In this document: positions 1-64,000 of the stretch, piece after piece | How the letters are laid out: each line of letters starts with the position of its first letter | How positions within the stretch are numbered: the first letter of the stretch is position 1 | Origin: Methanoculleus horonobensis | GTDB lineage: Archaea > Halobacteriota > Methanomicrobia > Methanomicrobiales > Methanoculleaceae | Assembly: GCF_001602375.1 (NCBI RefSeq) | Contig: NZ_BCNY01000013.1 | Location: 124,001 to 188,000, forward strand | Direction of reading: 5' to 3' | Length of the DNA stretch: 64,000 nt | Notes under the pieces: generated by a model | What the model saw: only the letters and a program-made list of their open reading frames with translations | What the model was told of the DNA's origin: nothing | Databases searched by the model: none | Program-made: the position numbers and the translations under genes

Positions 1-518
1 CGGAGGTCGGTGAAGATGCCGCCCTGCACCGGCGCTGCCAGGTTCGCGTCGGGGAAGAGTGTCTGTGCCTCCCGGATCCGCTCCATCGTGACCGCGAGTT
101 CCCGTGCCGCCCTCTCATGCCCTGCGTCCGGCGGGGTGGGGATGTCCAGAGGGACGACGATGTCGCTTTTTATCGCCTGCTGGAACTCGAGCGTGTCCCG
201 GTTGCTCACCTCGACCTCCCCGTAGACGGAGAGCTGAAACGAGCCCGAGTCGGTCATGATGACGCCGTCGAAGTCGAGGACGCCGTGAAGCCCTTCCGCG
301 AGCGCCCGGTCGTGGAACTCGGTGCTCCGCCTGAAGATGTAGGCGTTCGTGATCAGCGCTTCGACACCCATCTCCCGCATCTCGCGGGGGGTGACCAGGG
401 GGAGGTGGGGATTGACAACGGGCAGGAGCGCGGGCGTCCGGACTGTTTTATCGTTCACCCTGAGTTTGCCGACCCTTCCCGCGATATCTTTGTGTATAAC
501 TTCAAAAGTAATTGCCAT
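1..518 (-). CDS. tgtA: archaeosine tRNA-guanine transglycosylase, N-terminal part (runs off the window)
   Basis: Swaps guanine-15 in the D-loop of tRNAs for preQ0, the first committed step of archaeosine formation in archaeal tRNA. Reading leftward from the ATG at 518, the first 172 residues translate without interruption to the window edge. They contain the TGT substrate-pocket motif MTDSGSFQL (Asp90), where archaeal enzymes have SGSFQ and bacterial queuosine enzymes SGGFQ, and a later stretch [10 protein letters not shown] typical of the TIM-barrel family. The C-terminal catalytic and PUA parts lie outside the window. It starts 5 bp after the AMMECR1 stop, so the two are probably co-transcribed. 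An ArcS-like partner for the next step of the pathway lies at 42.2 kb. Identification is from sequence recognition and is strong. Confidence 0.93.
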
Positions 519-523
519 TCGGA

Positions 524-1090
524 TTAAACCGCCTTTTCTTCGAATATCTGCCCCTCGAACGTCTGCACGGCGACATCGCCGCGTTTCCAGCACCCGGGCG
601 GAAGCCCCGCCTTGGCGCAGGTCTGGTCGAGGAACTCTCTGCTGCTCCAGCCGTACTCGGTCGGGACCTGCGGGAGGAGAAGACCTCCTCTCCCGAGGCC
701 GCTGACGATCAGGCCGTGCTTCCCGACTTCGACGTGGTCGAGGCGCTCCTCCGGCGGGCAGTCGAGCGTCAGGGGAAGCGTGAGCACCGTCACCTCGAGT
801 TCGAGGGCGTCGAGTTCCGACCGCGATACCGGCGGGAACCGGGGATCCTCGAGGGCCGCCGATGCTGCCGCCTCGACGATCGCGTCGCCGAGCGGTTTTA
901 CCGGGTACGGGAGGCCGATACAGCCTCGGAGGTGCCCCTGCCGCTTTATCGTGACGAAGACGCCGCGCTTCTCCCCAAAAATCTCCGGGAGATCGGGCTG
1001 CACCATCCGTTTGCCGTCGACGGCGTTCTCGACGGCGCTCCGTGCCAGTCGAACTGCCGTTCTGCCTTCTTCCGGGGTCAGCATTTCCAT
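524..1090 (-). CDS. AMMECR1 domain protein
   Basis: A 188-residue member of the AMMECR1 family (archaeal COG2078/TIGR00296), whose biochemical role is not established. The family signature LRGCIG is at residues 54-59, and the expected flanking blocks (VFVTIKR before, PRFPPV and TEYGWS after) are present. The reading frame is open for another 57 codons upstream, but that extension is low in similarity and overlaps the preceding gene, so the ATG at 1090 (or the one at 1084) is preferred. It sits between a pilin-like gene (29 bp upstream) and tgtA (5 bp downstream) on the same strand. The link to tRNA modification is contextual only. Confidence 0.88.
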
Positions 1091-1119
1091 CAAAATGGGT
1101 TGTATGATATTGAATACTT

Positions 1120-1680
1120 TTAGTCTTTCTCGGGTGAAGAGGAAGCGGGAGCATCGAGAGAAGAGGTGACGGAACAGGGCACGTTGCCCTCGGGGCGCAC
1201 CAGAACGGTCAGGGTCTCGCCCGCGGGGATGGGCCGGTCGAGGCAGAGGCGGATCATGCACTCTTCCCCGGCACCGAGGAGGTTACCGCCCCCGGGCGTT
1301 GCCGCCGACCATGTCCCCGGTTCCGGGAGGAGGTCTTTGGACGGGGCGAGGATCTCGAGGTAACTCCCTGCCATGACCGTCACGGTGGCCCGGGCAAGGT
1401 CGACCGGATCGCCTTCCCCGGTATGGGCGACGCGGACGGCGACGGTATCGACGAAGGCCCCGGAGGGCCCCGGAACCGACGAGGAGCCGGTGACCCCCCC
1501 GACCGGTTCAAGACATGGTTCGCCTGCAGTGCAGACAGGATACATATTCGAGTCAAGCGTTGAGCCGCCGTTCATGCCGCCCACCCCGTACGAGACGAGC
1601 GAGAAGAGTGTGGTGACCGCGACGAACGCCGCAAAGATTGCCGCTAGCTCCAGGTGTGTATGAACTTCGTTTCCCCCCAT
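1120..1680 (-). CDS. pilin/archaellin-like exported protein
   Basis: A 186-residue protein with a single N-terminal hydrophobic helix (about residues 11-34, [19 protein letters not shown]) preceded by a short polar segment and followed by a Gly/Ser/Thr/Pro-rich beta-type domain with three to four Cys. This is the layout of archaellins and type IV pilin-like subunits. The usual basic residue and Gly before the cleavage site is not clear here (MGGNEVHTH), so assignment is tentative. A TATA box on the minus strand (1711-1719) lies about 32 bp before the ATG at 1680, supporting this start over the longer frame beginning at 1764. First gene of a probable operon with AMMECR1 and tgtA. Confidence 0.6.
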
Positions 1681-1710
1681 GGTAACGCCAATGGTAAGAC
1701 CCCGGAACCG

Positions 1711-1719
1711 GTATAAAAA
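1711..1719 (-). promoter_or_regulatory. TATA box of the pilin-like gene/AMMECR1/tgtA unit
   Basis: Minus-strand sequence GTTTTTATACC places a TATA element so that transcription would begin near 1689, about 9 nt before the ATG at 1680. Inferred from spacing only. Confidence 0.5.
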
Positions 1720-1818
1720 CGTATCTCCATCCAGGGTGTGCGCGGCTGAACGGGAAATGCCCACAAAATGGTTCTATTTCCGGCAGATCCGGGTGAACCC
1801 GGGCGGAGCACCCGTACG

Positions 1819-1828
1819 GGTATATACT
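1819..1828 (+). promoter_or_regulatory. TATA box of rnpB
   Basis: GGTATATACT about 25 bp upstream of the predicted 5' end of RNase P RNA at 1847/1848, the normal archaeal TATA-to-start distance. The P1 helix of the RNA begins where the promoter predicts the transcript start, so the two inferences support each other. Confidence 0.75.
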
Positions 1829-1847
1829 CCCGCGATGAATAGTATAG

Positions 1848-2194
1848 GGGAGAGGGAGAGTGCGGCCGACGGTGGCACATGCTTGTGCCGCTGAGGAAAG
1901 TCCTCCCACCAGCCAGACACGCAGCCGCATGCAAGTGCGGGTGGCGAGAGTCACGGCAATGACACAGAAACGACACGGCCCGCCGTCAGTGATGAAACGA
2001 TCGAGCCTCCGTCAGGAGGCGAGCGGCGCGGGTTTCCGCGCAACTCGTTGAACGCAGCGGCGGGAAACGATGAAACGGTGAATCCCTGCGGGTGCAAGCC
2101 AGAATCGGGCATATGGATCGTCTGGTATCCGCCCAGGTATGGCGCGTAGCTGAATGCCGCACCGAACAGAAGGAGGCTTACTCCTCCCACTCTT
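1848..2194 (+). ncRNA. rnpB: RNase P RNA
   Basis: Catalytic RNA that removes 5' leaders from pre-tRNAs. The universally conserved block GAGGAAAGTCC is at about 1893-1903, followed by ACAGAAA in the middle, and the 3' part has AGAAGGAGGCTTA near 2168. The two ends pair as helix P1: GGGAGAGU at the 5' end with ACUCCUCCC near the 3' end with one bulge, and the pairing extends outward through a mismatch. A TATA box sits about 25 bp upstream. The length of about 345 nt fits archaeal type A RNase P RNA. Ends are estimated from the P1 pairing. Overlapping ORFs in this stretch are not genes. Confidence 0.92.
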
Positions 2195-2234
2195 CACAAT
2201 CGCGAGCTCTTTTCAATAAAACCGTTATAGAGCC

Positions 2235-2495
2235 TCAGCCGCCCCGCGGTCTCAGGTCAATCTCTTCAAACGTCACGACGTGCGAATCGAAGACGTCGCC
2301 CCGCTCGTTTATGGAGATCTGGACGAAGATCTCGGCGGGTGCGTTCTCCATGGATACGACGTCGCCGTGCTCCGCCCTGACTTCGAAGCCGATGACCTCC
2401 AGTTCGCTCCGGACGGCGTCCCGGGTGTAGTAGGTCGAGAGGATATCCCTGACCTTCATAAGGACGGCCTGCTGTTCTTCCTCCGTTACAGCCAT
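2235..2495 (-). CDS. small conserved-looking acidic protein of unknown function
   Basis: An 86-residue soluble protein, acidic, with an N-terminal helix (EEEQQAVLMKVRDILSTYY) and a C-terminal half that looks like alternating beta strands (IFVQISINERGDVFDSHVV). No recognised domain. The ATG at 2495 is preferred over the longer frame from 2546 because a GGGAGGG Shine-Dalgarno-like run lies just before it and because the extension would overlap the promoter of the divergent HTH-CBS gene. Codon use and third-position GC match neighbouring genes, so I regard it as real. Function unknown. Confidence 0.65.
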   Translation of the reverse strand: MAVTEEEQQAVLMKVRDILSTYYTRDAVRSELEVIGFEVRAEHGDVVSMENAPAEIFVQISINERGDVFDSHVVTFEEIDLRPRGG

Positions 2496-2544
2496 ACCCT
2501 CCCATGCCCCCGGGGGTATATTAACCTCTCCGGTGCCCACAGGC

Positions 2545-2553
2545 AAATATATA
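2545..2553 (+). promoter_or_regulatory. TATA box of the HTH-CBS regulator
   Basis: AAATATATA centred near 2549 predicts initiation at about 2574-2576, only 3-5 nt before the ATG at 2579. No Shine-Dalgarno fits, so the mRNA is probably leaderless or nearly so. Confidence 0.65.
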
Positions 2554-2578
2554 CGTAAAAATTACCTTTAGTAATAAG

Positions 2579-3133
2579 ATGGAGATTCCCACCCCGGCGG
2601 AACTGCGGGAAAAAAGGCTCCGAATGGGCTTAAAGCAGGCTGATGTGGCCCGCATGGCTGGAATCAGCCAGTCCATGGTCGCGCGTATCGAGGCGGGCAG
2701 CGTTGACCCGAGGGTGAGCACGCTCGCCAAGATCGTGGACGTCCTGCGGGCAGCGGAGCACTCGGCAATCACGGCGGCAGACGTGATGCACACACCCGTA
2801 CTCTCCGTCGGCCCGGACGATTCCGTCGGCCGCGCTGTCGAGATCATGGGCACAAACGGTATCTCCCAGCTGCCGGTGCTCGATAACGAGGTTCCCGTCG
2901 GGTGCATATCCGAATCGGCGATCATGAACGCCATGGAGGAAGGAGGGCTCCACCAGACGCACCGGAAACTGGTGCGGGACTACCTGGAACCCGGGTTTCC
3001 GACGGTTCCCCCGTCGGCGCCGATCGATACGGTCGTTCACCTCCTGCACCACAGCCACGCGGTCGTCGTTATCGAGAAGGGGAAGGTGCAGGGCGTGATC
3101 ACCAAGCACGACCTGATATCGTTGATCACCTGA
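2579..3133 (+). CDS. XRE-type HTH regulator with two CBS domains
   Basis: A 184-residue predicted transcription regulator of the archaeal COG3620 type. Residues 7-60 form a cro/XRE helix-turn-helix (LKQADVARMAGISQSMVARI is the recognition region), and residues 65-184 form a tandem CBS pair, starting with VMHTPVLSV and ending with VQGVITKHDLISLI. CBS pairs bind adenosine nucleotides or related ligands, so DNA binding is likely coupled to energy or cofactor state (inference). The promoter suggests leaderless translation. It runs convergently into tpiA with only 2 bp between the two stop codons and diverges from the 86-residue gene upstream. Target genes are not evident from the sequence. Confidence 0.9.
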   Translation: MEIPTPAELREKRLRMGLKQADVARMAGISQSMVARIEAGSVDPRVSTLAKIVDVLRAAEHSAITAADVMHTPVLSVGPDDSVGRAVEIMGTNGISQLPVLDNEVPVGCISESAIMNAMEEGGLHQTHRKLVRDYLEPGFPTVPPSAPIDTVVHLLHHSHAVVVIEKGKVQGVITKHDLISLIT

Positions 3134-3135
3134 TT

Positions 3136-3804
3136 TTAGAGCAGCGAGACCAGGTCCCGGAGAACCGCTTCGGGATCCTCGGCCTTGACCACGCTTGAGG
3201 CGAGGAGAACGCCGCATGTCCCGAGGTCGACGGCGATCTTCACGCACTCGCCCGACTGGATGCCCGCCCCGGTCAGGACTTTCACGTCCGGGTTCACCGC
3301 CCGGACGGCGTTGACCGACCGCTCGATGATCCCCGGGTCGGCCTTCGAGACCGAGACGCCGCTCCCGATCAGTTCCGGTGGCTCGATTGCCACGTAGTCG
3401 GGCCGGAGGGCTGCGGCGGCGGCGCTCGTCGCGTCGTTGTTGGTGCAGACGACCGTCTCGAGGTGGAGCCTCCGGGCGCTCTCGACGCAGGCGTCGATAT
3501 CGGCCAGGGTGAGGCGGCGCTCGGAGTGGTTGATCAGGGTGCCCCGTGCGCCCGCCGACCGGACGGCTTCCGGAAGAATATGGCCGGTATGGGCACCGGG
3601 CGTAATCGCATCGATGTGCTGGGCGTAGACCGGGATCGCGTAGTGGTGGCTCATCGGGTGGAGCTCGGTGAAGACCGGCGCGATGCCGATGACGGCTCCG
3701 CTCTCTTTTGCCACGATCTCGGCCGCAGCGGCGATTCGGTGAGCGTTGCTGCCCATACCCTCCTGATAGGTCTTGAGATTGACCAGAATGAACGGGGAAT
3801 CCAT
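3136..3804 (-). CDS. tpiA: triose-phosphate isomerase, archaeal short form
   Basis: Interconverts glyceraldehyde 3-phosphate and dihydroxyacetone phosphate in gluconeogenesis/glycolysis. Catalytic residues are visible: Asn9 and Lys11 in VNLKTY, His93 in INHSERR, Glu141 in [11 protein letters not shown], and a phosphate-binding GAGI near the C-terminus. At 222 residues it has the archaeal length, shorter than the roughly 250 of bacterial enzymes. The ATG at 3804 is preferred over 3810 because GAGGT lies 7 nt before it; both remain possible. Three-carbon phosphates are also precursors of methylglyoxal and DKFP for the aromatic pathway encoded at 9.8-17.7 kb, although the genes are not linked transcriptionally. 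Confidence 0.95.
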
Positions 3805-3964
3805 ATTCATAACCTCATAACAAGTAGATACATACTATATTTCCTTTACAAGCATTCGAAAGACATTTGTGTAATTCATCACGGGGGTGATAATACCTAC
3901 GCACGATCTCGCTCACGGTGTTAAATCGTTAGATTAAACTCCCCATGCGATAAGCGTTTTTCAT

Positions 3965-4306
3965 ATGGGAAAAAAGTCTCATCATCATCACCACCATAGC
4001 AAAAAACGGAAACCGAGTCGCTCGACGCTCTCAAAAATTTACAGAAAGTTCGAACGGTTCTCAGCGCACCACCCCATTGCTTCAGCTGGTCTGTACCTCT
4101 TTGCCTCGCTTGTTCTCTTTAGAATCGCGCTCTTTGATCCTTCCTTCCGTATGCATACCCATCTCAATGAGTTCCATTTCTGGATTGCTGTCATAGCAAT
4201 GATCATGGTTTTCGTTGCGCTGTTATCGGTTCGCGCATGGTGGAAGCGGAAGGTACCGGATTTCCACATCAAAGGAACTGGCGATATGACATGGAAGAAC
4301 CGATAG
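3965..4306 (+). CDS. small membrane protein with a natural hexahistidine N-terminus
   Basis: A 113-residue protein of unknown function. Residues 6-11 are six consecutive histidines followed by a basic stretch (SKKRKPSRS), then two predicted membrane helices at about residues 39-56 and 70-90, and a short basic C-terminal tail. The His run could bind metal ions, but this is only inference. Base composition is clearly AT-richer than in neighbouring genes and codon use is less biased, suggesting a recent acquisition or lineage-specific gene. An AT-rich tract at 3932-3945 may hold the promoter. No family recognised. Confidence 0.6.
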   Translation: MGKKSHHHHHHSKKRKPSRSTLSKIYRKFERFSAHHPIASAGLYLFASLVLFRIALFDPSFRMHTHLNEFHFWIAVIAMIMVFVALLSVRAWWKRKVPDFHIKGTGDMTWKNR

Positions 4307-4427
4307 ATGTTGATGAGAATATTCCCAAACTTCCTCTTTCAATACAGATAGTTCGCATAAAAACTGTAGCTAAGTTGGAACTGTAAGATTGTGTTCACAG
4401 ACCTCCCGATTACGGAGTTCTGTCGGC

Positions 4428-4571
4428 TATCGCCACGCACTGCCCCCGCCCCCCGGGGCGGGGGAGGAGGCCGGAGGCCGGGTGGAGTGGGGGTTACAGG
4501 AATCCCTTAGTGGTGAGACAGGGGAGAGGGATGCTCCCCCCTCCCCGTCAGCCCCTCCCCACATGGCGATA
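4428..4571 (+). repeat. intergenic GC-rich repeat, copy A (terminal inverted repeat TATCGCCA/TGGCGATA)
   Basis: First of six related elements in the window. It begins TATCGCCACGCACTGCCCCC, contains two strong hairpins (GCCCC..GGGGC near the left end and GGGAG..CTCCC near the right end) and a conserved right block CCGTCAGCCCCTCCCC, and ends TGGCGATA, the exact reverse complement of its first 8 bases. It has no coding potential of its own. It lies between two same-strand ORFs in the 441-bp gap 4307-4747. The rest of that gap holds an inverted repeat GGAAC-N11-GTTCC at 4682-4702 upstream of the next gene and nothing else I recognise. Confidence 0.85.
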
Positions 4572-4747
4572 CCGGGATAAGATCCGTTCTACATTCTGGC
4601 TTCTACTACAGATCAAGTGGGAAAAAACTTCATACTGCGTTCCGATCACGATAAAACAAAGTTTTGCAGACCTTTCTGGGAGGAACCCTGTAAAATAGTT
4701 CCATCTAGAAAGAAAATGCTTATCTGTACATGACGTAAGGGAGTCGT

Positions 4748-5083
4748 ATGGATCGGGCTGTGTATATAAGGTTTAACCAAGATTCTATCTCAGTAGAAAC
4801 AGTTGCGCCGAAATTTCATCAGATAAAAGAGATATCCGAGCAGATGAGGACATTAATCGGCTTCTTTCTTGGAAGAAATGAGATCGCTGGCCTGGTGAAG
4901 AAGTCGGATGGAAATGTATATGCACGAATTAAAGGTGAGATTGATCACACGCACCTTATGGAACAATATGAAGAAATTCGTTTAAACTGGTTGAATTTGA
5001 TTGATTCTCCGGAAACAGGGTTATCCAGTTCCGAGTGCGAATGGTGTAAAGAACAGCTTGGCATGATCCGCTTAGTCGAGTAG
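4748..5083 (+). CDS. hypothetical protein in an AT-rich patch
   Basis: A 111-residue soluble protein without a recognised domain. It is predicted to be mostly helical, with a CEWC pair near residues 97-100 that could bind metal or form a disulfide. GGGAG lies 8 nt before the ATG at 4748. Its AT-rich codon use differs from the surrounding genes and resembles the ORF at 3965-4306, so the two together with repeat copy A form a compositional island. An inverted repeat GGAAC-N11-GTTCC about 45 bp upstream may be an operator. Function unknown. Confidence 0.55.
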   Translation: MDRAVYIRFNQDSISVETVAPKFHQIKEISEQMRTLIGFFLGRNEIAGLVKKSDGNVYARIKGEIDHTHLMEQYEEIRLNWLNLIDSPETGLSSSECEWCKEQLGMIRLVE

Positions 5084-5170
5084 TTTTTCACGTTCTCTGG
5101 AGATTAAAAAAAACTGTGTGCCTAGATTCCTCGCGGATGATTCCGGCACAAGTTCTCTTCGTAACCAGCC

Positions 5171-7702
5171 TCACTCCTCTATCCCCCTGACAAAGTGCCC
5201 GCCGGTGATGCCGCCGAGTGCCCGCCGTTTCACCTCGTCCTTGAGCGCGGAAAGCATGCCGGGGTCTCCTCGTCCTGCAGCGTCGATCCCCGCCCGGTAG
5301 ATCCCGGCCATATCCCCGGCATAGCGGGCCCCCCGTCCCCGTGCGTCGATGGCGACGGCATCGATCCCCATCCCTGCGATCCGGGGGAGGCGATCGATGA
5401 GAGAGGTCTCGACGGCGTTTGCGATATACGTCCGCCCCTCGTTGTCGCACCGGAGCGGGAAGACGCGGTTTCTTCCGTCCTGGAGGCCCAGGAACCGGCC
5501 GCCGGGCTCTTTTCCGGTGACTGCCGCCGCGAGCCTGTCCTCGGTCACCATCGCCTCGACGTTGCCCTGCACCAGCACCTCGAGTTCGGGGGTATCCCCG
5601 GCCAGGGCCGCAAGCCCGGCAAGGTCGTCGGCCGGGAGTTCGGGGGAGGCCGTACACCGCAGGAAGAGCGGCGCGAGTTCCGCGGCGGCGCGGTGGTTCC
5701 AGAGGTTCAGCCCGGCGGCGCCGTAGAGCGCCATCCGGGGTTCGGCCCGCCGCACCGCGTCCGCTGCGCCCGTCCCGCTCACCATCACCCCGCGGACGCC
5801 CGCATGGTAGAGCGACGGGAGGAGTGGGGCTGCAGCGTCGAGGAAGGTGCGCCGGGTGATCGACGGCCATTTCCAGACGAGATCCGCTCCTGCCTCCCGG
5901 CAGACGGCGGCGGCCTCCTCGAGGAGGCCGGGAACGGAGACCTCCAGGTAGACGGTGCGGGCGCCGCCCCGGACGGCGGCCTCTGCCTCTTCGAGGGTAC
6001 TGGTGTAGACCGAGACCGACGGAAGCCGTTCTTCTCTTCCCGATCCCGCCGGCCGCTCCAGCCCGGCGATGGCCTTCCCGGCCCGTTCCCGCGCAGCATG
6101 CACCGCATCCTCCCCGGGACGCCGTGCGGCGAGCACCGCCTCCCCGACTCTCTCCAGGAATGCTCGCCGGACCCGGTTCAACTCGCCAAGCGGCGCGAAG
6201 AGCCCGCCGGGGTAGCGGAGCGTCAGGTTCCGGATCGCAAACGGCGTCCCCCCGGTCTTTGTCAGCTGCTCCGCAATCTGCTCTTCGATGAGCGGCCGGC
6301 TCCGTGCCGGCTCCATCACGAGGTCGGAGCGGTAGCGCACCCGGAGCGGTTCGCCGCCGTCCGGGTCGACGACCGCCTCGAGGTCGGGCGTCCCATCCTC
6401 CCAGACGACCGTCACGTCGAGCGGCAGTGGTTGCAGGGGCCTTTCCAGGATCCGCTTCGTCCGCTCCTCGAGATCCGCGCTCTTCGTCAGGAAGACCCGG
6501 GCGCCGGGATCGACGGGTGCAGGGACGGAGAGCCGCACCGTGCCGGAGCGGACGGCGGGGGTGCCGCGGACGACCGCTCCTGCGTCGCGGTCGGGGTCGT
6601 CGGTGCAGAAGGCGAGCCCGTCACCGGAACGCGGCACGAGATCGCCCGTAAGGCGCACGGTCGCCTCCCGCCTCCGCGAGTCGTAACCGGTGACCGTGCC
6701 GAGCGGGAGACCCCGGTTCCCGGGCCGGTCGCGGGCCATGATCTCGCGGGCGCCGAGGATGTAGCCCTCCGTGAACTCCCGGTTGAACGCAAGCGCAAGG
6801 TCGCGCATATCCTCCCGCGAGGGCGACCAGTCTTCCCCGGCGGCGATCGCGTCGAGAGCACGCCGGTAGATGGCCGTCACCGTGGCAACGTACTCCACCG
6901 AGCGCATCCTCCCCTCTATCTTGAGCGAAGCCACCGGCGCACGTGCAAGAACGTCGAGGCGGGGATATACCGAGAGATCCCGGGTCGAGAGCAGGTAACG
7001 GTCATCTCCGGGCACGGCACGGAGGTTCCTCGGGCGCCCGTACTCATCCGTCCCGGCGGCCATGAGCCGATAGGGCTTCCGGCAGGGCTGGGCGCACATC
7101 CCGCGGTTCCCGCTCCGTCCCCCGATGACCGAGGAGAGGAGGCACTGGCCCGAGTAGCAGTAGCAGAGCGCCCCGTGAGCGAAGACCTCGATCCCGATCC
7201 CCCGCGCTCCGGCATCGGCCGCGATATCCTCGATCTCGGATAGGGTAAGCTCCCGGGCGAGCACCGCGCGGGAGAACCCCTCCCGTGCCGCTCGCGCCAC
7301 GCCCTCCCGGTTGTGGATCGCCATCTGGGTCGAGGCGTGGAGTATGAGGTCCGGGACGATCTCCCGGGCAAGCGCCGCCACCCCGAGGTCCTGCACCAGG
7401 ACGGCGTCGACCCCGATCTCGTAGAGGTGGAGGAGGTAGCGAGCGACGTCGGGGAGTTCGGCGTCCCGGACGAGGACGTTTACGGTGACGTAGACCCTGA
7501 CACCGTGGAGGTGCGCGTAACCGACGGCTGATTCGAGTTCCTCGTCGGAGAAGTTCGCCGCGTAGTGCCTGGCTCCGAACCGCCGGCCGGCAAGGTAGAC
7601 GGCATCGGCACCGGCGGCAACCGCTGCGGCCAGGGCCTCCGGCGACCCGGCCGGAGCAAGCAGTTCCGGCAACACGGACGTCTTATGGTGATCGTGCGGC
7701 AT
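5171..7702 (-). CDS. U32-family peptidase/RNA hydroxylation-type protein, long form
   Basis: An 843-residue member of the collagenase-like U32 family (COG0826) with a long C-terminal extension of the DUF3656 type. The N-terminal TIM-barrel half begins PELLAPAGSPEAL and carries the family Cys cluster: Cys180, Cys187, Cys203 and Cys207 in LCYCYSGQC and GMCAQPCRKPY. Bacterial U32 proteins such as RlhA and TrhP are needed for hydroxylation of 23S rRNA or tRNA bases, and the Cys residues are thought to hold an Fe-S cluster, so an RNA-modification role is more likely than proteolysis here (inference). A TATA box at 7730-7737 implies a leader of only about 6 nt. Monocistronic, divergent from proC. 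Confidence 0.88.
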   Translation of the reverse strand: MPHDHHKTSVLPELLAPAGSPEALAAAVAAGADAVYLAGRRFGARHYAANFSDEELESAVGYAHLHGVRVYVTVNVLVRDAELPDVARYLLHLYEIGVDAVLVQDLGVAALAREIVPDLILHASTQMAIHNREGVARAAREGFSRAVLARELTLSEIEDIAADAGARGIGIEVFAHGALCYCYSGQCLLSSVIGGRSGNRGMCAQPCRKPYRLMAAGTDEYGRPRNLRAVPGDDRYLLSTRDLSVYPRLDVLARAPVASLKIEGRMRSVEYVATVTAIYRRALDAIAAGEDWSPSREDMRDLALAFNREFTEGYILGAREIMARDRPGNRGLPLGTVTGYDSRRREATVRLTGDLVPRSGDGLAFCTDDPDRDAGAVVRGTPAVRSGTVRLSVPAPVDPGARVFLTKSADLEERTKRILERPLQPLPLDVTVVWEDGTPDLEAVVDPDGGEPLRVRYRSDLVMEPARSRPLIEEQIAEQLTKTGGTPFAIRNLTLRYPGGLFAPLGELNRVRRAFLERVGEAVLAARRPGEDAVHAARERAGKAIAGLERPAGSGREERLPSVSVYTSTLEEAEAAVRGGARTVYLEVSVPGLLEEAAAVCREAGADLVWKWPSITRRTFLDAAAPLLPSLYHAGVRGVMVSGTGAADAVRRAEPRMALYGAAGLNLWNHRAAAELAPLFLRCTASPELPADDLAGLAALAGDTPELEVLVQGNVEAMVTEDRLAAAVTGKEPGGRFLGLQDGRNRVFPLRCDNEGRTYIANAVETSLIDRLPRIAGMGIDAVAIDARGRGARYAGDMAGIYRAGIDAAGRGDPGMLSALKDEVKRRALGGITGGHFVRGIEE

Positions 7703-7729
7703 CTGTTCCGTACCGTTCGCTCTGGCGGC

Positions 7730-7737
7730 CTATATAC
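7730..7737 (-). promoter_or_regulatory. TATA box of the U32 gene
   Basis: Minus-strand GGTATATAG centred near 7733 predicts initiation at about 7708, close to the ATG at 7702. No Shine-Dalgarno is visible. Confidence 0.6.
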
Positions 7738-7799
7738 CCACCCCGGATGAAGCGGGTATCCTTTTTGGGCAGGAGAACGATCTGGAGAGGGGCTATTGT

Positions 7800-8600
7800 A
7801 TGGATTGCACAGGAATTATCGGCTACGGGCACATGGGCGGCATGCTGGTGAACGGATTTCTCTCGTCCGGTGTGCTCGGCATCGATGAGGTCGTGGTTAC
7901 GTCCAGGAGCCGGGAGAGCCGGGATGCATGCGCCGCAGCGTGGCCGGGCATCGGCATCGCTAGAGCGAACAGGGAACTCGCCCGGCGGTGCCGCACGATC
8001 GTCCTCGCCGTCAGGCCGCAGGAGATAGAAGAAGTCCTCCGCGAGATCGTCCCCGTGATGGACGGTGACGAGCATATCGTCTCGCTCGCCGCAGGCATCA
8101 GCCTCGCGGAGCTTGAGGGGACGTTTTCGGGTTCGGTCACCCGGGTCGTTCCCACGATCACCTCCACGGTCGGGCGGGGGACGACGCTTATCTGCCACGG
8201 GCGGCAGGTGGGCATGCACGACGCTCGCCGGGTGGAGGGGCTCTTCTCGTCCATCGGGAACGTTATGCTCGTCGGCGAGGAAGAACTCCCGGCGGCCACC
8301 ATACTCTCGAGCTGCGGGCCGGGGCTGCTCGCCGCCATCATCGAGGAATTTGCGGCCGCAACAGTCCGTGCGAGCGGTCTTACGCCGGTTCAGGCACTTG
8401 GCCTCGCAACGGAGACGGCGGCGGCTACGGCCGCCTACCTCCGGGAGACCGGCGAGACCCCCGGCGATCTGGTCGGGCGGGTCGCGACCGGCGGCGGCGT
8501 CACGGAGGTCGGTGTCAGGGGGCTCCGGGAACGGCTGCCGGAAGTCTTCGACGAGGCGGTCGCTGCCATGCTGGAACGCTACGGTACGGTGGGGAAGTGA
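7800..8600 (+). CDS. proC: pyrroline-5-carboxylate reductase
   Basis: NAD(P)H-dependent reduction of 1-pyrroline-5-carboxylate to proline. The 266-residue protein has the dinucleotide-binding motif GYGHMG at residues 8-13, the central VRPQEIEEVL and SLAAGISLAELE blocks, and the C-terminal dimerisation region with SSCGPGLLAAIIEE and GGGVTEVGVRGL, close to the usual SGSGPAY and PGGTT blocks. The substitutions in the last two blocks leave room for a related imine reductase, but proC is the best call. A GGAGAGGGG Shine-Dalgarno precedes the ATG. aroD follows 81 bp downstream on the same strand but has its own TATA-like element. Confidence 0.85.
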   Translation: MDCTGIIGYGHMGGMLVNGFLSSGVLGIDEVVVTSRSRESRDACAAAWPGIGIARANRELARRCRTIVLAVRPQEIEEVLREIVPVMDGDEHIVSLAAGISLAELEGTFSGSVTRVVPTITSTVGRGTTLICHGRQVGMHDARRVEGLFSSIGNVMLVGEEELPAATILSSCGPGLLAAIIEEFAAATVRASGLTPVQALGLATETAAATAAYLRETGETPGDLVGRVATGGGVTEVGVRGLRERLPEVFDEAVAAMLERYGTVGK

Positions 8601-8681
8601 CGGCAGGCCGGAACTCCTCCCGATCTCCGGGCGACCGGAGGCAGACTTTTAAGTGATAGGGCGGGAATACATCCGGTAACT

Positions 8682-9311
8682 ATGAAGATCGTCGTCTCTG
8701 TGGAGGATGCCGCCGCTATCGACGAGGTGGCGGAGTACAACCCGACGTTCATCGAGATCAGGCTTGACAGGATGGAGGGGGATCTGCTGGATCAGGTTCG
8801 TGCCATCCGGGAGAAGACCGATATCCCGCTGATCGCCACGCTCAGGAGCAGGGACGAGGGGGGCCGGTTTGTCGGCGATGCGGATCTCTGGGCCCGGATC
8901 GTCGGGCCGATAGCACGGTACGTCGATATCGTGGACGTGGAAGCACGTTACCGGGATCACGCGCCGTTCATCAAGAGTCAGGGGGTCCAGATCCTTGCGT
9001 CGCTCCACACGAACGAGATGCCCACATCGCCGGAACTCGGGAGGATCGAGGAGATGCTCCGGTCATACGGCGATATCCCGAAGATCGTCGTGCGCCCTAA
9101 GACCCGTGAAGACCTCTTCGAACTCGTCCTCTTCACCCACCAGGCCCAGAAACCGATCTGCACGAGCATCATGGGCGCCGAGTTCCGCTACGCCCGTGCA
9201 ATCCTGCCCCTCTTCGGGTCGGAGTTCGTCTTCTGCCATGCCGGCACCCCGACGGCCGAAGGGCAGTACCACATACGGGAGATGCGGCAGCTTGCGGATC
9301 TGCTGAAGTGA
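8682..9311 (+). CDS. aroD: 3-dehydroquinate dehydratase, type I
   Basis: Converts 3-dehydroquinate to 3-dehydroshikimate through a Schiff base. The 209-residue protein has the type I features: EIRLDR near the N-terminus, Glu87 in VDVEARY, His109 in SLHTNE and the Schiff-base Lys134 in IPKIVVRPK. It is the only step between AroB' and shikimate dehydrogenase missing from the leftward aromatic operon; it lies just beyond that operon's 3' end, facing it, separated by repeat copy B. A TATA-like TTTTAAGT at 8648-8655 predicts a leader of only a few nucleotides. Chorismate mutase is not encoded in the window. Confidence 0.95.
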
Positions 9312-9476
9312 GGGGGGGGTTCGACATGATCCGGGGTGGGATTTTTGGAGCCAGAGACTGCATCCGGCAAAACAGTGGATTTATGAACACGAAGGTTCGA
9401 GTGCCGCTAGGTTCCAGCTCGCGCTGTGAAAACGAAGGACTGTTTACCACATCGCCGACCACGGCTTTCCATTGAG

Positions 9477-9667
9477 TATCGCCACGCACTGCCCCCGCCC
9501 CCTGGGGCGGGGGAGGAGGCCGGAGGCCGGGTGGGGTGGGGGTTTGCAACTGTCAACTTGTGGGCGGCAACTGCCTAAAGACAAGAGTTCGAGCACGGTT
9601 TATGCAAGTTGGAGACAGGGGAGGGGGGTCGCCCCCCTCCCCGTCAGCCCCTCCCCCAATGGCGATA
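9477..9667 (+). repeat. intergenic GC-rich repeat, copy B
   Basis: Longest copy of the main subtype. It begins TATCGCCACGCACTGCCCCC and ends CCCAATGGCGATA. Between the ends are the hairpin GCCCCCGCCCC/GGGGCGGGGG, the block GAGGAGGCCGGAGGCCGGG, a variable spacer of about 60 bp, and the perfect hairpin GGGGAGGGGGG-TCG-CCCCCCTCCCC followed by GTCAGCCCCTCCCC. The right flank (CACGGTCCACCGCATCGGGC) is also shared with other copies. It occupies the 519-bp gap between the convergent genes aroD and aroC and may act as a bidirectional transcript end (inference). I see nothing else in that gap. Confidence 0.88.
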
Positions 9668-9830
9668 CCCCCACGGTCCACCGCATCGGGCCTTACTTGA
9701 TATCCGTTGGTCTAGCAATCTCGGTTCCACAGGGATAGCGATACCTCGCAAGGCAGGAGCCTTAAAACCCTTCCCTAAAGGGACTGCCCTGCTCCTGCCT
9801 TACCCCCCCACTCAAAGACCTCCGGTCTTC

Positions 9831-10850
9831 TCAAGCTCCGACCCCATGGCCCGTCGCACCAAACCCCCGATACTTCCCCTGCTCGAGCATCGCATCCATG
9901 AGAACCATCGCGAGCATGCACTCCGCGACCGGAACGATCCGCGGCGCGATACAGGGGTCGTGCCGCCCTTCGACTGTTATCTCCCGCTCCTTCCCGGCGA
10001 TATCGACGGTCCGCTGCGCCTTGCGTATCGAGGGCGTCGGTTTGACAGCAAGCCGGACGACGATCTCCTGCCCGGTGCTGATCCCGCCGAGGATGCCTCC
10101 CGCGTGGTTGCTTGCAAACCCGGCTCCGGTGATGGGGTCGTTCATCTCGCTCCCGAGGAGCCGGGCGGATCCGAACCCCTCGCCGAGCTCGACGCCCTTC
10201 ACCGCACCGATCCCCATCATCGCCCCGGCGATGGCGGCGTCGAGTTTCCCGAATACCGGGTCGCCGAGCCCCGCCGGGCACCCGGTGGCCGTCACCTCGA
10301 CGATCCCGCCCACGGAGTCGCCCGCATCCCGGGCGGCACGGATCTCCGCTTCCATCGCTGCCGGATCCGTCGCGGCGTGCACCTCGATGACGCTCCCGTG
10401 GATCGCGATGCCGCAGGGTGCAAGGCAGCGGATCGCCACCGCCCCCGCCGCGACCCGGGCAAGGGTCTCCCGGCCCGAACTCCTCCCGCCGCCGCGGTGG
10501 TCGCGGCGCCCGTACTTCGCCTGCCAGGTGTAGTCGGCGTGCCCCGGCCGGAAGACGTCCCGGATCGCGTCGTAGTCCTCCGACCGGACGTCCCGGTTCC
10601 TGACGAGAAGTGCGACCGGAGCGCCGGTCGTCTTTCCTTCAAAAATCCCCGAGAGGATCTCCACCCGGTCGGCCTCCTGCCGGCCGGACTCGAGCGGGCT
10701 CTTCCCCGGCCGTCTGCGGTCGAGGTAGGGCTGGATATCCGCCTCCGTGAGGGGGATGCCCGGCGGGCAGCCGTCGACGACCGCTCCCACTGCCAGCCCG
10801 TGGCTCTCGCCGAACGTCGTGCACCTGAAGTTTCTTCCGAACGTATTCAT
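9831..10850 (-). CDS. aroC: chorismate synthase
   Basis: Converts EPSP to chorismate, using reduced FMN as a catalytic cofactor. The 339-residue protein has the FMN/substrate motif GESHG at residues 14-18, RPGHADYTW, the family signature with [12 protein letters not shown], and the C-terminal [13 protein letters not shown] region. The ATG at 10850 overlaps the stop of the upstream fusion gene by 4 bp (ATGA), so translation is coupled. It is the last gene of the eight-gene aromatic operon. The frame is open upstream to 11150, but that part overlaps the fusion gene and is not conserved. Confidence 0.97.
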
Positions 10851-12211
10851 GCAAGCATCTCCCGAACCAGTTCGGGCGTGACCGCGATCCCGGTGATCAG
10901 CCGGAACTGCTCCGTCGCCTGGTGGACGAACATCTCTGTGCCGGGGATCGTCTCGCACCCGGCCTCTTGCGCCGCCCGGATGAGGGGCGTCTCCGGCGGC
11001 GTGTAGACGAGGTCGAAGACGGTCGTCTTCCGCTCGAGATCGCAGGGGGCGAGCAGGCTCCGGATGTCGGGCTCCATCCCGACCGGGGTCGTGTGCACCA
11101 CTACATCGGCGTCGCCCCCCTTGAACTCTTCCAGTGCCCCCCACCGGCACCTGAACCGTTCGGCGAGCGTCCTCGCCGCCTCCGGCCGCCGGGCAAGCAC
11201 CGTCACGTCCATATCAAGCGTTCTGAGCGCGTAGACCGCCGCAGCCGCTGCACCGCCGGCGCCGAGGACAACCGCCCGTGCCCCCTGCCGGTGGGCGAGC
11301 GGGATCTGTACGCCCAGCCAGTCGGTGTTATGGCCGTACATCCTCCCGCCGCACCAGACAATGGTGTTCACCGCCCCGATCGCCGCCGCGTGATCGTCAA
11401 TCTCATCGAGATGGCGCATTACGTCGGTCTTAAACGGGATGGTGACGGAGAGGCCCTTCAGGGGAAGGAGGGTCGCGAGGCGGATGATGACTCCCGCATC
11501 CGGCCACTCGAAGCGGGTGTAATGATAGTTCATCCCGAAGTGCGCAAAGAGCCGGTTGTAGAGGAGCGGGCTCCTGCTGTGGGCACAGGGGTTCCCGGCG
11601 ATGCCGCAGACCATGAGACCCGGATCCCGGTCGACCATCTCCCGGACGGTCTCGAGTCCGAACTTCGAGAGGAGGTTGTCCCGCTCGCGCCGTTCATCGG
11701 GGGAACGGACGCTTTCCCCGTGAATCTGCCCCAGAATGATCTCGGCAGCCTCGTCCGGCGTGCGCCTTCCGGTATCGATGCAGATGTCGGCCGCGCCGAG
11801 ATAAGCCTCCTTTCTCCGGAGAAGGAGGGTGCGCACCTCCTCCTCCGGGGGGAGAGCGGTCAGCCCCGGCCGGTCGCTCCCGGCGATCCGCTCGTGAATG
11901 ATCCCGGGCGGGGCGGTGAGGAGGAAGACCCTGCCGTGCCGCCGGAGGTCGGTGACGTTTGCCGGGTCGCAGACCGCCCCGCCGCCGGTGCCGATCACGC
12001 CCTCCGCTGCCCGGAGCGACGCGACAACCTCACGCTCGAGAGCACGGAAGTGCGCTTCCCCGTGCTGTCGGAATAGCTCCGGGATCGGCATCCCGGCCCG
12101 CTGCTCGATAAGCGCATCGGTGTCATGGAGCGGCAGCCCGAGGCGGCTCGCGAGGATCCGCCCGACCGATGTCTTCCCGGTCCCCCGGAAGCCGATGAGG
12201 ACGACCTTCAC
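10847..12211 (-). CDS. aroK/aroE: fused shikimate kinase (AroK type)-shikimate dehydrogenase
   Basis: A 454-residue bifunctional protein for two successive steps, reduction of 3-dehydroshikimate and phosphorylation of shikimate. Residues 1-170 form a bacterial-type P-loop shikimate kinase: Walker [10 protein letters not shown] at 7-15, the substrate motif HDTDALIE, and GTGGGAV. Residues from about 178 form Aro[18 protein letters not shown] with the catalytic Lys, HNTDWLG, and the NADP loop GAGGAAAAA. Many archaea use a GHMP-type shikimate kinase instead, so the fused bacterial-type domain is notable. The GTG at 12211 is chosen because GGAGGGG lies 6 nt upstream and GTGA overlaps the aroA stop; the frame extends to 12268 but without support. 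Confidence 0.93.
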
Positions 12212-13476
12212 AGCAGCCCCTCCCCGTAAAGCGCCTCCCAGAACCCGGGGAAGGACTTCTCCACGCATTCGGGGTCACGGATCGCCATCCCCCCGACCGC
12301 GAGCCCGAGCACGGCAAACGCCATCGCCGTCCGGTGGTCGTCGTGCGGGTCGACGGCCACCCCGTGGAGGGGCGCGGGCGTGATCGTGAGGGAGTCCTCC
12401 GTCACCTCGACCCGCGCACCCATCCGCCGGAGGGTCTCCGCCGTCACCCCCACACGGTCGCTCTCCTTGTACTGCAGGTGCGCCGTCCCCGTGATCGTCG
12501 TCGGCGACCCTGCCGTTGCCGCCACCGCCGCGAGCGTCTGGACGGTGTCGGGGGACGAGGACATATCGATCTCGATGCCTTCGAGATCGCCTGTCCGCTC
12601 CACCGTCACCGCGTCGGTGCCGGAGGTCACCCGGCACCCCATCGCTTCGAGGGCTTCGAGGAACCGTCGGTCGCCCTGGACGGATGCCGGGTTCAGGCCC
12701 GTGACCGTGACCCTCCCGCCGCAGACGGCCGCGACCGCGAAGAGGTAGGACGCCGAGGAGTAGTCGCCCTCGACAGGATAGTCCCTCCCCCGGTAGGCTC
12801 TACCGCTCTGCACCCGGAACCAGTCGTAGCCCCGCCGTTCGATATGCGCGCCGAACCCGAGCATCACGTCCGCGGTCACGTCGAGGTACGACCGCGAGGC
12901 CGGGGCCGCCGGGAGGGTGAGTTCCACGTCCTCCTCCGCGTAGGGCGCCGCCATCAGGATGGACGAGACGAACTGGCTGCTGATGCTCCCGTCGATCGCC
13001 GTCCTCCCGCCCCGGAGCCTGCCGGAGATGCGGATGGGGGGAAACCCCGGTTCGCCGACGAACGCGACGTCACCCCCGAGGGCCCGGAGCGCTCCGGCAA
13101 GGGGGCCGACCGGCCGCTCGAGCATTCGCGGGCTCCCCGTCAGCACCACCGGGTGCTGCGAGAGGAGCGCCGCCGAGGTGAGGAGCCGCAACGTCGTCCC
13201 GGAGTTCCCGCAGTCGATCGTCACCTCTCCCGCCGCCGGGAAGGTGCCGCCGCAGCCGTCGACGGCGATCTCCCCCGGCAGCCACTCGAGCGGCACCCCG
13301 AGGGCTTCAAGCCCCCGGGCGGTCAGTTCCGTATCGGCCGCCCGGAGCGGCCGTGCGATCCGCGTTCTCCCCGAGCCGAGCGCTCCCGCGATCAGCGCCC
13401 GGTGGGTGTAACTCTTTGAGGGCGGCGCCGGAAACGCCGCGTCGACCGGGCCGGTCTGCGAGACGCGGACGATCAT
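12208..13476 (-). CDS. aroA: 3-phosphoshikimate 1-carboxyvinyltransferase (EPSP synthase)
   Basis: Transfers enolpyruvyl from PEP to shikimate 3-phosphate. The 422-residue protein has the complete motif set: PPSKSYTHR near the N-terminus, CGNSGTTLRLL, SSQFVSSILMA, VEGDYSSASY with the catalytic Asp, KESDRV and a terminal DDHRTAMAFA. Its ATG at 13476 overlaps the stop of pheA by 4 bp and its stop overlaps the start of the aroK/aroE fusion, so it is translationally coupled on both sides. The 46-residue shorter start relative to the open frame is set by homology and by the overlap. Confidence 0.97.
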   Translation of the reverse strand: MIVRVSQTGPVDAAFPAPPSKSYTHRALIAGALGSGRTRIARPLRAADTELTARGLEALGVPLEWLPGEIAVDGCGGTFPAAGEVTIDCGNSGTTLRLLTSAALLSQHPVVLTGSPRMLERPVGPLAGALRALGGDVAFVGEPGFPPIRISGRLRGGRTAIDGSISSQFVSSILMAAPYAEEDVELTLPAAPASRSYLDVTADVMLGFGAHIERRGYDWFRVQSGRAYRGRDYPVEGDYSSASYLFAVAAVCGGRVTVTGLNPASVQGDRRFLEALEAMGCRVTSGTDAVTVERTGDLEGIEIDMSSSPDTVQTLAAVAATAGSPTTITGTAHLQYKESDRVGVTAETLRRMGARVEVTEDSLTITPAPLHGVAVDPHDDHRTAMAFAVLGLAVGGMAIRDPECVEKSFPGFWEALYGEGLL

Positions 13477-14264
13477 ATCGGCATCTCCAGGCGGGCGTAG
13501 CACCCGAGTTCCCTGACGGTGGTCATGGTTTTGAGTTCCTCCTTTGCTTCCCGCCATCCTTCGGCGGTCTCCATGTCGATGAAGAACAGGTACTTCCCCA
13601 TGCCCCGGCGGGACGGCCGCGACTCGATCCGGGTCAGGTTGATCCCGCGCCGGGCGAAGACCGCGAGGATATCGGCAAGGAGCCCGACCCGGTCGAGTTC
13701 TGGATCGACGAGGAGGCTGCACTTCGTGGCTCCCGCGATCTCATGGGGGAGAGCGGATATCTCGACGAACCGGGTGGTGTTGTCCCTGCTGTTCTGGACG
13801 TCCCGGACGGCAATCGGAAGGGCGTAGATCCGTGCCGCCGTCTCCGAGACGACCGCGCCAGCGCGGCTCTCTCTCTGCATCGCCATCGCGCTCGCCGCAT
13901 TGCTGCTCGTGTGCACGACCTCCACCCCGAGGCTGTCGAGGAGGACGGAGCACTGCTCGTGCGTCTGCGGGTGGGCGTAGATGACCGAGAGGCGGGCGGG
14001 GTCTCCCCGGGCCGCGAGGTGGTGCCGGACGGGCATGTAAGCCTCTCCGGTGATCGAGACATCGAACTCCATCAGCCCCTGAAGGGTCTCCCCGACGCCG
14101 CCCGCCTCCGAGTTCTCGATCGGGACGAGCCCTTTCGCTCCGCCGGAAGCCACGCGTTTGATGATGGCGCGGATCGTCGGCAGGAGTTCGATATCGTCGC
14201 CGTAGAGCCTGGCCGCGAGTTCGTGGCTGACCGTCCCGGCCGGCCCGAGTGTTGCGACGGTCAT
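13473..14264 (-). CDS. pheA: prephenate dehydratase with ACT domain
   Basis: Decarboxylates and dehydrates prephenate to phenylpyruvate for phenylalanine synthesis. The 263-residue protein contains the catalytic domain (starting ATLGPAGTVSHELA, with VPIENSEAGGV and the catalytic NTTRF) and a C-terminal ACT domain (INLTRIESRPSRRGMGKYLF), which in this family binds phenylalanine for feedback control. There is no chorismate mutase domain. The start overlaps the tyrA stop by 4 bp and the end overlaps the aroA start by 4 bp. The order tyrA-pheA-aroA suggests that both terminal branches are expressed with the common pathway. Confidence 0.96.
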   Translation of the reverse strand: MTVATLGPAGTVSHELAARLYGDDIELLPTIRAIIKRVASGGAKGLVPIENSEAGGVGETLQGLMEFDVSITGEAYMPVRHHLAARGDPARLSVIYAHPQTHEQCSVLLDSLGVEVVHTSSNAASAMAMQRESRAGAVVSETAARIYALPIAVRDVQNSRDNTTRFVEISALPHEIAGATKCSLLVDPELDRVGLLADILAVFARRGINLTRIESRPSRRGMGKYLFFIDMETAEGWREAKEELKTMTTVRELGCYARLEMPI

Positions 14265-15085
14265 CGGCTCACCACGTGGCTGATGAGGTCGTCGGTCTCT
14301 TCCGTTGCGGCCGCGAGGTAGGAGGCGTAGTGGCCGGCGTTCGCGGTAAAGAAGTCCTGGAACCGTTCGGCGTCCCCGGACTCGACGATCTCGCGGAGCG
14401 TCCGGACAGCCTCCTCGAACTGTGCAAGCACTTCCGGGACGGCCGGGTTCATCTGCAGGATGTCGCCGTAGAGCCCCGCATCCTGGGCGAGAAGCCGCCC
14501 GACGAACCCCATCTCGATCCGGTAGACGGGGCTCGTGAACCGGAGGGTCTCCGCGACGTCGGCGCCGGTCCGGCGGATGGCCTCCGCCTTTGCGAGCGTC
14601 CCGAAGTGGGTGAGCCCCTGGATCACCGCCATCATCCGGTCGTGGTCTTCCGGTGTCGAGAGGGTGATCGCCGCCCCCTGGTCGCGGAAGACGGATAAGA
14701 GTCCTTCAAGGGACTCCGGGCTGCACCGGGCCGGGGTCGCGACGATCGTCTGCCCCCGGAGCGACGCGGCGCCGGGCCCGAACATCGGGTGGAGCCCGAT
14801 CACCTCCGCACGGGAGGCGAGCATCGCCCGGACGGGTTCGACCTTGAGGGATGTTACGTCGCAGAAGACCTGCTCCTCCGAGAGGAGCGGCGCGACCTCG
14901 CGGATCACCCCGACGGTGGCGCGGATGGGAACCGAGACCATGACGAGGTCCGCTGTCTCCGCGACGGCGCGGTTGGTGAGGGAGGTCGCAGTCCCCGAGA
15001 CAATCGTCTCCCACCCGGCGGCCTCAAAGACCCCGGCAAAGAACCGCCCCATCTGTCCTGTACCGCCGATGATGCCTGCAAGCAT
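14261..15085 (-). CDS. tyrA: prephenate dehydrogenase
   Basis: Oxidative decarboxylation of prephenate to 4-hydroxyphenylpyruvate for tyrosine synthesis. The 274-residue protein begins with a Rossmann motif (IIGGTGQMG) and has VMVSVPIRAT, GLHPMFGPG and a His-containing GLTHFGTLA segment characteristic of TyrA. Some archaeal TyrA proteins carry chorismate mutase or ACT fusions; none is present here. The ATG at 15085 is preferred over the GTG at 15094 because GGAGAA lies 9 nt before it, whereas it directly abuts the GTG. The gene is coupled to pheA by a 4-bp overlap. Confidence 0.95.
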   Translation of the reverse strand: MLAGIIGGTGQMGRFFAGVFEAAGWETIVSGTATSLTNRAVAETADLVMVSVPIRATVGVIREVAPLLSEEQVFCDVTSLKVEPVRAMLASRAEVIGLHPMFGPGAASLRGQTIVATPARCSPESLEGLLSVFRDQGAAITLSTPEDHDRMMAVIQGLTHFGTLAKAEAIRRTGADVAETLRFTSPVYRIEMGFVGRLLAQDAGLYGDILQMNPAVPEVLAQFEEAVRTLREIVESGDAERFQDFFTANAGHYASYLAAATEETDDLISHVVSR

Positions 15086-15090
15086 TCCCG

Positions 15091-16077
15091 TCACTTCTCC
15101 AGGATCGTCTCTTTGACGGCGACGCCGAAGTGCCGCCCGCCCTCCGCGACGCTGCCGAGCACCCTGTCGCCGACCGCGAGGGCGGCGACCGATACGGCCG
15201 TCCCGTCCTCCCGGACGAGCCGGATCGTCTCGGCGTTCTGGAGAACCAGGCTCACTGTCGCGTCGCCGGCCTTCGCCTCGACGAGGAGGAGCGGGCGGCG
15301 CTCGATCTTCACCCTGCCGACGACCGCGTCGTGGGTCGGGCCGGTATGCTCCGCGACGAGCACCCTGTCTCCCACCGCGAGGTCGGCAAGGTACGCGGTC
15401 TTCCCGCCGGGGAGGAGGATGTAGGCGTGCACCGCCCCGGCGTTCACCCGGAACGGGCGCGGCGCTACGTAGGGGTTCTCCAGGGTCTCGGGATGCACCA
15501 TCAGGAACGCCGATGAGGTGTTGCCGACGAGCATCCCTTCCCCGTCGGCGAGGATCGAGCAGGTGTCGACGCAGACCCTATCGCCCATCCCGACGGGGAC
15601 GATCCGGGTCACCTCGAACGGGACGAGAGGAACCGCTTCGCCGGCGCCGGCGATCGTCTTCGCGACCCGCCGAACCTCCGCCGGATCGTCGGTCGAGAGA
15701 AGGATGCCCGCCGTCCCGCGTTCGAGGACGGTCAGGGCGACCTTCGCCTCGTCGGTGTTCCCGACCGCGGCGACGATCCGGTCGGACTGCGCGACGAGGT
15801 TCTCGAGCGGGATGACCGTCCAGTCCTGTGTCCTGACGATGACGTAGCCCCGCCGGGAGAGCCGGAGCGCCTCCTCTTCGGATTCCTTGTCGACGATCTC
15901 GATCTCGAAGACGTCTTTTCCGGGGACGAGATCGCCATTGTCTGCGACGGTCATCACCCGGCCGAGTTCCCGGACGCGCTCTGCGTCCTCGACGACCAGG
16001 GCGTCGGCGCCGCTCTCGAGCGCGGTCGTCGCAAGATCCTTCCTCCACGGCCGGAGATCGACCCAGAAGAGTTTCAT
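15091..16077 (-). CDS. aroB': 3-dehydroquinate synthase II (AroB')
   Basis: Archaeal enzyme that oxidatively deaminates and cyclises 2-amino-3,7-dideoxy-D-threo-hept-6-ulosonate to 3-dehydroquinate with NAD, replacing classical AroB. The 328-residue protein starts MKLFWVDLRPW and has the family blocks VDTCSILADGEGMLVGNTSS and FRVNAGAVHAYILLPGG. Its start overlaps the stop of the upstream aldolase paralog by 4 bp. Presence of AroB' with AroA'-type aldolases shows that this organism builds aromatics from DKFP and aspartate semialdehyde rather than from erythrose 4-phosphate (family knowledge). Confidence 0.97.
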   Translation of the reverse strand: MKLFWVDLRPWRKDLATTALESGADALVVEDAERVRELGRVMTVADNGDLVPGKDVFEIEIVDKESEEEALRLSRRGYVIVRTQDWTVIPLENLVAQSDRIVAAVGNTDEAKVALTVLERGTAGILLSTDDPAEVRRVAKTIAGAGEAVPLVPFEVTRIVPVGMGDRVCVDTCSILADGEGMLVGNTSSAFLMVHPETLENPYVAPRPFRVNAGAVHAYILLPGGKTAYLADLAVGDRVLVAEHTGPTHDAVVGRVKIERRPLLLVEAKAGDATVSLVLQNAETIRLVREDGTAVSVAALAVGDRVLGSVAEGGRHFGVAVKETILEK

Positions 16078-16865
16078 CGCTCCGACCCCAGGGCTTCGGC
16101 CGCGCTTTTGCCCTCGTGCACCACCCGGGATATCGCAGCGATGAACCGGGCGGGGTCGTCGCGCTGGAAAGCGTTCCTTCCCATGCAGACGCCTGCCGCG
16201 CCCGCATCGATGGCGTCGCGGATGGTCGTGAGCGTCTCCACATCCCCGCTCTTCTCGCCGCCGGCGATCATCACCGGCACCGAGCAGGCGGCGGTGATCC
16301 GGCGGAACGTCTCCGGATCCCCGGTGTAGTTCGTCTTGATGAGGTCGGCCCCGAGCTCTTCCGCCACCCGGACGCAGTGCCCGATCGACTGCGGCGAGGT
16401 GGGGTCGATCCCCTTGCCGCGGGGGTAGATCATGATCAGGAGCGGTATCCCCCAGCGGTTGCAGTCGCGCACCACTTCGCCCGCCGATTCGAGCATCCTC
16501 GATTCGTTCGGCGCGCCGAGGTTGATGTGGATCGAGACCGCGTCGGCGCCGAGCGCGACCGCCTCCTCCACGGTGCAGACGATTACCTTATCATTGGGGT
16601 CCGGGTTCATCGAGGTGCTCGCGGAGAGGTGGACGATGAGCCCGATATCCTTTCCATGCTTCCGGTGCCCGCCTTTCACCATGCCCTTGTGGAGGACGAT
16701 CGCGTTCGCCCCGCCCTCGCTCACCGCGTTGACCGTCTCGGTCATGTTGCAGAGCCCTTCGATCTGGCCCATCGTGAACCCGTGATCCATGGGGATGACC
16801 ACGGCGCGGCCGGTGTTCCTGTCCATTATCCGCTCAAGGCGGATCTCTTTTCCTATCATATCCAT
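16074..16865 (-). CDS. AroA'-type class I aldolase, divergent paralog
   Basis: A 263-residue DeoC/FbaB-type TIM-barrel aldolase, tandem paralog of the next gene. It keeps [22 protein letters not shown], the Schiff-base region GADLIKTNYTGD and the phosphate-binding GGEKSGD and GVCMGRNAF blocks. In Methanocaldococcus two such aldolases act in series: one makes 6-deoxy-5-ketofructose 1-phosphate (DKFP) and the other condenses it with aspartate semialdehyde. This copy departs more from the ADTH synthase pattern (GGEKSGD instead of GG-SKTDD; IYPRGKGI), so it may be the DKFP-forming partner, which is inference. The ATG at 16865 overlaps the upstream stop by 1 bp; a GTG at 16868 is also possible. 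Confidence 0.85.
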   Translation of the reverse strand: MDMIGKEIRLERIMDRNTGRAVVIPMDHGFTMGQIEGLCNMTETVNAVSEGGANAIVLHKGMVKGGHRKHGKDIGLIVHLSASTSMNPDPNDKVIVCTVEEAVALGADAVSIHINLGAPNESRMLESAGEVVRDCNRWGIPLLIMIYPRGKGIDPTSPQSIGHCVRVAEELGADLIKTNYTGDPETFRRITAACSVPVMIAGGEKSGDVETLTTIRDAIDAGAAGVCMGRNAFQRDDPARFIAAISRVVHEGKSAAEALGSER

Positions 16866-17662
16866 CACGTCTTCAGAATCTCAACCGCTTCTTCTGCCGA
16901 CCGCCCTTCATGAATGATCAGTGCGGCGGCACGGATAAGGCGATCGGGCGCCGGGTGCTGGAAGGCGTTTCTCCCGATCGATATCCCGGCGGCACCCCCC
17001 TCCATCGCGCCCTCGACCAGGTCGAGGATCGCCCGATCATCGGTCTTCGAGCCGCCCGCGACCACGACCGGCACCGGGCATCCTCTCGTTACTTCGCGGA
17101 ACGAGTCCGCATCCCCGGTGTAGACGGTCTTGACGATATCGGCGCCGAGCTCCGCCGCCACCCGTGCGGAGAGTTTGACGCACTCAAGGTCGTGCTCGTC
17201 CGCGACCTTCCTGCCCCGCGGGTACATCATCGCGAGGAGCGGCATCCCCCACTCCATGCACGTGACCGCGACTCTGCCCAGGTCTTCGAGCATCTGCGCC
17301 TCGGAGTCGGCGCCGACGTTGATGTGCACCGAGACGCCGTCGGCGCCCATTTTTAAGGCGTTCGTGACGGTGTTGACGAGCACCTTGTCGTTCGGGTCGG
17401 GTCCGATGCTGGTGCTCGCCGAGAGATGCATGATGAGGCCGACATCCCGCCCGTGCCCCCTATGGCCGTGCAGGGCAAGCCCCACGTGGCCGATGACCGC
17501 GTTCGCTCCGCCCTCGGCGACCAGGTCGATGGTTCTCCCTACGTCGACCAGCCCGGGGATAGGGCCGAGCGTCACCCCGTGGTCGAGCGGCACGATGATG
17601 GTCCTGCCGGTGTTCCGATCCATGATACGTTCCAGACGAATCTCTTTTCCTCTCATAACCAT
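16865..17662 (-). CDS. aroA': 2-amino-3,7-dideoxy-D-threo-hept-6-ulosonate synthase (AroA')
   Basis: Class I aldolase that condenses DKFP with L-aspartate semialdehyde, the first step of the archaeal alternative route to 3-dehydroquinate. The 265-residue protein has [45 protein letters not shown], the Schiff-base lysine in [12 protein letters not shown] and the C-terminal [13 protein letters not shown]. These match the methanogen ADTH synthase pattern better than the downstream paralog does. First gene of the aromatic operon. GGGGAGGA lies upstream; it is 2 nt from the ATG at 17662 and a better-spaced 8 nt from the ATG at 17656, so the true start may be 17656. Paralog alignment (MVMRGKEI versus MDMIGKEI) favours 17662. 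Confidence 0.9.
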
Positions 17663-17970
17663 AGTCCTCCCCGGATTTTGATGATGAAATCTTTCCGGGA
17701 GTAGTTAAAACTGGATAAACCAGGTAAAATAGCGATAGAACGCTGCCGCTCCAACATTACGGATATCGGCTGTAGAAAACTTGCAGATCGCTTCTGCGCA
17801 CGCGGCGGTTACTCCGTTAACCGAGATAAAAGCGGTCACCGGCGAAAAAACATCCACCACGCATTGGCTATACCGTTACGTGTCCTTGTATAAAAATATG
17901 CCGGATTTGCACGCGGGAGGAGAATCCCGGGCAGGAGATGGCCCGGCGGAAAAAAGTATGGTGATTTGCC
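17663..17970. other. intergenic region upstream of the aromatic operon
   Basis: No gene is apparent in these 308 bp. A dyad CTGG-ATAAA-CCAG at 17711-17723 has an A/T core that reads as a TATA-like TTTATCC on the minus strand, about 50 bp before the first aldolase ATG and so compatible with a short leader. The AT tract at 17888-17898 (GTATAAAAATA), which is T-rich on the minus strand, lies 73-83 bp beyond the mbf1 stop and may be its transcript end. Confidence 0.45.
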
Positions 17971-18462
17971 TTATTTCCGGCTCTTCTTGAACGATATGAC
18001 GTCGCCGACGGTCATGGTCACCCGGCCGGGTCCGCCCGCGGAGGCGGTGTCTTCGGCCGAGTCGATAAGCCTGATATTGAGTGCCTTCTCGAGTTTCTTC
18101 CGGACATCGTCCTCGGGGATGAGGTCGCCCTTCTCGATCTTCTTGATCAGGATCTCACGCTCTTTGATCGCATGTGCGAGGTCGAGCGTGGACCACTCCC
18201 TCTCTTCCCGGGCGGCGCGGATGCGGTCGGCGTAATCGTCGACGAGTTCTCCTTCCATCAGGTCAAAGACGTCCCGTGGCCTCCTCCTGGCGGCCTGCGG
18301 GGCTGCGACTCCCGGCTTCTTCTGCGGGGCACCTCTTCGTCGCGATTGCTGGACTTCTGTACCGTGTTTCGCACATCGAACGCAGACGCAGAGTTCTGCA
18401 CCCTCGATCTGGATGGTTTTCGACGGTCCCACTATAGGAGCGCCGCATAGTTCGCACTGCAT
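17971..18462 (-). CDS. mbf1: multiprotein bridging factor 1 homolog (Zn ribbon + HTH)
   Basis: A 163-residue archaeal MBF1. The N-terminus is a zinc ribbon with two Cys pairs (MQCELCGAPI and CVCVRC), followed by a flexible basic/proline linker, and residues 75-135 form a cro-type helix-turn-helix (DYADRIRAAREEREWSTLD and KEREILIKKIEKGDLIPED). MBF1 proteins associate with ribosomes or the transcription machinery; the archaeal role is not settled. The ATG at 18462 is chosen because the zinc ribbon starts there and a TATA element (18497-18505, minus strand) predicts a leader of about 13 nt; the ATG at 18489 would lie upstream of that transcript start. Divergent from pan1 with overlapping promoters. 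Confidence 0.92.
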   Translation of the reverse strand: MQCELCGAPIVGPSKTIQIEGAELCVCVRCAKHGTEVQQSRRRGAPQKKPGVAAPQAARRRPRDVFDLMEGELVDDYADRIRAAREEREWSTLDLAHAIKEREILIKKIEKGDLIPEDDVRKKLEKALNIRLIDSAEDTASAGGPGRVTMTVGDVISFKKSRK

Positions 18463-18519
18463 AAGTCTCGCAAACAACTTTATATTCATTTTAACCTATA
18501 TAATTAATCGAGGAGACCT

Positions 18520-19758
18520 ATGGGAGATATCGCTCGGCAGGCACCAGACAAGGATACCGGTGAAGACATCTACCAGTATCTCCTGGAACGGATTACGAAC
18601 CTCGAAAACCGAAACCTGGAGCTACGCGAGCAGTTCCGCCAGATGGAGTCCGAGAAACGATACGTTGAGACCCAGAAGATCCGCTACGAGCGGGAACTCC
18701 GAAAACTCAAGAGCGAGATCGAACAGCTGAGAAGCCCTCCTCTCGTGATCGGAACCGTTACCGACGTTATCGACAACAGCCGGGTGATTGTGCGAAGCAG
18801 TGCAGGGCCGCGATTCCTGGTCCGTACGTCCCAGCTCATCGACCCCGATCTCCTCAAACCGGGTGTGCGGTGTACGCTCAACCAGCAGTCCCTCGCGATC
18901 GTGGATGTGCTCCCCACGAGCTACGACGCGCAGATCTACGGTATGGAACTGGTGGAGTCCCCGGAGGAGACCTACGAGAACATCGGCGGCCTTGAACCGC
19001 AGATCGAGGAGATCCGGGAAGCCGTCGAGCTCCCCCTGACTAAACCGCAGCTCTTCGAGAAGGTCGGCATCTCCCCGCCGAAGGGTGTTCTCCTCTACGG
19101 CCCGCCCGGCACGGGGAAGACCCTCCTCGCGCGGGCGGTGGCCCACCAGACGAACGCGCACTTCCTCCGCGTGGTCGGTTCGGAACTGGTGCAGAAGTAC
19201 ATCGGCGAGGGCGCCCGCCTGGTCCGGGAACTCTTCGACCTCGCGAAGCAGAAGGCGCCGTCGATCATCTTCATCGATGAGATCGATGCGATCGGCGCGC
19301 ACCGGAACGACTCGACCACCTCCGGCGACCGCGAAGTCCAGCGGACGCTGATGCAGCTCCTGGCGGAGATGGACGGGTTCGAAAACCGGGGCGACGTCAA
19401 GATCGTCGCGGCGACGAACCGGATCGATATCCTCGACCGCGCCCTCCTCCGCCCGGGCCGGTTTGATAGGATGATCGAGATCCCGCTCCCCGACCACCAG
19501 GGGAGGCTTGCGATCTTGAAGATCCACACCCTGCACATGAGCCTTGGCGAGGACGTCAACCTCTCGGAGGTCTCGCGGCTGACGGAGGGCAAGAACGGCG
19601 CCGACCTCCGGGCGATATGCATGGAGGCGGGGATGTTCGCCATCAGGATGGAGCGCGACGCCGTCAACAGCGACGACTTCATGAAGGCGATCGACAAACT
19701 CTCAGTGGATTTCGACCGCCACCACTTCCACACCACCTTCGGCGAGATGTTCGCCTGA
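18520..19758 (+). CDS. pan: proteasome-activating nucleotidase, paralog 1
   Basis: AAA ATPase ring that unfolds substrates for the 20S proteasome. Of 412 residues, 15-75 form the N-terminal coiled coil, 75-150 the OB domain, and the rest the AAA domain with Walker A GPPGTGKT (Lys200), the aromatic pore loop in VQKYIGEG, Walker B IIFIDEID and the arginine-finger region [10 protein letters not shown]. The C-terminus is GEMFA: hydrophobic-Phe-Ala rather than the hydrophobic-Tyr-X (HbYX) tail that opens the 20S gate, unlike paralog 2. GAGGAGA lies 5 nt before the ATG. A run of eight T residues follows 11 bp after the stop. Confidence 0.95.
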
Positions 19759-19769
19759 GGTGCGCTCTC

Positions 19770-19777
19770 TTTTTTTT
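19770..19777 (+). terminator. oligo-T transcript end behind pan1
   Basis: Eight consecutive T residues begin 11 bp after the pan1 stop and lie 20 bp before the convergent PreA-like gene ends. Archaeal termination commonly uses such T runs without a hairpin. Confidence 0.6.
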
Positions 19778-19797
19778 CAAACTCGCGTCTTTGGTGC

Positions 19798-21003
19798 TCA
19801 CGCACCGGGCAGCATCACGATCACGCCTTCGGGACAGACGTGGGAGCAGAGGCTGCACCCGTCGCACCGCTCCGTCGCGATGACGACCTCTCCGCCCGCC
19901 ATCGAGACGGCATGATACCCGCCGTCGCGGCAGGCCGTTACGCAGCGGCCGCAGGACGTGCACCGCTCCGGGAACCTCCGGGATGCAAAGAGCCGTCTGT
20001 CCCGGGAGAGCGCCGCATGCGTCCCGATTCTCTCGAGAGCGCGGCCCCTGAGCGCCCCGACGCCGGTAAAATGCTTGCGCGAGAGGTATCCGGAGAGACC
20101 CTCGTTCATCCCGCGGATGATGCCGGCTCCCTCCCACATCACCGCCGTGCAGACCTGAATCGCCGACGCCCCGGCCGCTATGTACTCGGCAGCGTCCTGC
20201 CAGCGGGAGATCCCGCCGATTCCGATAAGGGGAACCGGAAGTTCCCGTGCGATCTGCGAGACTATCCTTAGACCGACGGGTTTGATCGCGGGCCCCGAGT
20301 ATCCCCCGTAGGTGCCGAAGCCGGCAACCGAGGGTCGAGGCTCGAGCGTCTCGAGATCGATGCCCATGAGGCACTGGACGGTGTTGATGGCCGCGAGGAT
20401 ATCGGCCCCGCCGTCCACCGCAGCCTCTGCAATGGGCAGTATCTCCGTCACGTTCGGGGTCAACTTGACGATCAGGGGGACCCTGGCGACCTGCCGGACC
20501 GCACGCGTCACCTCCCGCACGAGATCCGGGTGCTGCCCGATCGCCGCACCGACCCCCCGTTCCGGCATCCCGTGGGGGCAGGAGACGTTCAGCTCGATTG
20601 CGTCCGCCCCTGCGTCCTGGACGGTGCAGGCAAGTTCCTGCCACTCGCGAGGGTCAGGCGAGGCCATGATGCTCGCAACGAGGATCCTGTCCGGGTACTC
20701 CTCTCTCGTGGCGGCAATCTCCGAAACCCAGTAGGACTCCTCGTGTTTGCTCACGAGTTCGATGTTCTCAAAACCGAGAAGCCCGGAGTTTCCGTCTTTC
20801 CAGGTCGCAAACCGGGGCGAGACGTCCCGGATCTCCATCGTGTCCGGTACAATGGTCTTCGTGACCGCACCCGCCCAGCCGAGCCGGAACGCATGCCGGA
20901 TCCGTTCGCCCGAGGTGGTCGGCGGGCCCGAGGCAAGGAGGAACGGGTTCTTGAGCGCGAGCGGGCCGACGGTTGTCTCGAGGGAGGGGGCAGGTGCGGG
21001 CAT
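19798..21003 (-). CDS. dihydroorotate/dihydropyrimidine dehydrogenase-like flavoprotein with ferredoxin domain (PreA-like)
   Basis: A 401-residue FMN protein of the class 1 dihydroorotate dehydrogenase superfamily. The N-terminal TIM barrel has KNPFLLASGPPTTSGERIR, NVSCPHG with a possible catalytic Cys, the Lys-containing VKLTPNV, and GIGGISRWQDAAEYIAAGAS for FMN phosphate. The C-terminus has two 4Fe-4S motifs, CTSCGRCVTAC and CDGCSLCSHVC, as in PreA, the electron-transferring subunit of dihydropyrimidine dehydrogenase. A bona fide pyrimidine role is not certain: many archaea carry such proteins without PreT, and none is adjacent. The ATG at 21003 is preferred over the long frame from 21090 because the conserved region begins there. 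It converges on pan1. Confidence 0.85.
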   Translation of the reverse strand: MPAPAPSLETTVGPLALKNPFLLASGPPTTSGERIRHAFRLGWAGAVTKTIVPDTMEIRDVSPRFATWKDGNSGLLGFENIELVSKHEESYWVSEIAATREEYPDRILVASIMASPDPREWQELACTVQDAGADAIELNVSCPHGMPERGVGAAIGQHPDLVREVTRAVRQVARVPLIVKLTPNVTEILPIAEAAVDGGADILAAINTVQCLMGIDLETLEPRPSVAGFGTYGGYSGPAIKPVGLRIVSQIARELPVPLIGIGGISRWQDAAEYIAAGASAIQVCTAVMWEGAGIIRGMNEGLSGYLSRKHFTGVGALRGRALERIGTHAALSRDRRLFASRRFPERCTSCGRCVTACRDGGYHAVSMAGGEVVIATERCDGCSLCSHVCPEGVIVMLPGA

Positions 21004-21132
21004 ACGGTTCTTCCGTATCCGAATTGCGCCGGAATACCTTATGGTTCTTGCTATCGGACGGGGCTGCCGCCGAAATTTCCCATTCGTCACCGTGTAGGCA
21101 TCACAGTCGTAAAGAAAACGGCGGATCCCCCT

Positions 21133-21576
21133 CTAATCTGCCGGGTACTCCTCTTCGGCGCACCAGACCTCGAGCAGCGTATCCTCAGGCTCCGTCCGGT
21201 CGACATATGCCTCCGGCGTCGTGCCCTTCTCCATCCAGATCGTATCGACCATGTGGTCGCCGGAGATCCGGTAAAGGCAGCGGTACCTCCACGGTTCTGA
21301 GGGCATCACGTCGCGTTCGTAGATCTGGCGGGCAAGCCCGGACGAGCAGAATATTCCCACCCCGGGCTCGAAGAGAACCTCATCGACGTAGCGCTGGATA
21401 TACCACCGGAGTTCGGAGACGAGAGCAAGCGCACTCCCGAGCGACGCTGTTCTGATACGTATGCCGTACGCGAGCCGGTCAGGCCGATAAAAACGGAGAA
21501 CGCCTCTGCTGGTCTCGGACTTGAGCAGGGTGTCGTAGAGGTCAACCCCCTCCGACTGGATGAGGAGGACGTTCAT
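21133..21576 (-). CDS. DUF5804-like conserved archaeal protein
   Basis: A 147-residue soluble protein resembling a family known from haloarchaea and methanogens (DUF5804, recognised from memory). Recognisable blocks are LLIQSEGVDLYDTLLKSETS, TASLGSALALVSELRWYIQR and SGLARQIYERDV. The haloarchaeal members have ETASLG and LNWYLVR at the same places. Function unknown. The ATG at 21576 matches the start of the conserved region; the open frame continues to 21726 without homology. It is codirectional with pan2, 826 bp upstream, and the gap contains repeat copy C. Confidence 0.65.
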   Translation of the reverse strand: MNVLLIQSEGVDLYDTLLKSETSRGVLRFYRPDRLAYGIRIRTASLGSALALVSELRWYIQRYVDEVLFEPGVGIFCSSGLARQIYERDVMPSEPWRYRCLYRISGDHMVDTIWMEKGTTPEAYVDRTEPEDTLLEVWCAEEEYPAD

Positions 21577-22401
21577 TGCATTATTGTGGGCGCGTGAGGT
21601 CGATAAGGTTTCCTTCGATATCGTAACGGGACTTTGTCTATGGAAAGACGGATGAGATGTAGCGCCTTGAGGCAATTTCACTGCAAATCCGTCAAGTGTC
21701 TGAATTTGCATACCTTTGAAATTCAAGTTTCTGCCAGTCGTGTGAACGATACGCGGATTTCAAGGGGATATCGCCATAGGGGAGTGCGACTGGCTGGAGG
21801 GCAGGAGCATGAGCACCGTTAGGAACGACGTTCCATAGGAACGGAGTTCGAGCACCGGAGGTGCGAGGTGCGAGGTGCGAGGGGCTGACGGGGATTGCGA
21901 CGTTCCGAAGCGCGACGGATCGTTAGAACCGGAGCGTGAGCACCGAAGGTGCGAAGGAACGGAGTTCGACCACCGTCAGGTGGGGAGGGGGGTCTCCCCC
22001 CTCGAAGACCTTCGGCCTTCTCATGCTCGCTGCGCTCGCACTCCCCTTTGTCCCCACCCCCCATTGCGATAGCCACCACGGTCCAGTGTACCAGGCTATT
22101 CCATAGTTTCAGCCATTTAGTTCGTGGAAAAATCAGAAGAGGTTCAAGCGTGCTTGGGGTTCACCTGTGCATGGCTATCCAACGAACATTGCGTCTTAGG
22201 AAGTGTGAGCAAAAGCAGGACACAAGCACGTCAGGTGAGGGATCCGACGTGGAATTCGAGTACCACCACACGGCTGTGCAGTGCAAATATGAGAACGCGG
22301 AAGGCTCTCGAACCCCTCGACAACAGAACTTCAAAATGCCCCCTTTCATACTCCGGCGGCAAATGTGAACAAAAAAAGATTGGTAGGAAGAAAAAACCCC
22401 A
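21577..22401. other. 825-bp intergenic region with repeat copy C
   Basis: Apart from repeat copy C (21769-22071) and its conserved flanks, I see no gene. The left flank CGGATTTCAAGGGGATATCGCC and the right flank CCACCACGGTCCAGTGTACC are shared with other copies. The segment 22090-22400, behind pan2, has no good ORF with a start signal; its short ORFs show no coding bias. It could hold an unrecognised RNA. Confidence 0.5.
21769..22071 (+). repeat. intergenic repeat, copy C (variant subtype with internal hairpin modules)
   Basis: It starts TATCGCCA and ends TTGCGATA, one mismatch from the terminal inverted repeat. Instead of the GC-box interior of copies A, B, D and E it carries several imperfect copies of a unit of about 25 bp that includes the hairpin GCACC-GAA-GGTGC (near 21850, 21935 and 21965, with a further divergent one near 21805), then GGGGAGGGGGG-TCT-CCCCCC and a right end with CTCGCTGCGCTCGCACTCCCC that is shared with copy F. 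Short ORFs across it are by-products of the repeated units. Confidence 0.8.
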
Positions 22402-23574
22402 TCAGAGATACATGCGGCTGTCCGGCGCCGCCGTCTCGCGCTTCACCTTCTTTATTGCCGCGAGGAAGTCTTCGCGCTCGACGGCATCGGCGTCCCGCCG
22501 GATCGCCATCATCCCGGCCTCACGGCAGATCGCCTGCAGCTCGGCGCCGGTGGTGTCTCCGGCGAGTTCCGCAAGCGAGGGCAGGTCAACGCTCCCGGCA
22601 AGCGACATCTTCGCGGTGTGAATCTTTAAGATCTCAAGGCGTGCTCCGGCATCCGGCAGCGGAACCTGGATGATCCGGTCGAACCGGCCGGGGCGGAGGA
22701 GCGCCGGGTCAAGCATATCGATCCGGTTCGTCGCCGCCATGATCCGGATGTTGCCCCGATTCCCGAACCCGTCCATCTCCGCCAGGAGCTGCATCAGCGT
22801 CCGCTGAACCTCGGCGCTTCCGGAGGTTCCGTCGTTTGTGCGCATGCTTCCGATCGCGTCGATCTCGTCGATGAAGACGATCGCCGGAGCGCGCTCCCGG
22901 GCGAGGATGAAGAGCTCGCGCACGAGCTGCGCGCCCTCCCCGATGTACTTGTGGACGAGTTCGCTCCCAGACATCCGGATGAACCGGGCCTGGGACTGGC
23001 GGGCAACCGCCTTTGCAATCAGGGTCTTCCCCGTGCCGGGCGGGCCGTAGAGGAGGATGCCCTTCGGGGGCTCCACGCCCACGCGCTCGTAGATCTCGGG
23101 CTTCGTGAGCGGGTACTCGACCGCTTCCCGGACCTCTTCGATCTCCTCCTTCAGGCCGCCGACCTGCTCGAACGTCACGCTCGGCTGCTCGTCGAGTTCC
23201 ATGACCCTGACTCTCGCATCGTAGATATTGCCGATCGTCTTGACGATGGAGAGGGTATTGTTCACCGCCACCTTCATTCCGGGTTTGAGGGTGCGGTGGA
23301 GTTTCTCGCTGACCGCGGTGACGTATTCCTGGTTGTTGCCCTGCTGCCGGAGATACACTTCGCCGTTCTCAAGTACATCGACCACAGCGGCAACAAACAG
23401 CGGCACCCGCTTTAACTGGGCGTTCTCTTTCCGGAGCTGCAAGAGTTCCTTTTCCAGCAACTCGTTCTTGAGTTTGTAGTCCAGGATCTGTGCCTTCAGG
23501 TCCTGGATCTGGAGAGTGAGCATGTCATGCTCGCTGCCAGGAGTGCTGCCAATGGTTTCGTCCATGTCACTCAT
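22402..23574 (-). CDS. pan: proteasome-activating nucleotidase, paralog 2 (HbYX tail)
   Basis: Second PAN of the window, 390 residues: coiled coil at about 15-57, OB domain 57-130, AAA domain with Walker A GPPGTGKT (Lys173), pore loop VHKYIGEG, Walker B IVFIDEID, and LLRPGRFDR. It ends MYL, a canonical hydrophobic-Tyr-X tail for docking in the proteasome alpha-ring pockets. Coiled coil and OB sequences differ strongly from paralog 1, so the two may form separate rings or differ in substrate choice (inference). The ATG at 23574 has GGAG 10 nt upstream inside a 28-bp palindrome; a TATAA at the palindrome centre would instead place the transcript start at this ATG. Confidence 0.95.
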   Translation of the reverse strand: MSDMDETIGSTPGSEHDMLTLQIQDLKAQILDYKLKNELLEKELLQLRKENAQLKRVPLFVAAVVDVLENGEVYLRQQGNNQEYVTAVSEKLHRTLKPGMKVAVNNTLSIVKTIGNIYDARVRVMELDEQPSVTFEQVGGLKEEIEEVREAVEYPLTKPEIYERVGVEPPKGILLYGPPGTGKTLIAKAVARQSQARFIRMSGSELVHKYIGEGAQLVRELFILARERAPAIVFIDEIDAIGSMRTNDGTSGSAEVQRTLMQLLAEMDGFGNRGNIRIMAATNRIDMLDPALLRPGRFDRIIQVPLPDAGARLEILKIHTAKMSLAGSVDLPSLAELAGDTTGAELQAICREAGMMAIRRDADAVEREDFLAAIKKVKRETAAPDSRMYL

Positions 23575-23584
23575 ATAGTTGGTT

Positions 23585-23612
23585 CTCCAACCACATTATA
23601 ATGTGGTTGGAG
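23585..23612. promoter_or_regulatory. perfect 28-bp palindrome between pan2 and the DUF126 gene
   Basis: Left arm CTCCAACCACATTA, right arm TAATGTGGTTGGAG, with no spacer and no mismatch. The centre reads TTATAA on both strands. It fills most of the 43-bp divergent intergenic region. It may be an operator acting on both genes, a bidirectional core promoter, or both. Each outer end carries GGAG on the strand of the adjacent gene, at a plausible Shine-Dalgarno distance from its ATG. Confidence 0.75.
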
Positions 23613-23617
23613 TGATC

Positions 23618-24016
23618 ATGCAAGGCAGAAGCATATCCAGGGGTATCGGAACCGGAGAACTCCTCATCTCGTCCGAACCCATATCGTTCCTCTCCGGTGT
23701 CGACCCCGAGACCGGCATCGTCGTCGAGCACGGACACCCGCTCGAAGGCCAATCCGTCGCCGGACGGGTGCTGGCCTTCCCGTACGGGAAAGGCTCGACG
23801 GTCGGATCCTACGTGATCTACGCGCTAAAACAGAACGGGCTCGCTCCTGCAGCGATCATCAATACGGAGGCCGAACCGATCATCGCGGTCGGCGCGATCA
23901 TCGCGGGGGTTCCCATGGTCGACCGCCTCCCGCCGGAGTTCTCCGATCTCCCGCCCGGCACCGCCGTGACGGTGAACGGCGATTCGGGCGAGGTCTCCTG
24001 CGACGGGACTTCGTGA
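23618..24016 (+). CDS. phosphomevalonate dehydratase small subunit (DUF126, aconitase X swivel domain)
   Basis: A 132-residue DUF126 protein. In archaea this swivelling domain pairs with the aconitase X-type large subunit to dehydrate 5-phosphomevalonate to anhydromevalonate phosphate in the archaeal mevalonate pathway for isoprenoid lipids (family knowledge). Characteristic blocks are ISRGIGTGELLISSEPISFL, DPETGIVVEHGHPLEGQSV and FPYGKGSTVGSYVIY, the last lining the active site. The large subunit is not in the window. The ATG at 23618 is preferred to the upstream frame start because GGAGTG lies 4 nt before it and the conserved N-terminus begins there. A J-domain gene follows after 6 bp. Confidence 0.92.
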   Translation: MQGRSISRGIGTGELLISSEPISFLSGVDPETGIVVEHGHPLEGQSVAGRVLAFPYGKGSTVGSYVIYALKQNGLAPAAIINTEAEPIIAVGAIIAGVPMVDRLPPEFSDLPPGTAVTVNGDSGEVSCDGTS

Positions 24017-24022
24017 GGCGCC

Positions 24023-24454
24023 GTGGAGACTCATTACGAGATCCTGGGCGTCTCACCCGACGCCACGCCCGACGATATCCGGGTAGCCTACCGGAGGCTC
24101 GCCAAACAGTATCATCCGGACGTAAACCACGACCCGGATGCGGGCGAGCGGTTCATCGCGGTTCAGCAGGCCTACGAGACGCTGATCGACCCCGACGCCC
24201 GGGCACGCTACGACCTCGCTCTCCGGGGCGGCTGCACGACAGGGCCGCACGACCCGTTCCAGCAGTACCGTCCCGGCGGGCAGACGGCCTGGACGCGAGG
24301 GTTCTCGTGGAGCGGACAGGCACCGGTTTCCTGGACCGGCAGGCTTGGCGTCGTGCTCCTCCTCTTCCTCGGAGGAGTCCTGATCGTCTTCATGCTCGTC
24401 CTGTCGCTCCTCTCTCGTGCCTTCTCTGGCGGCAAACGGCAGCAGGACTCCTGA
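24023..24454 (+). CDS. J-domain membrane protein
   Basis: A 143-residue protein. Residues 1-65 form a canonical DnaJ domain ([20 protein letters not shown], with the HPD motif in KQYHPDVN at about residues 31-33), followed by a Gly/Pro/Trp-rich linker and one membrane helix at about 110-132 ([20 protein letters not shown]) with a short basic tail. There is no Gly/Phe zinc-finger region, so it is a class III J protein that would recruit DnaK to the membrane. The start is GTG at 24023, 6 bp after the DUF126 stop, so the genes are probably co-transcribed. Confidence 0.9.
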
Positions 24455-24608
24455 ACACCTTTTTTACCCGAAGATTCTCCTCTCCCCACGGCAATCGGCA
24501 CCGCGATACGGAGAAGAGGAGGATATCCACGCCGGGCCAGTCGGATCACGGGAAACCTTATCTGGTGAGACCGCCTTCGTGCCGGGTGATTATCGCGAGG
24601 TGAACGTG

Positions 24609-25001
24609 ATGCCCATGGAGAAAGTGAAACGATACCGCTGCAAGTACTGCAACTACATCTACTCCCCGATGCGTGGCGAACCCCACCGCGGCATTCCGGC
24701 GGGTACCGAGTTTGAAGATCTGCCGGAGGACTACGTGTGCCCGGTCTGCGGTGCGACCGGAAAAGGGCAGATCGGGAAGTGGGGATTCGAACTCTGGGAG
24801 CCGACCAAGTACGTCTGCAAGATCTGCGGCTACGTCTACGACAAAAAGCGCGGCGAACCCCTCCGCGGCTACCCAAAGGGCACCGCATTCGAGGATCTGC
24901 CGGAGGACTACGTATGCCCGGTCTGCGGGATGGATCCGCAGATCTCGAAGTTCCACGGCCCCGTCGGCAAATCGCAGTTCGAACCCATCCTGGACGTCTG
25001 A
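24609..25001 (+). CDS. double-domain rubredoxin-like protein
   Basis: A 130-residue protein with two rubredoxin domains in tandem. Domain 1 has CKYCNYIY and CPVCGATG; domain 2 has CKICGYVYD and CPVCGMD. Each CxxC pair set would hold one Fe in Cys4 coordination. Between the pairs are the conserved [14 protein letters not shown] segments. Likely a soluble electron carrier for oxygen or peroxide detoxification or other redox enzymes in a strict anaerobe (inference). The ATG at 24609 is supported by GAGGTG 5-6 nt upstream; the open frame upstream to 24417 overlaps the J-domain gene and lacks homology. Confidence 0.93.
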
Positions 25002-25213
25002 AGGGGGTCGGGGCCGCCCGCCTCTCTCCCGGAACAGAACCGTGCCGACCGGAATCCCAGAAGCTACAGGGGATCCGGTCGCCGGCACGATGCCGGATTT
25101 TCGCGGCAGCACTCTTTTAAGAATCCCGAACACCCATTATATCCAGGGTCAGTCCGTTCACTCAAAATCGGTCCTTTCAAATACTGGCCGGCGCATCAAT
25201 GTTAGAAAAGACC

Positions 25214-25236
25214 GGCTGCCTCCGTTAAGGGCAGCC
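25214..25236 (+). promoter_or_regulatory. hairpin in the leader of the TPR gene
   Basis: GGCTGCC at 25214-25220 pairs with GGCAGCC at 25230-25236 across a 9-nt loop. A TATA-like ATTATATCC at 25135-25143 would start a transcript near 25165, placing the hairpin inside a leader of about 134 nt. The role, if any, is unknown. I see nothing else in the 297-bp gap 25002-25298. Confidence 0.35.
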
Positions 25237-25298
25237 ACCCACAAAAAATGCGGCGTTGAATGATCGCGCATCAAACGAGCAGCGGCAGATGATGTCGG

Positions 25299-28200
25299 AT
25301 GGATTTCTTCAGTAATATTCTAGGTCAGGGGAAGAACGCGAACCCCTCGATACAGCAGGGGACTTCTCAGTTCGAGGCCGGGAACTACAGCGAGGCGGTG
25401 AAAAGTTTCGAGAAAGCGCTCAAGATAGAGCCTGAAAACGGGTTCGCCCGGCTGTATATGGGGCGGGCGCTCGCCTGTCTCGGCAGGGACGGCGAAGCCG
25501 CCGAGTGGCTGAAGAAGGCACTCGAGTCGGCTCCCGGCGATGCCGGGACGCTCCGGGTGCTGGGACACGTCCTCGCTCGCTCCGGCGAGTACGAGGAGGC
25601 GGCGGGGTGTTTCTCACGGATCGTCGAAGAGAAACCCGCGGACGCGAACGCCTCGTACTGGCACGGGGAGATGCTTGAACGGCTCGGGCGATATGCCGAG
25701 GCGGCATCGGCCTATGCCCGGGCGCTGGCAGGAGACCCGGAGAATATCGTCCTGCGGGAGAGATGCGGGAGAATGCTCGAGCGGGCCGGCGACTACCGGG
25801 AAGCGGCGGCAAACTTCGAGAAGATCCTCAGGACGAATCCCGGCAGCACCGATATGCTCGCTCGCATCGGGGCAGCATACCTCTACCAGGGCGATCACTC
25901 GAAAGCCGCCGGTCTCTTCGACCGGGTACTCGATACGGAACCGGGGAACATCGACGCTCTCTACGGCAAGGCCCGGGCGCTCGAGTATCTCGGTCGGTTC
26001 CAGGAGGCTGCCGACTGCTGCGGCGAGGTCGTTGCCCTTGAGCCCGAGAACGTCCCCGCCTGGTATCACCGCGGCTCGATGCTCCTCCGCGCAGGAAAAT
26101 ATGCCGAAGCGCTGGAGAACTTCGAGAAGGTCGCCCTCGCCGACCCGGATCACGTCCCGGCGCGCTACGCCATGGGGATGGTCTACGACGCCCTCGGCCG
26201 CTACGAGCGGGCGGTCAAGAGTTTCGACCATATCCTGAAGCACGACCAGGGTCAGGTCCAGGTATGGCACGCCCGCGGCATGGCGCTCTTCCGTCTCGGC
26301 CAGTATGCCGAGGCGATCCGGTCGTTCGATCGCGTGCTTGAGAGCCGGGCGACGACCGGGATGAAGTGGATCGGAGACGGCACCGATCTCGCGCTCTTCG
26401 AGCGGGACGAAGCGGAAGCGCCCCGGAAACAGAAGCCGCTGAAGTTCGATGCGTTGAACGAGCTCGTTCACAACTGCCGGGGAACTGCGCTGCTTAACCT
26501 CGGGCGGTATGCCGAGGCGCAGAAGGACTTCGAGCGTGTCCTCCAGATCGATCCCGGGAACGTCTCCGTCCTGCAGCGGAGCGGCACCGCGCTCCTCCAT
26601 CTCGGCAGGTATGAGGAGGCAGCACGCTGCCTGGATTCCGTCATTGAGAAAGAACCGGATAATGCCGTCGCCGTCTCGATGAAGGCGGACGCGCTCTTGA
26701 ACCTCGGCAGGCACGACGATGCTCTGGCGTGCCTTGATTCGATACAGGGGGCCGGCGGCGAACCCCATATCCTGTACCGGAAGGGAGACGCCCTCCTGCA
26801 CCTCGGGCGGTATACGGAAGCGGCAGAGACATTCGAAGCCTTCCTCAACATCAATCCAGGGGATGCGGCGGCAGAGAACAGCAGGGGAGAAGCGCTCATG
26901 CACCTCGGACGGTACGAGGAGGCGCTCGCCTGCTATGACGGGGCGCTCTCGGCAGACCCGGCCGACCGTGCCGCTCTGCTCGGCCGGAGCGCGGCACTCG
27001 AACGCCTCGGACGCTACGAAGAGGCGCTCGGATCCATCGACCGGTTGACGGAGATCGGTCCTGGAGACACCGGGACGATTCTTCGGAAAGCATGGATCCT
27101 TGAGGCTCTTGGCCGCTACGATGCAGCCGCCGGGTGTTACGAAGCCCTCCTTGCGGCCGACCCGGAGGCCAGGGGATACTCGGCAGGTCTCGGGTTTGTT
27201 CTTGCCATGCTCGGGCGGTACGAGGAGGCCGCCGGACGGTTCGAAGAGGTCACGCTTGCCGATCCGGAGAACTTCTTTGCGTGGTTCAACCGCGGCCGGG
27301 CGCTGGAGAGGATGGGGCAGTACGCAGATGCGGCCGAGTGTTACGCAAAAGTGGCTGAAGGCCGGCCGGAGGATACCGGCGCATGTTTCGCGCTCGCCGT
27401 CACCCTCGCACGGCTCGGCAGACACCAGAAGGCGATCGAGTGCTGTGATAAGGTGCTCGCCGCCGATGCCTCGAACGCCGCGGTTGCACGGATCCGGGCG
27501 GATATGCTCGAAGCCGTCGGCAGGCACGAAGAGGCGGCGGAAGCATACGAGCGTTACCTGAAGAACTCCCCTGACGACCGCGACGCCAGAATGGCGTTCG
27601 GCATGGCGCTCGAGCGAGACGGGAAGTTCGCCGACGCGATCAAGCAGTATGCGCTGGTGCTCGAGGGCGACGAGCGCGACACCGAAGCATGGTACACCCT
27701 CGAGAGCGCCCTCGTGCACATGGGGCAATACGAGGAGGCGCTCGAGTGTTCCGACAGCATCGTCGAGGCGAGCCCGGAGAACTGGGCTGCCTGGCAGCGG
27801 CGCGGAGAGATCTTCATGTGGCTCGGCCGCTACGCCGACGCGGTGGGGTGTTTCGTGAAGGTGATCGAGGCCGATCCGGCCGACGTTCTCACCCTCAGAA
27901 GACTCGGCGAAGCCCACGAGAAGGCCGGCAGGTACGAGGATGCCCTCGCCGCCTACACGCAGGTGCTCGACCGGGAGCCGACCAGCATCGAGACTCTCCA
28001 CGCCCGCTCGTCGGCCCTCATTCATCTCGGGCGATACAAAGAGGCAGTCAAGTCGATCGACAAGATCATCGTTCTCCAGGACGAGAACCCCGCCGCACTC
28101 TTCATGCGGGCGACGGTGCTCGAGAAGGCGGGCAGGCATGACGATGCCCTCGCGAGTTACGAGAAAGCGCTCTCGATCGACCCGAAGAACGCGGCACTCT

Positions 28201-28508
28201 GGAACGCGGCCGGGAGGCTCAAGGATGCGCTGGGACGCCACGAAGAAGCCGTCAAAGCGTTTGGTAAAGCCATCGAGCTGGGCGGGGAAGACGTTCATGC
28301 CTGGCTTGCGAAGGGGCTCGCTCTCGGCCACCTGGGCAAGCCCGACCAGGCGGCCGCCTGCTTTGACCGTGTTCTCGAGGCCGAACCTCGCCACGCCCGG
28401 GCATGGTACCTGAAAGGGAGAGCGCTTGATAAGCAGGGCCGGTTTGCCGAAGCGGTGGAGTGCTTTAAGAAGGCGCTCGATAACGGGGGCGGAGGCGAAG
28501 ACGAATGA
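25299..28508 (+). CDS. giant TPR-repeat protein (30 repeats)
   Basis: A 1069-residue protein made almost entirely of 34-residue tetratricopeptide repeats; I count 30 units from residue 21 on, each near the pattern G.ALL.LGRYEEA...FDKVL..DP.N. The array is interrupted after the tenth unit by a non-repeat insert of about 34 residues (containing MKWIGDGTDL and RKQKPLKFDAL). There is no signal peptide or membrane helix, so it should be a cytoplasmic superhelical scaffold, and partners cannot be inferred from sequence. Its last codons overlap the start of an FKBP lipoprotein gene by 4 bp. The internal repetition makes this locus prone to copy-number change. Confidence 0.93.
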   Translation: MDFFSNILGQGKNANPSIQQGTSQFEAGNYSEAVKSFEKALKIEPENGFARLYMGRALACLGRDGEAAEWLKKALESAPGDAGTLRVLGHVLARSGEYEEAAGCFSRIVEEKPADANASYWHGEMLERLGRYAEAASAYARALAGDPENIVLRERCGRMLERAGDYREAAANFEKILRTNPGSTDMLARIGAAYLYQGDHSKAAGLFDRVLDTEPGNIDALYGKARALEYLGRFQEAADCCGEVVALEPENVPAWYHRGSMLLRAGKYAEALENFEKVALADPDHVPARYAMGMVYDALGRYERAVKSFDHILKHDQGQVQVWHARGMALFRLGQYAEAIRSFDRVLESRATTGMKWIGDGTDLALFERDEAEAPRKQKPLKFDALNELVHNCRGTALLNLGRYAEAQKDFERVLQIDPGNVSVLQRSGTALLHLGRYEEAARCLDSVIEKEPDNAVAVSMKADALLNLGRHDDALACLDSIQGAGGEPHILYRKGDALLHLGRYTEAAETFEAFLNINPGDAAAENSRGEALMHLGRYEEALACYDGALSADPADRAALLGRSAALERLGRYEEALGSIDRLTEIGPGDTGTILRKAWILEALGRYDAAAGCYEALLAADPEARGYSAGLGFVLAMLGRYEEAAGRFEEVTLADPENFFAWFNRGRALERMGQYADAAECYAKVAEGRPEDTGACFALAVTLARLGRHQKAIECCDKVLAADASNAAVARIRADMLEAVGRHEEAAEAYERYLKNSPDDRDARMAFGMALERDGKFADAIKQYALVLEGDERDTEAWYTLESALVHMGQYEEALECSDSIVEASPENWAAWQRRGEIFMWLGRYADAVGCFVKVIEADPADVLTLRRLGEAHEKAGRYEDALAAYTQVLDREPTSIETLHARSSALIHLGRYKEAVKSIDKIIVLQDENPAALFMRATVLEKAGRHDDALASYEKALSIDPKNAALWNAAGRLKDALGRHEEAVKAFGKAIELGGEDVHAWLAKGLALGHLGKPDQAAACFDRVLEAEPRHARAWYLKGRALDKQGRFAEAVECFKKALDNGGGGEDE

Positions 28509-29014
28509 AGGGGCGGCATGCGTACGGTGTCCTGCTGCTGATTGCGTGCGCCCTGGCCCTCTGTTCAGGCTGCATCGCAGGCGAAGCAGAGCAGGTGAAG
28601 TCCGGGGATACGGTGCTGGTTCACTACACCGGCACCCTCGAGAATGGGACGGTCTTCGACAGTTCTGCTGGCCGCGAACCGCTCCGGTTTACCGTCGGCC
28701 AGGGCGAGGTGATCCGGGGGTTCGATGAGGGTGTCGTCGGGATGCAGGTCGGGGAGGAGAAGACCCTTCAGATCCCGGCCGACCGGGCTTACGGGCCGCA
28801 CCGCGAGGATCTCGTCTTCGTCTTCAACACGACCGAGACTGCCGGTACGGAGAACCTGACGGTCGGCGATCAGGTCGGATTACCCCTGCAGAACGGACAG
28901 GTGCTGCCCGCGAAGGTCGTCGCCGTATCGGCCGATGCCGTCACCGTCGATGCGAACCACCATCTTGCGGGCGAGGATCTTACGTTCAATGTTAGTCTCG
29001 TCGAGATTGTGTAA
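28505..29014 (+). CDS. FKBP-type peptidyl-prolyl isomerase lipoprotein (SlyD-like)
   Basis: A 169-residue exported isomerase/chaperone. Residues 1-23 form a lipoprotein signal ending in a lipobox with Cys23 (ALCSGC). The FKBP domain follows: VLVHYTGTLENGTVFDSS, VIRGFDEGVVGM and PADRAYGPHRED, with an inserted flap segment (about residues 100-150) as in SlyD/archaeal FKBPs. It would be anchored outside the membrane, whereas the TPR protein with which it is translationally coupled (ATGA overlap) looks cytoplasmic. Seven T residues at 29027-29033 follow the stop as a likely terminator. Confidence 0.93.
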   Translation: MKGRHAYGVLLLIACALALCSGCIAGEAEQVKSGDTVLVHYTGTLENGTVFDSSAGREPLRFTVGQGEVIRGFDEGVVGMQVGEEKTLQIPADRAYGPHREDLVFVFNTTETAGTENLTVGDQVGLPLQNGQVLPAKVVAVSADAVTVDANHHLAGEDLTFNVSLVEIV

Positions 29015-29026
29015 AATTACTCAACA

Positions 29027-29033
29027 TTTTTTT
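29027..29033 (+). terminator. oligo-T transcript end behind the FKBP gene
   Basis: Seven consecutive T residues 13 bp after the stop codon, in the convergent gap that also contains repeat copy D. Confidence 0.5.
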
Positions 29034-29155
29034 GGAACTCCCTCTGGAGGGGCATCCCTGGAACAAGCCCGGCTCTGCAGATCGGCCTCTATCGCAGTTG
29101 CAGAGAACTCATAAACCACTTTTCTCTCGCCACACTGGCACGGCTTCTGTGGGAG

Positions 29156-29304
29156 TATCGCCATAGGGGAGGGGCTGACGGGGAGGGGGGAGCATCCCCC
29201 CTCCCCTGTCTCCAGATCATTATCTGACACCTACTACCCCCACCCCGCCCGGCCTCCGGCCTCCTCCCCCGCCCCCAAGGGGGCGGGGGCAGTGCGTGGC
29301 GATA
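29156..29304 (-). repeat. intergenic GC-rich repeat, copy D (inverted orientation)
   Basis: Same element as copies A, B and E, but on the opposite strand: it starts TATCGCCATAGGGGAGGGGC and ends GTGCGTGGCGATA, the reverse complement of the usual left end. Both hairpins and the GGCCTCCGGCCTCCTCC block are present. It lies in the 476-bp gap between the convergent FKBP and CNNM genes. Just to its right, 29353-29424 resembles the hairpin modules inside copy C (AAGGTGCGAAGAACCGGAGC) and may be a remnant of the variant subtype. Nothing else is recognised in the gap. Confidence 0.88.
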
Positions 29305-29490
29305 TCTCCATGAAATCCGTGCATCGGGGTAAGCGATGTCCCAGGAATGATATGTGAGTACGACTGGCCAAAGGTGCGAAGAACCGGAGCACGAGAAGCC
29401 ATCAGGCTTCGAGTCGTGCAGTCCCCCCAACCCATGCCCGCGACGCAATTGACGACTTTCCCCGGAGAGAAAAGTTAACGAGGCCAATAG

Positions 29491-30807
29491 TCACCCATTC
29501 TTCTCCTTCCCGGCCCCCACCGGGGTGACGAGCACCTTATCGACCCGGTGACCGTCCATATCGAGCACCTCGAACCGGAATCCGTTCCAGACGAACCGGT
29601 CGCCGGCTTCCGGCGTCCGTTCGAGGTACATCATCACGAACCCGCCGAGCGTCTGGTAGTAGCCGCGCCCCTCTCCGGGCAGGGCGCCCACATCAAGGAG
29701 ATCGTGGAACTCGTCGACCGGGAGCATCCCGTCGAGGAGCCACGACCCGTCCGGACGACGGACCGCCGGACCCTCGGGGGGGTGCTCGGACGACGGGATG
29801 CCGCCGACGATCGACTCCATGATGTCATGGATGGTGACCAGACCCTGGATACTTCCATACTCGTCGGTGACGAGGGCGATCCGCGCCCCGGATGTCTTGA
29901 ACTCGTCGAGCACCGAGAGTGCCGGGACGCTCTCGGGCACGAAGAAGGCGGGCTCGATGGCATTCGAAAGGTCGGGAGGTTCGCCCGTGATCATTCGCGC
30001 CCAGAGATTGCGGACCGAGACGGTGCCGAGCAGGCTATCGAGGTGGTCGCGGTAGACCGGGAAGTAGACATGCCCGGAATCCACCATCTTCTGCCAGTTC
30101 TCTTCGACGGGGTCTTCGACGTCCACGGCCACGATGTCGGGCCGCGGGGTCATCAGCACGCTGACCCGCCGGTCGGCGAGGCGGAAGACGCTCTCCACCA
30201 TATCCTGCTCCGCTTCCTCAAAGACGCCCGCCCGGGTGGCCTGCCCGATCAGAACCCTGACGTCCTCCTCCGTAACCTCGGGCTCCGAAGGTTTCCGAAC
30301 CCTGAGCAGCATGAGAACCCCCTCGGTCGAGGCGCTCAGCAGCCGGACGAGCGGTGCGGCGACCAGCGAGAGGAGCCGTACCGGGCGCGAGACCAGCGAT
30401 GCAATCCGGTCGGCGTGGGTCATGGCCACCCGTTTCGGCACCAGTTCCCCGACGACGAGCGTTAAGTAGGTGATGGCGGCGACGACGGTTACGACCGCGA
30501 GCGTGCCGCTGTAAGGCGCGACCAAGGGAAATCGGGCAAACTCTTCTGCAAGAGGTCCCGCGAGCGTCGCCCCGCCGAAGGCTCCGGCCAGGATCCCGAC
30601 GAGGGTGATGCCGATCTGGATGGTGGAGAGGAACTGCGTCGGATTCTGTGCAAGTTCGAGAGCGGTCGCCGCCCCGGCGTCGCCTCCCGCCGCTCTCTTC
30701 TGCAGGCGTGCCGTCCTTGCAGAGATGAGCGCGAACTCCGCCATCGAAAAGAAGCCGTTTGTGAGTATCAGGAGGACGATGATCGCGATGTCGGTGGCCG
30801 GCGGCAT
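29491..30807 (-). CDS. CNNM/CorC-type membrane transporter (DUF21-CBS-CorC_HlyC)
   Basis: A 438-residue membrane protein related to CNNM magnesium/divalent cation exporters and so-called hemolysin-like proteins. The N-terminal DUF21 domain has about four membrane segments (AIIVLLILTNGFFSMAEFAL, TIQIGITLVGILAGAFGGA, LVVGELVPKRVA), then a CBS pair (VSVLMTPRPDIVAVDVED through GLVTIHDIMESIVGG), then a C-terminal transporter-associated domain (LLDGMLPVDEFHDLL, TLGGFVM). Likely exports or senses divalent cations with nucleotide control by CBS (family inference). A TATA-like GGTTTAAGG at 30829-30837 (minus strand) predicts a leaderless mRNA at the ATG 30807. Divergent from the peroxiredoxin gene. 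Confidence 0.92.
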   Translation of the reverse strand: MPPATDIAIIVLLILTNGFFSMAEFALISARTARLQKRAAGGDAGAATALELAQNPTQFLSTIQIGITLVGILAGAFGGATLAGPLAEEFARFPLVAPYSGTLAVVTVVAAITYLTLVVGELVPKRVAMTHADRIASLVSRPVRLLSLVAAPLVRLLSASTEGVLMLLRVRKPSEPEVTEEDVRVLIGQATRAGVFEEAEQDMVESVFRLADRRVSVLMTPRPDIVAVDVEDPVEENWQKMVDSGHVYFPVYRDHLDSLLGTVSVRNLWARMITGEPPDLSNAIEPAFFVPESVPALSVLDEFKTSGARIALVTDEYGSIQGLVTIHDIMESIVGGIPSSEHPPEGPAVRRPDGSWLLDGMLPVDEFHDLLDVGALPGEGRGYYQTLGGFVMMYLERTPEAGDRFVWNGFRFEVLDMDGHRVDKVLVTPVGAGKEKNG

Positions 30808-30878
30808 TGTAGTAGTCTTGCCAGCAGGAGCCTTAAACCTGCGGCTTCACGGACGGGAGAGGAGCGTCCGTGAGAAAT

Positions 30879-30887
30879 ATTTATCGT
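30879..30887 (+). promoter_or_regulatory. TATA box of the peroxiredoxin gene
   Basis: AAATATTTA upstream of the ATG at 30917 predicts a transcript start near 30908, so a leader of roughly 9 nt. Confidence 0.55.
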
Positions 30888-30916
30888 CGCCGGGACGGAG
30901 TTCCATCCGGTGATAC

Positions 30917-31405
30917 ATGATGGTCGAGGTCGGCGATCAGGCCGGGGATTTCTCGATACCGGACCATAACGGGAACACTGTCCGGTTATCGGCGTTCCCG
31001 GGAAAGCGGGTTCTTCTCTCGTTCCACCCGCTGGCATGGACTCGCATCTGCGCCGAACAGATGAAGGCGCTTGAGGCGAACAGGGAGGCGTTCGATGCCC
31101 TCGGTGCCGTTGCCCTCGGCATCAGCGTGGATTCCGTCCCGTGCAAACATGCGTGGGCCGAGAACCTCGGGATCAGGGGAACCCGGCTCCTTGCGGATTT
31201 CTGGCCGCACGGTGCCGTGGCGGAGATGTACGGTGTCTTCGATAGCCAGAAGGGCTACTCCCGGCGGGCGAACATCGTCGTCGACGAGTTCGGGCGCGTC
31301 ATCTTCGTCGCGGAATACCCGGCGACGACGGTGCCCGGCATGCAGGACGTCCTCAATGCTCTCCGGGCACAGGAGAGGCGTGCGGAGCAGGTGCCGGAGG
31401 CGTAA
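30917..31405 (+). CDS. peroxiredoxin of the AhpC/TSA (BCP-like) family
   Basis: A 162-residue thiol peroxidase. The thioredoxin fold is indicated by DFSIPDHNGNTVRLSAFPGK, the active-site segment HPLAWTRIC (P-x-x-x-T-x-x-C, peroxidatic Cys at about 46), and LGISVDSVPCKHAWAENLGI, with an arginine further on. Cys at about residue 76 could be a resolving Cys. It reduces H2O2 or organic peroxides at the expense of thioredoxin-like donors (family knowledge) and fits an oxygen-sensitive methanogen. Start is ATG 30917 or the next codon, also ATG. It converges on the NSS transporter gene with 11 bp between the stop codons. Confidence 0.92.
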   Translation: MMVEVGDQAGDFSIPDHNGNTVRLSAFPGKRVLLSFHPLAWTRICAEQMKALEANREAFDALGAVALGISVDSVPCKHAWAENLGIRGTRLLADFWPHGAVAEMYGVFDSQKGYSRRANIVVDEFGRVIFVAEYPATTVPGMQDVLNALRAQERRAEQVPEA

Positions 31406-31416
31406 CCCGGCCCCGC

Positions 31417-32712
31417 TCACCCCGCGCCCTGGAAGAAACTGCCGACAAGCGTGATCAGGAGAACGGCCGGAACGCCGTAGCGGATGAGCGCCATATAGAC
31501 TGTCTGCTGCCACCCGCAGCCGCCGATCTCTGCACAGATCCGGGTGCGGGTCATGAACCACCCTCCGACGATGCTCACGATCAGCCCGGCGACGATGAGG
31601 CCGATCGTCCCGAATACGTAGTCGGCAAGGTCGAGGAACGGCATTCCAAGCGCTTCGAGGTTCAGGGCGGTGTAACTGAGGGCGGACGGAAGCCCGAGGA
31701 GCATGACCGCGGCGAAGACAAGGAGCGTGGCACGCTTCCGGGGGAGGCCATAGGAGTCCATCAGCGCCGCCGTCGGAACCTCGAGCATGGAGACCGCCGA
31801 GGTGAGCGCCGCTGCAAAGAGCATCAGGAAGAAGAGCGCTCCGAGCACCATGCCGTACTGGATCTCTGTGAAGGCCGCAGGAAGGGTGATGAACGCGAGG
31901 TTCACCCCGGCTGCAGGGTCGAGGCCCGCGGTGAAGACCAGGGGGAAGATCACAAGCCCGGCAAGGACTGCAATCAGCATATCTGCGGCGGCGATGATGG
32001 CGGCGTTCCGGAAGAGGGCTTCTCTCCCGAGGTAACTTCCGAAGGTGAGCAGGATGCCCATACCCACGGAGAGCGAGAAGAAGGCCTGCCCGAAGGCCGC
32101 GATCCAGACGCCGGGGTCGGCCAGCCTCGAAAAGTCAGGGGAGAGGTAGAACCCGATCCCCTCGGCCGCTCCGGGCTCCGTGAGCGAAAATACCACGAGA
32201 AAGATGAGGATCACGAAGAGGGCCGGGATGAGGTACCGGGAGGCCCGCTCGATCCCGCTCCTGACGCCGGACCGCACCGTCACATAGACCGCGAGTCCCG
32301 AGAGGAGGAAGAAGACGAGCGGGAGGTAGGAACCCGTAAACGCATCGAACTCCATCGGCCGGTTGAAGGCGAAGAAGATCGCGTATGCGAGCACCCAACT
32401 CGTGATCACCAGGTAGTAGCCGAGGATCAGGCTGATGACGGCGACGATGACGAGACCGGCGGCGGCGAACCGCTGCCGTATCGAGCGGAAAGCGGAGATG
32501 ACCGACGTCCCCGTCGAGCGGCCGATGGCGAGTTCCAGCACCATCAGGGGGAGACCGAAGAGGAGGACGGCGATCAGGAACGGGATCAGAAACGCGCCGC
32601 CCCCGTTGGCCCCCACGATGTAGGGGAACCGCCAGATGTTCCCTATACCCACAGCCGAGCCGATGCTTGCAAGGATGAAGCCCAGTGTCGACGACCAGTG
32701 CTCTCTTGCCAT
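31417..32712 (-). CDS. sodium-dependent transporter, NSS/SNF family
   Basis: A 431-residue LeuT-fold sodium symporter, about 11 membrane helices. Signature segments are the first helix GFILASIGSAVGIGNIWRFPY with the unwound Na+/substrate site, GGGAFLIPFL, and GQAFFSLSVGMGILLTFGSY in the sixth helix. Bacterial and archaeal relatives usually carry amino acids; the substrate here cannot be told. The ATG at 32712 is preferred over the GTG at 32721 because homologs begin near there and GGTGA lies 5-9 nt upstream. A TATA box at 32761-32770 and a small dyad CCGTT-TGAG-AACGG at 32721-32734 mark the promoter region; the dyad could be an operator. Confidence 0.93.
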   Translation of the reverse strand: MAREHWSSTLGFILASIGSAVGIGNIWRFPYIVGANGGGAFLIPFLIAVLLFGLPLMVLELAIGRSTGTSVISAFRSIRQRFAAAGLVIVAVISLILGYYLVITSWVLAYAIFFAFNRPMEFDAFTGSYLPLVFFLLSGLAVYVTVRSGVRSGIERASRYLIPALFVILIFLVVFSLTEPGAAEGIGFYLSPDFSRLADPGVWIAAFGQAFFSLSVGMGILLTFGSYLGREALFRNAAIIAAADMLIAVLAGLVIFPLVFTAGLDPAAGVNLAFITLPAAFTEIQYGMVLGALFFLMLFAAALTSAVSMLEVPTAALMDSYGLPRKRATLLVFAAVMLLGLPSALSYTALNLEALGMPFLDLADYVFGTIGLIVAGLIVSIVGGWFMTRTRICAEIGGCGWQQTVYMALIRYGVPAVLLITLVGSFFQGAG

Positions 32713-32760
32713 ATCACTCACCGTTTGAGAACGGTTCCCCGGGAGTAAGGAGGCGTTCCG

Positions 32761-32770
32761 CCTTTATATG
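32761..32770 (-). promoter_or_regulatory. TATA box of the NSS transporter gene
   Basis: Minus-strand CATATAAAGG predicts initiation near 32741 and a leader of about 29 nt before the ATG at 32712. Confidence 0.6.
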
Positions 32771-32885
32771 CATGCCCGCCGGGTACCCGACCACTGCACT
32801 TTTGTAGCGGGTGCCCCCATACGAGTGCGGTCAGGAGCAGCATGAGCGCCAGTTTCCGGAAATGTCCCGGCAGGAGGGAAAGAGC

Positions 32886-33677
32886 GTGAACGGCCGGCAC
32901 CCGTTCCTCGTCTCGATCCCTCATGGCGGCATTGCCGTTCCGTCTGAACTCCGCGGTCACGTCAACCTCACGCATAAGGAGATTGTCTTCAATAGCGACC
33001 CTTATACCCGCCGCCTCTACGGGTTCGACGATGCGGTGGAGGCGATGGTCGACTTCGACGTCTCGAGGGTCTTCGTCGACACCAACCGGCCTCCCTACGA
33101 CTACCCGCCACGGACGCAGGACGGCGTGGTCAAGGTCATAACGCAGGACGGAACCCCGGCCTTCAAGAGAGGGCAGACACCCGGCAGGGAACTGATAGGA
33201 ACCCTCCTGCAGAACTACTACCACCCCTTCCACAAACAACTAGCCGGGGCGCTCGATACCCGGCCGATCGAGATCGCCTTCGACTGTCACAGCATGCTGC
33301 CACATTCGCCGCCGGTCAGGATGGACGCCGGACGCCCCCGCCCGCTCTTCTGTCTGAGCAACCGGGGCGACCGGAACGGAAGGCCGAAACGGGCGGGCGG
33401 TCTTGTGACCTGCCCCCCGGAGTGGCTCCAGGCGCTCACCCGGTCGTTCCAGGCGGAGTTCGAGGGCGAGGGACGGGTTGCGATGAACGATCCCTTCCGG
33501 GGCGGGTTCATCTCGGTGGCGCACTACCGGCGGCGGCGGATCCCCTGGGTTCAGGTCGAGATCAACCGCGGCTTCTACGAGACCGAAGACCGCGAGGCCG
33601 ACGAGGCACGGCTCGCCGAACTCCGGGGGAGGATCTTCTCGGCCCTCGCGGGGTTCTGGGACGAGGTTTCGGGGTGA
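32886..33677 (+). CDS. N-formylglutamate amidohydrolase-like protein
   Basis: A 263-residue member of the N-formylglutamate amidohydrolase (FGase, HutG-like) family. Seen are PFLVSIPHGGIAVP near the N-terminus, DFDVSRVFVDTNRPPYDYP, the metal-site-like AFDCHSM and a C-terminal VQVEINRGFYETE. These enzymes remove formyl or acyl groups from N-acylated glutamate; no histidine-degradation genes are nearby, so the real substrate is open. The GTG at 32886 is preferred because GGAGGG lies about 8 nt upstream; the ATG at 32862 has no Shine-Dalgarno. Monocistronic. Confidence 0.85.
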   Translation: MNGRHPFLVSIPHGGIAVPSELRGHVNLTHKEIVFNSDPYTRRLYGFDDAVEAMVDFDVSRVFVDTNRPPYDYPPRTQDGVVKVITQDGTPAFKRGQTPGRELIGTLLQNYYHPFHKQLAGALDTRPIEIAFDCHSMLPHSPPVRMDAGRPRPLFCLSNRGDRNGRPKRAGGLVTCPPEWLQALTRSFQAEFEGEGRVAMNDPFRGGFISVAHYRRRRIPWVQVEINRGFYETEDREADEARLAELRGRIFSALAGFWDEVSG

Positions 33678-33759
33678 AAAAACGCCCCTATCGGGCCGCA
33701 TTCCGCCGGAATTTTCCGGCCGAAGATACTATGCCGGTAGAGCCCCCACATATATAGTG

Positions 33760-35019
33760 ATGGATCGCCTGCACCTGCTCCTCCAGCGTTACTTCGGGCA
33801 TTCTGCGTTCAACCCCTACCAGGAGGAGATTATCCGCGATCTCCTCGGCGGGCGCGACGTCCTTGCGGTGCTCGCGACCGGAGGTGGCAAATCGCTCTGC
33901 TACCAGGTCCCCGCGCTCATCGGCGAGGGTATCACGCTGGTGATATCGCCCCTCATCGCGCTGATGAAGGACCAGGTCGACGACCTGCAGGCCCGCGGGA
34001 TCGGGGCGGAAGCGCTGAACTCTTCCGGATCATATGCCGCGACGCGCCGGATCCTCTCGGAACTCAACGAGGGCCTGATCCAGATCCTCTACGTCTCGCC
34101 GGAGAAGGCGGTCGGCGAAGATTTTATCGACCTGATGGCGTCCCTTCCGGTCACCCTGATCGCGGTCGATGAGGCGCACTGCATATCGATGTGGGGGCAC
34201 CAGTTCCGCCCGGAGTACCGGTCGCTTTCGGTGCTCAAGGAACGGTTCCCCGGGGTGCCGATGGTTGCCCTGACGGCGACCGCGACCCCGGACGTCCGCG
34301 ACGACATCGCGCGGCAGCTCAATCTTTCGGACCCTTCGGTCTACGTCGGGAGTTTCAACCGCGAGAACCTCCGCTACGCCGTCGTCGGAAAGGAGGAGGA
34401 CGCGTTCGAACGGCTCCGGGCCTACCTGCGGGGCAGGAGAGGGGACGCCGGGATCGTCTATGTCGCAACACGGGAGGGGGCCGAGACGCTCGCGGCACGG
34501 CTCCGCGCCGGCGGCATCCCGGCACTCCCCTACCATGCCGGCATGACGGCGGCCGCCCGGAGAGAGACGCAGGACAGGTTCATCGGCGGGAAGATTCCGG
34601 TCGTCTGCGCGACGAGCGCGTTCGGCATGGGGATCGACAAGCCGGATGTCCGGTTCGTCGTCCACTACGATATGCCCAAGACCCTCGAGGCCTACTACCA
34701 GGAGAGCGGCCGGGCCGGACGGGACGGGAAGGAGAGCGACTGCATCCTCTACTACAGCGACGACGACGCACGGCGCCTCAGATCGTTCATCGACCGCGAT
34801 CTTGCGTCCGAGTTCCAGCGCGAGGTTGCACGCTCGAAACTCCAGAGCATGGTCGACTACTGCACCGCAACCGGGTGCCGGAGGGCGATACTCCTCGGAT
34901 ACTTCGGGGAGCGGATCGAGGAGCCCTGCAACGGCTGCGATGCCTGTGCTCCGGCAGGAAAGGCTCGTCCCCGCTCCGAGCGGCGGAAGCGCGGTGCCGC
35001 CCGTTCTGCATCGGGATGA
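33760..35019 (+). CDS. recQ: RecQ-family DNA helicase, short form
   Basis: A 419-residue 3'-5' DNA helicase. Motifs are clear: FNPYQEEII (motif 0), Walker A TGGGKSLCYQVP, DEAHCISMWGHQFR (DEAH box plus aromatic loop), TATATP, and motif VI QESGRAGRDG. The zinc-binding RQC part is present (Cys pattern in CTATGCR and CNGCDAC), but the protein ends in a basic tail directly after it, with no winged-helix or HRDC domain. It could therefore act like the minimal RecQ proteins found in some prokaryotes. ATG 33760 is chosen; a GTG lies one codon upstream. The TATATA immediately before it is too close to be its promoter unless initiation is downstream. Confidence 0.93.
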   Translation: MDRLHLLLQRYFGHSAFNPYQEEIIRDLLGGRDVLAVLATGGGKSLCYQVPALIGEGITLVISPLIALMKDQVDDLQARGIGAEALNSSGSYAATRRILSELNEGLIQILYVSPEKAVGEDFIDLMASLPVTLIAVDEAHCISMWGHQFRPEYRSLSVLKERFPGVPMVALTATATPDVRDDIARQLNLSDPSVYVGSFNRENLRYAVVGKEEDAFERLRAYLRGRRGDAGIVYVATREGAETLAARLRAGGIPALPYHAGMTAAARRETQDRFIGGKIPVVCATSAFGMGIDKPDVRFVVHYDMPKTLEAYYQESGRAGRDGKESDCILYYSDDDARRLRSFIDRDLASEFQREVARSKLQSMVDYCTATGCRRAILLGYFGERIEEPCNGCDACAPAGKARPRSERRKRGAARSASG

Positions 35020-35096
35020 ACCGTTGGGTACCGGTGTCCCCCTTCCCGGGGAAACACCTATTACGGAGACGGGAAAAGACTTTGCCGGGATTTGTC

Positions 35097-35321
35097 ATGG
35101 CAAAGAAGTTAACTCGTTCGACGTCCGACCGGTGGATCGCCGGCATATGCGGCGGTATTGGAGAGTATCTCGAGATCGACCCGAACGTCATCAGGATGAT
35201 CTGGGTCGTCCTCAGCGTGCTCACGACGGTCTTCCCGGGGGTAATCATTTATATCCTGCTCTGGATCATCCTGCCGGAACAGGGGCAGGCGCGGCCGGTG
35301 GGGACGTACAGCGAAGCGTGA
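35097..35321 (+). CDS. PspC-domain membrane protein
   Basis: A 74-residue protein with a PspC domain: an N-terminal RWIAGICGGIGEYLEIDPNV amphipathic segment followed by one membrane helix (RMIWVVLSVLTTVFPGVIIY and on to ILLWIILPE). In bacteria PspC helps sense envelope stress; the archaeal role is unknown. ATG 35097 is the only reasonable start. It lies 77 bp behind recQ on the same strand and may be co-transcribed or independently expressed. The following 453-bp gap to uvrB holds repeat copy E and no gene. Confidence 0.9.
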   Translation: MAKKLTRSTSDRWIAGICGGIGEYLEIDPNVIRMIWVVLSVLTTVFPGVIIYILLWIILPEQGQARPVGTYSEA

Positions 35322-35494
35322 GCGAGGGCAAGGTGCGGCCGGGGAGGCTGCACCCGGTTTTTGAGGAGGGGCGGTCGAGGGTGGCGGAGAATGTTTCAAA
35401 CAAGAGAACTCGACCTGACATAGTGCTTGTCCCATAACGGGAGTTTTAATCAGACCTCCTTTGATCGCTCGCCCGTATACGGCTTTCCACCGGC

Positions 35495-35642
35495 TATCGC
35501 CACGCACTGCCCCCGCCCCTCGTGGGCGGGGGAGGAGGCCGAAGGCCGGGTGGGGTGGGGGTTACACGCGTCCTTCCTTAAGGGACAGAGACAGGGGAGG
35601 GGGCTCGCCCCCCTCCCCGTCAGCCCCTCCCCAATGGCGATA
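35495..35642 (+). repeat. intergenic GC-rich repeat, copy E
   Basis: Main subtype, nearly identical to copy B at both ends: TATCGCCACGCACTGCCCCC at the left and CCCCAATGGCGATA at the right, with the hairpins GCCCCCGCCCC/GGGCGGGGG and GGGGAGGGGG-CTCG-CCCCCCTCCCC. The left flank ACGGCTTTCCA is shared with copy B, and the right flank CACGGCCCACTGTACCGGGC is shared with copies B, C and F. It lies between the convergent pspC and uvrB genes. Confidence 0.9.
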
Positions 35643-35774
35643 TCCTCACGGCCCACTGTACCGGGCTTTCCATCGCCTCAACAGTTTTGTCGTCAAAACA
35701 AGAGAGGTTACCACGTTTACCGTCACAGCCCCTCCCGGCCCCATACTCCGCAGCAATCCGGAGCCTTAGCCTTT

Positions 35775-37703
35775 CTACCGCCCCTTCCCTTCCTGCAACT
35801 TCTTGATCATATCCCGGAGCGCAATCGCCCGCTCGAACTCCAGGCGTTCCGCCGCCTCCCGCATATCGGCCTCGAGTTCGATGATCAGGTTCGGGACTTC
35901 GGACTTCGGGACGTGCTTGATATCGGTGATATCGACCTCTTTCTCGCGGATCGGTTTTCGGATCGTCTGCGGCGTGATGCCGTGCCGGACGTTGTACTCG
36001 AGCTGCATCGCTCGCCGCCGCCCGGTCTCGGCCATCGCCTTCTTGATCGAGTCGGTCATGGTATCGGCGTAGAGCACGACCTTCGCGTTGACGTTGCGGG
36101 CCGCCCGCCCGATCGTCTGGACCAGGCTTCTCGCGTCGCGGAGGAACCCCTCCTTGTCGGCGTCGAGGATGCCGACGAACCCCACCTCGGGGATGTCGAG
36201 CCCCTCCCGCAGGAGGTTGATCCCGACGAGGACGTCGTACTTCCCGAGACGGAGCTGCCGGATGATCTCCGTCCGCTCGATGGTCTCGATCTCCGAGTGG
36301 AGGTAGCGGGTCTTGATCCCCTGCTCGGCGAGATACTCCGAGAGCTCCTCGGCAAGCCGTTTCGTAAGGGTCGTCAGCAGTATGCGGTCGCCGCGGTCGA
36401 TGGTGGCCCGGATCTCCGCCATCACGTCCGGGATCTGCCCCTCGATCGGCCGAACCTCGACCGCAGGATCGACGAGCCCCGTCGGCCGGATGATCTGCTC
36501 CGCGACGCTCGACCGCTTCAGTTCGTAGTCTCCCGGGGTTGCCGAGACGAAGATGACGTTTCGCATGTAGCCCGAGAACTCGTCGAACTTCAGCGGCCGG
36601 TTGTCGAACGCCGACGGGAGCCGAAAGCCGTAGTCCACGAGGGACTTCTTCCGAGAGTAGTCGCCGTGGTACATCCCCCTGACCTGGGGGAGGGTCTGGT
36701 GGCTCTCGTCGATCACCATCAGGAAGTCCTCGGGGAAGTAGTCCAGCAGGCAGTAGGGCTGTTCGCCGGCCTTCCGCCCGTCAAAGTGGCGGGAGTAGTT
36801 CTCGATCCCCTTGCAGGTTCCGGTCTCGCGGATCATATCGATGTCGTAGAGCGTCCGCTGGCGGAGGCGGTGCGCCTCGATCATGCCGAGGCCCGGGAGC
36901 CATTCCTCGAGTTCCTCCTCTATCGAGACGATCGCCTGCTCTTTCACCTCATCGGGGGCGACGAAGTGCCTCGCCGGGTAGACGAAGAAGTAGTCCATCG
37001 CCTCGAGCCGCTCTCCCGATACCTTGTCGATCTCGCTGATCCGGTCGACCTCGTCCCCGAAGAGTTCGATCCGGATGATGTTGTTGAAGTAGCCGGGGAC
37101 GATATCGATGGTGTCGCCCTTCACGCGGAACCGGCCCGGCATGAGTTCGAGCTCGTTTCGCTCGAACTGGATGTCGACGAGTCTCCTGATGATGTCGTCC
37201 CGCCGCATCCGGTCGCGGACCTTCACCTCGAACCCCATTCCCTGGAAGTTCGCGGGGTTCCCGAGACCGTAGATGCAGGAGACCGAAGCGACGATGATGG
37301 TGTCGGGGCGGGAGAGGACCGAGGCGGTGGCCGCAAGCCGCATCTGCTCGATCTTGGGGTTGATCTGGGCGTCTTTCTCGATGTAAAGGTCGCGCTTCGC
37401 GATGTAGGACTCGGGCTGGTAGTAGTCGTAGTAGGAGACGAAGTACTCCACCCGGTTATCGGGGAAGAACGACCTGAACTCGTTGTAGAGCTGGGCGGCA
37501 AGCGTCTTGTTGTGGGCTATGACGAGGGTGGGCTTCTGGACCTCCTCGACGACGTTTGCTATCGTGAACGTCTTCCCCGAGCCCGTGACCCCGAGGAGGG
37601 TCTGGTACCGCTCGTCGCGGGAAAGGCCGTCGCTGAGTTTCCGGATCGCGTCGGGCTGCGATCCGGTCGGCTTGAAGTCAGCCTTGAGGTGAAATTCCGT
37701 CAT
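35775..37703 (-). CDS. uvrB: excinuclease ABC subunit B
   Basis: DNA damage-verifying helicase-like subunit of nucleotide excision repair. The 642-residue protein has Walker A GVTGSGKTFTIAN, the beta-hairpin region YYDYYQPESYIAK, DESHQTLPQ, the motif VI region QTIGRAARN and a C-terminal UvrB/UvrC interaction motif (LEADMREAAERLEFERAIAL). The start overlaps the uvrC stop by 4 bp. It is the last gene of a uvrA-uvrC-uvrB operon. The system is of bacterial type and was presumably acquired by methanogens through transfer. A long open frame on the opposite strand is a shadow. Confidence 0.98.
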   Translation of the reverse strand: MTEFHLKADFKPTGSQPDAIRKLSDGLSRDERYQTLLGVTGSGKTFTIANVVEEVQKPTLVIAHNKTLAAQLYNEFRSFFPDNRVEYFVSYYDYYQPESYIAKRDLYIEKDAQINPKIEQMRLAATASVLSRPDTIIVASVSCIYGLGNPANFQGMGFEVKVRDRMRRDDIIRRLVDIQFERNELELMPGRFRVKGDTIDIVPGYFNNIIRIELFGDEVDRISEIDKVSGERLEAMDYFFVYPARHFVAPDEVKEQAIVSIEEELEEWLPGLGMIEAHRLRQRTLYDIDMIRETGTCKGIENYSRHFDGRKAGEQPYCLLDYFPEDFLMVIDESHQTLPQVRGMYHGDYSRKKSLVDYGFRLPSAFDNRPLKFDEFSGYMRNVIFVSATPGDYELKRSSVAEQIIRPTGLVDPAVEVRPIEGQIPDVMAEIRATIDRGDRILLTTLTKRLAEELSEYLAEQGIKTRYLHSEIETIERTEIIRQLRLGKYDVLVGINLLREGLDIPEVGFVGILDADKEGFLRDARSLVQTIGRAARNVNAKVVLYADTMTDSIKKAMAETGRRRAMQLEYNVRHGITPQTIRKPIREKEVDITDIKHVPKSEVPNLIIELEADMREAAERLEFERAIALRDMIKKLQEGKGR

Positions 37704-39246
37704 GGTGCCACCGTCTTCTTCCTGAGGGTTCTGTGATACGCGATCGCGAACCGGTGCGCCTCGTCGCGGATCTCCTGGAGGAAGAGCGACGCCTTCTCGT
37801 GTTTCTCAAGCGGCAGGGGGTGGGAGAAGCCCGGCACGAAGACCTCCTCCTCGCGCTTCGCGATCGCCGCGATCGGGACTTTGATACCGAGATCTCTCAG
37901 CACCGCGGTTGCCGCCGCAAGCTGCCCTTTCCCGCCGTCGATGAGGATCAGGTCGGGGAACTCGCCGCCCTCCTTCTGGAGCCGCGAGTAGCGCCGGCGG
38001 ACAACCTCGGCGATCGCCGCGAAGTCGTCGACACCCTCGACCGTCCGTATCCTGAACCGCCGGTAGTTCCGCTTGTCGGGCTTCCCCCAGAGGAACCGGA
38101 CCATCGAACCCACCATCGCCGTCCCGGAGAGGTGGGAGATGTCGAAGCACTCGATCGCGACGGGAAGGTCCGGGAGGTGCAGCCGGCGTTTGAGCTCGTC
38201 CAGTTTGATCCGGTCGCCGAAGAATGCGATCTCCACGTTCTTCCTGACCAGATCGAGCAGATTCTTCTTCTCGCCCCGCTGCGGCACGACCACCCGGACC
38301 TTGCCGCCCCGAAGGTGGGAGAGGTAGCCGGCGACGGCATCGTCGATGGGCACGGGCAGGATCACCTCCTGCGGCGGTTCGTGGTCGGCGTAGTAGCGGA
38401 CGAGGAACTCCTCGAGGAACCCCTCCGTCTCGTCGAAGGTGTACTCGCGCTTCCCGGCAAGCGTTCCCCGGTCGACGTTGAAGAGCATCAGAAAGACGGT
38501 TCCCTCGCTCACGATATAGTTGACGATATCCTCGTTGTAGGTCTTCTGCCGGTCGACGTGCTGGCGCTCGCGCAGCCCCTCGATGGCTGTGATCTGGTCG
38601 CGGAGCTCCATCGCCCGCTCGAACTCCTGCTGTTCTGCCGAGGCTGCCATCTCCGCGCGGAGCGTCCGGATGAGCCCGGCGATATCTCCTTTCAGGACGG
38701 CTTCCGCTCTTCTCGCCCGCTCCCGGTATTCGTCCTCGCCGATCCTTCCCATGCAGGGGGCGCTGCACGAACCGATGTGCGCACGGAGGCACGGGCGGCG
38801 GGGGAGGCGCCGGCACGACCGGAGCCCGAATAATGATTTCAGCAGCCGGAGGAGGTCTTCGCGCTCCCGGCCGGAGACGAACGGCCCGTAGTAGCGGCCG
38901 TTCCCGTCGGGCTGGCGGGCGGTGTGAACCCGGGGATAGGGCTCGTCGGTGATGTGGATGTAGGCGTACCGCTTCGCGTCCTTCAAGTCGATGTTGTACT
39001 TCGGCTGGTGCTTCTTGATCAGGGTGTTCTCGAGGATGAACGCCTCGACCTCGGTGTCGGTGACGATGAAGTCGAGACCGGCGATCGCGGCCACGAGGTT
39101 CTGCGTCTTCCGGTCGAGGTCGTGCCGGGAGAAGTAACTCGAGACCCTTCGTTTGAGGTTCTTCGCCTTCCCGACGTAGATGATGGTGCCCTCCCTGTCG
39201 GAGAAGAGGTAGCAGCCGGGCTCGGTCGGAAGACTCTGGGTATCGA

Positions 39247-39250
<4 letters not shown>
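37700..39250 (-). CDS. uvrC: excinuclease ABC subunit C, without C-terminal HhH domain
   Basis: Dual-incision nuclease of nucleotide excision repair. The 516-residue protein has the GIY-YIG nuclease at the N-terminus ([20 protein letters not shown]), a Cys cluster ([13 protein letters not shown]), the UVR motif ([16 protein letters not shown]) and the RNase H-like nuclease ([18 protein letters not shown] and [11 protein letters not shown]). It ends shortly after the nuclease, so the helix-hairpin-helix domain that extends bacterial UvrC to about 600 residues is absent. It overlaps uvrA and uvrB by 4 bp each. The start at ATG 39250 is set by the overlap and by homology. Confidence 0.97.
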
Positions 39251-42051
<2,801 letters not shown>

Positions 42052-42208
42052 TTGTCTGTTCAGATATGTTTGTCGTCTTACCTCATAGCCGTTTGCCGAC
42101 ATAAAGTTTAAATAAATTTAGTTAGCGGAGCCCGGAATGACGCCCGTTTGGGAGGGTTCCGGAACCACTCCTGCATGACCACCCTTTTTGACTTTTCCGG
42201 TCAAAACG

Positions 42209-42216
42209 GTATACAT
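42209..42216 (+). promoter_or_regulatory. TATA box of the ArcS-like gene
   Basis: GTATACAT centred about 24 bp before the ATG at 42236 implies a leaderless mRNA and supports that start over the ATG at 42188. Confidence 0.6.
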
Positions 42217-42235
42217 CAAGAGTGGAACATTTTTC

Positions 42236-42961
42236 ATGCAGAAGGATCGGATAGTGCGAAGTGCGGGCGCCTCCCGGCAGGTGGCCAGTATCGCGCAGGA
42301 CAGGCACGGGAACCCTATCGAGATATTCGACCCGCCGTTCTACCAGAAGGAGTTCGAGGAGGCCTACCGGTTCATCATCGACGACTATCCGGTAGCGCCA
42401 AGAGAGATCGGCCTCTTCCTCCCCTGTGCCGTGCGGAAACCCTACAGCCAGAGCCCGAGCCACAGACTCTTCCGGCGGATCATCGACGGCGTCCTCGCCC
42501 CGGAGGAGTATCACATCGTCATCTTCGGCACCTGCGGAACCGTCCCCGCGGAGCTCGAGTGCATGTACCCCTACCGGAACTACCACTACATGCTCGGCAA
42601 GACCACGGACGAGCGGATCCGGCGGGACTTCCACCGGATCGAGGTCTACCGGCTGAAGGGCTACCTCGAGAAGACCCGGGAGACCTACCGGCACCGGCTC
42701 GCCTACTGCATCGGGCCGTTTCGGAAGGCGATGGTCGAGGCCGCGGAAGCGACCGGGATCGCCGTCGACCTCCTCCCCTCCGATCCGATGATCGAGCGGC
42801 TCTACGACATCGACTGCCCCTTCCCGGAGGGCAGCCTCTCGATGCAGGGCTACATCGACGAGTTCCGCGAGGGGCTCGTGAGGCTGGCGGGGAAGCTACA
42901 CGTCGGGGGCACGACGGCTCTGGAAGGGTGCCCGGAGCGGCGGGGGCCGGTGAGGGCGTGA
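42236..42961 (+). CDS. minimal archaeosine synthase (ArcS)-like protein, DUF5591 domain
   Basis: A 241-residue protein matching the core domain of archaeosine synthase ArcS/TgtA2, which with RaSEA acts on preQ0-15 of tRNA to form archaeosine. The diagnostic ArcS motif PCX3KPYX2SX2H is perfect here: PCAVRKPYSQSPSH at residues 64-77. Typical euryarchaeal ArcS is a roughly 500-residue or longer protein with a TGT-like N-terminus and C-terminal PUA; these parts are absent, so the gene is either a stand-alone catalytic core or the other half is encoded elsewhere. tgtA, encoding the preceding step, is at the left edge of the window. Monocistronic, leaderless-type promoter. Confidence 0.82.
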   Translation: MQKDRIVRSAGASRQVASIAQDRHGNPIEIFDPPFYQKEFEEAYRFIIDDYPVAPREIGLFLPCAVRKPYSQSPSHRLFRRIIDGVLAPEEYHIVIFGTCGTVPAELECMYPYRNYHYMLGKTTDERIRRDFHRIEVYRLKGYLEKTRETYRHRLAYCIGPFRKAMVEAAEATGIAVDLLPSDPMIERLYDIDCPFPEGSLSMQGYIDEFREGLVRLAGKLHVGGTTALEGCPERRGPVRA

Positions 42962-43047
42962 TTGGGTGCGAAGGAAAAGAGTTGTTTAAAATTCGTTGAC
43001 TGCCTTCTAGTCTCCTTCGATTGCACCTGGCACCGATTTCAGGGGGA

Positions 43048-43163
43048 TATCGCCGAGAGGGGGGTGGGGACAGGGGAGGGGGGAATACTCCCCCCTTCGC
43101 ACCTATCGGTGCTCAAGCTCGCTTCACTCGCACTCCCCGTCAGCCCCTTCCCCAGGGGCGATA
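43048..43163 (+). repeat. intergenic repeat, copy F (short variant subtype)
   Basis: It begins TATCGCCG and ends AGGGGCGATA, each end with one change from the perfect inverted repeat. It contains GACAGGGGAGGGGGG-AATACT-CCCCCC and the segment GCTCAAGCTCGCTTCACTCG that also ends copy C. The left flank CGATTTCAGGGGGATATCGCC and right flank CCACCACGGTCCACTGCACC are shared with other copies. It lies in the 334-bp gap between the convergent ArcS-like and RuBisCO genes, where nothing else is seen. Confidence 0.8.
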
Positions 43164-43295
43164 GCCACCACGGTCCACTGCACCGGGCTTTCTCCTCGCT
43201 TCAGTCGCTCTGTTCGTCGTGGCTAACTCACAACTTCAGGCATATAATCCAGGGTATTTGCAGTCTCACTCAATCGAAATAGTATCAAAACCCCC

Positions 43296-44588
43296 TCACT
43301 TCGGCTTATACCGCCCCCACTTCTCGAGCGCCTCCGAAAGTGCGGGAGCCTTCTTCGCCTTCTCCTCAAGCGTCTCCCCCTCCTTCCAGGCCTCGATCGC
43401 CTGCATGGCGGCCTCTGCGCCCGCCCGCGTCCCCTTCGGGTGGCCGTGGATGCCGCCGCTGACCAGGAGAACGAGTTCGCTGCCGTAGATGTCGAGGACG
43501 TCCGGCACGAGCCCGGGGTGGAGGCCGCCCGACGAGACCGGGAAAGCGGACTTGATATTACCCCAGTCCTGGTCGAGGGCCATGTGGTCGACGGCGTTCG
43601 TATGCTTCTCCCGGAGCATGTCCGCAAGCACCGTGGCCTCCGCCCGGGTGCCGACCAGTTTGCCCACAGCGGTCCCGGTGTGGATCTGCGCAACACCGAC
43701 GAGCCGCATCATCTTCGCCAGGAACTGCATCGTGATCCCGTGCTTCTCGTCCCGGTCGAAGGCCGCGTGCATCGCCCGGTGGGCGTGGATCGCAAGCCCG
43801 AGGTCGGAGCAGTAGTCCCGGAGGGTCGCGACGGCAGCGGTTCCGGCAACCACGACGTCGATCATCGCGTAGTTCCAGCCGTAATCGGCAAGCATCTTCG
43901 CCCGCTTCTCCATCGTCTCGGTGTCGGCGGTGATGTTGATGAACGCGGACTTCACGTCGCCGGTCTCCTGCTCGGCCCGATCGCGCATCTTCGCCATCGC
44001 CCGGACGCGGTCATCGAACCGGTTGAACGACTGGGACGTCAGGTTCTCGTCGTCCTTGACGAAGTCGAACCCGCCCATCCAGGTCTCGTAACCGACCTCT
44101 GCGTGTTCCTCTGCCGTGAAGCCTACCTTCGGCTTCGGCACCGCTCCCGTGAGCGGCCGCCCCCGGATCTTCATCATATCCCGGATCCCCTCCATACCGA
44201 AGTGCGGGCCTTTGAAGTGGCGGAGGTATTCGGCCGGGAGCGAAGCGTCGATCAGCCTGAGACGGTCGAGCGCCTTCATCCCGAAGACGTTCCCGGCGAT
44301 CCCACTCAGGAGCTGGGCCGCGTTCCCCTCCTCCCAGAGGGCGAGCGGGTATGCGATCTTCACGTAGTTCCCCTCGATCTCGAACGCCTTCGCCTGGAGA
44401 TCCCGCATCCGGGGCGGCAGGGTGAAGAGCGTCGTCCAGGTTCCGGTCGAACTCTCCGACGCGATCCTCCCGACCGCCTCTTCCTTGCTGATCCCCGCCG
44501 CAGGCTCGAAGTAGTAGAGGGCTACGAGCTCGTCCGGGCCCGGGGTGTGGTTTAAATCAACAAACTCTTCGTACCAGTCAATCGCCAT
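43296..44588 (-). CDS. rbcL: ribulose-1,5-bisphosphate carboxylase, form III (archaeal)
   Basis: Fixes CO2 on RuBP to two 3-phosphoglycerates. In methanogens it serves either the AMP nucleoside-salvage pathway or, with phosphoribulokinase, the reductive hexulose-phosphate pathway reported for Methanomicrobiales relatives (family knowledge). The 430-residue protein has GGFDFVKDDENLTSQ with the carbamylated Lys, HAHRAMHAAF, loop-6 GTAVGKLVG, and SSGGLHPG. It is shorter than plant-type form I and lacks small-subunit contacts. The ATG at 44588 has GGTGA 4-8 nt upstream; the longer frame from 44666 is not conserved. Monocistronic; no AMP phosphorylase or R15P isomerase gene is nearby. Confidence 0.97.
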   Translation of the reverse strand: MAIDWYEEFVDLNHTPGPDELVALYYFEPAAGISKEEAVGRIASESSTGTWTTLFTLPPRMRDLQAKAFEIEGNYVKIAYPLALWEEGNAAQLLSGIAGNVFGMKALDRLRLIDASLPAEYLRHFKGPHFGMEGIRDMMKIRGRPLTGAVPKPKVGFTAEEHAEVGYETWMGGFDFVKDDENLTSQSFNRFDDRVRAMAKMRDRAEQETGDVKSAFINITADTETMEKRAKMLADYGWNYAMIDVVVAGTAAVATLRDYCSDLGLAIHAHRAMHAAFDRDEKHGITMQFLAKMMRLVGVAQIHTGTAVGKLVGTRAEATVLADMLREKHTNAVDHMALDQDWGNIKSAFPVSSGGLHPGLVPDVLDIYGSELVLLVSGGIHGHPKGTRAGAEAAMQAIEAWKEGETLEEKAKKAPALSEALEKWGRYKPK

Positions 44589-44728
44589 AGAATCACCTCT
44601 TGAAGGAAGGGGTGCCCGGGTAGAAAAACCTTCCATTCGGAGCAGGGTAAAGAACGCTGCAATCACTTTCTCCCCGCAGGCGCCGGGTTTATCTGCCGGC
44701 GGGTCGAGAGGAAAGCAGAAGGAGTCTT

Positions 44729-45562
44729 ATGGAACGAAAAGCCGATAATTTGCGCCCGCTCTTCGATTACGATGCAGAGAGACCGCCCGCGATCGAGATT
44801 GGCGGCACCGACATCTCGGTCCGCGACCTGACCTACCAGACTGCCCCGGGCCGGGGGGTTCGGGCCTACCTGGTGACCCCGGCAAGAGAGGAGGGGACGC
44901 GTTCTGCTGCCGTCCTCTACCTCCACCCGGGACTTGGTTCCCGCGCCACGTTCCTCGCCGAGGCCGTGGCCCTTGCCGGGATGGGTGCGGCCTCCCTGCT
45001 CGTCGACGCTCCCTGGGCCGCCGATACGGCAGCAGCCTGGGGTCAGGCAGTCACAGATCCCGAGGAGGCCGTGCGGGAGCATAACCGGACGGTGATCGAC
45101 CTTCGCCGGGGGATAGATCTCCTCGTAGCGCAGCCGGGCATCGATCCGGACCGGATCGGATTCGTGGGCCACAGTGTCGGGGCGCTTTTCGGGGCGGTGC
45201 TCGCCGGCGTCGATCGGCGTCTTCGCGCCGCCGTCCTGATGGCGGGCACCGGAAGGTTTGTCGACGTCGCCGCGGTGAACCTGCCCGACCTGCAGGGCGA
45301 GAAATTCGAGCACTACCGCCGGACGCTCGCGGAACTCGACCCTGCCGTCTGGGTCGGCCGTGCCGCACCCACCCCGCTCTTCTTTCAGGCCGCTCTTCGC
45401 GACGAGTTCTTCACGGAGGAGCAGGCCCGGGAGTTCTTCGAGCAGGCGGGCGAACCGAAGTCGCTCGAATGGTACGACGCGGGCCATCTCCTTGACGAAG
45501 CAGCCCGCCGCGACCGTGTCGCGTGGCTGGCCGGGGTGCTCTCGCTGGAGCGTTCCCGGTAG
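44729..45562 (+). CDS. alpha/beta-hydrolase (dienelactone hydrolase-like)
   Basis: A 277-residue serine hydrolase. The alpha/beta fold is shown by AVLYLHPGLGSR (oxyanion loop), the nucleophile elbow GHSVG (Ser in the middle), an acid in FFQAALRDEFF and the catalytic His in YDAGHLLDEAA. Similar proteins are broad-specificity esterases; the substrate is not predictable. AAGGAGT is 5 nt before the ATG. A hairpin with a T run follows 16 bp after the stop. Divergent from RuBisCO with about 140 bp between the starts, but no functional connection is evident. Confidence 0.88.
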   Translation: MERKADNLRPLFDYDAERPPAIEIGGTDISVRDLTYQTAPGRGVRAYLVTPAREEGTRSAAVLYLHPGLGSRATFLAEAVALAGMGAASLLVDAPWAADTAAAWGQAVTDPEEAVREHNRTVIDLRRGIDLLVAQPGIDPDRIGFVGHSVGALFGAVLAGVDRRLRAAVLMAGTGRFVDVAAVNLPDLQGEKFEHYRRTLAELDPAVWVGRAAPTPLFFQAALRDEFFTEEQAREFFEQAGEPKSLEWYDAGHLLDEAARRDRVAWLAGVLSLERSR

Positions 45563-45577
45563 CGGGAAAGAAGGGGC

Positions 45578-45600
45578 AATTGCTACGAATGCAATTTTTT
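45578..45600 (+). terminator. hairpin plus T run behind the hydrolase
   Basis: AATTGC at 45578-45583 pairs with GCAATT at 45591-45596 across a 7-nt loop and is followed by T residues to 45600, an intrinsic-terminator-like structure. A TATA-like GTTATAAAGG follows at 45601-45610, with no recognisable gene behind it. Confidence 0.55.
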
Positions 45601-45740
45601 GTTATAAAGGGTAAACATTTTTATGTGGTGAGTTCTTACCCATACGTGGCCAGGCGACGACGGAACCTGCCTGCGCCTCGTCCACCCACCCTGCAGCGCG
45701 CTACTGCATGTCCTTCATACACCCCGATCACTTTTTAGCG

Positions 45741-46082
45741 TCACTCGGAGATCCCATCGAGAACCTTCTCGATCCTGTCCACCTTCGCCTCGATCCGCTC
45801 CATCGACTGCCGCAGCATCTGGAGTTCCCCGCCGGCCGCACCGCTCTTCTGTCCCGCCGCACTCGCGATCTGGTCTTCGATCCACTCCTTGAGCCTTACA
45901 ACGATGATGAAGAGCAGCGTCAGAACACCAAGATTAATGATAACGTAGACGGAACCGGCAAGCACGGCATTCAAGGAGTTCGAATCGCCAAACAAGCCGG
46001 CAATAAGGCAGCTGATCACGAGCAATGCAATAACGGCGCCCCACAGCGCCTTCAGGTAGAGTTTCCACCTATCCTGTCTCAT
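45741..46082 (-). CDS. two-helix membrane protein with coiled-coil tail
   Basis: A 113-residue protein of unknown function: basic N-terminus, membrane helices at about 10-30 (LWGAVIALLVISCLIAGLF) and 42-64 (GSVYVIINLGVLTLLFIIVV), then an amphipathic C-terminal coiled coil (LQMLRQSMERIEAKVDRIEK). The start overlaps the end of the ArsR-type regulator gene by 14 bp, so the two are translated from one mRNA. Such regulator-membrane protein pairs are common in methanogens; the membrane protein may hold or modulate the regulator (inference). Confidence 0.85.
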   Translation of the reverse strand: MRQDRWKLYLKALWGAVIALLVISCLIAGLFGDSNSLNAVLAGSVYVIINLGVLTLLFIIVVRLKEWIEDQIASAAGQKSGAAGGELQMLRQSMERIEAKVDRIEKVLDGISE

Positions 46083-46392
46083 CCTTTGACCTCTCTAACG
46101 ACACAATCAAATCCAGGTTCAGCACCACCTCAAACGGCACCGCCCGGTAGCACCTCCGGAGATACGGGGGTTCGTCCGACGTCCTGCTGTTCCCTTCCGC
46201 AAAACCGAGTTTCTCGAGCTGCCGGAGATAAATGGCGGCCAGCGGGCGCGATATGCCGAGTTCTTCGGCAATCTCGCGGGCATACTTCTCTTCGGCCGCG
46301 ATTGCCCCGAGTACGGCAAGTCGCTGCTCGTTCCCGAGCAGGGAGAGCAGCCGCGCCAGTTCGGGAAGGGTGCTGAAAGACAATGTCAACAT
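46069..46392 (-). CDS. ArsR-type winged-helix regulator
   Basis: A 107-residue transcription regulator. Residues 10-75 form a winged helix (ELARLLSLLGNEQRLAVLGA then YAREIAEELGISRPLAAIYL as the recognition helix), followed by a beta wing and a C-terminal strand-helix. No Cys metal-binding motif is visible, so this is not a classical metal sensor. The start codon ATG at 46392 lies within the right arm of a near-perfect inverted repeat (46391-46414), suggesting autoregulation with very short or no leader. Confidence 0.88.
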   Translation of the reverse strand: MLTLSFSTLPELARLLSLLGNEQRLAVLGAIAAEEKYAREIAEELGISRPLAAIYLRQLEKLGFAEGNSRTSDEPPYLRRCYRAVPFEVVLNLDLIVSLERSKDETG

Positions 46393-46414
46393 GTGTTAAT
46401 TATTTTTTACACAT
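46391..46414. promoter_or_regulatory. inverted repeat overlapping the start of the ArsR-type gene
   Basis: Arms ATGTGTTAA and TTTACACAT (8 of 9 positions symmetrical) flank a 6-bp A/T spacer. The first arm includes the regulator's start codon. It is a likely autoregulatory operator. Confidence 0.6.
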
Positions 46415-46912
46415 ATGAGTGTTGCGATACCGCATCCTGTATGCCGCCGGGGTCTCTATCGTCTCGCCACGCAGAGCGAAGGTAGTATGACCGAACGTAT
46501 CGGGGAACCAGACGTTACGTGGAGGTCGGGTTCGGGGAGAACTTCCGGGAGGCATATGCCGCGCCGGAATCGTCCGGTGGATCAGGATAGGTGGGTGTAG
46601 GAGATCCACGTTACGCGTTCTCCCCGCCGGCATCGGATCCGGCCTTATGCGGTTGATGGCATCTGCATGGGCATCGGCCGGACCCGGGGTATTCGGGGCA
46701 ATCACAGTACATGCCTGCGTGGTTTCGGCCGTGGATCTTCTCCGGTTCGCCGCACATGCCGGAAGCACGGTGACTGCCGGGAAGAACCGCTTCCGGCCCG
46801 ATAAACACGTTGCCCCTGCGGTGGGAATGGTTCCGCACCGACGTACAGGAAGTCGGCCCGGACGGGGATATATTGCTACGGCGGCCGCGGTAGGATCATT
46901 GAACCACGCGGT
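46393..46912. other. 520-bp intergenic region between the ArsR-type gene and tfuA
   Basis: It holds the operator at 46391-46414 and one candidate small Cys/His-rich ORF (46611-46757, minus). Otherwise no gene with a plausible start or coding bias is seen; plus-strand ORFs here overlap tfuA and look like chance frames. Confidence 0.45.
46611..46757 (-). CDS. candidate small Cys/His-rich protein downstream of tfuA
   Basis: A 48-residue ORF starting MCGEPEKIHGRNHAG and containing a dense metal-ligand cluster, CDCPEYPGSGRCPCRCHQPH: six Cys and one His in 18 residues, with further His on both sides. This density is hard to reach by chance in a GC-rich frame and resembles a small metal- or sulfur-binding protein. 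No Shine-Dalgarno or TATA is visible, and the frame also opens from a GTG at 46838, so expression is unproven. It is codirectional with and 155 bp downstream of tfuA, the last known gene of the thioamidation operon. No family recognised. Confidence 0.35.
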   Translation of the reverse strand: MCGEPEKIHGRNHAGMYCDCPEYPGSGRCPCRCHQPHKAGSDAGGENA

Positions 46913-47566
46913 TCAATGCATCCCGGGGAGATCCCTGATGTATTCGAGCGCGAGCAGCGCGTCCTCGCGTTTCCGGTCGACGGCATGCTCGTCGGCAAAC
47001 GTCAGAAACCGGGCGAGGTCGTCCGGGTCCGTCTTCCCTTCAGCCGCCTCGACGACCGCGTCGTAGGTTCGTTCCGGAAAATAGAGTGCCCTGGCGGCCT
47101 CAAGGAGCGACCCCGCCGCGTCGGCACCGATAACCCCGCACTCCAGTGCCCGCTGGATGGTCGCCCGGATATTCACGAGCGGCTCGGAGAGCGGCATGAA
47201 CGTCTCGGGATCGAAGAGGAGCGCCACCTCGTCGTCGGCGACGAGCCTCCCCTCCCGGTAGGCACGATAGATCTCCCCGACACCCTCCATCCCGAGGCTG
47301 TCGAGTTCCGCAGCCCGGAGCGCTCCCATGCTGGAGGCGCCGACGACCCGCACCCCGGCCCGGAGCGCGGCCAGGACCTCACGGTGGGCGACGGCGCAGT
47401 CCTGGAAGAAGACGCCGTCGATCAGCCCGATGATCCGGGCTCCGGCACGTGCGGCCTCCAGTATGTCGCCCCGTTTCGCCGGAGGACGGTACTCGGCGTC
47501 GAGGATCGTCCGGGCGGCCGCAAGGTCACAGCTGGGACCGAGGAAGACGACGACTTCGTGCGTCAC
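46913..47566 (-). CDS. tfuA: TfuA-like protein (McrA thioamidation partner)
   Basis: A 217-residue TfuA-domain protein. In methanogens TfuA works with YcaO to replace the backbone oxygen of a glycine in methyl-coenzyme M reductase alpha with sulfur (thioglycine); in bacterial thioamidation clusters TfuA has been tied to release of sulfur from a thiocarboxylated carrier (family knowledge, recalled). Seen are VVVFLGPSCDLAAARTIL, RGDILEAARAGARIIGLIDG and VGASSMGALRAAELDSLGMEG, the most conserved TfuA block. The GTG at 47566 has GGAGGT 3 nt upstream and overlaps the ycaO end by 41 bp. It is the fifth gene of the moeB-moaD-moaE-ycaO-tfuA unit. Confidence 0.95.
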   Translation of the reverse strand: MTHEVVVFLGPSCDLAAARTILDAEYRPPAKRGDILEAARAGARIIGLIDGVFFQDCAVAHREVLAALRAGVRVVGASSMGALRAAELDSLGMEGVGEIYRAYREGRLVADDEVALLFDPETFMPLSEPLVNIRATIQRALECGVIGADAAGSLLEAARALYFPERTYDAVVEAAEGKTDPDDLARFLTFADEHAVDRKREDALLALEYIRDLPGMH

Positions 47567-48740
47567 GGCACCTCCTGCCCATCCGGTCCTGATCCATCGC
47601 GTACATCTCCAGCCCCGGCACGATCACCCGGACGACCGGGATGCCGATCTCCGGCCGGGTGAGGTCGACCACGATCACCCGGGAGAGCCCGGCCGCATCG
47701 AGCCTTTCGGTGACGTGGTGGATGTCGGTGAGGAAATCGTCGCTGTCAAACGACGGCATCTGCGAGAACCGGACGACTTCGGACTCCGCGAACCAGTGCC
47801 GGTTCAGCCGTTTCGTCCGGTCGTAGCCGATCCTCTTCCTGACGTCCGCCGTATCGGTATCCTCGCGTGCACCATGGATCTGCGTCAGCCTGCTCTGCGC
47901 AACCTCCGTGAGCGCCCGGAGAACCGCGATATGGGCGCTCGTGTGCGACCCCATCCCGATCGTGAGGAGCGTGGGGTCTTTGAGCACCACGTCGTCGGCC
48001 ACCGCGGCCACCGTGGGGATCCCGATATCGCTCGTGATGTCCTTGAGGGTGACCTCGACGCCGGCGGCCGCGAACTTCGCGAGCAGGTCGGCGGCGAGCC
48101 CGTCGTCGATCCCCTCGATCCGGGGGCCGGTGTTCCGGGTCACCTCCACGAGCGACCAGGCGTCGCGCTCGACCACCTCCATCAGGGCGTGGAAGGTCGC
48201 CTCCTCGAGGGTGTTTCCGGAGGCAAGCCCGTTGGTGTTGGTCCGAAAGAGGCGGCCATAGGTCGCCGGGAGGGGGTGGTAGACCGCGTGGGCGGGAACG
48301 AGCACCTCCTCCTCCTGGACGATGTCGTATCCTTTGACCCAGGGAACCACGATGTCGGCCGGAACCCGGCCAGGGAGGATCAGGTCCGCGGGGTCGAGCG
48401 CGTTCTCCCCGGCCGAGATCTCGCTGTATCTCCCGATTACCGGCTCCCGGTTATCCATCTCGCCCGAGTAGCGCTCGATCCCCTCCATCATCGCCGAGAC
48501 CTCCGCCTCGACGGGGGTGGCGCCCTTGCCGTTGTAGACCGATATCGCTCCCGCTTCAGCGGTCGGCCGGATGCTTGAGAAGACCGGGATCCCGATCCGG
48601 TCGAGGTTCGTGATGTCGGCGACGCGGGTGATCCCCGCCACGGGGAGCCTCTCCCGTGCCAGACGGAGCGTCTCCTCGGGCGGAACCGTGCGCTGGGTCT
48701 CCTTCGCGTAGGCCTTCCTGCACGACTGCAGCCGGATCAT
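47526..48740 (-). CDS. ycaO: YcaO-type ATP-dependent thioamidation enzyme
   Basis: A 404-residue methanogen YcaO, the ATP-using backbone-activating enzyme for McrA thioglycine formation. Conserved blocks are IRPTAEAGAISVYNGKGAT, AEVSAMMEGIERYSGE (ATP/Mg ligands Glu...EG.ER), RTNTNGLASGNTLEEATFHA and LMEVVERDAWSLV. The C-terminus PVVRVIVPGLEMYAMD is typical of methanogen family members. The ATG at 48740 overlaps the moaE stop by 4 bp, and the 3' end overlaps tfuA by 41 bp, so all are translationally coupled. The McrA substrate is not in the window. Confidence 0.96.
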   Translation of the reverse strand: MIRLQSCRKAYAKETQRTVPPEETLRLARERLPVAGITRVADITNLDRIGIPVFSSIRPTAEAGAISVYNGKGATPVEAEVSAMMEGIERYSGEMDNREPVIGRYSEISAGENALDPADLILPGRVPADIVVPWVKGYDIVQEEEVLVPAHAVYHPLPATYGRLFRTNTNGLASGNTLEEATFHALMEVVERDAWSLVEVTRNTGPRIEGIDDGLAADLLAKFAAAGVEVTLKDITSDIGIPTVAAVADDVVLKDPTLLTIGMGSHTSAHIAVLRALTEVAQSRLTQIHGAREDTDTADVRKRIGYDRTKRLNRHWFAESEVVRFSQMPSFDSDDFLTDIHHVTERLDAAGLSRVIVVDLTRPEIGIPVVRVIVPGLEMYAMDQDRMGRRCRDARSRRLPRSQL

Positions 48741-49153
48741 GCGTCGCCCCCGTGGGACTCGCCCGGAACCCAGCGCTCGCCGCCCTCGCCGATCTCCTTC
48801 TTCCAGATCGGCACGCTCTCCTTGATCCGCTCGAGAATATACTCGCAGGCGTCGAAAGCCTCCTTCCGATGACCTGCGCCGACGACGATGAGGAGGATGT
48901 TCTCCCCGACCCGGAGCCTGCCTATCCGGTGGATGATCTCGACGGCCGCTATGGGGTATCGGGCAAACGCCTCGTCCCGGATCGTCTCAAGTTCCCTCAC
49001 CGCGACCTCCTCGTAGGCCTCGAGTTCCATAACCTCCGTCCCGCCGTCGTCCCTGACGGTGCCGAGGAAGGTGACGAGAGCGCCCATATCGGGCTTCCGC
49101 ACCCGGTCGATCACGGCATTCACATCAAAATCGTCTTCTGTTACGCCGATCAT
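48737..49153 (-). CDS. moaE: molybdopterin synthase catalytic subunit (MoaE)
   Basis: Large subunit of molybdopterin synthase, which transfers sulfur from MoaD thiocarboxylate to precursor Z. The 138-residue protein has ALVTFLGTVRDD, LEAYEEVAVREL, IHRIGRLRVGENILLIVVG, the catalytic region HRKEAFDACEYILERIKE and the Lys in PIWKKE. Tungsten/molybdopterin is needed by formylmethanofuran dehydrogenase in methanogenesis. The ATG at 49153 is preferred because GGAGGAG lies 6 nt upstream; the GTG at 49171 would overlap the moaD stop by 4 bp and is the alternative. The next gene, ycaO, starts inside its stop. Confidence 0.95.
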   Translation of the reverse strand: MIGVTEDDFDVNAVIDRVRKPDMGALVTFLGTVRDDGGTEVMELEAYEEVAVRELETIRDEAFARYPIAAVEIIHRIGRLRVGENILLIVVGAGHRKEAFDACEYILERIKESVPIWKKEIGEGGERWVPGESHGGDA

Positions 49154-49167
49154 TCCAGTCTCCTCCG

Positions 49168-49446
49168 TCACCCGCCCGCCACCGGCGGGAAGAGTGCGAC
49201 CTCATCCCCGTCAGCGAGGGCGAGCGTCATGGCCTCCGCACGCCGCACACGTTTGCCGTTGTGCATCAGGATCACGTATCCCCGGAGTTCTCCGCTCTCT
49301 TCAAAGAGCGCCTCCCCGGCCTGCTCCGAGGTCTCGGCGACCGCCGCAAGGAGCCGGCTCATCGTCGCCCCTTCGGGAACCTCGAGCGTGAGATCGCTCC
49401 CGATTGCCTCCCGCAACCGGGCAAAAGCCCTTACCCGAACCTGCAT
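49168..49446 (-). CDS. moaD: ubiquitin-like sulfur carrier (MoaD)
   Basis: A 92-residue beta-grasp protein ending in the diagnostic Gly-Gly (PPVAGG), whose terminal glycine is adenylylated and converted to a thiocarboxylate. Other conserved parts are VRVRAFARLREAIGSD and ALADGDEVALFPPV. The start at ATG 49446 has GAGGAGGGG 4 nt upstream; the longer frame from 49479 overlaps moeB and is rejected. It sits between its activating enzyme (moeB) and its usual acceptor (moaE), and upstream of ycaO-tfuA, making it the prime candidate for a sulfur donor to both. Confidence 0.95.
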   Translation of the reverse strand: MQVRVRAFARLREAIGSDLTLEVPEGATMSRLLAAVAETSEQAGEALFEESGELRGYVILMHNGKRVRRAEAMTLALADGDEVALFPPVAGG

Positions 49447-49457
49447 ACTTCCCCTCC

Positions 49458-50192
49458 TCAGCGCCCCCTGTTTCCACACGCGCTGCAGTCATCCTGCCGC
49501 TCTACGGGCAGGATCGCCGTCGTGGCGGCCCGCCCGTCCCAGATGAGAAGCCGGCCGGTTAGGAGATCGCCGATGCCGGTGACGTACTTGATCGCCTCGT
49601 TTGCCTGGACAAGCCCGATGATCCCGGGCGTGGTGCCGACAACGGGGATGACCTCCTCCCCGGGCGGGGCTACCGGGAAGATGCACTCGAGGCAGGCCGT
49701 CTGCCCGGGGACGATCGTCGTCACCTGTCCGTCGAATCCCCTGACCGCCCCGTGGATGAGCGGCACGCTGTTCCGGAGCGCCACCCGGTTGAGGATGTAG
49801 CGCGCCGCGAAATTATCGGTGGCGTCGACGATGAGGTCGGCCCCGCCCGCGAGTCGGGCGGCGTTTCCTTCATCGAGGGTTGCCCGGGTGGCAACGACCG
49901 TGACATCCGGGTTCTGCGCCCGGATCTTCTCGGCCGCCGACTCGACCTTCGCCCGCCCGACGTCGTGGTCGGCATGAAGCACCTGCCGGTTCAGGTTGGT
50001 CCGGTCCACGACATCGCCGTCGACCAGCCGGATCTCGCCGATACCGGCGGCGGCAAGGTAGAGGGCGACGGGACAGCCGAGCCCGCCGGCCCCGACGATG
50101 ACGACCCGGGCACGTCCGAGCCGTTCCTGCGCCTCCTCCCCGAAGAGCGCGACCTGCCGCCGATAACGTTCCGGTTCCCGATCCGTGAGCAT
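49458..50192 (-). CDS. moeB: MoeB/ThiF-family adenylyltransferase
   Basis: E1-like enzyme that adenylylates the C-terminus of MoaD/ThiS-type carriers. The 244-residue protein has the nucleotide loop GAGGLGCPVALYLAAAGIG, the Asp-containing LVDGDVVDRTNLNRQ with the catalytic Arg, DATDNFAARYILN, HGAVRGFDGQ, and two Cys pairs for zinc (CLEC and CSAC). No rhodanese domain is present. First gene of the operon. A TATA-like CACATAAAC at 50250-50258 on the minus strand gives a leader of roughly 30 nt. There are 11 bp between its stop and the moaD start. Confidence 0.95.
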   Translation of the reverse strand: MLTDREPERYRRQVALFGEEAQERLGRARVVIVGAGGLGCPVALYLAAAGIGEIRLVDGDVVDRTNLNRQVLHADHDVGRAKVESAAEKIRAQNPDVTVVATRATLDEGNAARLAGGADLIVDATDNFAARYILNRVALRNSVPLIHGAVRGFDGQVTTIVPGQTACLECIFPVAPPGEEVIPVVGTTPGIIGLVQANEAIKYVTGIGDLLTGRLLIWDGRAATTAILPVERQDDCSACGNRGR

Positions 50193-50376
50193 CTTCTCTC
50201 ACTCATCCTCGCTGTGGAGAGGCAACGTTCGCATCCGCAGATGAGTACGCAGTTTATGTGGTGTCCACGCCGATTTGAACGTTGTGATCCCACGAAACTG
50301 CCCCTGCCCGGGGTCTCTCCCGGCGGCCGCAACGGGAGAGCCGCACCCGCCACGGACAACCCTCCTCCCGGGAAAT

Positions 50377-50385
50377 GTATATAAC
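50377..50385 (+). promoter_or_regulatory. TATA box of the FemAB-like gene
   Basis: GTATATAAC about 60 bp before the ATG at 50441 predicts a transcript start near 50406 and a leader of about 35 nt with a GGTGAG Shine-Dalgarno-like site. Confidence 0.6.
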
Positions 50386-50440
50386 CTAGAGGATGGATAA
50401 TCCGAACGACCCTGCAGACAAGCCGGGCGGTGAGTAGAGC

Positions 50441-51469
50441 ATGACGATAGGGCTTATCGACGATGGGGACGCCTGGGACAGATTCGTGGACGAAAGCGCC
50501 TCCGGCCGCCTCTTCCACAAATGGGACTTCATGAAGATAACGGAGAAGCATACCGGCTTTCGGTTTCTCCCCTATGGAGTCTTCAAGGGCAACGAGGTGA
50601 TCGCCGTCATTCCGCTCTTCCGGAAGCAGACGCACGGGGTCAACATTCTCCTCTCCCCACCCCCTCTCCAGTCGGTGGTGCCGTACCTCGGGTTCGTCAT
50701 GGGCCGCCGTTACGATACCGCCAAGCAGAGCAAGAAGGAGTCGATGCTCAAACTGGTCGGTGACGACCTGGAGAGCGAATTTGCGGCCCTGGCTCCGAAC
50801 TACCTCTCCATGATCCAGGTTCCGGGTTTCATCGATGTTCGACGGTTTCTCAGGGAGGGGTACCATGCCCGGCTCCATTTCACGTATCTGCTCGCACTCG
50901 ATCCGCCGCTCACCGAGATCTGGAACAGTTTCTCCTCCAACCTCCGGACCAAACTGCGAAAGGTCGAGAAGAACGGTTACCACCTCGAGAAGAGCACCGA
51001 TCTCTCGATCTTCTACTCCACGGTCTCGGAGCGGTTCAGCGATCCCGACATGAACATCCCGATGATCAGCCGCACCTACTTCGAGGAACTCTTCCGGGCA
51101 TATCCCGACGACCTCGGGCTCTACTACCTCTACGATGACGAAGGCGCCGTAACGGGCGTGCAGGCAACCCAGGAGTACAAGGCCTTCACCCTCTGGATGG
51201 GGGCCCCGAAGATGACCGCGATGCCCGGCAACGAGTTTCTGCAGTGGCTGCTTCTCCAGCGGGCAAAGGATGAGGGATACCGCCAGATGGAGAACGTCGG
51301 GGCGAACAACGAGAACCTGAACCTCTTCAAGTCCAAGTTCAACCCCTCGCTCAACCTCTTCCTGGAGGTGAGCCGGGAAGACCTCATCGGCAGGGTTGCG
51401 CGATGGGCCTACAGCACCATCGCGAGCAAGGGTCCGGTGAAGCGCAAGGTCCTCTCCTGCATCGAGTGA
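50441..51469 (+). CDS. FemAB/GNAT-fold acyltransferase-like protein
   Basis: A 342-residue protein of the FemAB/CelD-like group with a double GNAT fold. Visible blocks are SGRLFHKWDFMKITEKHTGF at the N-terminus, the basic helix NLRTKLRKVEKNGYHLE, and the C-terminal GNAT segment DDEGAVTGVQATQEYKAFTLWMGA followed by GNEFLQWLLLQRAKDEGYRQ and ENLNLFKSKFNPSL. Bacterial relatives transfer aminoacyl groups to peptidoglycan; archaea here lack murein, so the acceptor may be a surface glycan or another amine (inference). Monocistronic, converging on the PIN gene with 14 bp between the stop codons. Confidence 0.85.
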   Translation: MTIGLIDDGDAWDRFVDESASGRLFHKWDFMKITEKHTGFRFLPYGVFKGNEVIAVIPLFRKQTHGVNILLSPPPLQSVVPYLGFVMGRRYDTAKQSKKESMLKLVGDDLESEFAALAPNYLSMIQVPGFIDVRRFLREGYHARLHFTYLLALDPPLTEIWNSFSSNLRTKLRKVEKNGYHLEKSTDLSIFYSTVSERFSDPDMNIPMISRTYFEELFRAYPDDLGLYYLYDDEGAVTGVQATQEYKAFTLWMGAPKMTAMPGNEFLQWLLLQRAKDEGYRQMENVGANNENLNLFKSKFNPSLNLFLEVSREDLIGRVARWAYSTIASKGPVKRKVLSCIE

Positions 51470-51483
51470 CGGGCCGGCCCTCC

Positions 51484-52188
51484 TTACCGGCGCGTCTCTT
51501 CCCGGCCTTCGAACCCGGCCAGCGCCGGCGACGGCGGTCTCCCGACGAGCGCCAGGGCATCGGATATCCTGTCGGTGATCGTAAGAGCGCCGCCGGTTCT
51601 CTCCCGGTACTCCCGTACGAGGTAGGCAGCGTGGTTGCGATACGTCCGGTCCCGGGTGATGAAGAACAGGTCTTCCTCGAGGTTGGCAAGCAGCGTCTCC
51701 CAGATGAGCTCGTCGCCGATGGTATCCGTCCCCGTGCTCTTTGGCGGGTTACCGAGAAGCTTGCGGCGGTGAGCCCGCGTAACGAGTTCGTCGGTTCGGC
51801 GATAGACCTGCACGGCAGGATCCCCGAATAGGGCGGTGAACGCCCGGGCAACCGGATCGGCGGCGGGATCTGTGATCATGATCTCGATATCGCTGTAGAG
51901 GGCGCCGATAGCCCTGTCGTACTCTATAGCGGCACGCTGCAGCTCTGCTGCATTCGGGTAGCCACGCATGATGGACGGCAGACGAATCTCGCCTGCCTCC
52001 CGCCTCCGCAGATCGTCCGCGATCCGGTCGAGGATACGCGACCGGTTGCGGAGGAACTCGTCGATGATGATGTCGGGGAAGACAAGGTGCTCCGCCAGCG
52101 CACCGAGATCCGCAACGATCTCTTCCGGATCCTCGCCGGCCTCGTAGAGTTCGAGAAAGAGATTCGTATCGATACATATCGCAGTCAT
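51484..52188 (-). CDS. PIN-like nuclease domain protein (DUF4935-type)
   Basis: A 234-residue predicted RNase. Four acidic clusters of the PIN fold are visible: CIDTNLFLELYEAG (first Asp), IIDEFLRNRSR (Glu), GTDTIGDELIWETLL (Asp/Glu) and FFITRDRTY (last Asp). This pattern fits the PIN_8/DUF4935 group rather than small VapC toxins, and no antitoxin gene is adjacent. The ATG at 52188 is chosen over 52242 because the PIN core begins immediately there, GGTGG precedes it, and a TATA-like CATTATC lies about 30 bp upstream. Confidence 0.82.
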   Translation of the reverse strand: MTAICIDTNLFLELYEAGEDPEEIVADLGALAEHLVFPDIIIDEFLRNRSRILDRIADDLRRREAGEIRLPSIMRGYPNAAELQRAAIEYDRAIGALYSDIEIMITDPAADPVARAFTALFGDPAVQVYRRTDELVTRAHRRKLLGNPPKSTGTDTIGDELIWETLLANLEEDLFFITRDRTYRNHAAYLVREYRERTGGALTITDRISDALALVGRPPSPALAGFEGREETRR

Positions 52189-52348
52189 ACCACCGTCGAA
52201 GATGCCGCAGGGCGAGATAATGGTATCCGGAGCCGCCGTCATTAGCGAGTGTACCGACCGTCCAGGCAGACAGGGCGGACCCGGGAGCTATAAAAATCCT
52301 TTATTTTCCAGGAATATCAGCAACAATGCCGAATCAAAATGCTTAAGG

Positions 52349-52356
52349 ATTATATC
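52349..52356 (+). promoter_or_regulatory. TATA box of the hybrid sensor kinase gene
   Basis: ATTATATC centred near 52352 predicts initiation at about 52377, 7 nt before the ATG at 52384, which argues against the upstream start codons at 52339 and 52372. Confidence 0.55.
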
Positions 52357-52383
52357 GCCCATCACTCCATAATGGGGTGGTGC

Positions 52384-55179
52384 ATGTATCGTATTCTTGT
52401 AGTCGATGACGAACCGGCACTTCTCGAACTGAACCGGATCTACCTGGAGCAGTCGGGGAACATGCAGGTCGATACGACGCCGTCATCGCTGCAGGTTCTC
52501 GAAATGCTCTCGAAGGCCCCCTACGACGCTATCGTTGCCGACTACGAGATGCCGGAGATGGACGGCATCACGCTCTTAAAAGAAGTCCGCAACAGGGGCC
52601 TCTCGATACCGTTCATCATCTTCTCCGGCCGCGGCCGCGAGGATGTCATCATCGAGGCGCTCAACAACGGGGCGGACTTCTACCTCCAGAAAGGCGGCAA
52701 CCCCTCCGCCCAGTTTGCCGACCTCCGGAACATGATCCTTCAGGCCGTCCGGAGGAGACAGGCCGAAGACGAGGCAAAACAGGCTGGAGACCTGTACCGG
52801 AGCGTCTTTGAACATACCGGCTCCGCCACCATCATCATCGAGGGCGACATGACGATCTCCCTCATGAACAGTGAGGGCGCCCTCCTTTCCGGCTATTCAC
52901 GGGAAGAAGTGGAAGGGAAGATGTCCTGGACGACCTTCGTCGCTCCGGAAGACCTGCAACGGCTGGCGAGTTACCACCGGCAGCGGCGGACGGAACCCGA
53001 CTCAGTGCCGAGAACCTATGAGTTCCGCCTGCTCGACCGACAGGGCAGAGAGAAGGATATGCACCTGACGATAGGCGCCATTCCAGGAACGGATCGCTCC
53101 GTTGCGTCCATGATCGATGTCACCGACCGGAAACGGTTCGAAGAAGAGCTGAACCTGGCGCACGAGGAGATGATCGCGGCCTTCGAGGAGGCGAAAGCGG
53201 GCCAGGAGGCGCTCGAGGCGCAGTGCCGCGAGATGGAGGATTACCAGGCAAACCTCCGGGGCATCATAGACTTTCTTCCCGACCCGACGTTCGTGCTCGA
53301 CCGCACGGGAAAGGTCATCATCTGGAATCGAGCACTCGAGGATGTGACCGGGGTCACGAAGAGCCAGATCATCGGAGCGGGCCCGGAAGCCATCTGCAGG
53401 GCGATGCCCGGACTCCGGTCCCCGCTGGTGGCGGAGACCGTCCTCTCCCGGGGGGGTGGCGAGAGCATCGCCCGCGAGGTTCATATCACGTCGCCCCGCA
53501 CGGGGGAGGGTGTCTGCCTCTCGGCAAAAGCATCGCCGCTCTACGATGCGCAGGGACGGCTCTCCGGGGTAATCGAGTCCCTGCGGGATATCACCGAGTC
53601 GAAACGGATGGAGGCGCAGATCCAGCACAGGATGGAACTCGAGCGGATAGTGGGATCGATCTCCACGCGGTTCATCGGCCTCGCGCCGGCAGACCTCGAC
53701 GCCACCCTGGAGGAGACACTCCGGGTGCTCGGGTCGTTCCTCGATGTCGACCGGAGTTACATCTTCCGCTTCTCCCCCGATCTCATCGGCGTAGAGAACA
53801 CCCACGAGTGGTGTGCGGAGGGGGTCGAGCCGCAGCTTGAAGTGCTGCAGAACCTGCCCGACGGCGTGATCTCCTGGGGGATGGAGCAGATCAAGGCCCG
53901 GAAGTCGATCTGCATCACGGATATTGCCGATCTGCCACAGGAGGCAAAGGCGGAGCGCGAATTTTTCCTGGAATATGGGGTTGTATCGATCATCCTGGTG
54001 CCGATCGCGACCGCCGACGAGATCCTCGGGGCCATCGGGTTTGAGACCACCCGCAAAGCACGGGCCTGGTCGGACGAGGACATCACGCTGCTTGAGATCG
54101 TCGGCAACCTTTTTGCCGATCTCTTCTCCCGGATTCGCGCCCAGGAGAGGCTACACGAGAGCGAAGAAAGATTCAGGAGCCTCGTGGAGCGGTCGCACGA
54201 CTGCTACATCCGTGTTACGACGAAGCCGCAGACGATCGAGTACATCAGCCCCTCATGCGAGAGTCTGACCGGATACACCCGGGAGGAGATCCTGAGCAAT
54301 CCAAATTTCATCAGGCGGTTGATTCACCCTGAAGACCGGAAGATATTCTCCACCCTGCTCAAGGAACGGGACGCATGCGCTCGCCAGCCGTACGTCTTCC
54401 GGATACGCCGGAAAGACGGGCGCTACATCTGGGTTGAGATCTGCACCATCCCCGTCTACGGGAACAATGGACACCCGATAGCGATCGACTATGCGGTTCA
54501 CGACATCGACGCCTGGAAACAGACCGAGGCGGCGCTCATCCAGGCAAACAAGAAACTCACCCTGATGAACAGCATCGTGCGGCATGACATCTTAAACCAG
54601 GTCACGGTGGTGCTCGGGCATATCGCCCTCCTCCGGGAACAGCCGCTCGATCCGACCGTCGCCGGCGCCCTCGAGAAGCAGCAGGCCGCCGTCGAGATCA
54701 TACAGTCGCAGATCGGGTTCACGCGGGATTACCAGGATCTCGGCATCCGGGCTCCCCGGTGGTTCCCCGTCGAGCCCCTGGTCACCGGTGCCTCAAAAGC
54801 GCTTCGGCCGATCGGGATCCGGATCTCCACCGACCTTGACGGGCTCTCTATCTACGCCGACCCGCTCCTCTCTTCCGTCTTCTTCAATCTCCTGGAGAAC
54901 GCCGTGCGGCACGGCAGGACAGTAACCGAGATCCGTGTCACGGTCGTGCCGGACGGCGATGGAGCCCGGATTGTCTGGGAGGATAACGGGGTCGGCGTCC
55001 CCGGAGAGTATAAGGGTCGGATATTCGATCGAGGTTTCGGGAGCCATACGGGGCTCGGACTTTTCCTGGTGAAAGAAGTCCTCTCGATCACCGGGATCAG
55101 CATCACCGAGACCGGCGAGCCCGGGAAAGGAGCGCGGTTCGAGATGGCGGTCCCGGAGGGGAACGTCCGATACGGGTGA
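52384..55179 (+). CDS. receiver-PAS-PAS-GAF-PAS histidine kinase
   Basis: A 931-residue soluble signalling protein. The N-terminal receiver domain (YRILVVDDEPALLEL, DAIVADYEMPEMDG with phospho-Asp, FYLQKGG with Lys) is followed by a PAS domain (about 130-255), a second PAS (about 285-415), a GAF domain (about 420-590), a third PAS (about 600-720) and a kinase core with H-box LMNSIVRHDILNQVT and HATPase motifs FFNLLENAVRHG, WEDNGVGVP and GLGLFLVKEVL. No membrane helix, so the signal is cytoplasmic. The receiver in front of the kinase is a common methanogen design. No separate output regulator is adjacent. Confidence 0.93.
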   Translation: MYRILVVDDEPALLELNRIYLEQSGNMQVDTTPSSLQVLEMLSKAPYDAIVADYEMPEMDGITLLKEVRNRGLSIPFIIFSGRGREDVIIEALNNGADFYLQKGGNPSAQFADLRNMILQAVRRRQAEDEAKQAGDLYRSVFEHTGSATIIIEGDMTISLMNSEGALLSGYSREEVEGKMSWTTFVAPEDLQRLASYHRQRRTEPDSVPRTYEFRLLDRQGREKDMHLTIGAIPGTDRSVASMIDVTDRKRFEEELNLAHEEMIAAFEEAKAGQEALEAQCREMEDYQANLRGIIDFLPDPTFVLDRTGKVIIWNRALEDVTGVTKSQIIGAGPEAICRAMPGLRSPLVAETVLSRGGGESIAREVHITSPRTGEGVCLSAKASPLYDAQGRLSGVIESLRDITESKRMEAQIQHRMELERIVGSISTRFIGLAPADLDATLEETLRVLGSFLDVDRSYIFRFSPDLIGVENTHEWCAEGVEPQLEVLQNLPDGVISWGMEQIKARKSICITDIADLPQEAKAEREFFLEYGVVSIILVPIATADEILGAIGFETTRKARAWSDEDITLLEIVGNLFADLFSRIRAQERLHESEERFRSLVERSHDCYIRVTTKPQTIEYISPSCESLTGYTREEILSNPNFIRRLIHPEDRKIFSTLLKERDACARQPYVFRIRRKDGRYIWVEICTIPVYGNNGHPIAIDYAVHDIDAWKQTEAALIQANKKLTLMNSIVRHDILNQVTVVLGHIALLREQPLDPTVAGALEKQQAAVEIIQSQIGFTRDYQDLGIRAPRWFPVEPLVTGASKALRPIGIRISTDLDGLSIYADPLLSSVFFNLLENAVRHGRTVTEIRVTVVPDGDGARIVWEDNGVGVPGEYKGRIFDRGFGSHTGLGLFLVKEVLSITGISITETGEPGKGARFEMAVPEGNVRYG

Positions 55180-55215
55180 CGCCACCAAAAAAGAGACGAG
55201 CGGCAGGTCTTTGTC

Positions 55216-56649
55216 CTACCGCCGCCCGTACTTCCTGAACATATACCAGAGCCCTGCACCGATCCCGGCCATCACCAGGATGCCGAGCACCGCGACGTAG
55301 GACTGTTCTTTCACCACGATCCGGTACTCGTCCTCTTCTTCGTCCTGGTCGCTTTTTGCCAGCGCGACGATCTTGTATTCGCCGGCGACGATATCGGCCG
55401 GCGGAACCACCGTCACCTGCACCGTCGCCCGTTCGCCGGCTTCAAGGCTCGCGACCGATGCCGGGTCGACGGTCACCCGCCACCCTTCCGGTGCGCTCAT
55501 GTTGATCCCGATGTTCGTCAGCGCTCCGCCGACGCCGGCGTTCGTAACCGTCACATCGAACGTGAGGGTGTCGCCGCGGTTGATCTCGTGGCGGTAGCTC
55601 TTCGCGTAGGTCCGCAGATCGTACGACCCCCGGAGCCGGAGCGTCAGGTTCTCCTCATACTCCCGGGCGGAAGAGCCGATCACCGCCGTGAGGTTGTACT
55701 CGCCGACACCCACCGAGTAGGGCGGGATGAGATCGAGGTAGAGGGTCTTCTCCTCGCCGGACGGGACGTAGATCTCCGAGACCTCTTCGGTGGCGGTGCT
55801 GCTCTCCTTGAACCGGGCATACCACTGCTCGGGGAGGCCCTGGACGGCAAGGGTATAGGTATCGTCGTTTCTGCCCGTGTTCTTCAGGGTCATCTCGTAC
55901 TGCGGGTTGGTGCCGATCGCCGTTATCCGGGACGGGGACTTCACCCGAACCTCGGCAAAGAAGTTCTCTTTCTCGAGCGGCACGATCCCGAGGTCGACCG
56001 TCTGGCCGATCCGGATCTCGACATTCTTCTTCTCCCATGCCCGGTATCCGGGCCGGGTGACCTTCACGGTGTAGGTGCCCATCGGGCCGCCGATGGAGAC
56101 CTTGCCTTCAGCGGTCGCAAGCATCCCCTCGATCCTGGTATCACGGTCGTAGAGGCCGACGTCGGCGCCCTTCACCACGTTACCTTCCTTGTCCACCACG
56201 GTGGCCTCGAGCGTTCCCACTTCACCGCTGTGGGTCTTCGTTACCTTGACATAAACCCAGATCGTGCCTTCGCCGATGCCCAGCCGGATGGGATATTCCC
56301 CCACCGCGGCATGGCCGGATGTCTCGGCCACCAGACGGACGGTCTTCGTCTCGCCGGCCGGGATCAGCATCCGGTAGACCTCGCGATCGTCGGCCTCGAA
56401 CCGGATCTTCCAGTTGTCGGTGCCGCGGAACGTCCAGTAGTTGAGGAGGCACGTCCCGGTATCGCCGCGGTTCGTGACCGCGAGATCGAAGACGGCGGTA
56501 TCGCCCGCCTCGATCACCTCGCCGGGGAAGTCGCACCGGATCTCCGTCGAGAGCGTCCCGCCCTGTGCGGCAGAAACTGCCGGGACAACCGACGTGGCGA
56601 GGAGGAGCGCGAGGAGGATGCATAGTGAGGATATTCTATCGATCATCAT
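55216..56649 (-). CDS. exported NEW3/COG1470-type surface protein of an ABC system
   Basis: A 477-residue membrane-anchored exterior protein. It has a signal peptide at residues 1-27 (LCILLALLLATSVVPAVSA), a string of immunoglobulin-like beta domains including a carboxypeptidase-regulatory-like repeat (VKGADVGLYDRDTR, YTVKVTRPGYRAWEKKNVEI) and two NEW3 domains (GRNDDTYTLAVQGLPEQWYA, EGWRVTVDPASVASLEAGE), then one C-terminal membrane helix and a short basic tail. It follows an ABC permease gene by 1 bp. The ATPase-permease-NEW3 trio is a recurrent archaeal module, possibly for export or surface binding; the substrate is unknown. Confidence 0.9.
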   Translation of the reverse strand: MMIDRISSLCILLALLLATSVVPAVSAAQGGTLSTEIRCDFPGEVIEAGDTAVFDLAVTNRGDTGTCLLNYWTFRGTDNWKIRFEADDREVYRMLIPAGETKTVRLVAETSGHAAVGEYPIRLGIGEGTIWVYVKVTKTHSGEVGTLEATVVDKEGNVVKGADVGLYDRDTRIEGMLATAEGKVSIGGPMGTYTVKVTRPGYRAWEKKNVEIRIGQTVDLGIVPLEKENFFAEVRVKSPSRITAIGTNPQYEMTLKNTGRNDDTYTLAVQGLPEQWYARFKESSTATEEVSEIYVPSGEEKTLYLDLIPPYSVGVGEYNLTAVIGSSAREYEENLTLRLRGSYDLRTYAKSYRHEINRGDTLTFDVTVTNAGVGGALTNIGINMSAPEGWRVTVDPASVASLEAGERATVQVTVVPPADIVAGEYKIVALAKSDQDEEEDEYRIVVKEQSYVAVLGILVMAGIGAGLWYMFRKYGRR

Positions 56650-56650
56650 C

Positions 56651-57748
56651 TCACCTGATATCCATCCGCATGAACTTCACGTAGGTCGCGGCGAAGAAGG
56701 CCGAGGGGAAGACGATCAGCGCGGCGATGTTCATCCAGACCTTGCCAAGGGCACCGGCAAGGCCGGGCTTCTCCTCGGGTGCCGTGTCGTAAGGCGACGC
56801 GATCATCGAGGAAAGCTGTGGATTCGTCACCGCGATCGCGACGGTGTAGTAGTTCGTCTGCGGCGAGAGGAGGTTTGAGATATCGCTGATGAATCTCTGT
56901 TTCTCGATGTAAGTCTTCATCTCCTCTTCATATGCCTTCCACTCCGGGTCCTCGGCTCCGCCGTATATCACGCTCTGCGCAACGGTGGTGGTAGAATACC
57001 CATTGCTGCTCGCGACCCGAACGACTTCTTTGGGCATGGGAGCCATCTCGGGCGGCTCGGGCGGGTCGCCCGCGAAAGCGTTAGCGGCCATCGCCCCGAA
57101 CATCGGAAGGAGCGAGGAGACGGCGAAGAAGATCACCAGGGTGTAGATCAGCGCGTTCCCGCTCTCTTTTGCAGCCGTCGACATCATGAGCGCGACGGCG
57201 AAGTAAGCGAGCAGGAACCCGAGCGAGACCGCCCCGAAGATCAGGATGCCGGCGAACTCCTCCAGCGTCGGGACAACCGAGAAGATGAGGAGCATGGCGA
57301 TGGCGATGGCAAGCGCAAGCGCCATGGCGAACCCGAGCGCGCCGACGCCCCCGAGTGCCTTGCCGTTGATGATCTCGTCGCGGTAGACCGGGTGCGAGAG
57401 GAGCGACTTCAGCGACCGTGTCTCTTTCTCCTTTGAGACCAGGTCGAATCCTATCGCAATGGCAAGAATGCCGCCGAGCATCGTCATGTAACTCATCATG
57501 GAGATGAAGACGTACATGATCGAGGGTTTCTGGGGCATCCAGCTCGTGTAGGGGTCGTCGAACTCTTCCATCTGCCGGAGTTGCTCGGTATACGCCTCCA
57601 GGCTGTTGTTATACTGTTCGATACCATCGTAGATGCTGATCGTCGATATCACGAGGAGCAGGCCGAGGATGATGGCAAAGCGCCTGCTGGTGATGTGGTC
57701 GGAGAACTCTTTTCTTGCTACGTTGAGCAATCGGTCAAGTGCCATCAT
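56651..57748 (-). CDS. ABC-2 type transporter permease
   Basis: A 365-residue permease (COG1277 type) with about six membrane helices: one near the N-terminus (FAIILGLLLVISTISIYDG), a large exterior loop, four to five in the middle, and one near the C-terminus. A second large exterior segment of about 90 residues (PPEPPEMAPMPKE to NNYYT-type region) separates the last two helices. The conserved KEKETRSLKSLLSHPV region contacts the ATPase. The stop of the ATPase gene directly precedes its ATG, and GGAGGT lies within the upstream gene end; the second ATG (57745) is better spaced and may be the true start. Confidence 0.93.
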   Translation of the reverse strand: MMALDRLLNVARKEFSDHITSRRFAIILGLLLVISTISIYDGIEQYNNSLEAYTEQLRQMEEFDDPYTSWMPQKPSIMYVFISMMSYMTMLGGILAIAIGFDLVSKEKETRSLKSLLSHPVYRDEIINGKALGGVGALGFAMALALAIAIAMLLIFSVVPTLEEFAGILIFGAVSLGFLLAYFAVALMMSTAAKESGNALIYTLVIFFAVSSLLPMFGAMAANAFAGDPPEPPEMAPMPKEVVRVASSNGYSTTTVAQSVIYGGAEDPEWKAYEEEMKTYIEKQRFISDISNLLSPQTNYYTVAIAVTNPQLSSMIASPYDTAPEEKPGLAGALGKVWMNIAALIVFPSAFFAATYVKFMRMDIR

Positions 57749-58654
57749 CTACCTCCGGTAGGCCGCCATGAAGACGTCCTCGATCTCGGGCTCCTCAAGG
57801 CGCATCTCGCGAACGTGCAGCCCCTGCTCGAAGAGGGATGCGGCAAGCCGGTCACGGATATCGGCCTTCGCCCGGACAACCGCACGGTTGCCGTTTCCTT
57901 CGACGGAGAGGATCGCGGGGTCGTCGATCGCCGGCAGGTGCTCCCGGGTCTCGACGACGATCCGGACGGCATCGCCGTCTGCGGGTGCCAGCGCCCGGGC
58001 GACCTCTTCGAGCGTCCCCTGCGCGGCAAGTTTTCCTTTCGCGAGGAGCCCCACCGTCCGGCAGACCTCCCTGACCTCCGAGAGGATGTGGGAGGAGACG
58101 AAGATCGTCTTCCCTTCGCCGGCGAGGTGGGTGACGAGTTCCCGGTACTCCCTGACGCCCTCGGGGTCGAGGTTTGCCGTTGGTTCGTCGAGGAAGAGCA
58201 CTTTAGGATCGTTGATCAGCGCCTGGGCGAGCCCGAGCCGCTGCTTCATGCCGCGGGAGTACTCTCCCGCCTTCTGCGTGACGCCGTCGAGACGGACGAG
58301 TTCGAGCAGTTCGGCGATCCGCTCCTTTCTCGCTTTCGCATCCATCCCGTAGAACCGGGCGAAGTAGTCCAGGTTCTGCTCGCCGGTCATGTTCCCGTAG
58401 AACCCGACGTCTTCGGGGAGGTAACCGATGATCTCCTTCACCTTCAGGGGGTCTTTCGCGACCTCGATACCGTCGACGAAGCACCGGCCACCGGTGGGCT
58501 CGATCATGCCGGTGAGCATCAGGATCGTCGTGCTCTTTCCCGCTCCGTTCGGGCCGAGGAAACCGAATATCTCGCCTTCCCCGACCACGAGATCCAGGCC
58601 GTCGACGGCTGATTTTCCATTGTATACTTTCGTGAGATTCTCCGTTCGTATCAT
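57749..58654 (-). CDS. ABC transporter ATPase (COG1131 type)
   Basis: A 301-residue ATPase: Walker A GPNGAGKST at about 35-43, Q-loop replaced in the region IIGYLPEDVGFYGNMTGEQN, signature YSRGMKQRLGLAQAL, Walker B VLFLDEPTANLD and H-loop VSSHIL. A C-terminal extension of about 80 residues (RIVVETREHLPAI to EIEDVFMAAYR) is typical of ABC-2 exporters. It is the first gene of the trio ATPase-permease-NEW3 protein. A minus-strand TTAATAAG at 58713-58720 is the likely TATA box, giving a leader of about 38 nt. Confidence 0.96.
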   Translation of the reverse strand: MIRTENLTKVYNGKSAVDGLDLVVGEGEIFGFLGPNGAGKSTTILMLTGMIEPTGGRCFVDGIEVAKDPLKVKEIIGYLPEDVGFYGNMTGEQNLDYFARFYGMDAKARKERIAELLELVRLDGVTQKAGEYSRGMKQRLGLAQALINDPKVLFLDEPTANLDPEGVREYRELVTHLAGEGKTIFVSSHILSEVREVCRTVGLLAKGKLAAQGTLEEVARALAPADGDAVRIVVETREHLPAIDDPAILSVEGNGNRAVVRAKADIRDRLAASLFEQGLHVREMRLEEPEIEDVFMAAYRR

Positions 58655-59138
58655 TTCACACCCCCGCCAGGGTCGGTTTGGCGGCGTCCTACTGCAGACT
58701 ACGACACCCTCTTATTAACGTTTTCTGTGACAATCGTCTACACTTCGGGAAGGGATGGCGATTTCAGCCTCTATGGTTTTACGATTACTCCGGCAGAGTC
58801 CTGAGATACGCCGTGAATCGGACGCTGGACTGCGTATCAGCCCTCGCGCGGCACCAATCATAAGTCCTGCAGCGACGTCCCCCGAGGATACGGGTCATTC
58901 TCGATCCTCGATTTGGCGTTCGGCGACAGAGTATAGGGAGGATTGGGAGATAAGGCGATGGTAAACTACGAAAAAAATCGAACCTACCCATGGCAGGCAT
59001 TCGAGCACCGGCAGGGCGGGGGGCTTCGATAACGGGTATCCACAGCCGCCCGACCGCCCTTCTTCCTCAAGACCCCCGGGGAAGGGTCGCAATGCAAAAA
59101 CCTTTTCTTCCGCCGGCCTGAAGGTTCTCTTGATTGAT
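58655..59138. other. 484-bp divergent intergenic region
   Basis: It contains the likely promoter of the ABC operon (58713-58720, minus) and the 5' region of the lipoprotein gene. No ORF with a convincing start and codon bias is present, and no recognisable RNA or repeat. Confidence 0.45.
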
Positions 59139-60149
59139 ATGAGAAGGTTATTCGGTGCGGCAGCGGTCGCCGTGCTCCTTGTCCTGGTGCTCGCGGCGGG
59201 ATGCATGTCATCCCAGCCACCGGCAGGCTATGTGACGATTCGGAGCGTCGATGTCAGCATCCCGGACGGCCAGCCGCCGTCGAACGTCACCCGGGTCGTT
59301 GCGGTCCCCTACCTCGACGCGGTCTACGACGACGTCGACGGCGTCGACCTGCAGGTCATTGCAAAAGAGGCAGGGACGGATATCGTCGTCGAGGAGACGG
59401 TTCTCTCCATCGGCACCCTGACATCGGGGAAGACCACGAAGAAAGAGATCACGCTCACGCTCGAGAACGGCCGGGGTTACGATATCTGGGTGACGATCTG
59501 GCAGGACGGGCGTATGCGGGAGTCGGGTTCGGTGAACGTCTTCCTCCCCGACAGGACGGTCGCTACGCAACGACTGGCCTACTCGCTCCTCACCGTCTCC
59601 GCGATCGACGTCATGACCCCCGAGATCGACGCCGACCCGATCACGCTCGAGATCATCACCGGGATCGCAAACAGCGGCGGTTCTTCCGGGAACCTCATGA
59701 TGGAGATCCGGGCGGTCAACCTCCAGACGGGGATCACGGCCGTCCGCGAGTCCCGGCCGCTCGGGACGATCCCCGGTGACCTGGGCGTCGAAAAAAGGGT
59801 GAGCATCACGGTGCCGAACGGCTACGATTACGAGATCCGCATCCGGCTCGTCGAGGACGGCGCGGCCTTCGCGACCAGCACCGGCCGGATCACCCTGGCC
59901 CCACAGCCGCAGGTGATCCTCGCCGACGGTTCGGTCCTCAGCCCCACGAGGAGCACGTCGCCGGTCGCTCTCCCGTTTCCGACCCCGGCCCCGACTCCGG
60001 GGAAGCCGTCCTCCGCGCAGGTAGGCCAGTTCCGGGTGCAGAGCAGCGGTGCGCCGACGCCGACGTACTCACCCGGGTTTGAGGCCGCACTTGCCGCCGC
60101 CGGGCTCTTCGGTGCCGGAATCGCGGTGCTTGCGAGGCGGAGGAGGTAG
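59139..60149 (+). CDS. lipobox-bearing surface protein with PGF-CTERM sorting signal
   Basis: A 336-residue exported protein of unknown function. Residues 1-22 form a lipoprotein signal with Cys at the end (LVLVLAAGC), the body is beta-rich with repeated NEW3-like strands (TLTLENGRGYDIWVTIWQDG, SITVPNGYDYEIRIRLVEDG), a Pro/Thr-rich stalk follows (PFPTPAPTPGKPSSA), and the C-terminus is a PGF-CTERM tail: SPGFEAALAAAGLFGAGIAV then RRRR. Archaeosortase A cuts at PGF and attaches a lipid, so this protein could be anchored at both ends or by either one. The ATG at 59139 is chosen; the next gene starts 2 bp after the stop. Confidence 0.85.
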   Translation: MRRLFGAAAVAVLLVLVLAAGCMSSQPPAGYVTIRSVDVSIPDGQPPSNVTRVVAVPYLDAVYDDVDGVDLQVIAKEAGTDIVVEETVLSIGTLTSGKTTKKEITLTLENGRGYDIWVTIWQDGRMRESGSVNVFLPDRTVATQRLAYSLLTVSAIDVMTPEIDADPITLEIITGIANSGGSSGNLMMEIRAVNLQTGITAVRESRPLGTIPGDLGVEKRVSITVPNGYDYEIRIRLVEDGAAFATSTGRITLAPQPQVILADGSVLSPTRSTSPVALPFPTPAPTPGKPSSAQVGQFRVQSSGAPTPTYSPGFEAALAAAGLFGAGIAVLARRRR

Positions 60150-60150
60150 G

Positions 60151-60396
60151 ATGGCACCGGAGGGCCTCACCGCGTGGAGGGTTTACCTCTACGCCGTCTC
60201 GTTCATCACGCTCATCGTCGCGATCCTGGGTGCCGTGAACCTCATCGCGATCGGGATCGAGGTCTTCGTCTACCCGGCCCCCCAGCCCTACCCGGTGCCG
60301 CAGTACTACCCCGAACTCCCCGGGAGCGTGGCGCAGGTCGTTGTGGGGCTCATCGTCTGGGGTTACCACTGGATGCTGCTTAAAAAAGAGCACTGA
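60151..60396 (+). CDS. small two-helix membrane protein
   Basis: An 81-residue protein with two predicted membrane helices (RVYLYAVSFITLIVAILGAV and a second one in SVAQVVVGLIVWGYHWMLL) around a Pro/Tyr-rich exterior loop (YPAPQPYPVPQYYPELP). Unknown function. GGAGGAGGT lies just before the ATG within the end of the surface-protein gene, so the two are expressed together. It converges on the sensor-kinase region. Confidence 0.75.
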   Translation: MAPEGLTAWRVYLYAVSFITLIVAILGAVNLIAIGIEVFVYPAPQPYPVPQYYPELPGSVAQVVVGLIVWGYHWMLLKKEH

Positions 60397-60403
60397 CAGG
60401 GAT

Positions 60404-60556
60404 TCACTGCTTCCTGAGGTGTCTCGCGGCAATCAGCAGTCCCGCGGCCGCGACCGCCGCACCGAATCCGGGGAGCGGGGCTGCCGTTTTTAATGGAAGA
60501 GACTGGGGTGCCGGGGTATATGAGGGTTTCGCGGCCGAAGGAAAGATCCGGGACGC
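60404..60556 (-). pseudogene. orphan PGF-CTERM C-terminal tail (gene remnant) in frame behind the MASE3 kinase
   Basis: The frame directly following the amber stop (60557-60559) of the MASE3 kinase encodes 50 residues ending in a PGF-CTERM-like signal: a Pro-rich stalk (KPSYTPAPQSLPL), then PLPGFGAAVAAAGLLIAA, a basic end RHLRKQ and a TGA stop. No start codon or Shine-Dalgarno precedes it. It resembles the C-terminal end of the surface-protein gene at 59139-60149 across the convergent gap. The likely explanation is the 3' end of a decayed surface-protein gene whose 5' part was replaced or deleted when the kinase was placed here. Confidence 0.5.
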
Positions 60557-62473
60557 CTATTCTCTCTCGCCCTCTGCCCGCCATCCCCCGTTCGGCACGG
60601 TGATCTCGAACCGCGCCCCCTTCCCGAAGACACCGGTCTCCCGGATCGTCATCCCGGTGATCCCGAGGATCTCCGAGACCAGGAAGAGCCCGTGGCTGTG
60701 CCGCCGTTTATAGGTCTCGCGGAAGATCGCCTCCTTTTCGTCGTCAACGATGCCGGTGCCGTCGTCCTCGCAGGCGATCGTGAGATCCTGCCCGGCCTTC
60801 TCGCACGAGAACCGGATCTCCGTCACCTCTCCGCCGTGGCGGACGGCGTTGTCGATGAGGTTGTAAAAGACCTTCTTCACCATAGGGTCCGCATAGATCT
60901 CAAAGTTCCCGAGATCTGTCAGAACCCGGAGATCCGGCGGGAGGGTGAGTTCCGCGACGCTCTCCCGGATGAGGGACTCCGGCCGCTGCCAGGCGGGCTC
61001 CTTCAGGCCCATGTCCTGGTAGTCCCGGCTGAACTCGATCTGCTTCTGGATCTCGCCGACGGCGGCGTGAGCACGCTCCAGACAGGTCTGGAGCCCGGGA
61101 TTCTCGTTATCCTCCCCGGCAAACTCGATGTAGGCGCGTGCGACGGTGATCTGGTTGAGGATGTCGTGGCGGGTGATCCCGGAGAGAAGGTTTAGTTTCG
61201 CGTTCGCCCGGGCAAGCGCCGCCTCGGCATACTGCTGCTCGGTGATGTCCTCTCCGGAACTCAGGATCCCGCAGACAGCGCCGTTCCCGTCACGGAGCAC
61301 GGTGTTGTGCCACGCGATGATTCGCTCGCCGCCATCTACGGTGGCGACCGGCATCCTCACGCGCTCGTTCACCCCGATCTCGCCCTGCATCAGTTCCGTG
61401 AAGAGCGCACGGCAGCGCTCCCGCTCGGTCGGCGGGATGAACCGCTCGGTCCAGGGCTCGCCAACGGCCGCATCCGCCGGGCAGCCGAGAACCTCGGACG
61501 CCCGGCGGTTGATCAAGGCGACCTGCCCGCCTCTGTCGATGACGACGAAGAGGGCTCCGGCAATATCCAGGTACTGCGCGAGACGGTTCTTCTCCCGCCT
61601 GAGCCGCTCCTCGCTCGATTTCAGGCCGGTAAAGACCAGCGCGTAGGGCTGCCGGATCCCGGTCTCGACGAACGCAACGTAGATGAGCCCGAACGAGAGC
61701 ACCATCAGGAGGTGGCCGATCATGTTTGAAAGCCCGTAGACGCTGATATAGAGCGTAAAGGCAAGCTCCGAGGCGATCAGCACGAGGACGGCCGCGAGCA
61801 GGTGGGCCACCACCCGGGGCGAGAATGCATTTCGCACCCGGTAGACGGCGACCGCCCCGAGGGCGAGCAGCGCCGCTATAATATACTCGCTCCAGATCTT
61901 GAACGGCGTCAGCCCCGAACCCACGATGTAGCAGTCGGGAAAGACCGGGACGACGAAGATCGAGAGGAACAGGAGCACGGTGACCCCGGCAAACGCGGCG
62001 AACACCTCCCGGGGACCGGGGTTTCTCCGGAGCAGGAGAGGCGCGGCAAGCAGCGTCCCGGCGAGGAGGTAGCGCGAGGCGATCCAGAGCTGCGTCGGGA
62101 GGTTTGCGTCGTAGCCGGCGAAGATCCCCATGCCGTCATACGCGAGGGTGTGGACCAGTTCGATGCCGGCCACGAAGAGCAGCCCGGTGCCGGCGACCAG
62201 CAGGTAGCCGTTCTCCCGCATCGTCCGGGCATTCCACGCCACGATGAAGACGCCCGTCGCGATCGCGATGGCAACGAATTCAGCGATCGTGTGGAAGAGG
62301 AGGTAACTGTACAGGCTCGTCGCCGCGAGACCGGCCAGAAGCACCGTAAGGACGATGAACGATCGCCAGATGCCGGATTCCGCGGCCCCCTGTTCTATGC
62401 GGCCCCACCGGCTCTCCGCTCCGCTCCGGGCTGCATGTGCCGACGGATCTCTTCGCATTGAGTTGCTTTGCAT
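60557..62473 (-). CDS. membrane histidine kinase with MASE3 sensor domain
   Basis: A 638-residue sensor kinase. An N-terminal membrane domain of about eight helices (residues about 35-275; VLTVLLAGLAATSLYSYLLF, AGIELVHTLAYDGMGIFAGY) matches MASE3, an integral-membrane sensory domain common in methanogens. It is followed by a PAS domain (about 305-425; VALINRRASEVLGCPADA), the phosphoacceptor helix LLSGITRHDILNQIT and an HATPase domain (YNLIDNAVRHGG, EDDGTGIVDDEK, HGLFLVSEILG). The start is ATG 62473, with MRRDP at residue 6 as an alternative. An A/T-rich AATATATTATTAG at 62577-62589 (minus) is a likely promoter. It ends in TAG, behind which an orphan PGF-CTERM tail continues in frame. Confidence 0.92.
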   Translation of the reverse strand: MQSNSMRRDPSAHAARSGAESRWGRIEQGAAESGIWRSFIVLTVLLAGLAATSLYSYLLFHTIAEFVAIAIATGVFIVAWNARTMRENGYLLVAGTGLLFVAGIELVHTLAYDGMGIFAGYDANLPTQLWIASRYLLAGTLLAAPLLLRRNPGPREVFAAFAGVTVLLFLSIFVVPVFPDCYIVGSGLTPFKIWSEYIIAALLALGAVAVYRVRNAFSPRVVAHLLAAVLVLIASELAFTLYISVYGLSNMIGHLLMVLSFGLIYVAFVETGIRQPYALVFTGLKSSEERLRREKNRLAQYLDIAGALFVVIDRGGQVALINRRASEVLGCPADAAVGEPWTERFIPPTERERCRALFTELMQGEIGVNERVRMPVATVDGGERIIAWHNTVLRDGNGAVCGILSSGEDITEQQYAEAALARANAKLNLLSGITRHDILNQITVARAYIEFAGEDNENPGLQTCLERAHAAVGEIQKQIEFSRDYQDMGLKEPAWQRPESLIRESVAELTLPPDLRVLTDLGNFEIYADPMVKKVFYNLIDNAVRHGGEVTEIRFSCEKAGQDLTIACEDDGTGIVDDEKEAIFRETYKRRHSHGLFLVSEILGITGMTIRETGVFGKGARFEITVPNGGWRAEGERE

Positions 62474-62713
62474 GGTTCTTTCCCGGCTGGGGCGAGCCCC
62501 TCGACGTTTCGCTCAAATCCCGCCCCGGGGGTGCGACGCCAGGGCCCGGAGCATCCGCCCCGTTTTCATTCTACTAATAATATATTTGATGAAACATCAA
62601 TGTATTGGATACAATAACTAACAGATTTGAAATAATTCAAGAAAACGAGGAATATATTCTTAGAACCAGGAGGACGACTCCCATGCTGATTGAGATAGGC
62701 CCGGAAGAGACCG

Positions 62714-64000
62714 TTACACCAGTTCATTCCTCCGCAGAAACTCCCGGATGTCGCGGGACTCGACCCAGCCCTCGTCGAGCTGTCTGACGATCGCGTTGAT
62801 CCGGTCAACCTGCTCCCGGATCTTTTCCGACATCGCCTCATCGTCGGCAAGATCGGCCATGCCCAGGATCACCTGCAAAGGCAGCCGGATATGATCCGCG
62901 AGAACTGCAAACTGTTCGATATTCTGCTCGATCTGGTAGAACGCCTGCAGCCGCATATCCTCGTAGCGCACCCGCTCCGAGACGTCCCGACCAACGATCT
63001 GCACGCCCACAACGAGGCCCTCCTCCACGATCGGAGACTCGTTCAGTTCGAGGAACGCCACCGACCCGTCTTTGCGGCGGAACTCGACCTCAAGCCCCTC
63101 GACCGGTTCGCCCCGGGCGATCTTCTCCCGTCCCTCCTCCCAGACGGGGAGGGACGAGGGGGCGACATAGTCTTGACACCTGCGGCCGATCAGTTCATCG
63201 GGGGTATACCCGAGGATGCGGGCCACCGCCGGGGAGATGTAGGTGATCCCCCGGTCATGGTAGCAGGTGTAGATCATATCAAAACTCCGCTGCGCAATCT
63301 GGCGGAACCGCTCCTCGCTCTCCCCGAGAGCGTTCTGCATCTCCCGCCAGTCGGTGATGTCCTCCAGCATCGCGATGACCAGGCCTCCCTCTCCGGAGTC
63401 GTGAAGCAGCGACGTGGTCAGCCGCCCCCAGACGATCCTGCCGTCCTTCGTCAGGTAGCGCTTCTCCCGGCGGATGCCCTTCCTCAGGACGGTCTCCTGG
63501 TGGAGAGAACCGGCCTCCTCCCGGTCGGGGGGGTAGATCAGGTCGTACGACCGCATACGATACAGTTCGTCCTCATCGTAGCCGAACATGCGCACGAGCG
63601 CCGGGTTCGCCTCCATGATCCGCCCGTCCGGGTCGATGAGCGCGATCCCGGTGCCCGCCTGCTCGAAGATCCCCCGGAACCGCTCTTCGCTCTTCCGCAG
63701 GGCAAGTTCCGCCTTCTTCTGCTCGGTGATCTCCTGACCCGTGACGGCCAGCATTCCGGCCCGCGGCCGGTAGATCTGCAGGTCGTACCACCGTCCGGTT
63801 CTCGGCTCCTGCAGCCGCCGCTGCACCGGGAGACCGGTCTCTGCGACCTCTCCGTAGAGAGCACGGGCACCCTCGCGGATCGCCGGGAAGATATCGAAGA
63901 GTCGCTGCCCGACCAGTTCTTCCCGGCTGCGGTCGAATACCTCGGCCGCTTTCTCGTTCAGCTCGCTGATACGGTAATCGACAGGGTTCCCTTCGTCGTC
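62714..64000 (-). CDS. multi-PAS sensor protein, 5' part missing (runs off the window)
   Basis: The frame is open from the window edge to the stop at 62714, giving 428 residues of a PAS-based sensor. At least three PAS domains are visible: one at the edge (ISELNEKAAEVFDRSREELV), one with ALIDPDGRIMEANPALVRMF, and one with YISPAVARILGYTPDELIG. The C-terminus has only a phosphoacceptor-like helix pair (IRLPLQVILGMADLADDEAM) without a His kinase box of the HDILNQ type and without an HATPase domain. It therefore may serve as a sensory adaptor or degenerate kinase rather than an active one (inference). Confidence 0.85.
   Translation of the reverse strand, partial: DDEGNPVDYRISELNEKAAEVFDRSREELVGQRLFDIFPAIREGARALYGEVAETGLPVQRRLQEPRTGRWYDLQIYRPRAGMLAVTGQEITEQKKAELALRKSEERFRGIFEQAGTGIALIDPDGRIMEANPALVRMFGYDEDELYRMRSYDLIYPPDREEAGSLHQETVLRKGIRREKRYLTKDGRIVWGRLTTSLLHDSGEGGLVIAMLEDITDWREMQNALGESEERFRQIAQRSFDMIYTCYHDRGITYISPAVARILGYTPDELIGRRCQDYVAPSSLPVWEEGREKIARGEPVEGLEVEFRRKDGSVAFLELNESPIVEEGLVVGVQIVGRDVSERVRYEDMRLQAFYQIEQNIEQFAVLADHIRLPLQVILGMADLADDEAMSEKIREQVDRINAIVRQLDEGWVESRDIREFLRRNELV

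Follow-up and report, generated by a model that had tools for sequence, protein, structure and literature searches.

The perfect 28-bp palindrome between the divergent genes for proteasome-activating nucleotidase (pan) and a DUF126 protein in Methanoculleus horonobensis is probably a lineage-specific symmetric version of overlapping divergent core promoters that are conserved across the order Methanomicrobiales, a reading that we draw from comparative sequence analysis and that involves predicted transcript starts. The palindrome (CTCCAACCACATTATAATGTGGTTGGAG) was read directly at positions 23585-23612 of the 64,000-nucleotide stretch of DNA that we analysed (hereafter, the window). As the initial annotation described, its 14-bp arms pair exactly, without mismatch or spacer, around the centre TTATAA, and it ends at unpaired flanks (T 23584 and T 23613). 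Within it lies an inner 18-bp palindrome (ACCACATTATAATGTGGT, 23590-23607), which is the better-conserved part within the genus by column counts over 25 ungapped genomes.

In 384 kb of the genome (the window plus 320 kb of stretches from the same genome), this is the longest spacer-free palindrome and the only one of at least 24 bp, the next measuring 22, 20, and 20 bp. First-order Markov simulation of 1.5 Mb with the same dinucleotide make-up yielded 114 palindromes at 14 bp and about fourfold fewer with each added pair, down to 1 at 22 bp, and extrapolation puts the expectation for 28 bp at ~0.01 per 2.45-Mb genome. The palindrome is real and not a trivial product of chance, and on these counts the earlier judgement that a chance origin is unlikely stands. 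The same genome holds another long perfect palindrome, of 22 bp (TATACATTATTAATAATGTATA, L111:461-482; G000:C13:230461-230482). No second site for the 28-mer, or for its 20-mer or 18-mer cores, was found at up to 3 mismatches in the window and its own genome, and a search for the half-site, which the initial annotation had proposed, gave matches at the control level (6 + 4 at 2 mismatches vs 5 + 5 in the reversed control, own genome). A mobile element or repeat family was rejected because the palindrome is single copy, and a plasmid collection searched with it gave no match.

On the minus strand, pan (22402-23565) was identified by NCBIfam PRK03992 (568.7 bits) and Pfam AAA; a longer open reading frame starts at 23574. 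The start kept across genera reads M(D/E)E(T), here MDET from ATG 23565, while ATG 23574 falls within the predicted TATA box of the divergent DUF126 gene and arises from its CATATA spelling in Methanoculleus, at a place where other genera carry CTTATA or TTTAT. Beyond the genus, conservation extends to ATG 23565 alone, which argues that the longer start is probably wrong and corrects the likely pan start codon in Methanoculleus. The 43-bp promoter region of the initial annotation is probably shared by both genes, but its length presupposes the probable non-start at 23574; measured from ATG 23565, the gap comes to 52 bp. A pan paralogue, 57% identical, lies at ~18.5-19.8 kb of the window.

On the plus strand stands the gene for a DUF126 or aconitase X swivel domain protein (AcnX small subunit; 23618-24016; PF01989, 126.3 bits; NF003046, 173.3 bits), which in archaea we take to be the small subunit of the phosphomevalonate dehydratase of the archaeal mevalonate pathway. 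PMC10040528 describes the phosphomevalonate dehydratase of that pathway. Beside ATG 23618, GTG 23612 and GTG 23603 are available as DUF126 starts, and all three are possible because a stop codon separates the GTG equivalent to 23603 from the ATG in a Methanoculleus relative (L020/L078). A DnaJ-domain gene (24023-24454, plus strand; PF00226) follows 6 bp behind DUF126 and is probably co-transcribed with it; it occupies the same place in Methanoculleus loci (with a 36% identical one in L021), and no such gene was found at this position in most other genera. The C-terminal end of its product is a likely membrane helix. In Methanoculleus, a proteostasis gene thus flanks the promoter on either side (pan and the DnaJ-domain gene).

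Gene order across relatives indicates that the divergent pair is old and conserved. We found pan and DUF126 head to head with a gap of ~50 bp in Methanoculleus, Methanogenium, Methanoregula, Methanomicrobium, Methanocalculus, and Methanospirillaceae, and among the 63 loci found with DUF126 a divergent pan was present in nearly every one from the Methanomicrobiales, the exceptions being those of Methanocorpusculum, one Methanocalculaceae genome, and L012. In most loci across the order, 48-53 bp separate the conserved pan ATG from the start of the DUF126 match, which is too small a space for separate promoters. One MAG carries DUF126 without an upstream pan (L012/L086, 894-1289) and a palindrome-like promoter on another contig (G023:C191:8818-8845), which suggests a second copy or a mixed bin. 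In Methanogenium and Methanomicrobium (L037/L033/L024), the DUF126 start lies four codons further upstream, and the gene looks leaderless.

Two TATA-like blocks, 20.5-23.5 bp apart, recur in the divergent loci of the Methanomicrobiales. The left one is spelled C[AT]TATA or TTTAT, and the right one ATTTAT, ATTTATTA, or, in Methanoculleus, ATTATAATG. The distance from the right block to the conserved pan ATG downstream of it is 30.5-33.5 bp in every divergent locus, and in the window the homologue of this block is the TTATAA at the palindrome centre (23596-23601, minus strand). Three genomes of the Methanocorpusculum group in which pan is not beside DUF126 (L119, L120, and L122) have ATATAAA ~32.5 bp before the MDE/MNE start, and no palindrome was found upstream of these unlinked pan genes; because the spacing of their TATA box is unchanged, we assign the right block as the predicted TATA box of pan. 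The left block precedes the sole available DUF126 start of Methanogenium and Methanomicrobium by 28-29 bp, and in the window GTG 23603 lies 28 bp from the centre of the predicted DUF126 TATA box (CATATA, 23572-23577, plus strand). Together with the preceding CACT, this box fits a promoter-like motif (AATCTTTAT) found de novo in 225 promoter regions of this genome, scoring 5.9 where the median of the best scores in these regions is 5.5. The TATA at the palindrome centre scores weakly (0.95) with the same motif, which is the main soft point of the overlapping-promoter reading. Each gene has a predicted TATA box at archaeal spacing, and each box overlaps the predicted start of the other gene. The suggestion in the initial annotation that the segment is a promoter region for both genes is supported, and the core is under constraint.

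Given these positions and archaeal TATA-to-TSS spacing, DUF126 would be transcribed rightward from the box at 23572-23577, with a predicted start zone at 23598-23603 inside the palindrome, and pan leftward from the box at 23596-23601, with a predicted start zone at 23571-23577 outside it and either no leader or one of ~10 nt. Each TATA box would then sit on the start region of the opposite gene, and the two initiation complexes (TBP, TFB, and RNA polymerase) should exclude each other because each would cover the TATA box of the other. Such mutual exclusion would tie the output of the isoprenoid-pathway enzyme to that of the proteasome ATPase, with no dedicated regulator needed. The inner symmetry of the palindrome would consist of the self-complementary TATA core with its ACC/GGT flanks, and the outer 5 + 5 bp may have turned symmetric in one Methanoculleus clade only; chance substitution on a variant matching at 3 of 5 positions, or inverted-repeat template switching, would suffice. 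A single bidirectional TATA box for both genes was rejected, as it would place the rightward start at ~23623, ~5 nt inside DUF126 and past ATG 23618. A terminator was also rejected, the site having no T-run and lying between divergent starts.

How the palindrome varies among relatives bears on what its symmetry does. A search of 40 genomes of the family at up to 3 mismatches found the palindrome in 24, which all belong to one genus and carry it at a single locus each; the perfect form occurred in 6 Methanoculleus genomes only, always at the pan/DUF126 locus, and no match at up to 2 mismatches was found outside Methanoculleus among 150 genomes of the order. The initial annotation had regarded absence upstream of orthologous pan genes, together with uniqueness in the genome, as speaking against regulation. 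The palindrome is unique in its genome, yet a degraded form precedes pan in the genus, and beyond Methanoculleus it is absent. Among the 16 distinct sequences of the 25 ungapped genomes, the right inner TGTGGT (23602-23607) is invariant, and about half of the Methanoculleus loci retain the symmetric inner 18 bp. Within the genus, divergence at 4-fold sites of pan was 0.235. The bases surrounding the TATA box of DUF126 reached 0.03 and the left arm 0.067; on the right, the inner TGTGGT showed none (0), and the outer five bases reached 0.34. Relative to the 4-fold-site rate, this amounts to 0.29 for the left arm, 0 for the right inner arm, and 1.46 for the right outer arm, a value that comes largely from one split (TTGGAG vs TGGCAG) and is not to be taken as faster than neutral. 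Substitutions at mirrored positions were nearly all one-sided, and compensatory evolution of the arms was rejected, since the only compensated pair occurred in one genome.

The initial annotation proposed a binding site for a dimeric regulator that would control both genes. An operator dedicated to this locus, whose bound factor would cover the pan TATA box and the DUF126 start and so repress both genes, is possible but unlikely in our judgement. Its position is ideal for repression, and the roughly half of the loci with a symmetric inner 18 bp, the invariant TGTGGT, the slowly changing left arm, and the order-wide conservation of TCTYCAACCA in the segment separating the TATA boxes are all consistent with it. 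Against it stand the single site per genome, with cores unique at up to 3 mismatches and half-sites at the control level, and the unmirrored substitutions of the two arms: the half-sites are neither conserved alike nor co-changing, the outer right arm being free and compensation almost absent. In addition, the ACCA...TGGT arms of other genera are 4 bp closer or missing, which leaves no fixed dimer geometry, and no regulator gene was seen adjoining the palindrome. No regulon copies were found at other promoters of the same genome, a result still compatible with a single-target regulator.

The left-arm consensus between the TATA boxes, TCT[CT]CAACCA, deserves separate mention. It is conserved across genera to a degree that exceeds what the spacer of a core promoter requires, which counts against overlapping promoters as the whole explanation and may point to a site for a protein beyond TBP and TFB. 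Somewhat less likely again than a plain operator is a combined model, in which the order-wide pair of mutually exclusive promoters within ~50 bp would act as a see-saw between PAN and the isoprenoid-lipid enzyme, tipped in Methanoculleus by a locus-specific dimeric factor reading either the palindrome or TCTYCAACCA.

The perfect symmetry may also be purely mutational: template switching in the common ancestor of a single clade would have homogenised an imperfect inverted repeat that has no function beyond the underlying promoter. As the entire explanation we consider this improbable. Template switching is known to generate perfect inverted repeats (PMC8794818, PMC8604942). The perfect form clusters in one part of a tree that is weakly resolved at its base and is confined to one group of close relatives, while most of the genus reads TGGCAG where the palindrome has TTGGAG, a difference at two nearby positions that both match the other arm. 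Three members of the group have since lost perfection without compensation (TTAGAG, TTTGAG, and TTGGTA). On the other side, six genomes keep the perfect form, and the outgroup L094 reads GGTTGTA, so that TTGG may be older and the change may have run in either direction. Six genomes sharing a perfect palindrome of 28 bp is also a rarity, which weighs somewhat against the overlapping-promoter reading. Separately, L068 and L073, which are Methanoculleus from different parts of the tree, have an identical promoter variant upstream of DUF126 (AATCAC...GGTGGCAGTGACC), which suggests local recombination.

The initial annotation also saw GGAG at each outer end as serving the gene on that side and suggested a hairpin that hides both Shine-Dalgarno sites. 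GGAG is present at both ends. That of the right outer arm (23609-23612, plus strand; GGAGTGATC ATG) is well placed, 5 nt before ATG 23618, and is Shine-Dalgarno-like; it is not conserved elsewhere in the genus, most of which reads TGGCAG. On the minus strand, GGAG stands 10 nt from ATG 23574 but 19 nt from the conserved ATG 23565, and for the latter distance it was rejected as the Shine-Dalgarno site of pan. The hairpin is unlikely, and its full form, an RNA structure in both leaders acting, for example, as a thermosensor that controls pan and the DnaJ operon, is highly improbable. Transcribed in full, the palindrome would form an RNA with a 12-bp stem and a predicted folding energy of -18.4 kcal/mol, and pan and DnaJ are both proteostasis genes. 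But both transcripts are predicted to begin either within the palindrome or past it, so that neither would hold both arms, and the predicted plus-strand transcript from 23600 contains one arm and folds like shuffled sequence (z -0.04). The common genus variant (TGGCAG) has 2 mismatches and loses the outer pairing, with an unexceptional fold (z -1.7 vs -4.7). An Rfam search of the palindrome gave no match, and a structured RNA was rejected on that ground.

We consider the palindrome itself to be of moderate to low significance and the promoter overlap of somewhat more. To our knowledge, little is known about how methanogens regulate their proteasome ATPase or the archaeal mevalonate pathway. 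An overlap kept across an order, while the proteins share ~60-70% identity, offers a concrete and cheap test case for archaeal promoter competition, and the locus carries a caution that striking symmetry can be a local product atop an older, asymmetric signal. Compared with known systems, the site resembles the palindromic operators of dimeric prokaryotic regulators in being a perfect inverted repeat over a promoter, and differs from them in its one site per genome, the asymmetric evolution of its arms, and symmetry in one genus only. Bidirectional promoters of Pyrococcus furiosus use a symmetric BRE-TATA-BRE element in which one TATA box drives two starts 49 bp apart (PMC6640164); the present locus shares with them a self-complementary TATA core, the archaeal basal machinery, and divergent starts ~25-50 bp apart (predicted here), whereas a second conserved TATA box (23572-23577) here would serve DUF126. 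In the map of transcription start sites of Methanolobus psychrophilus, starts lie 19-22 nt from the TATA element (PMC5378194). The TATA-like boxes described here fit this type of archaeal core promoter (BRE/TATA), standing at the expected distance from predicted leaderless or near-leaderless starts, but unlike such single promoters, two of them overlap head to head within ~50 bp in an arrangement conserved over an order.
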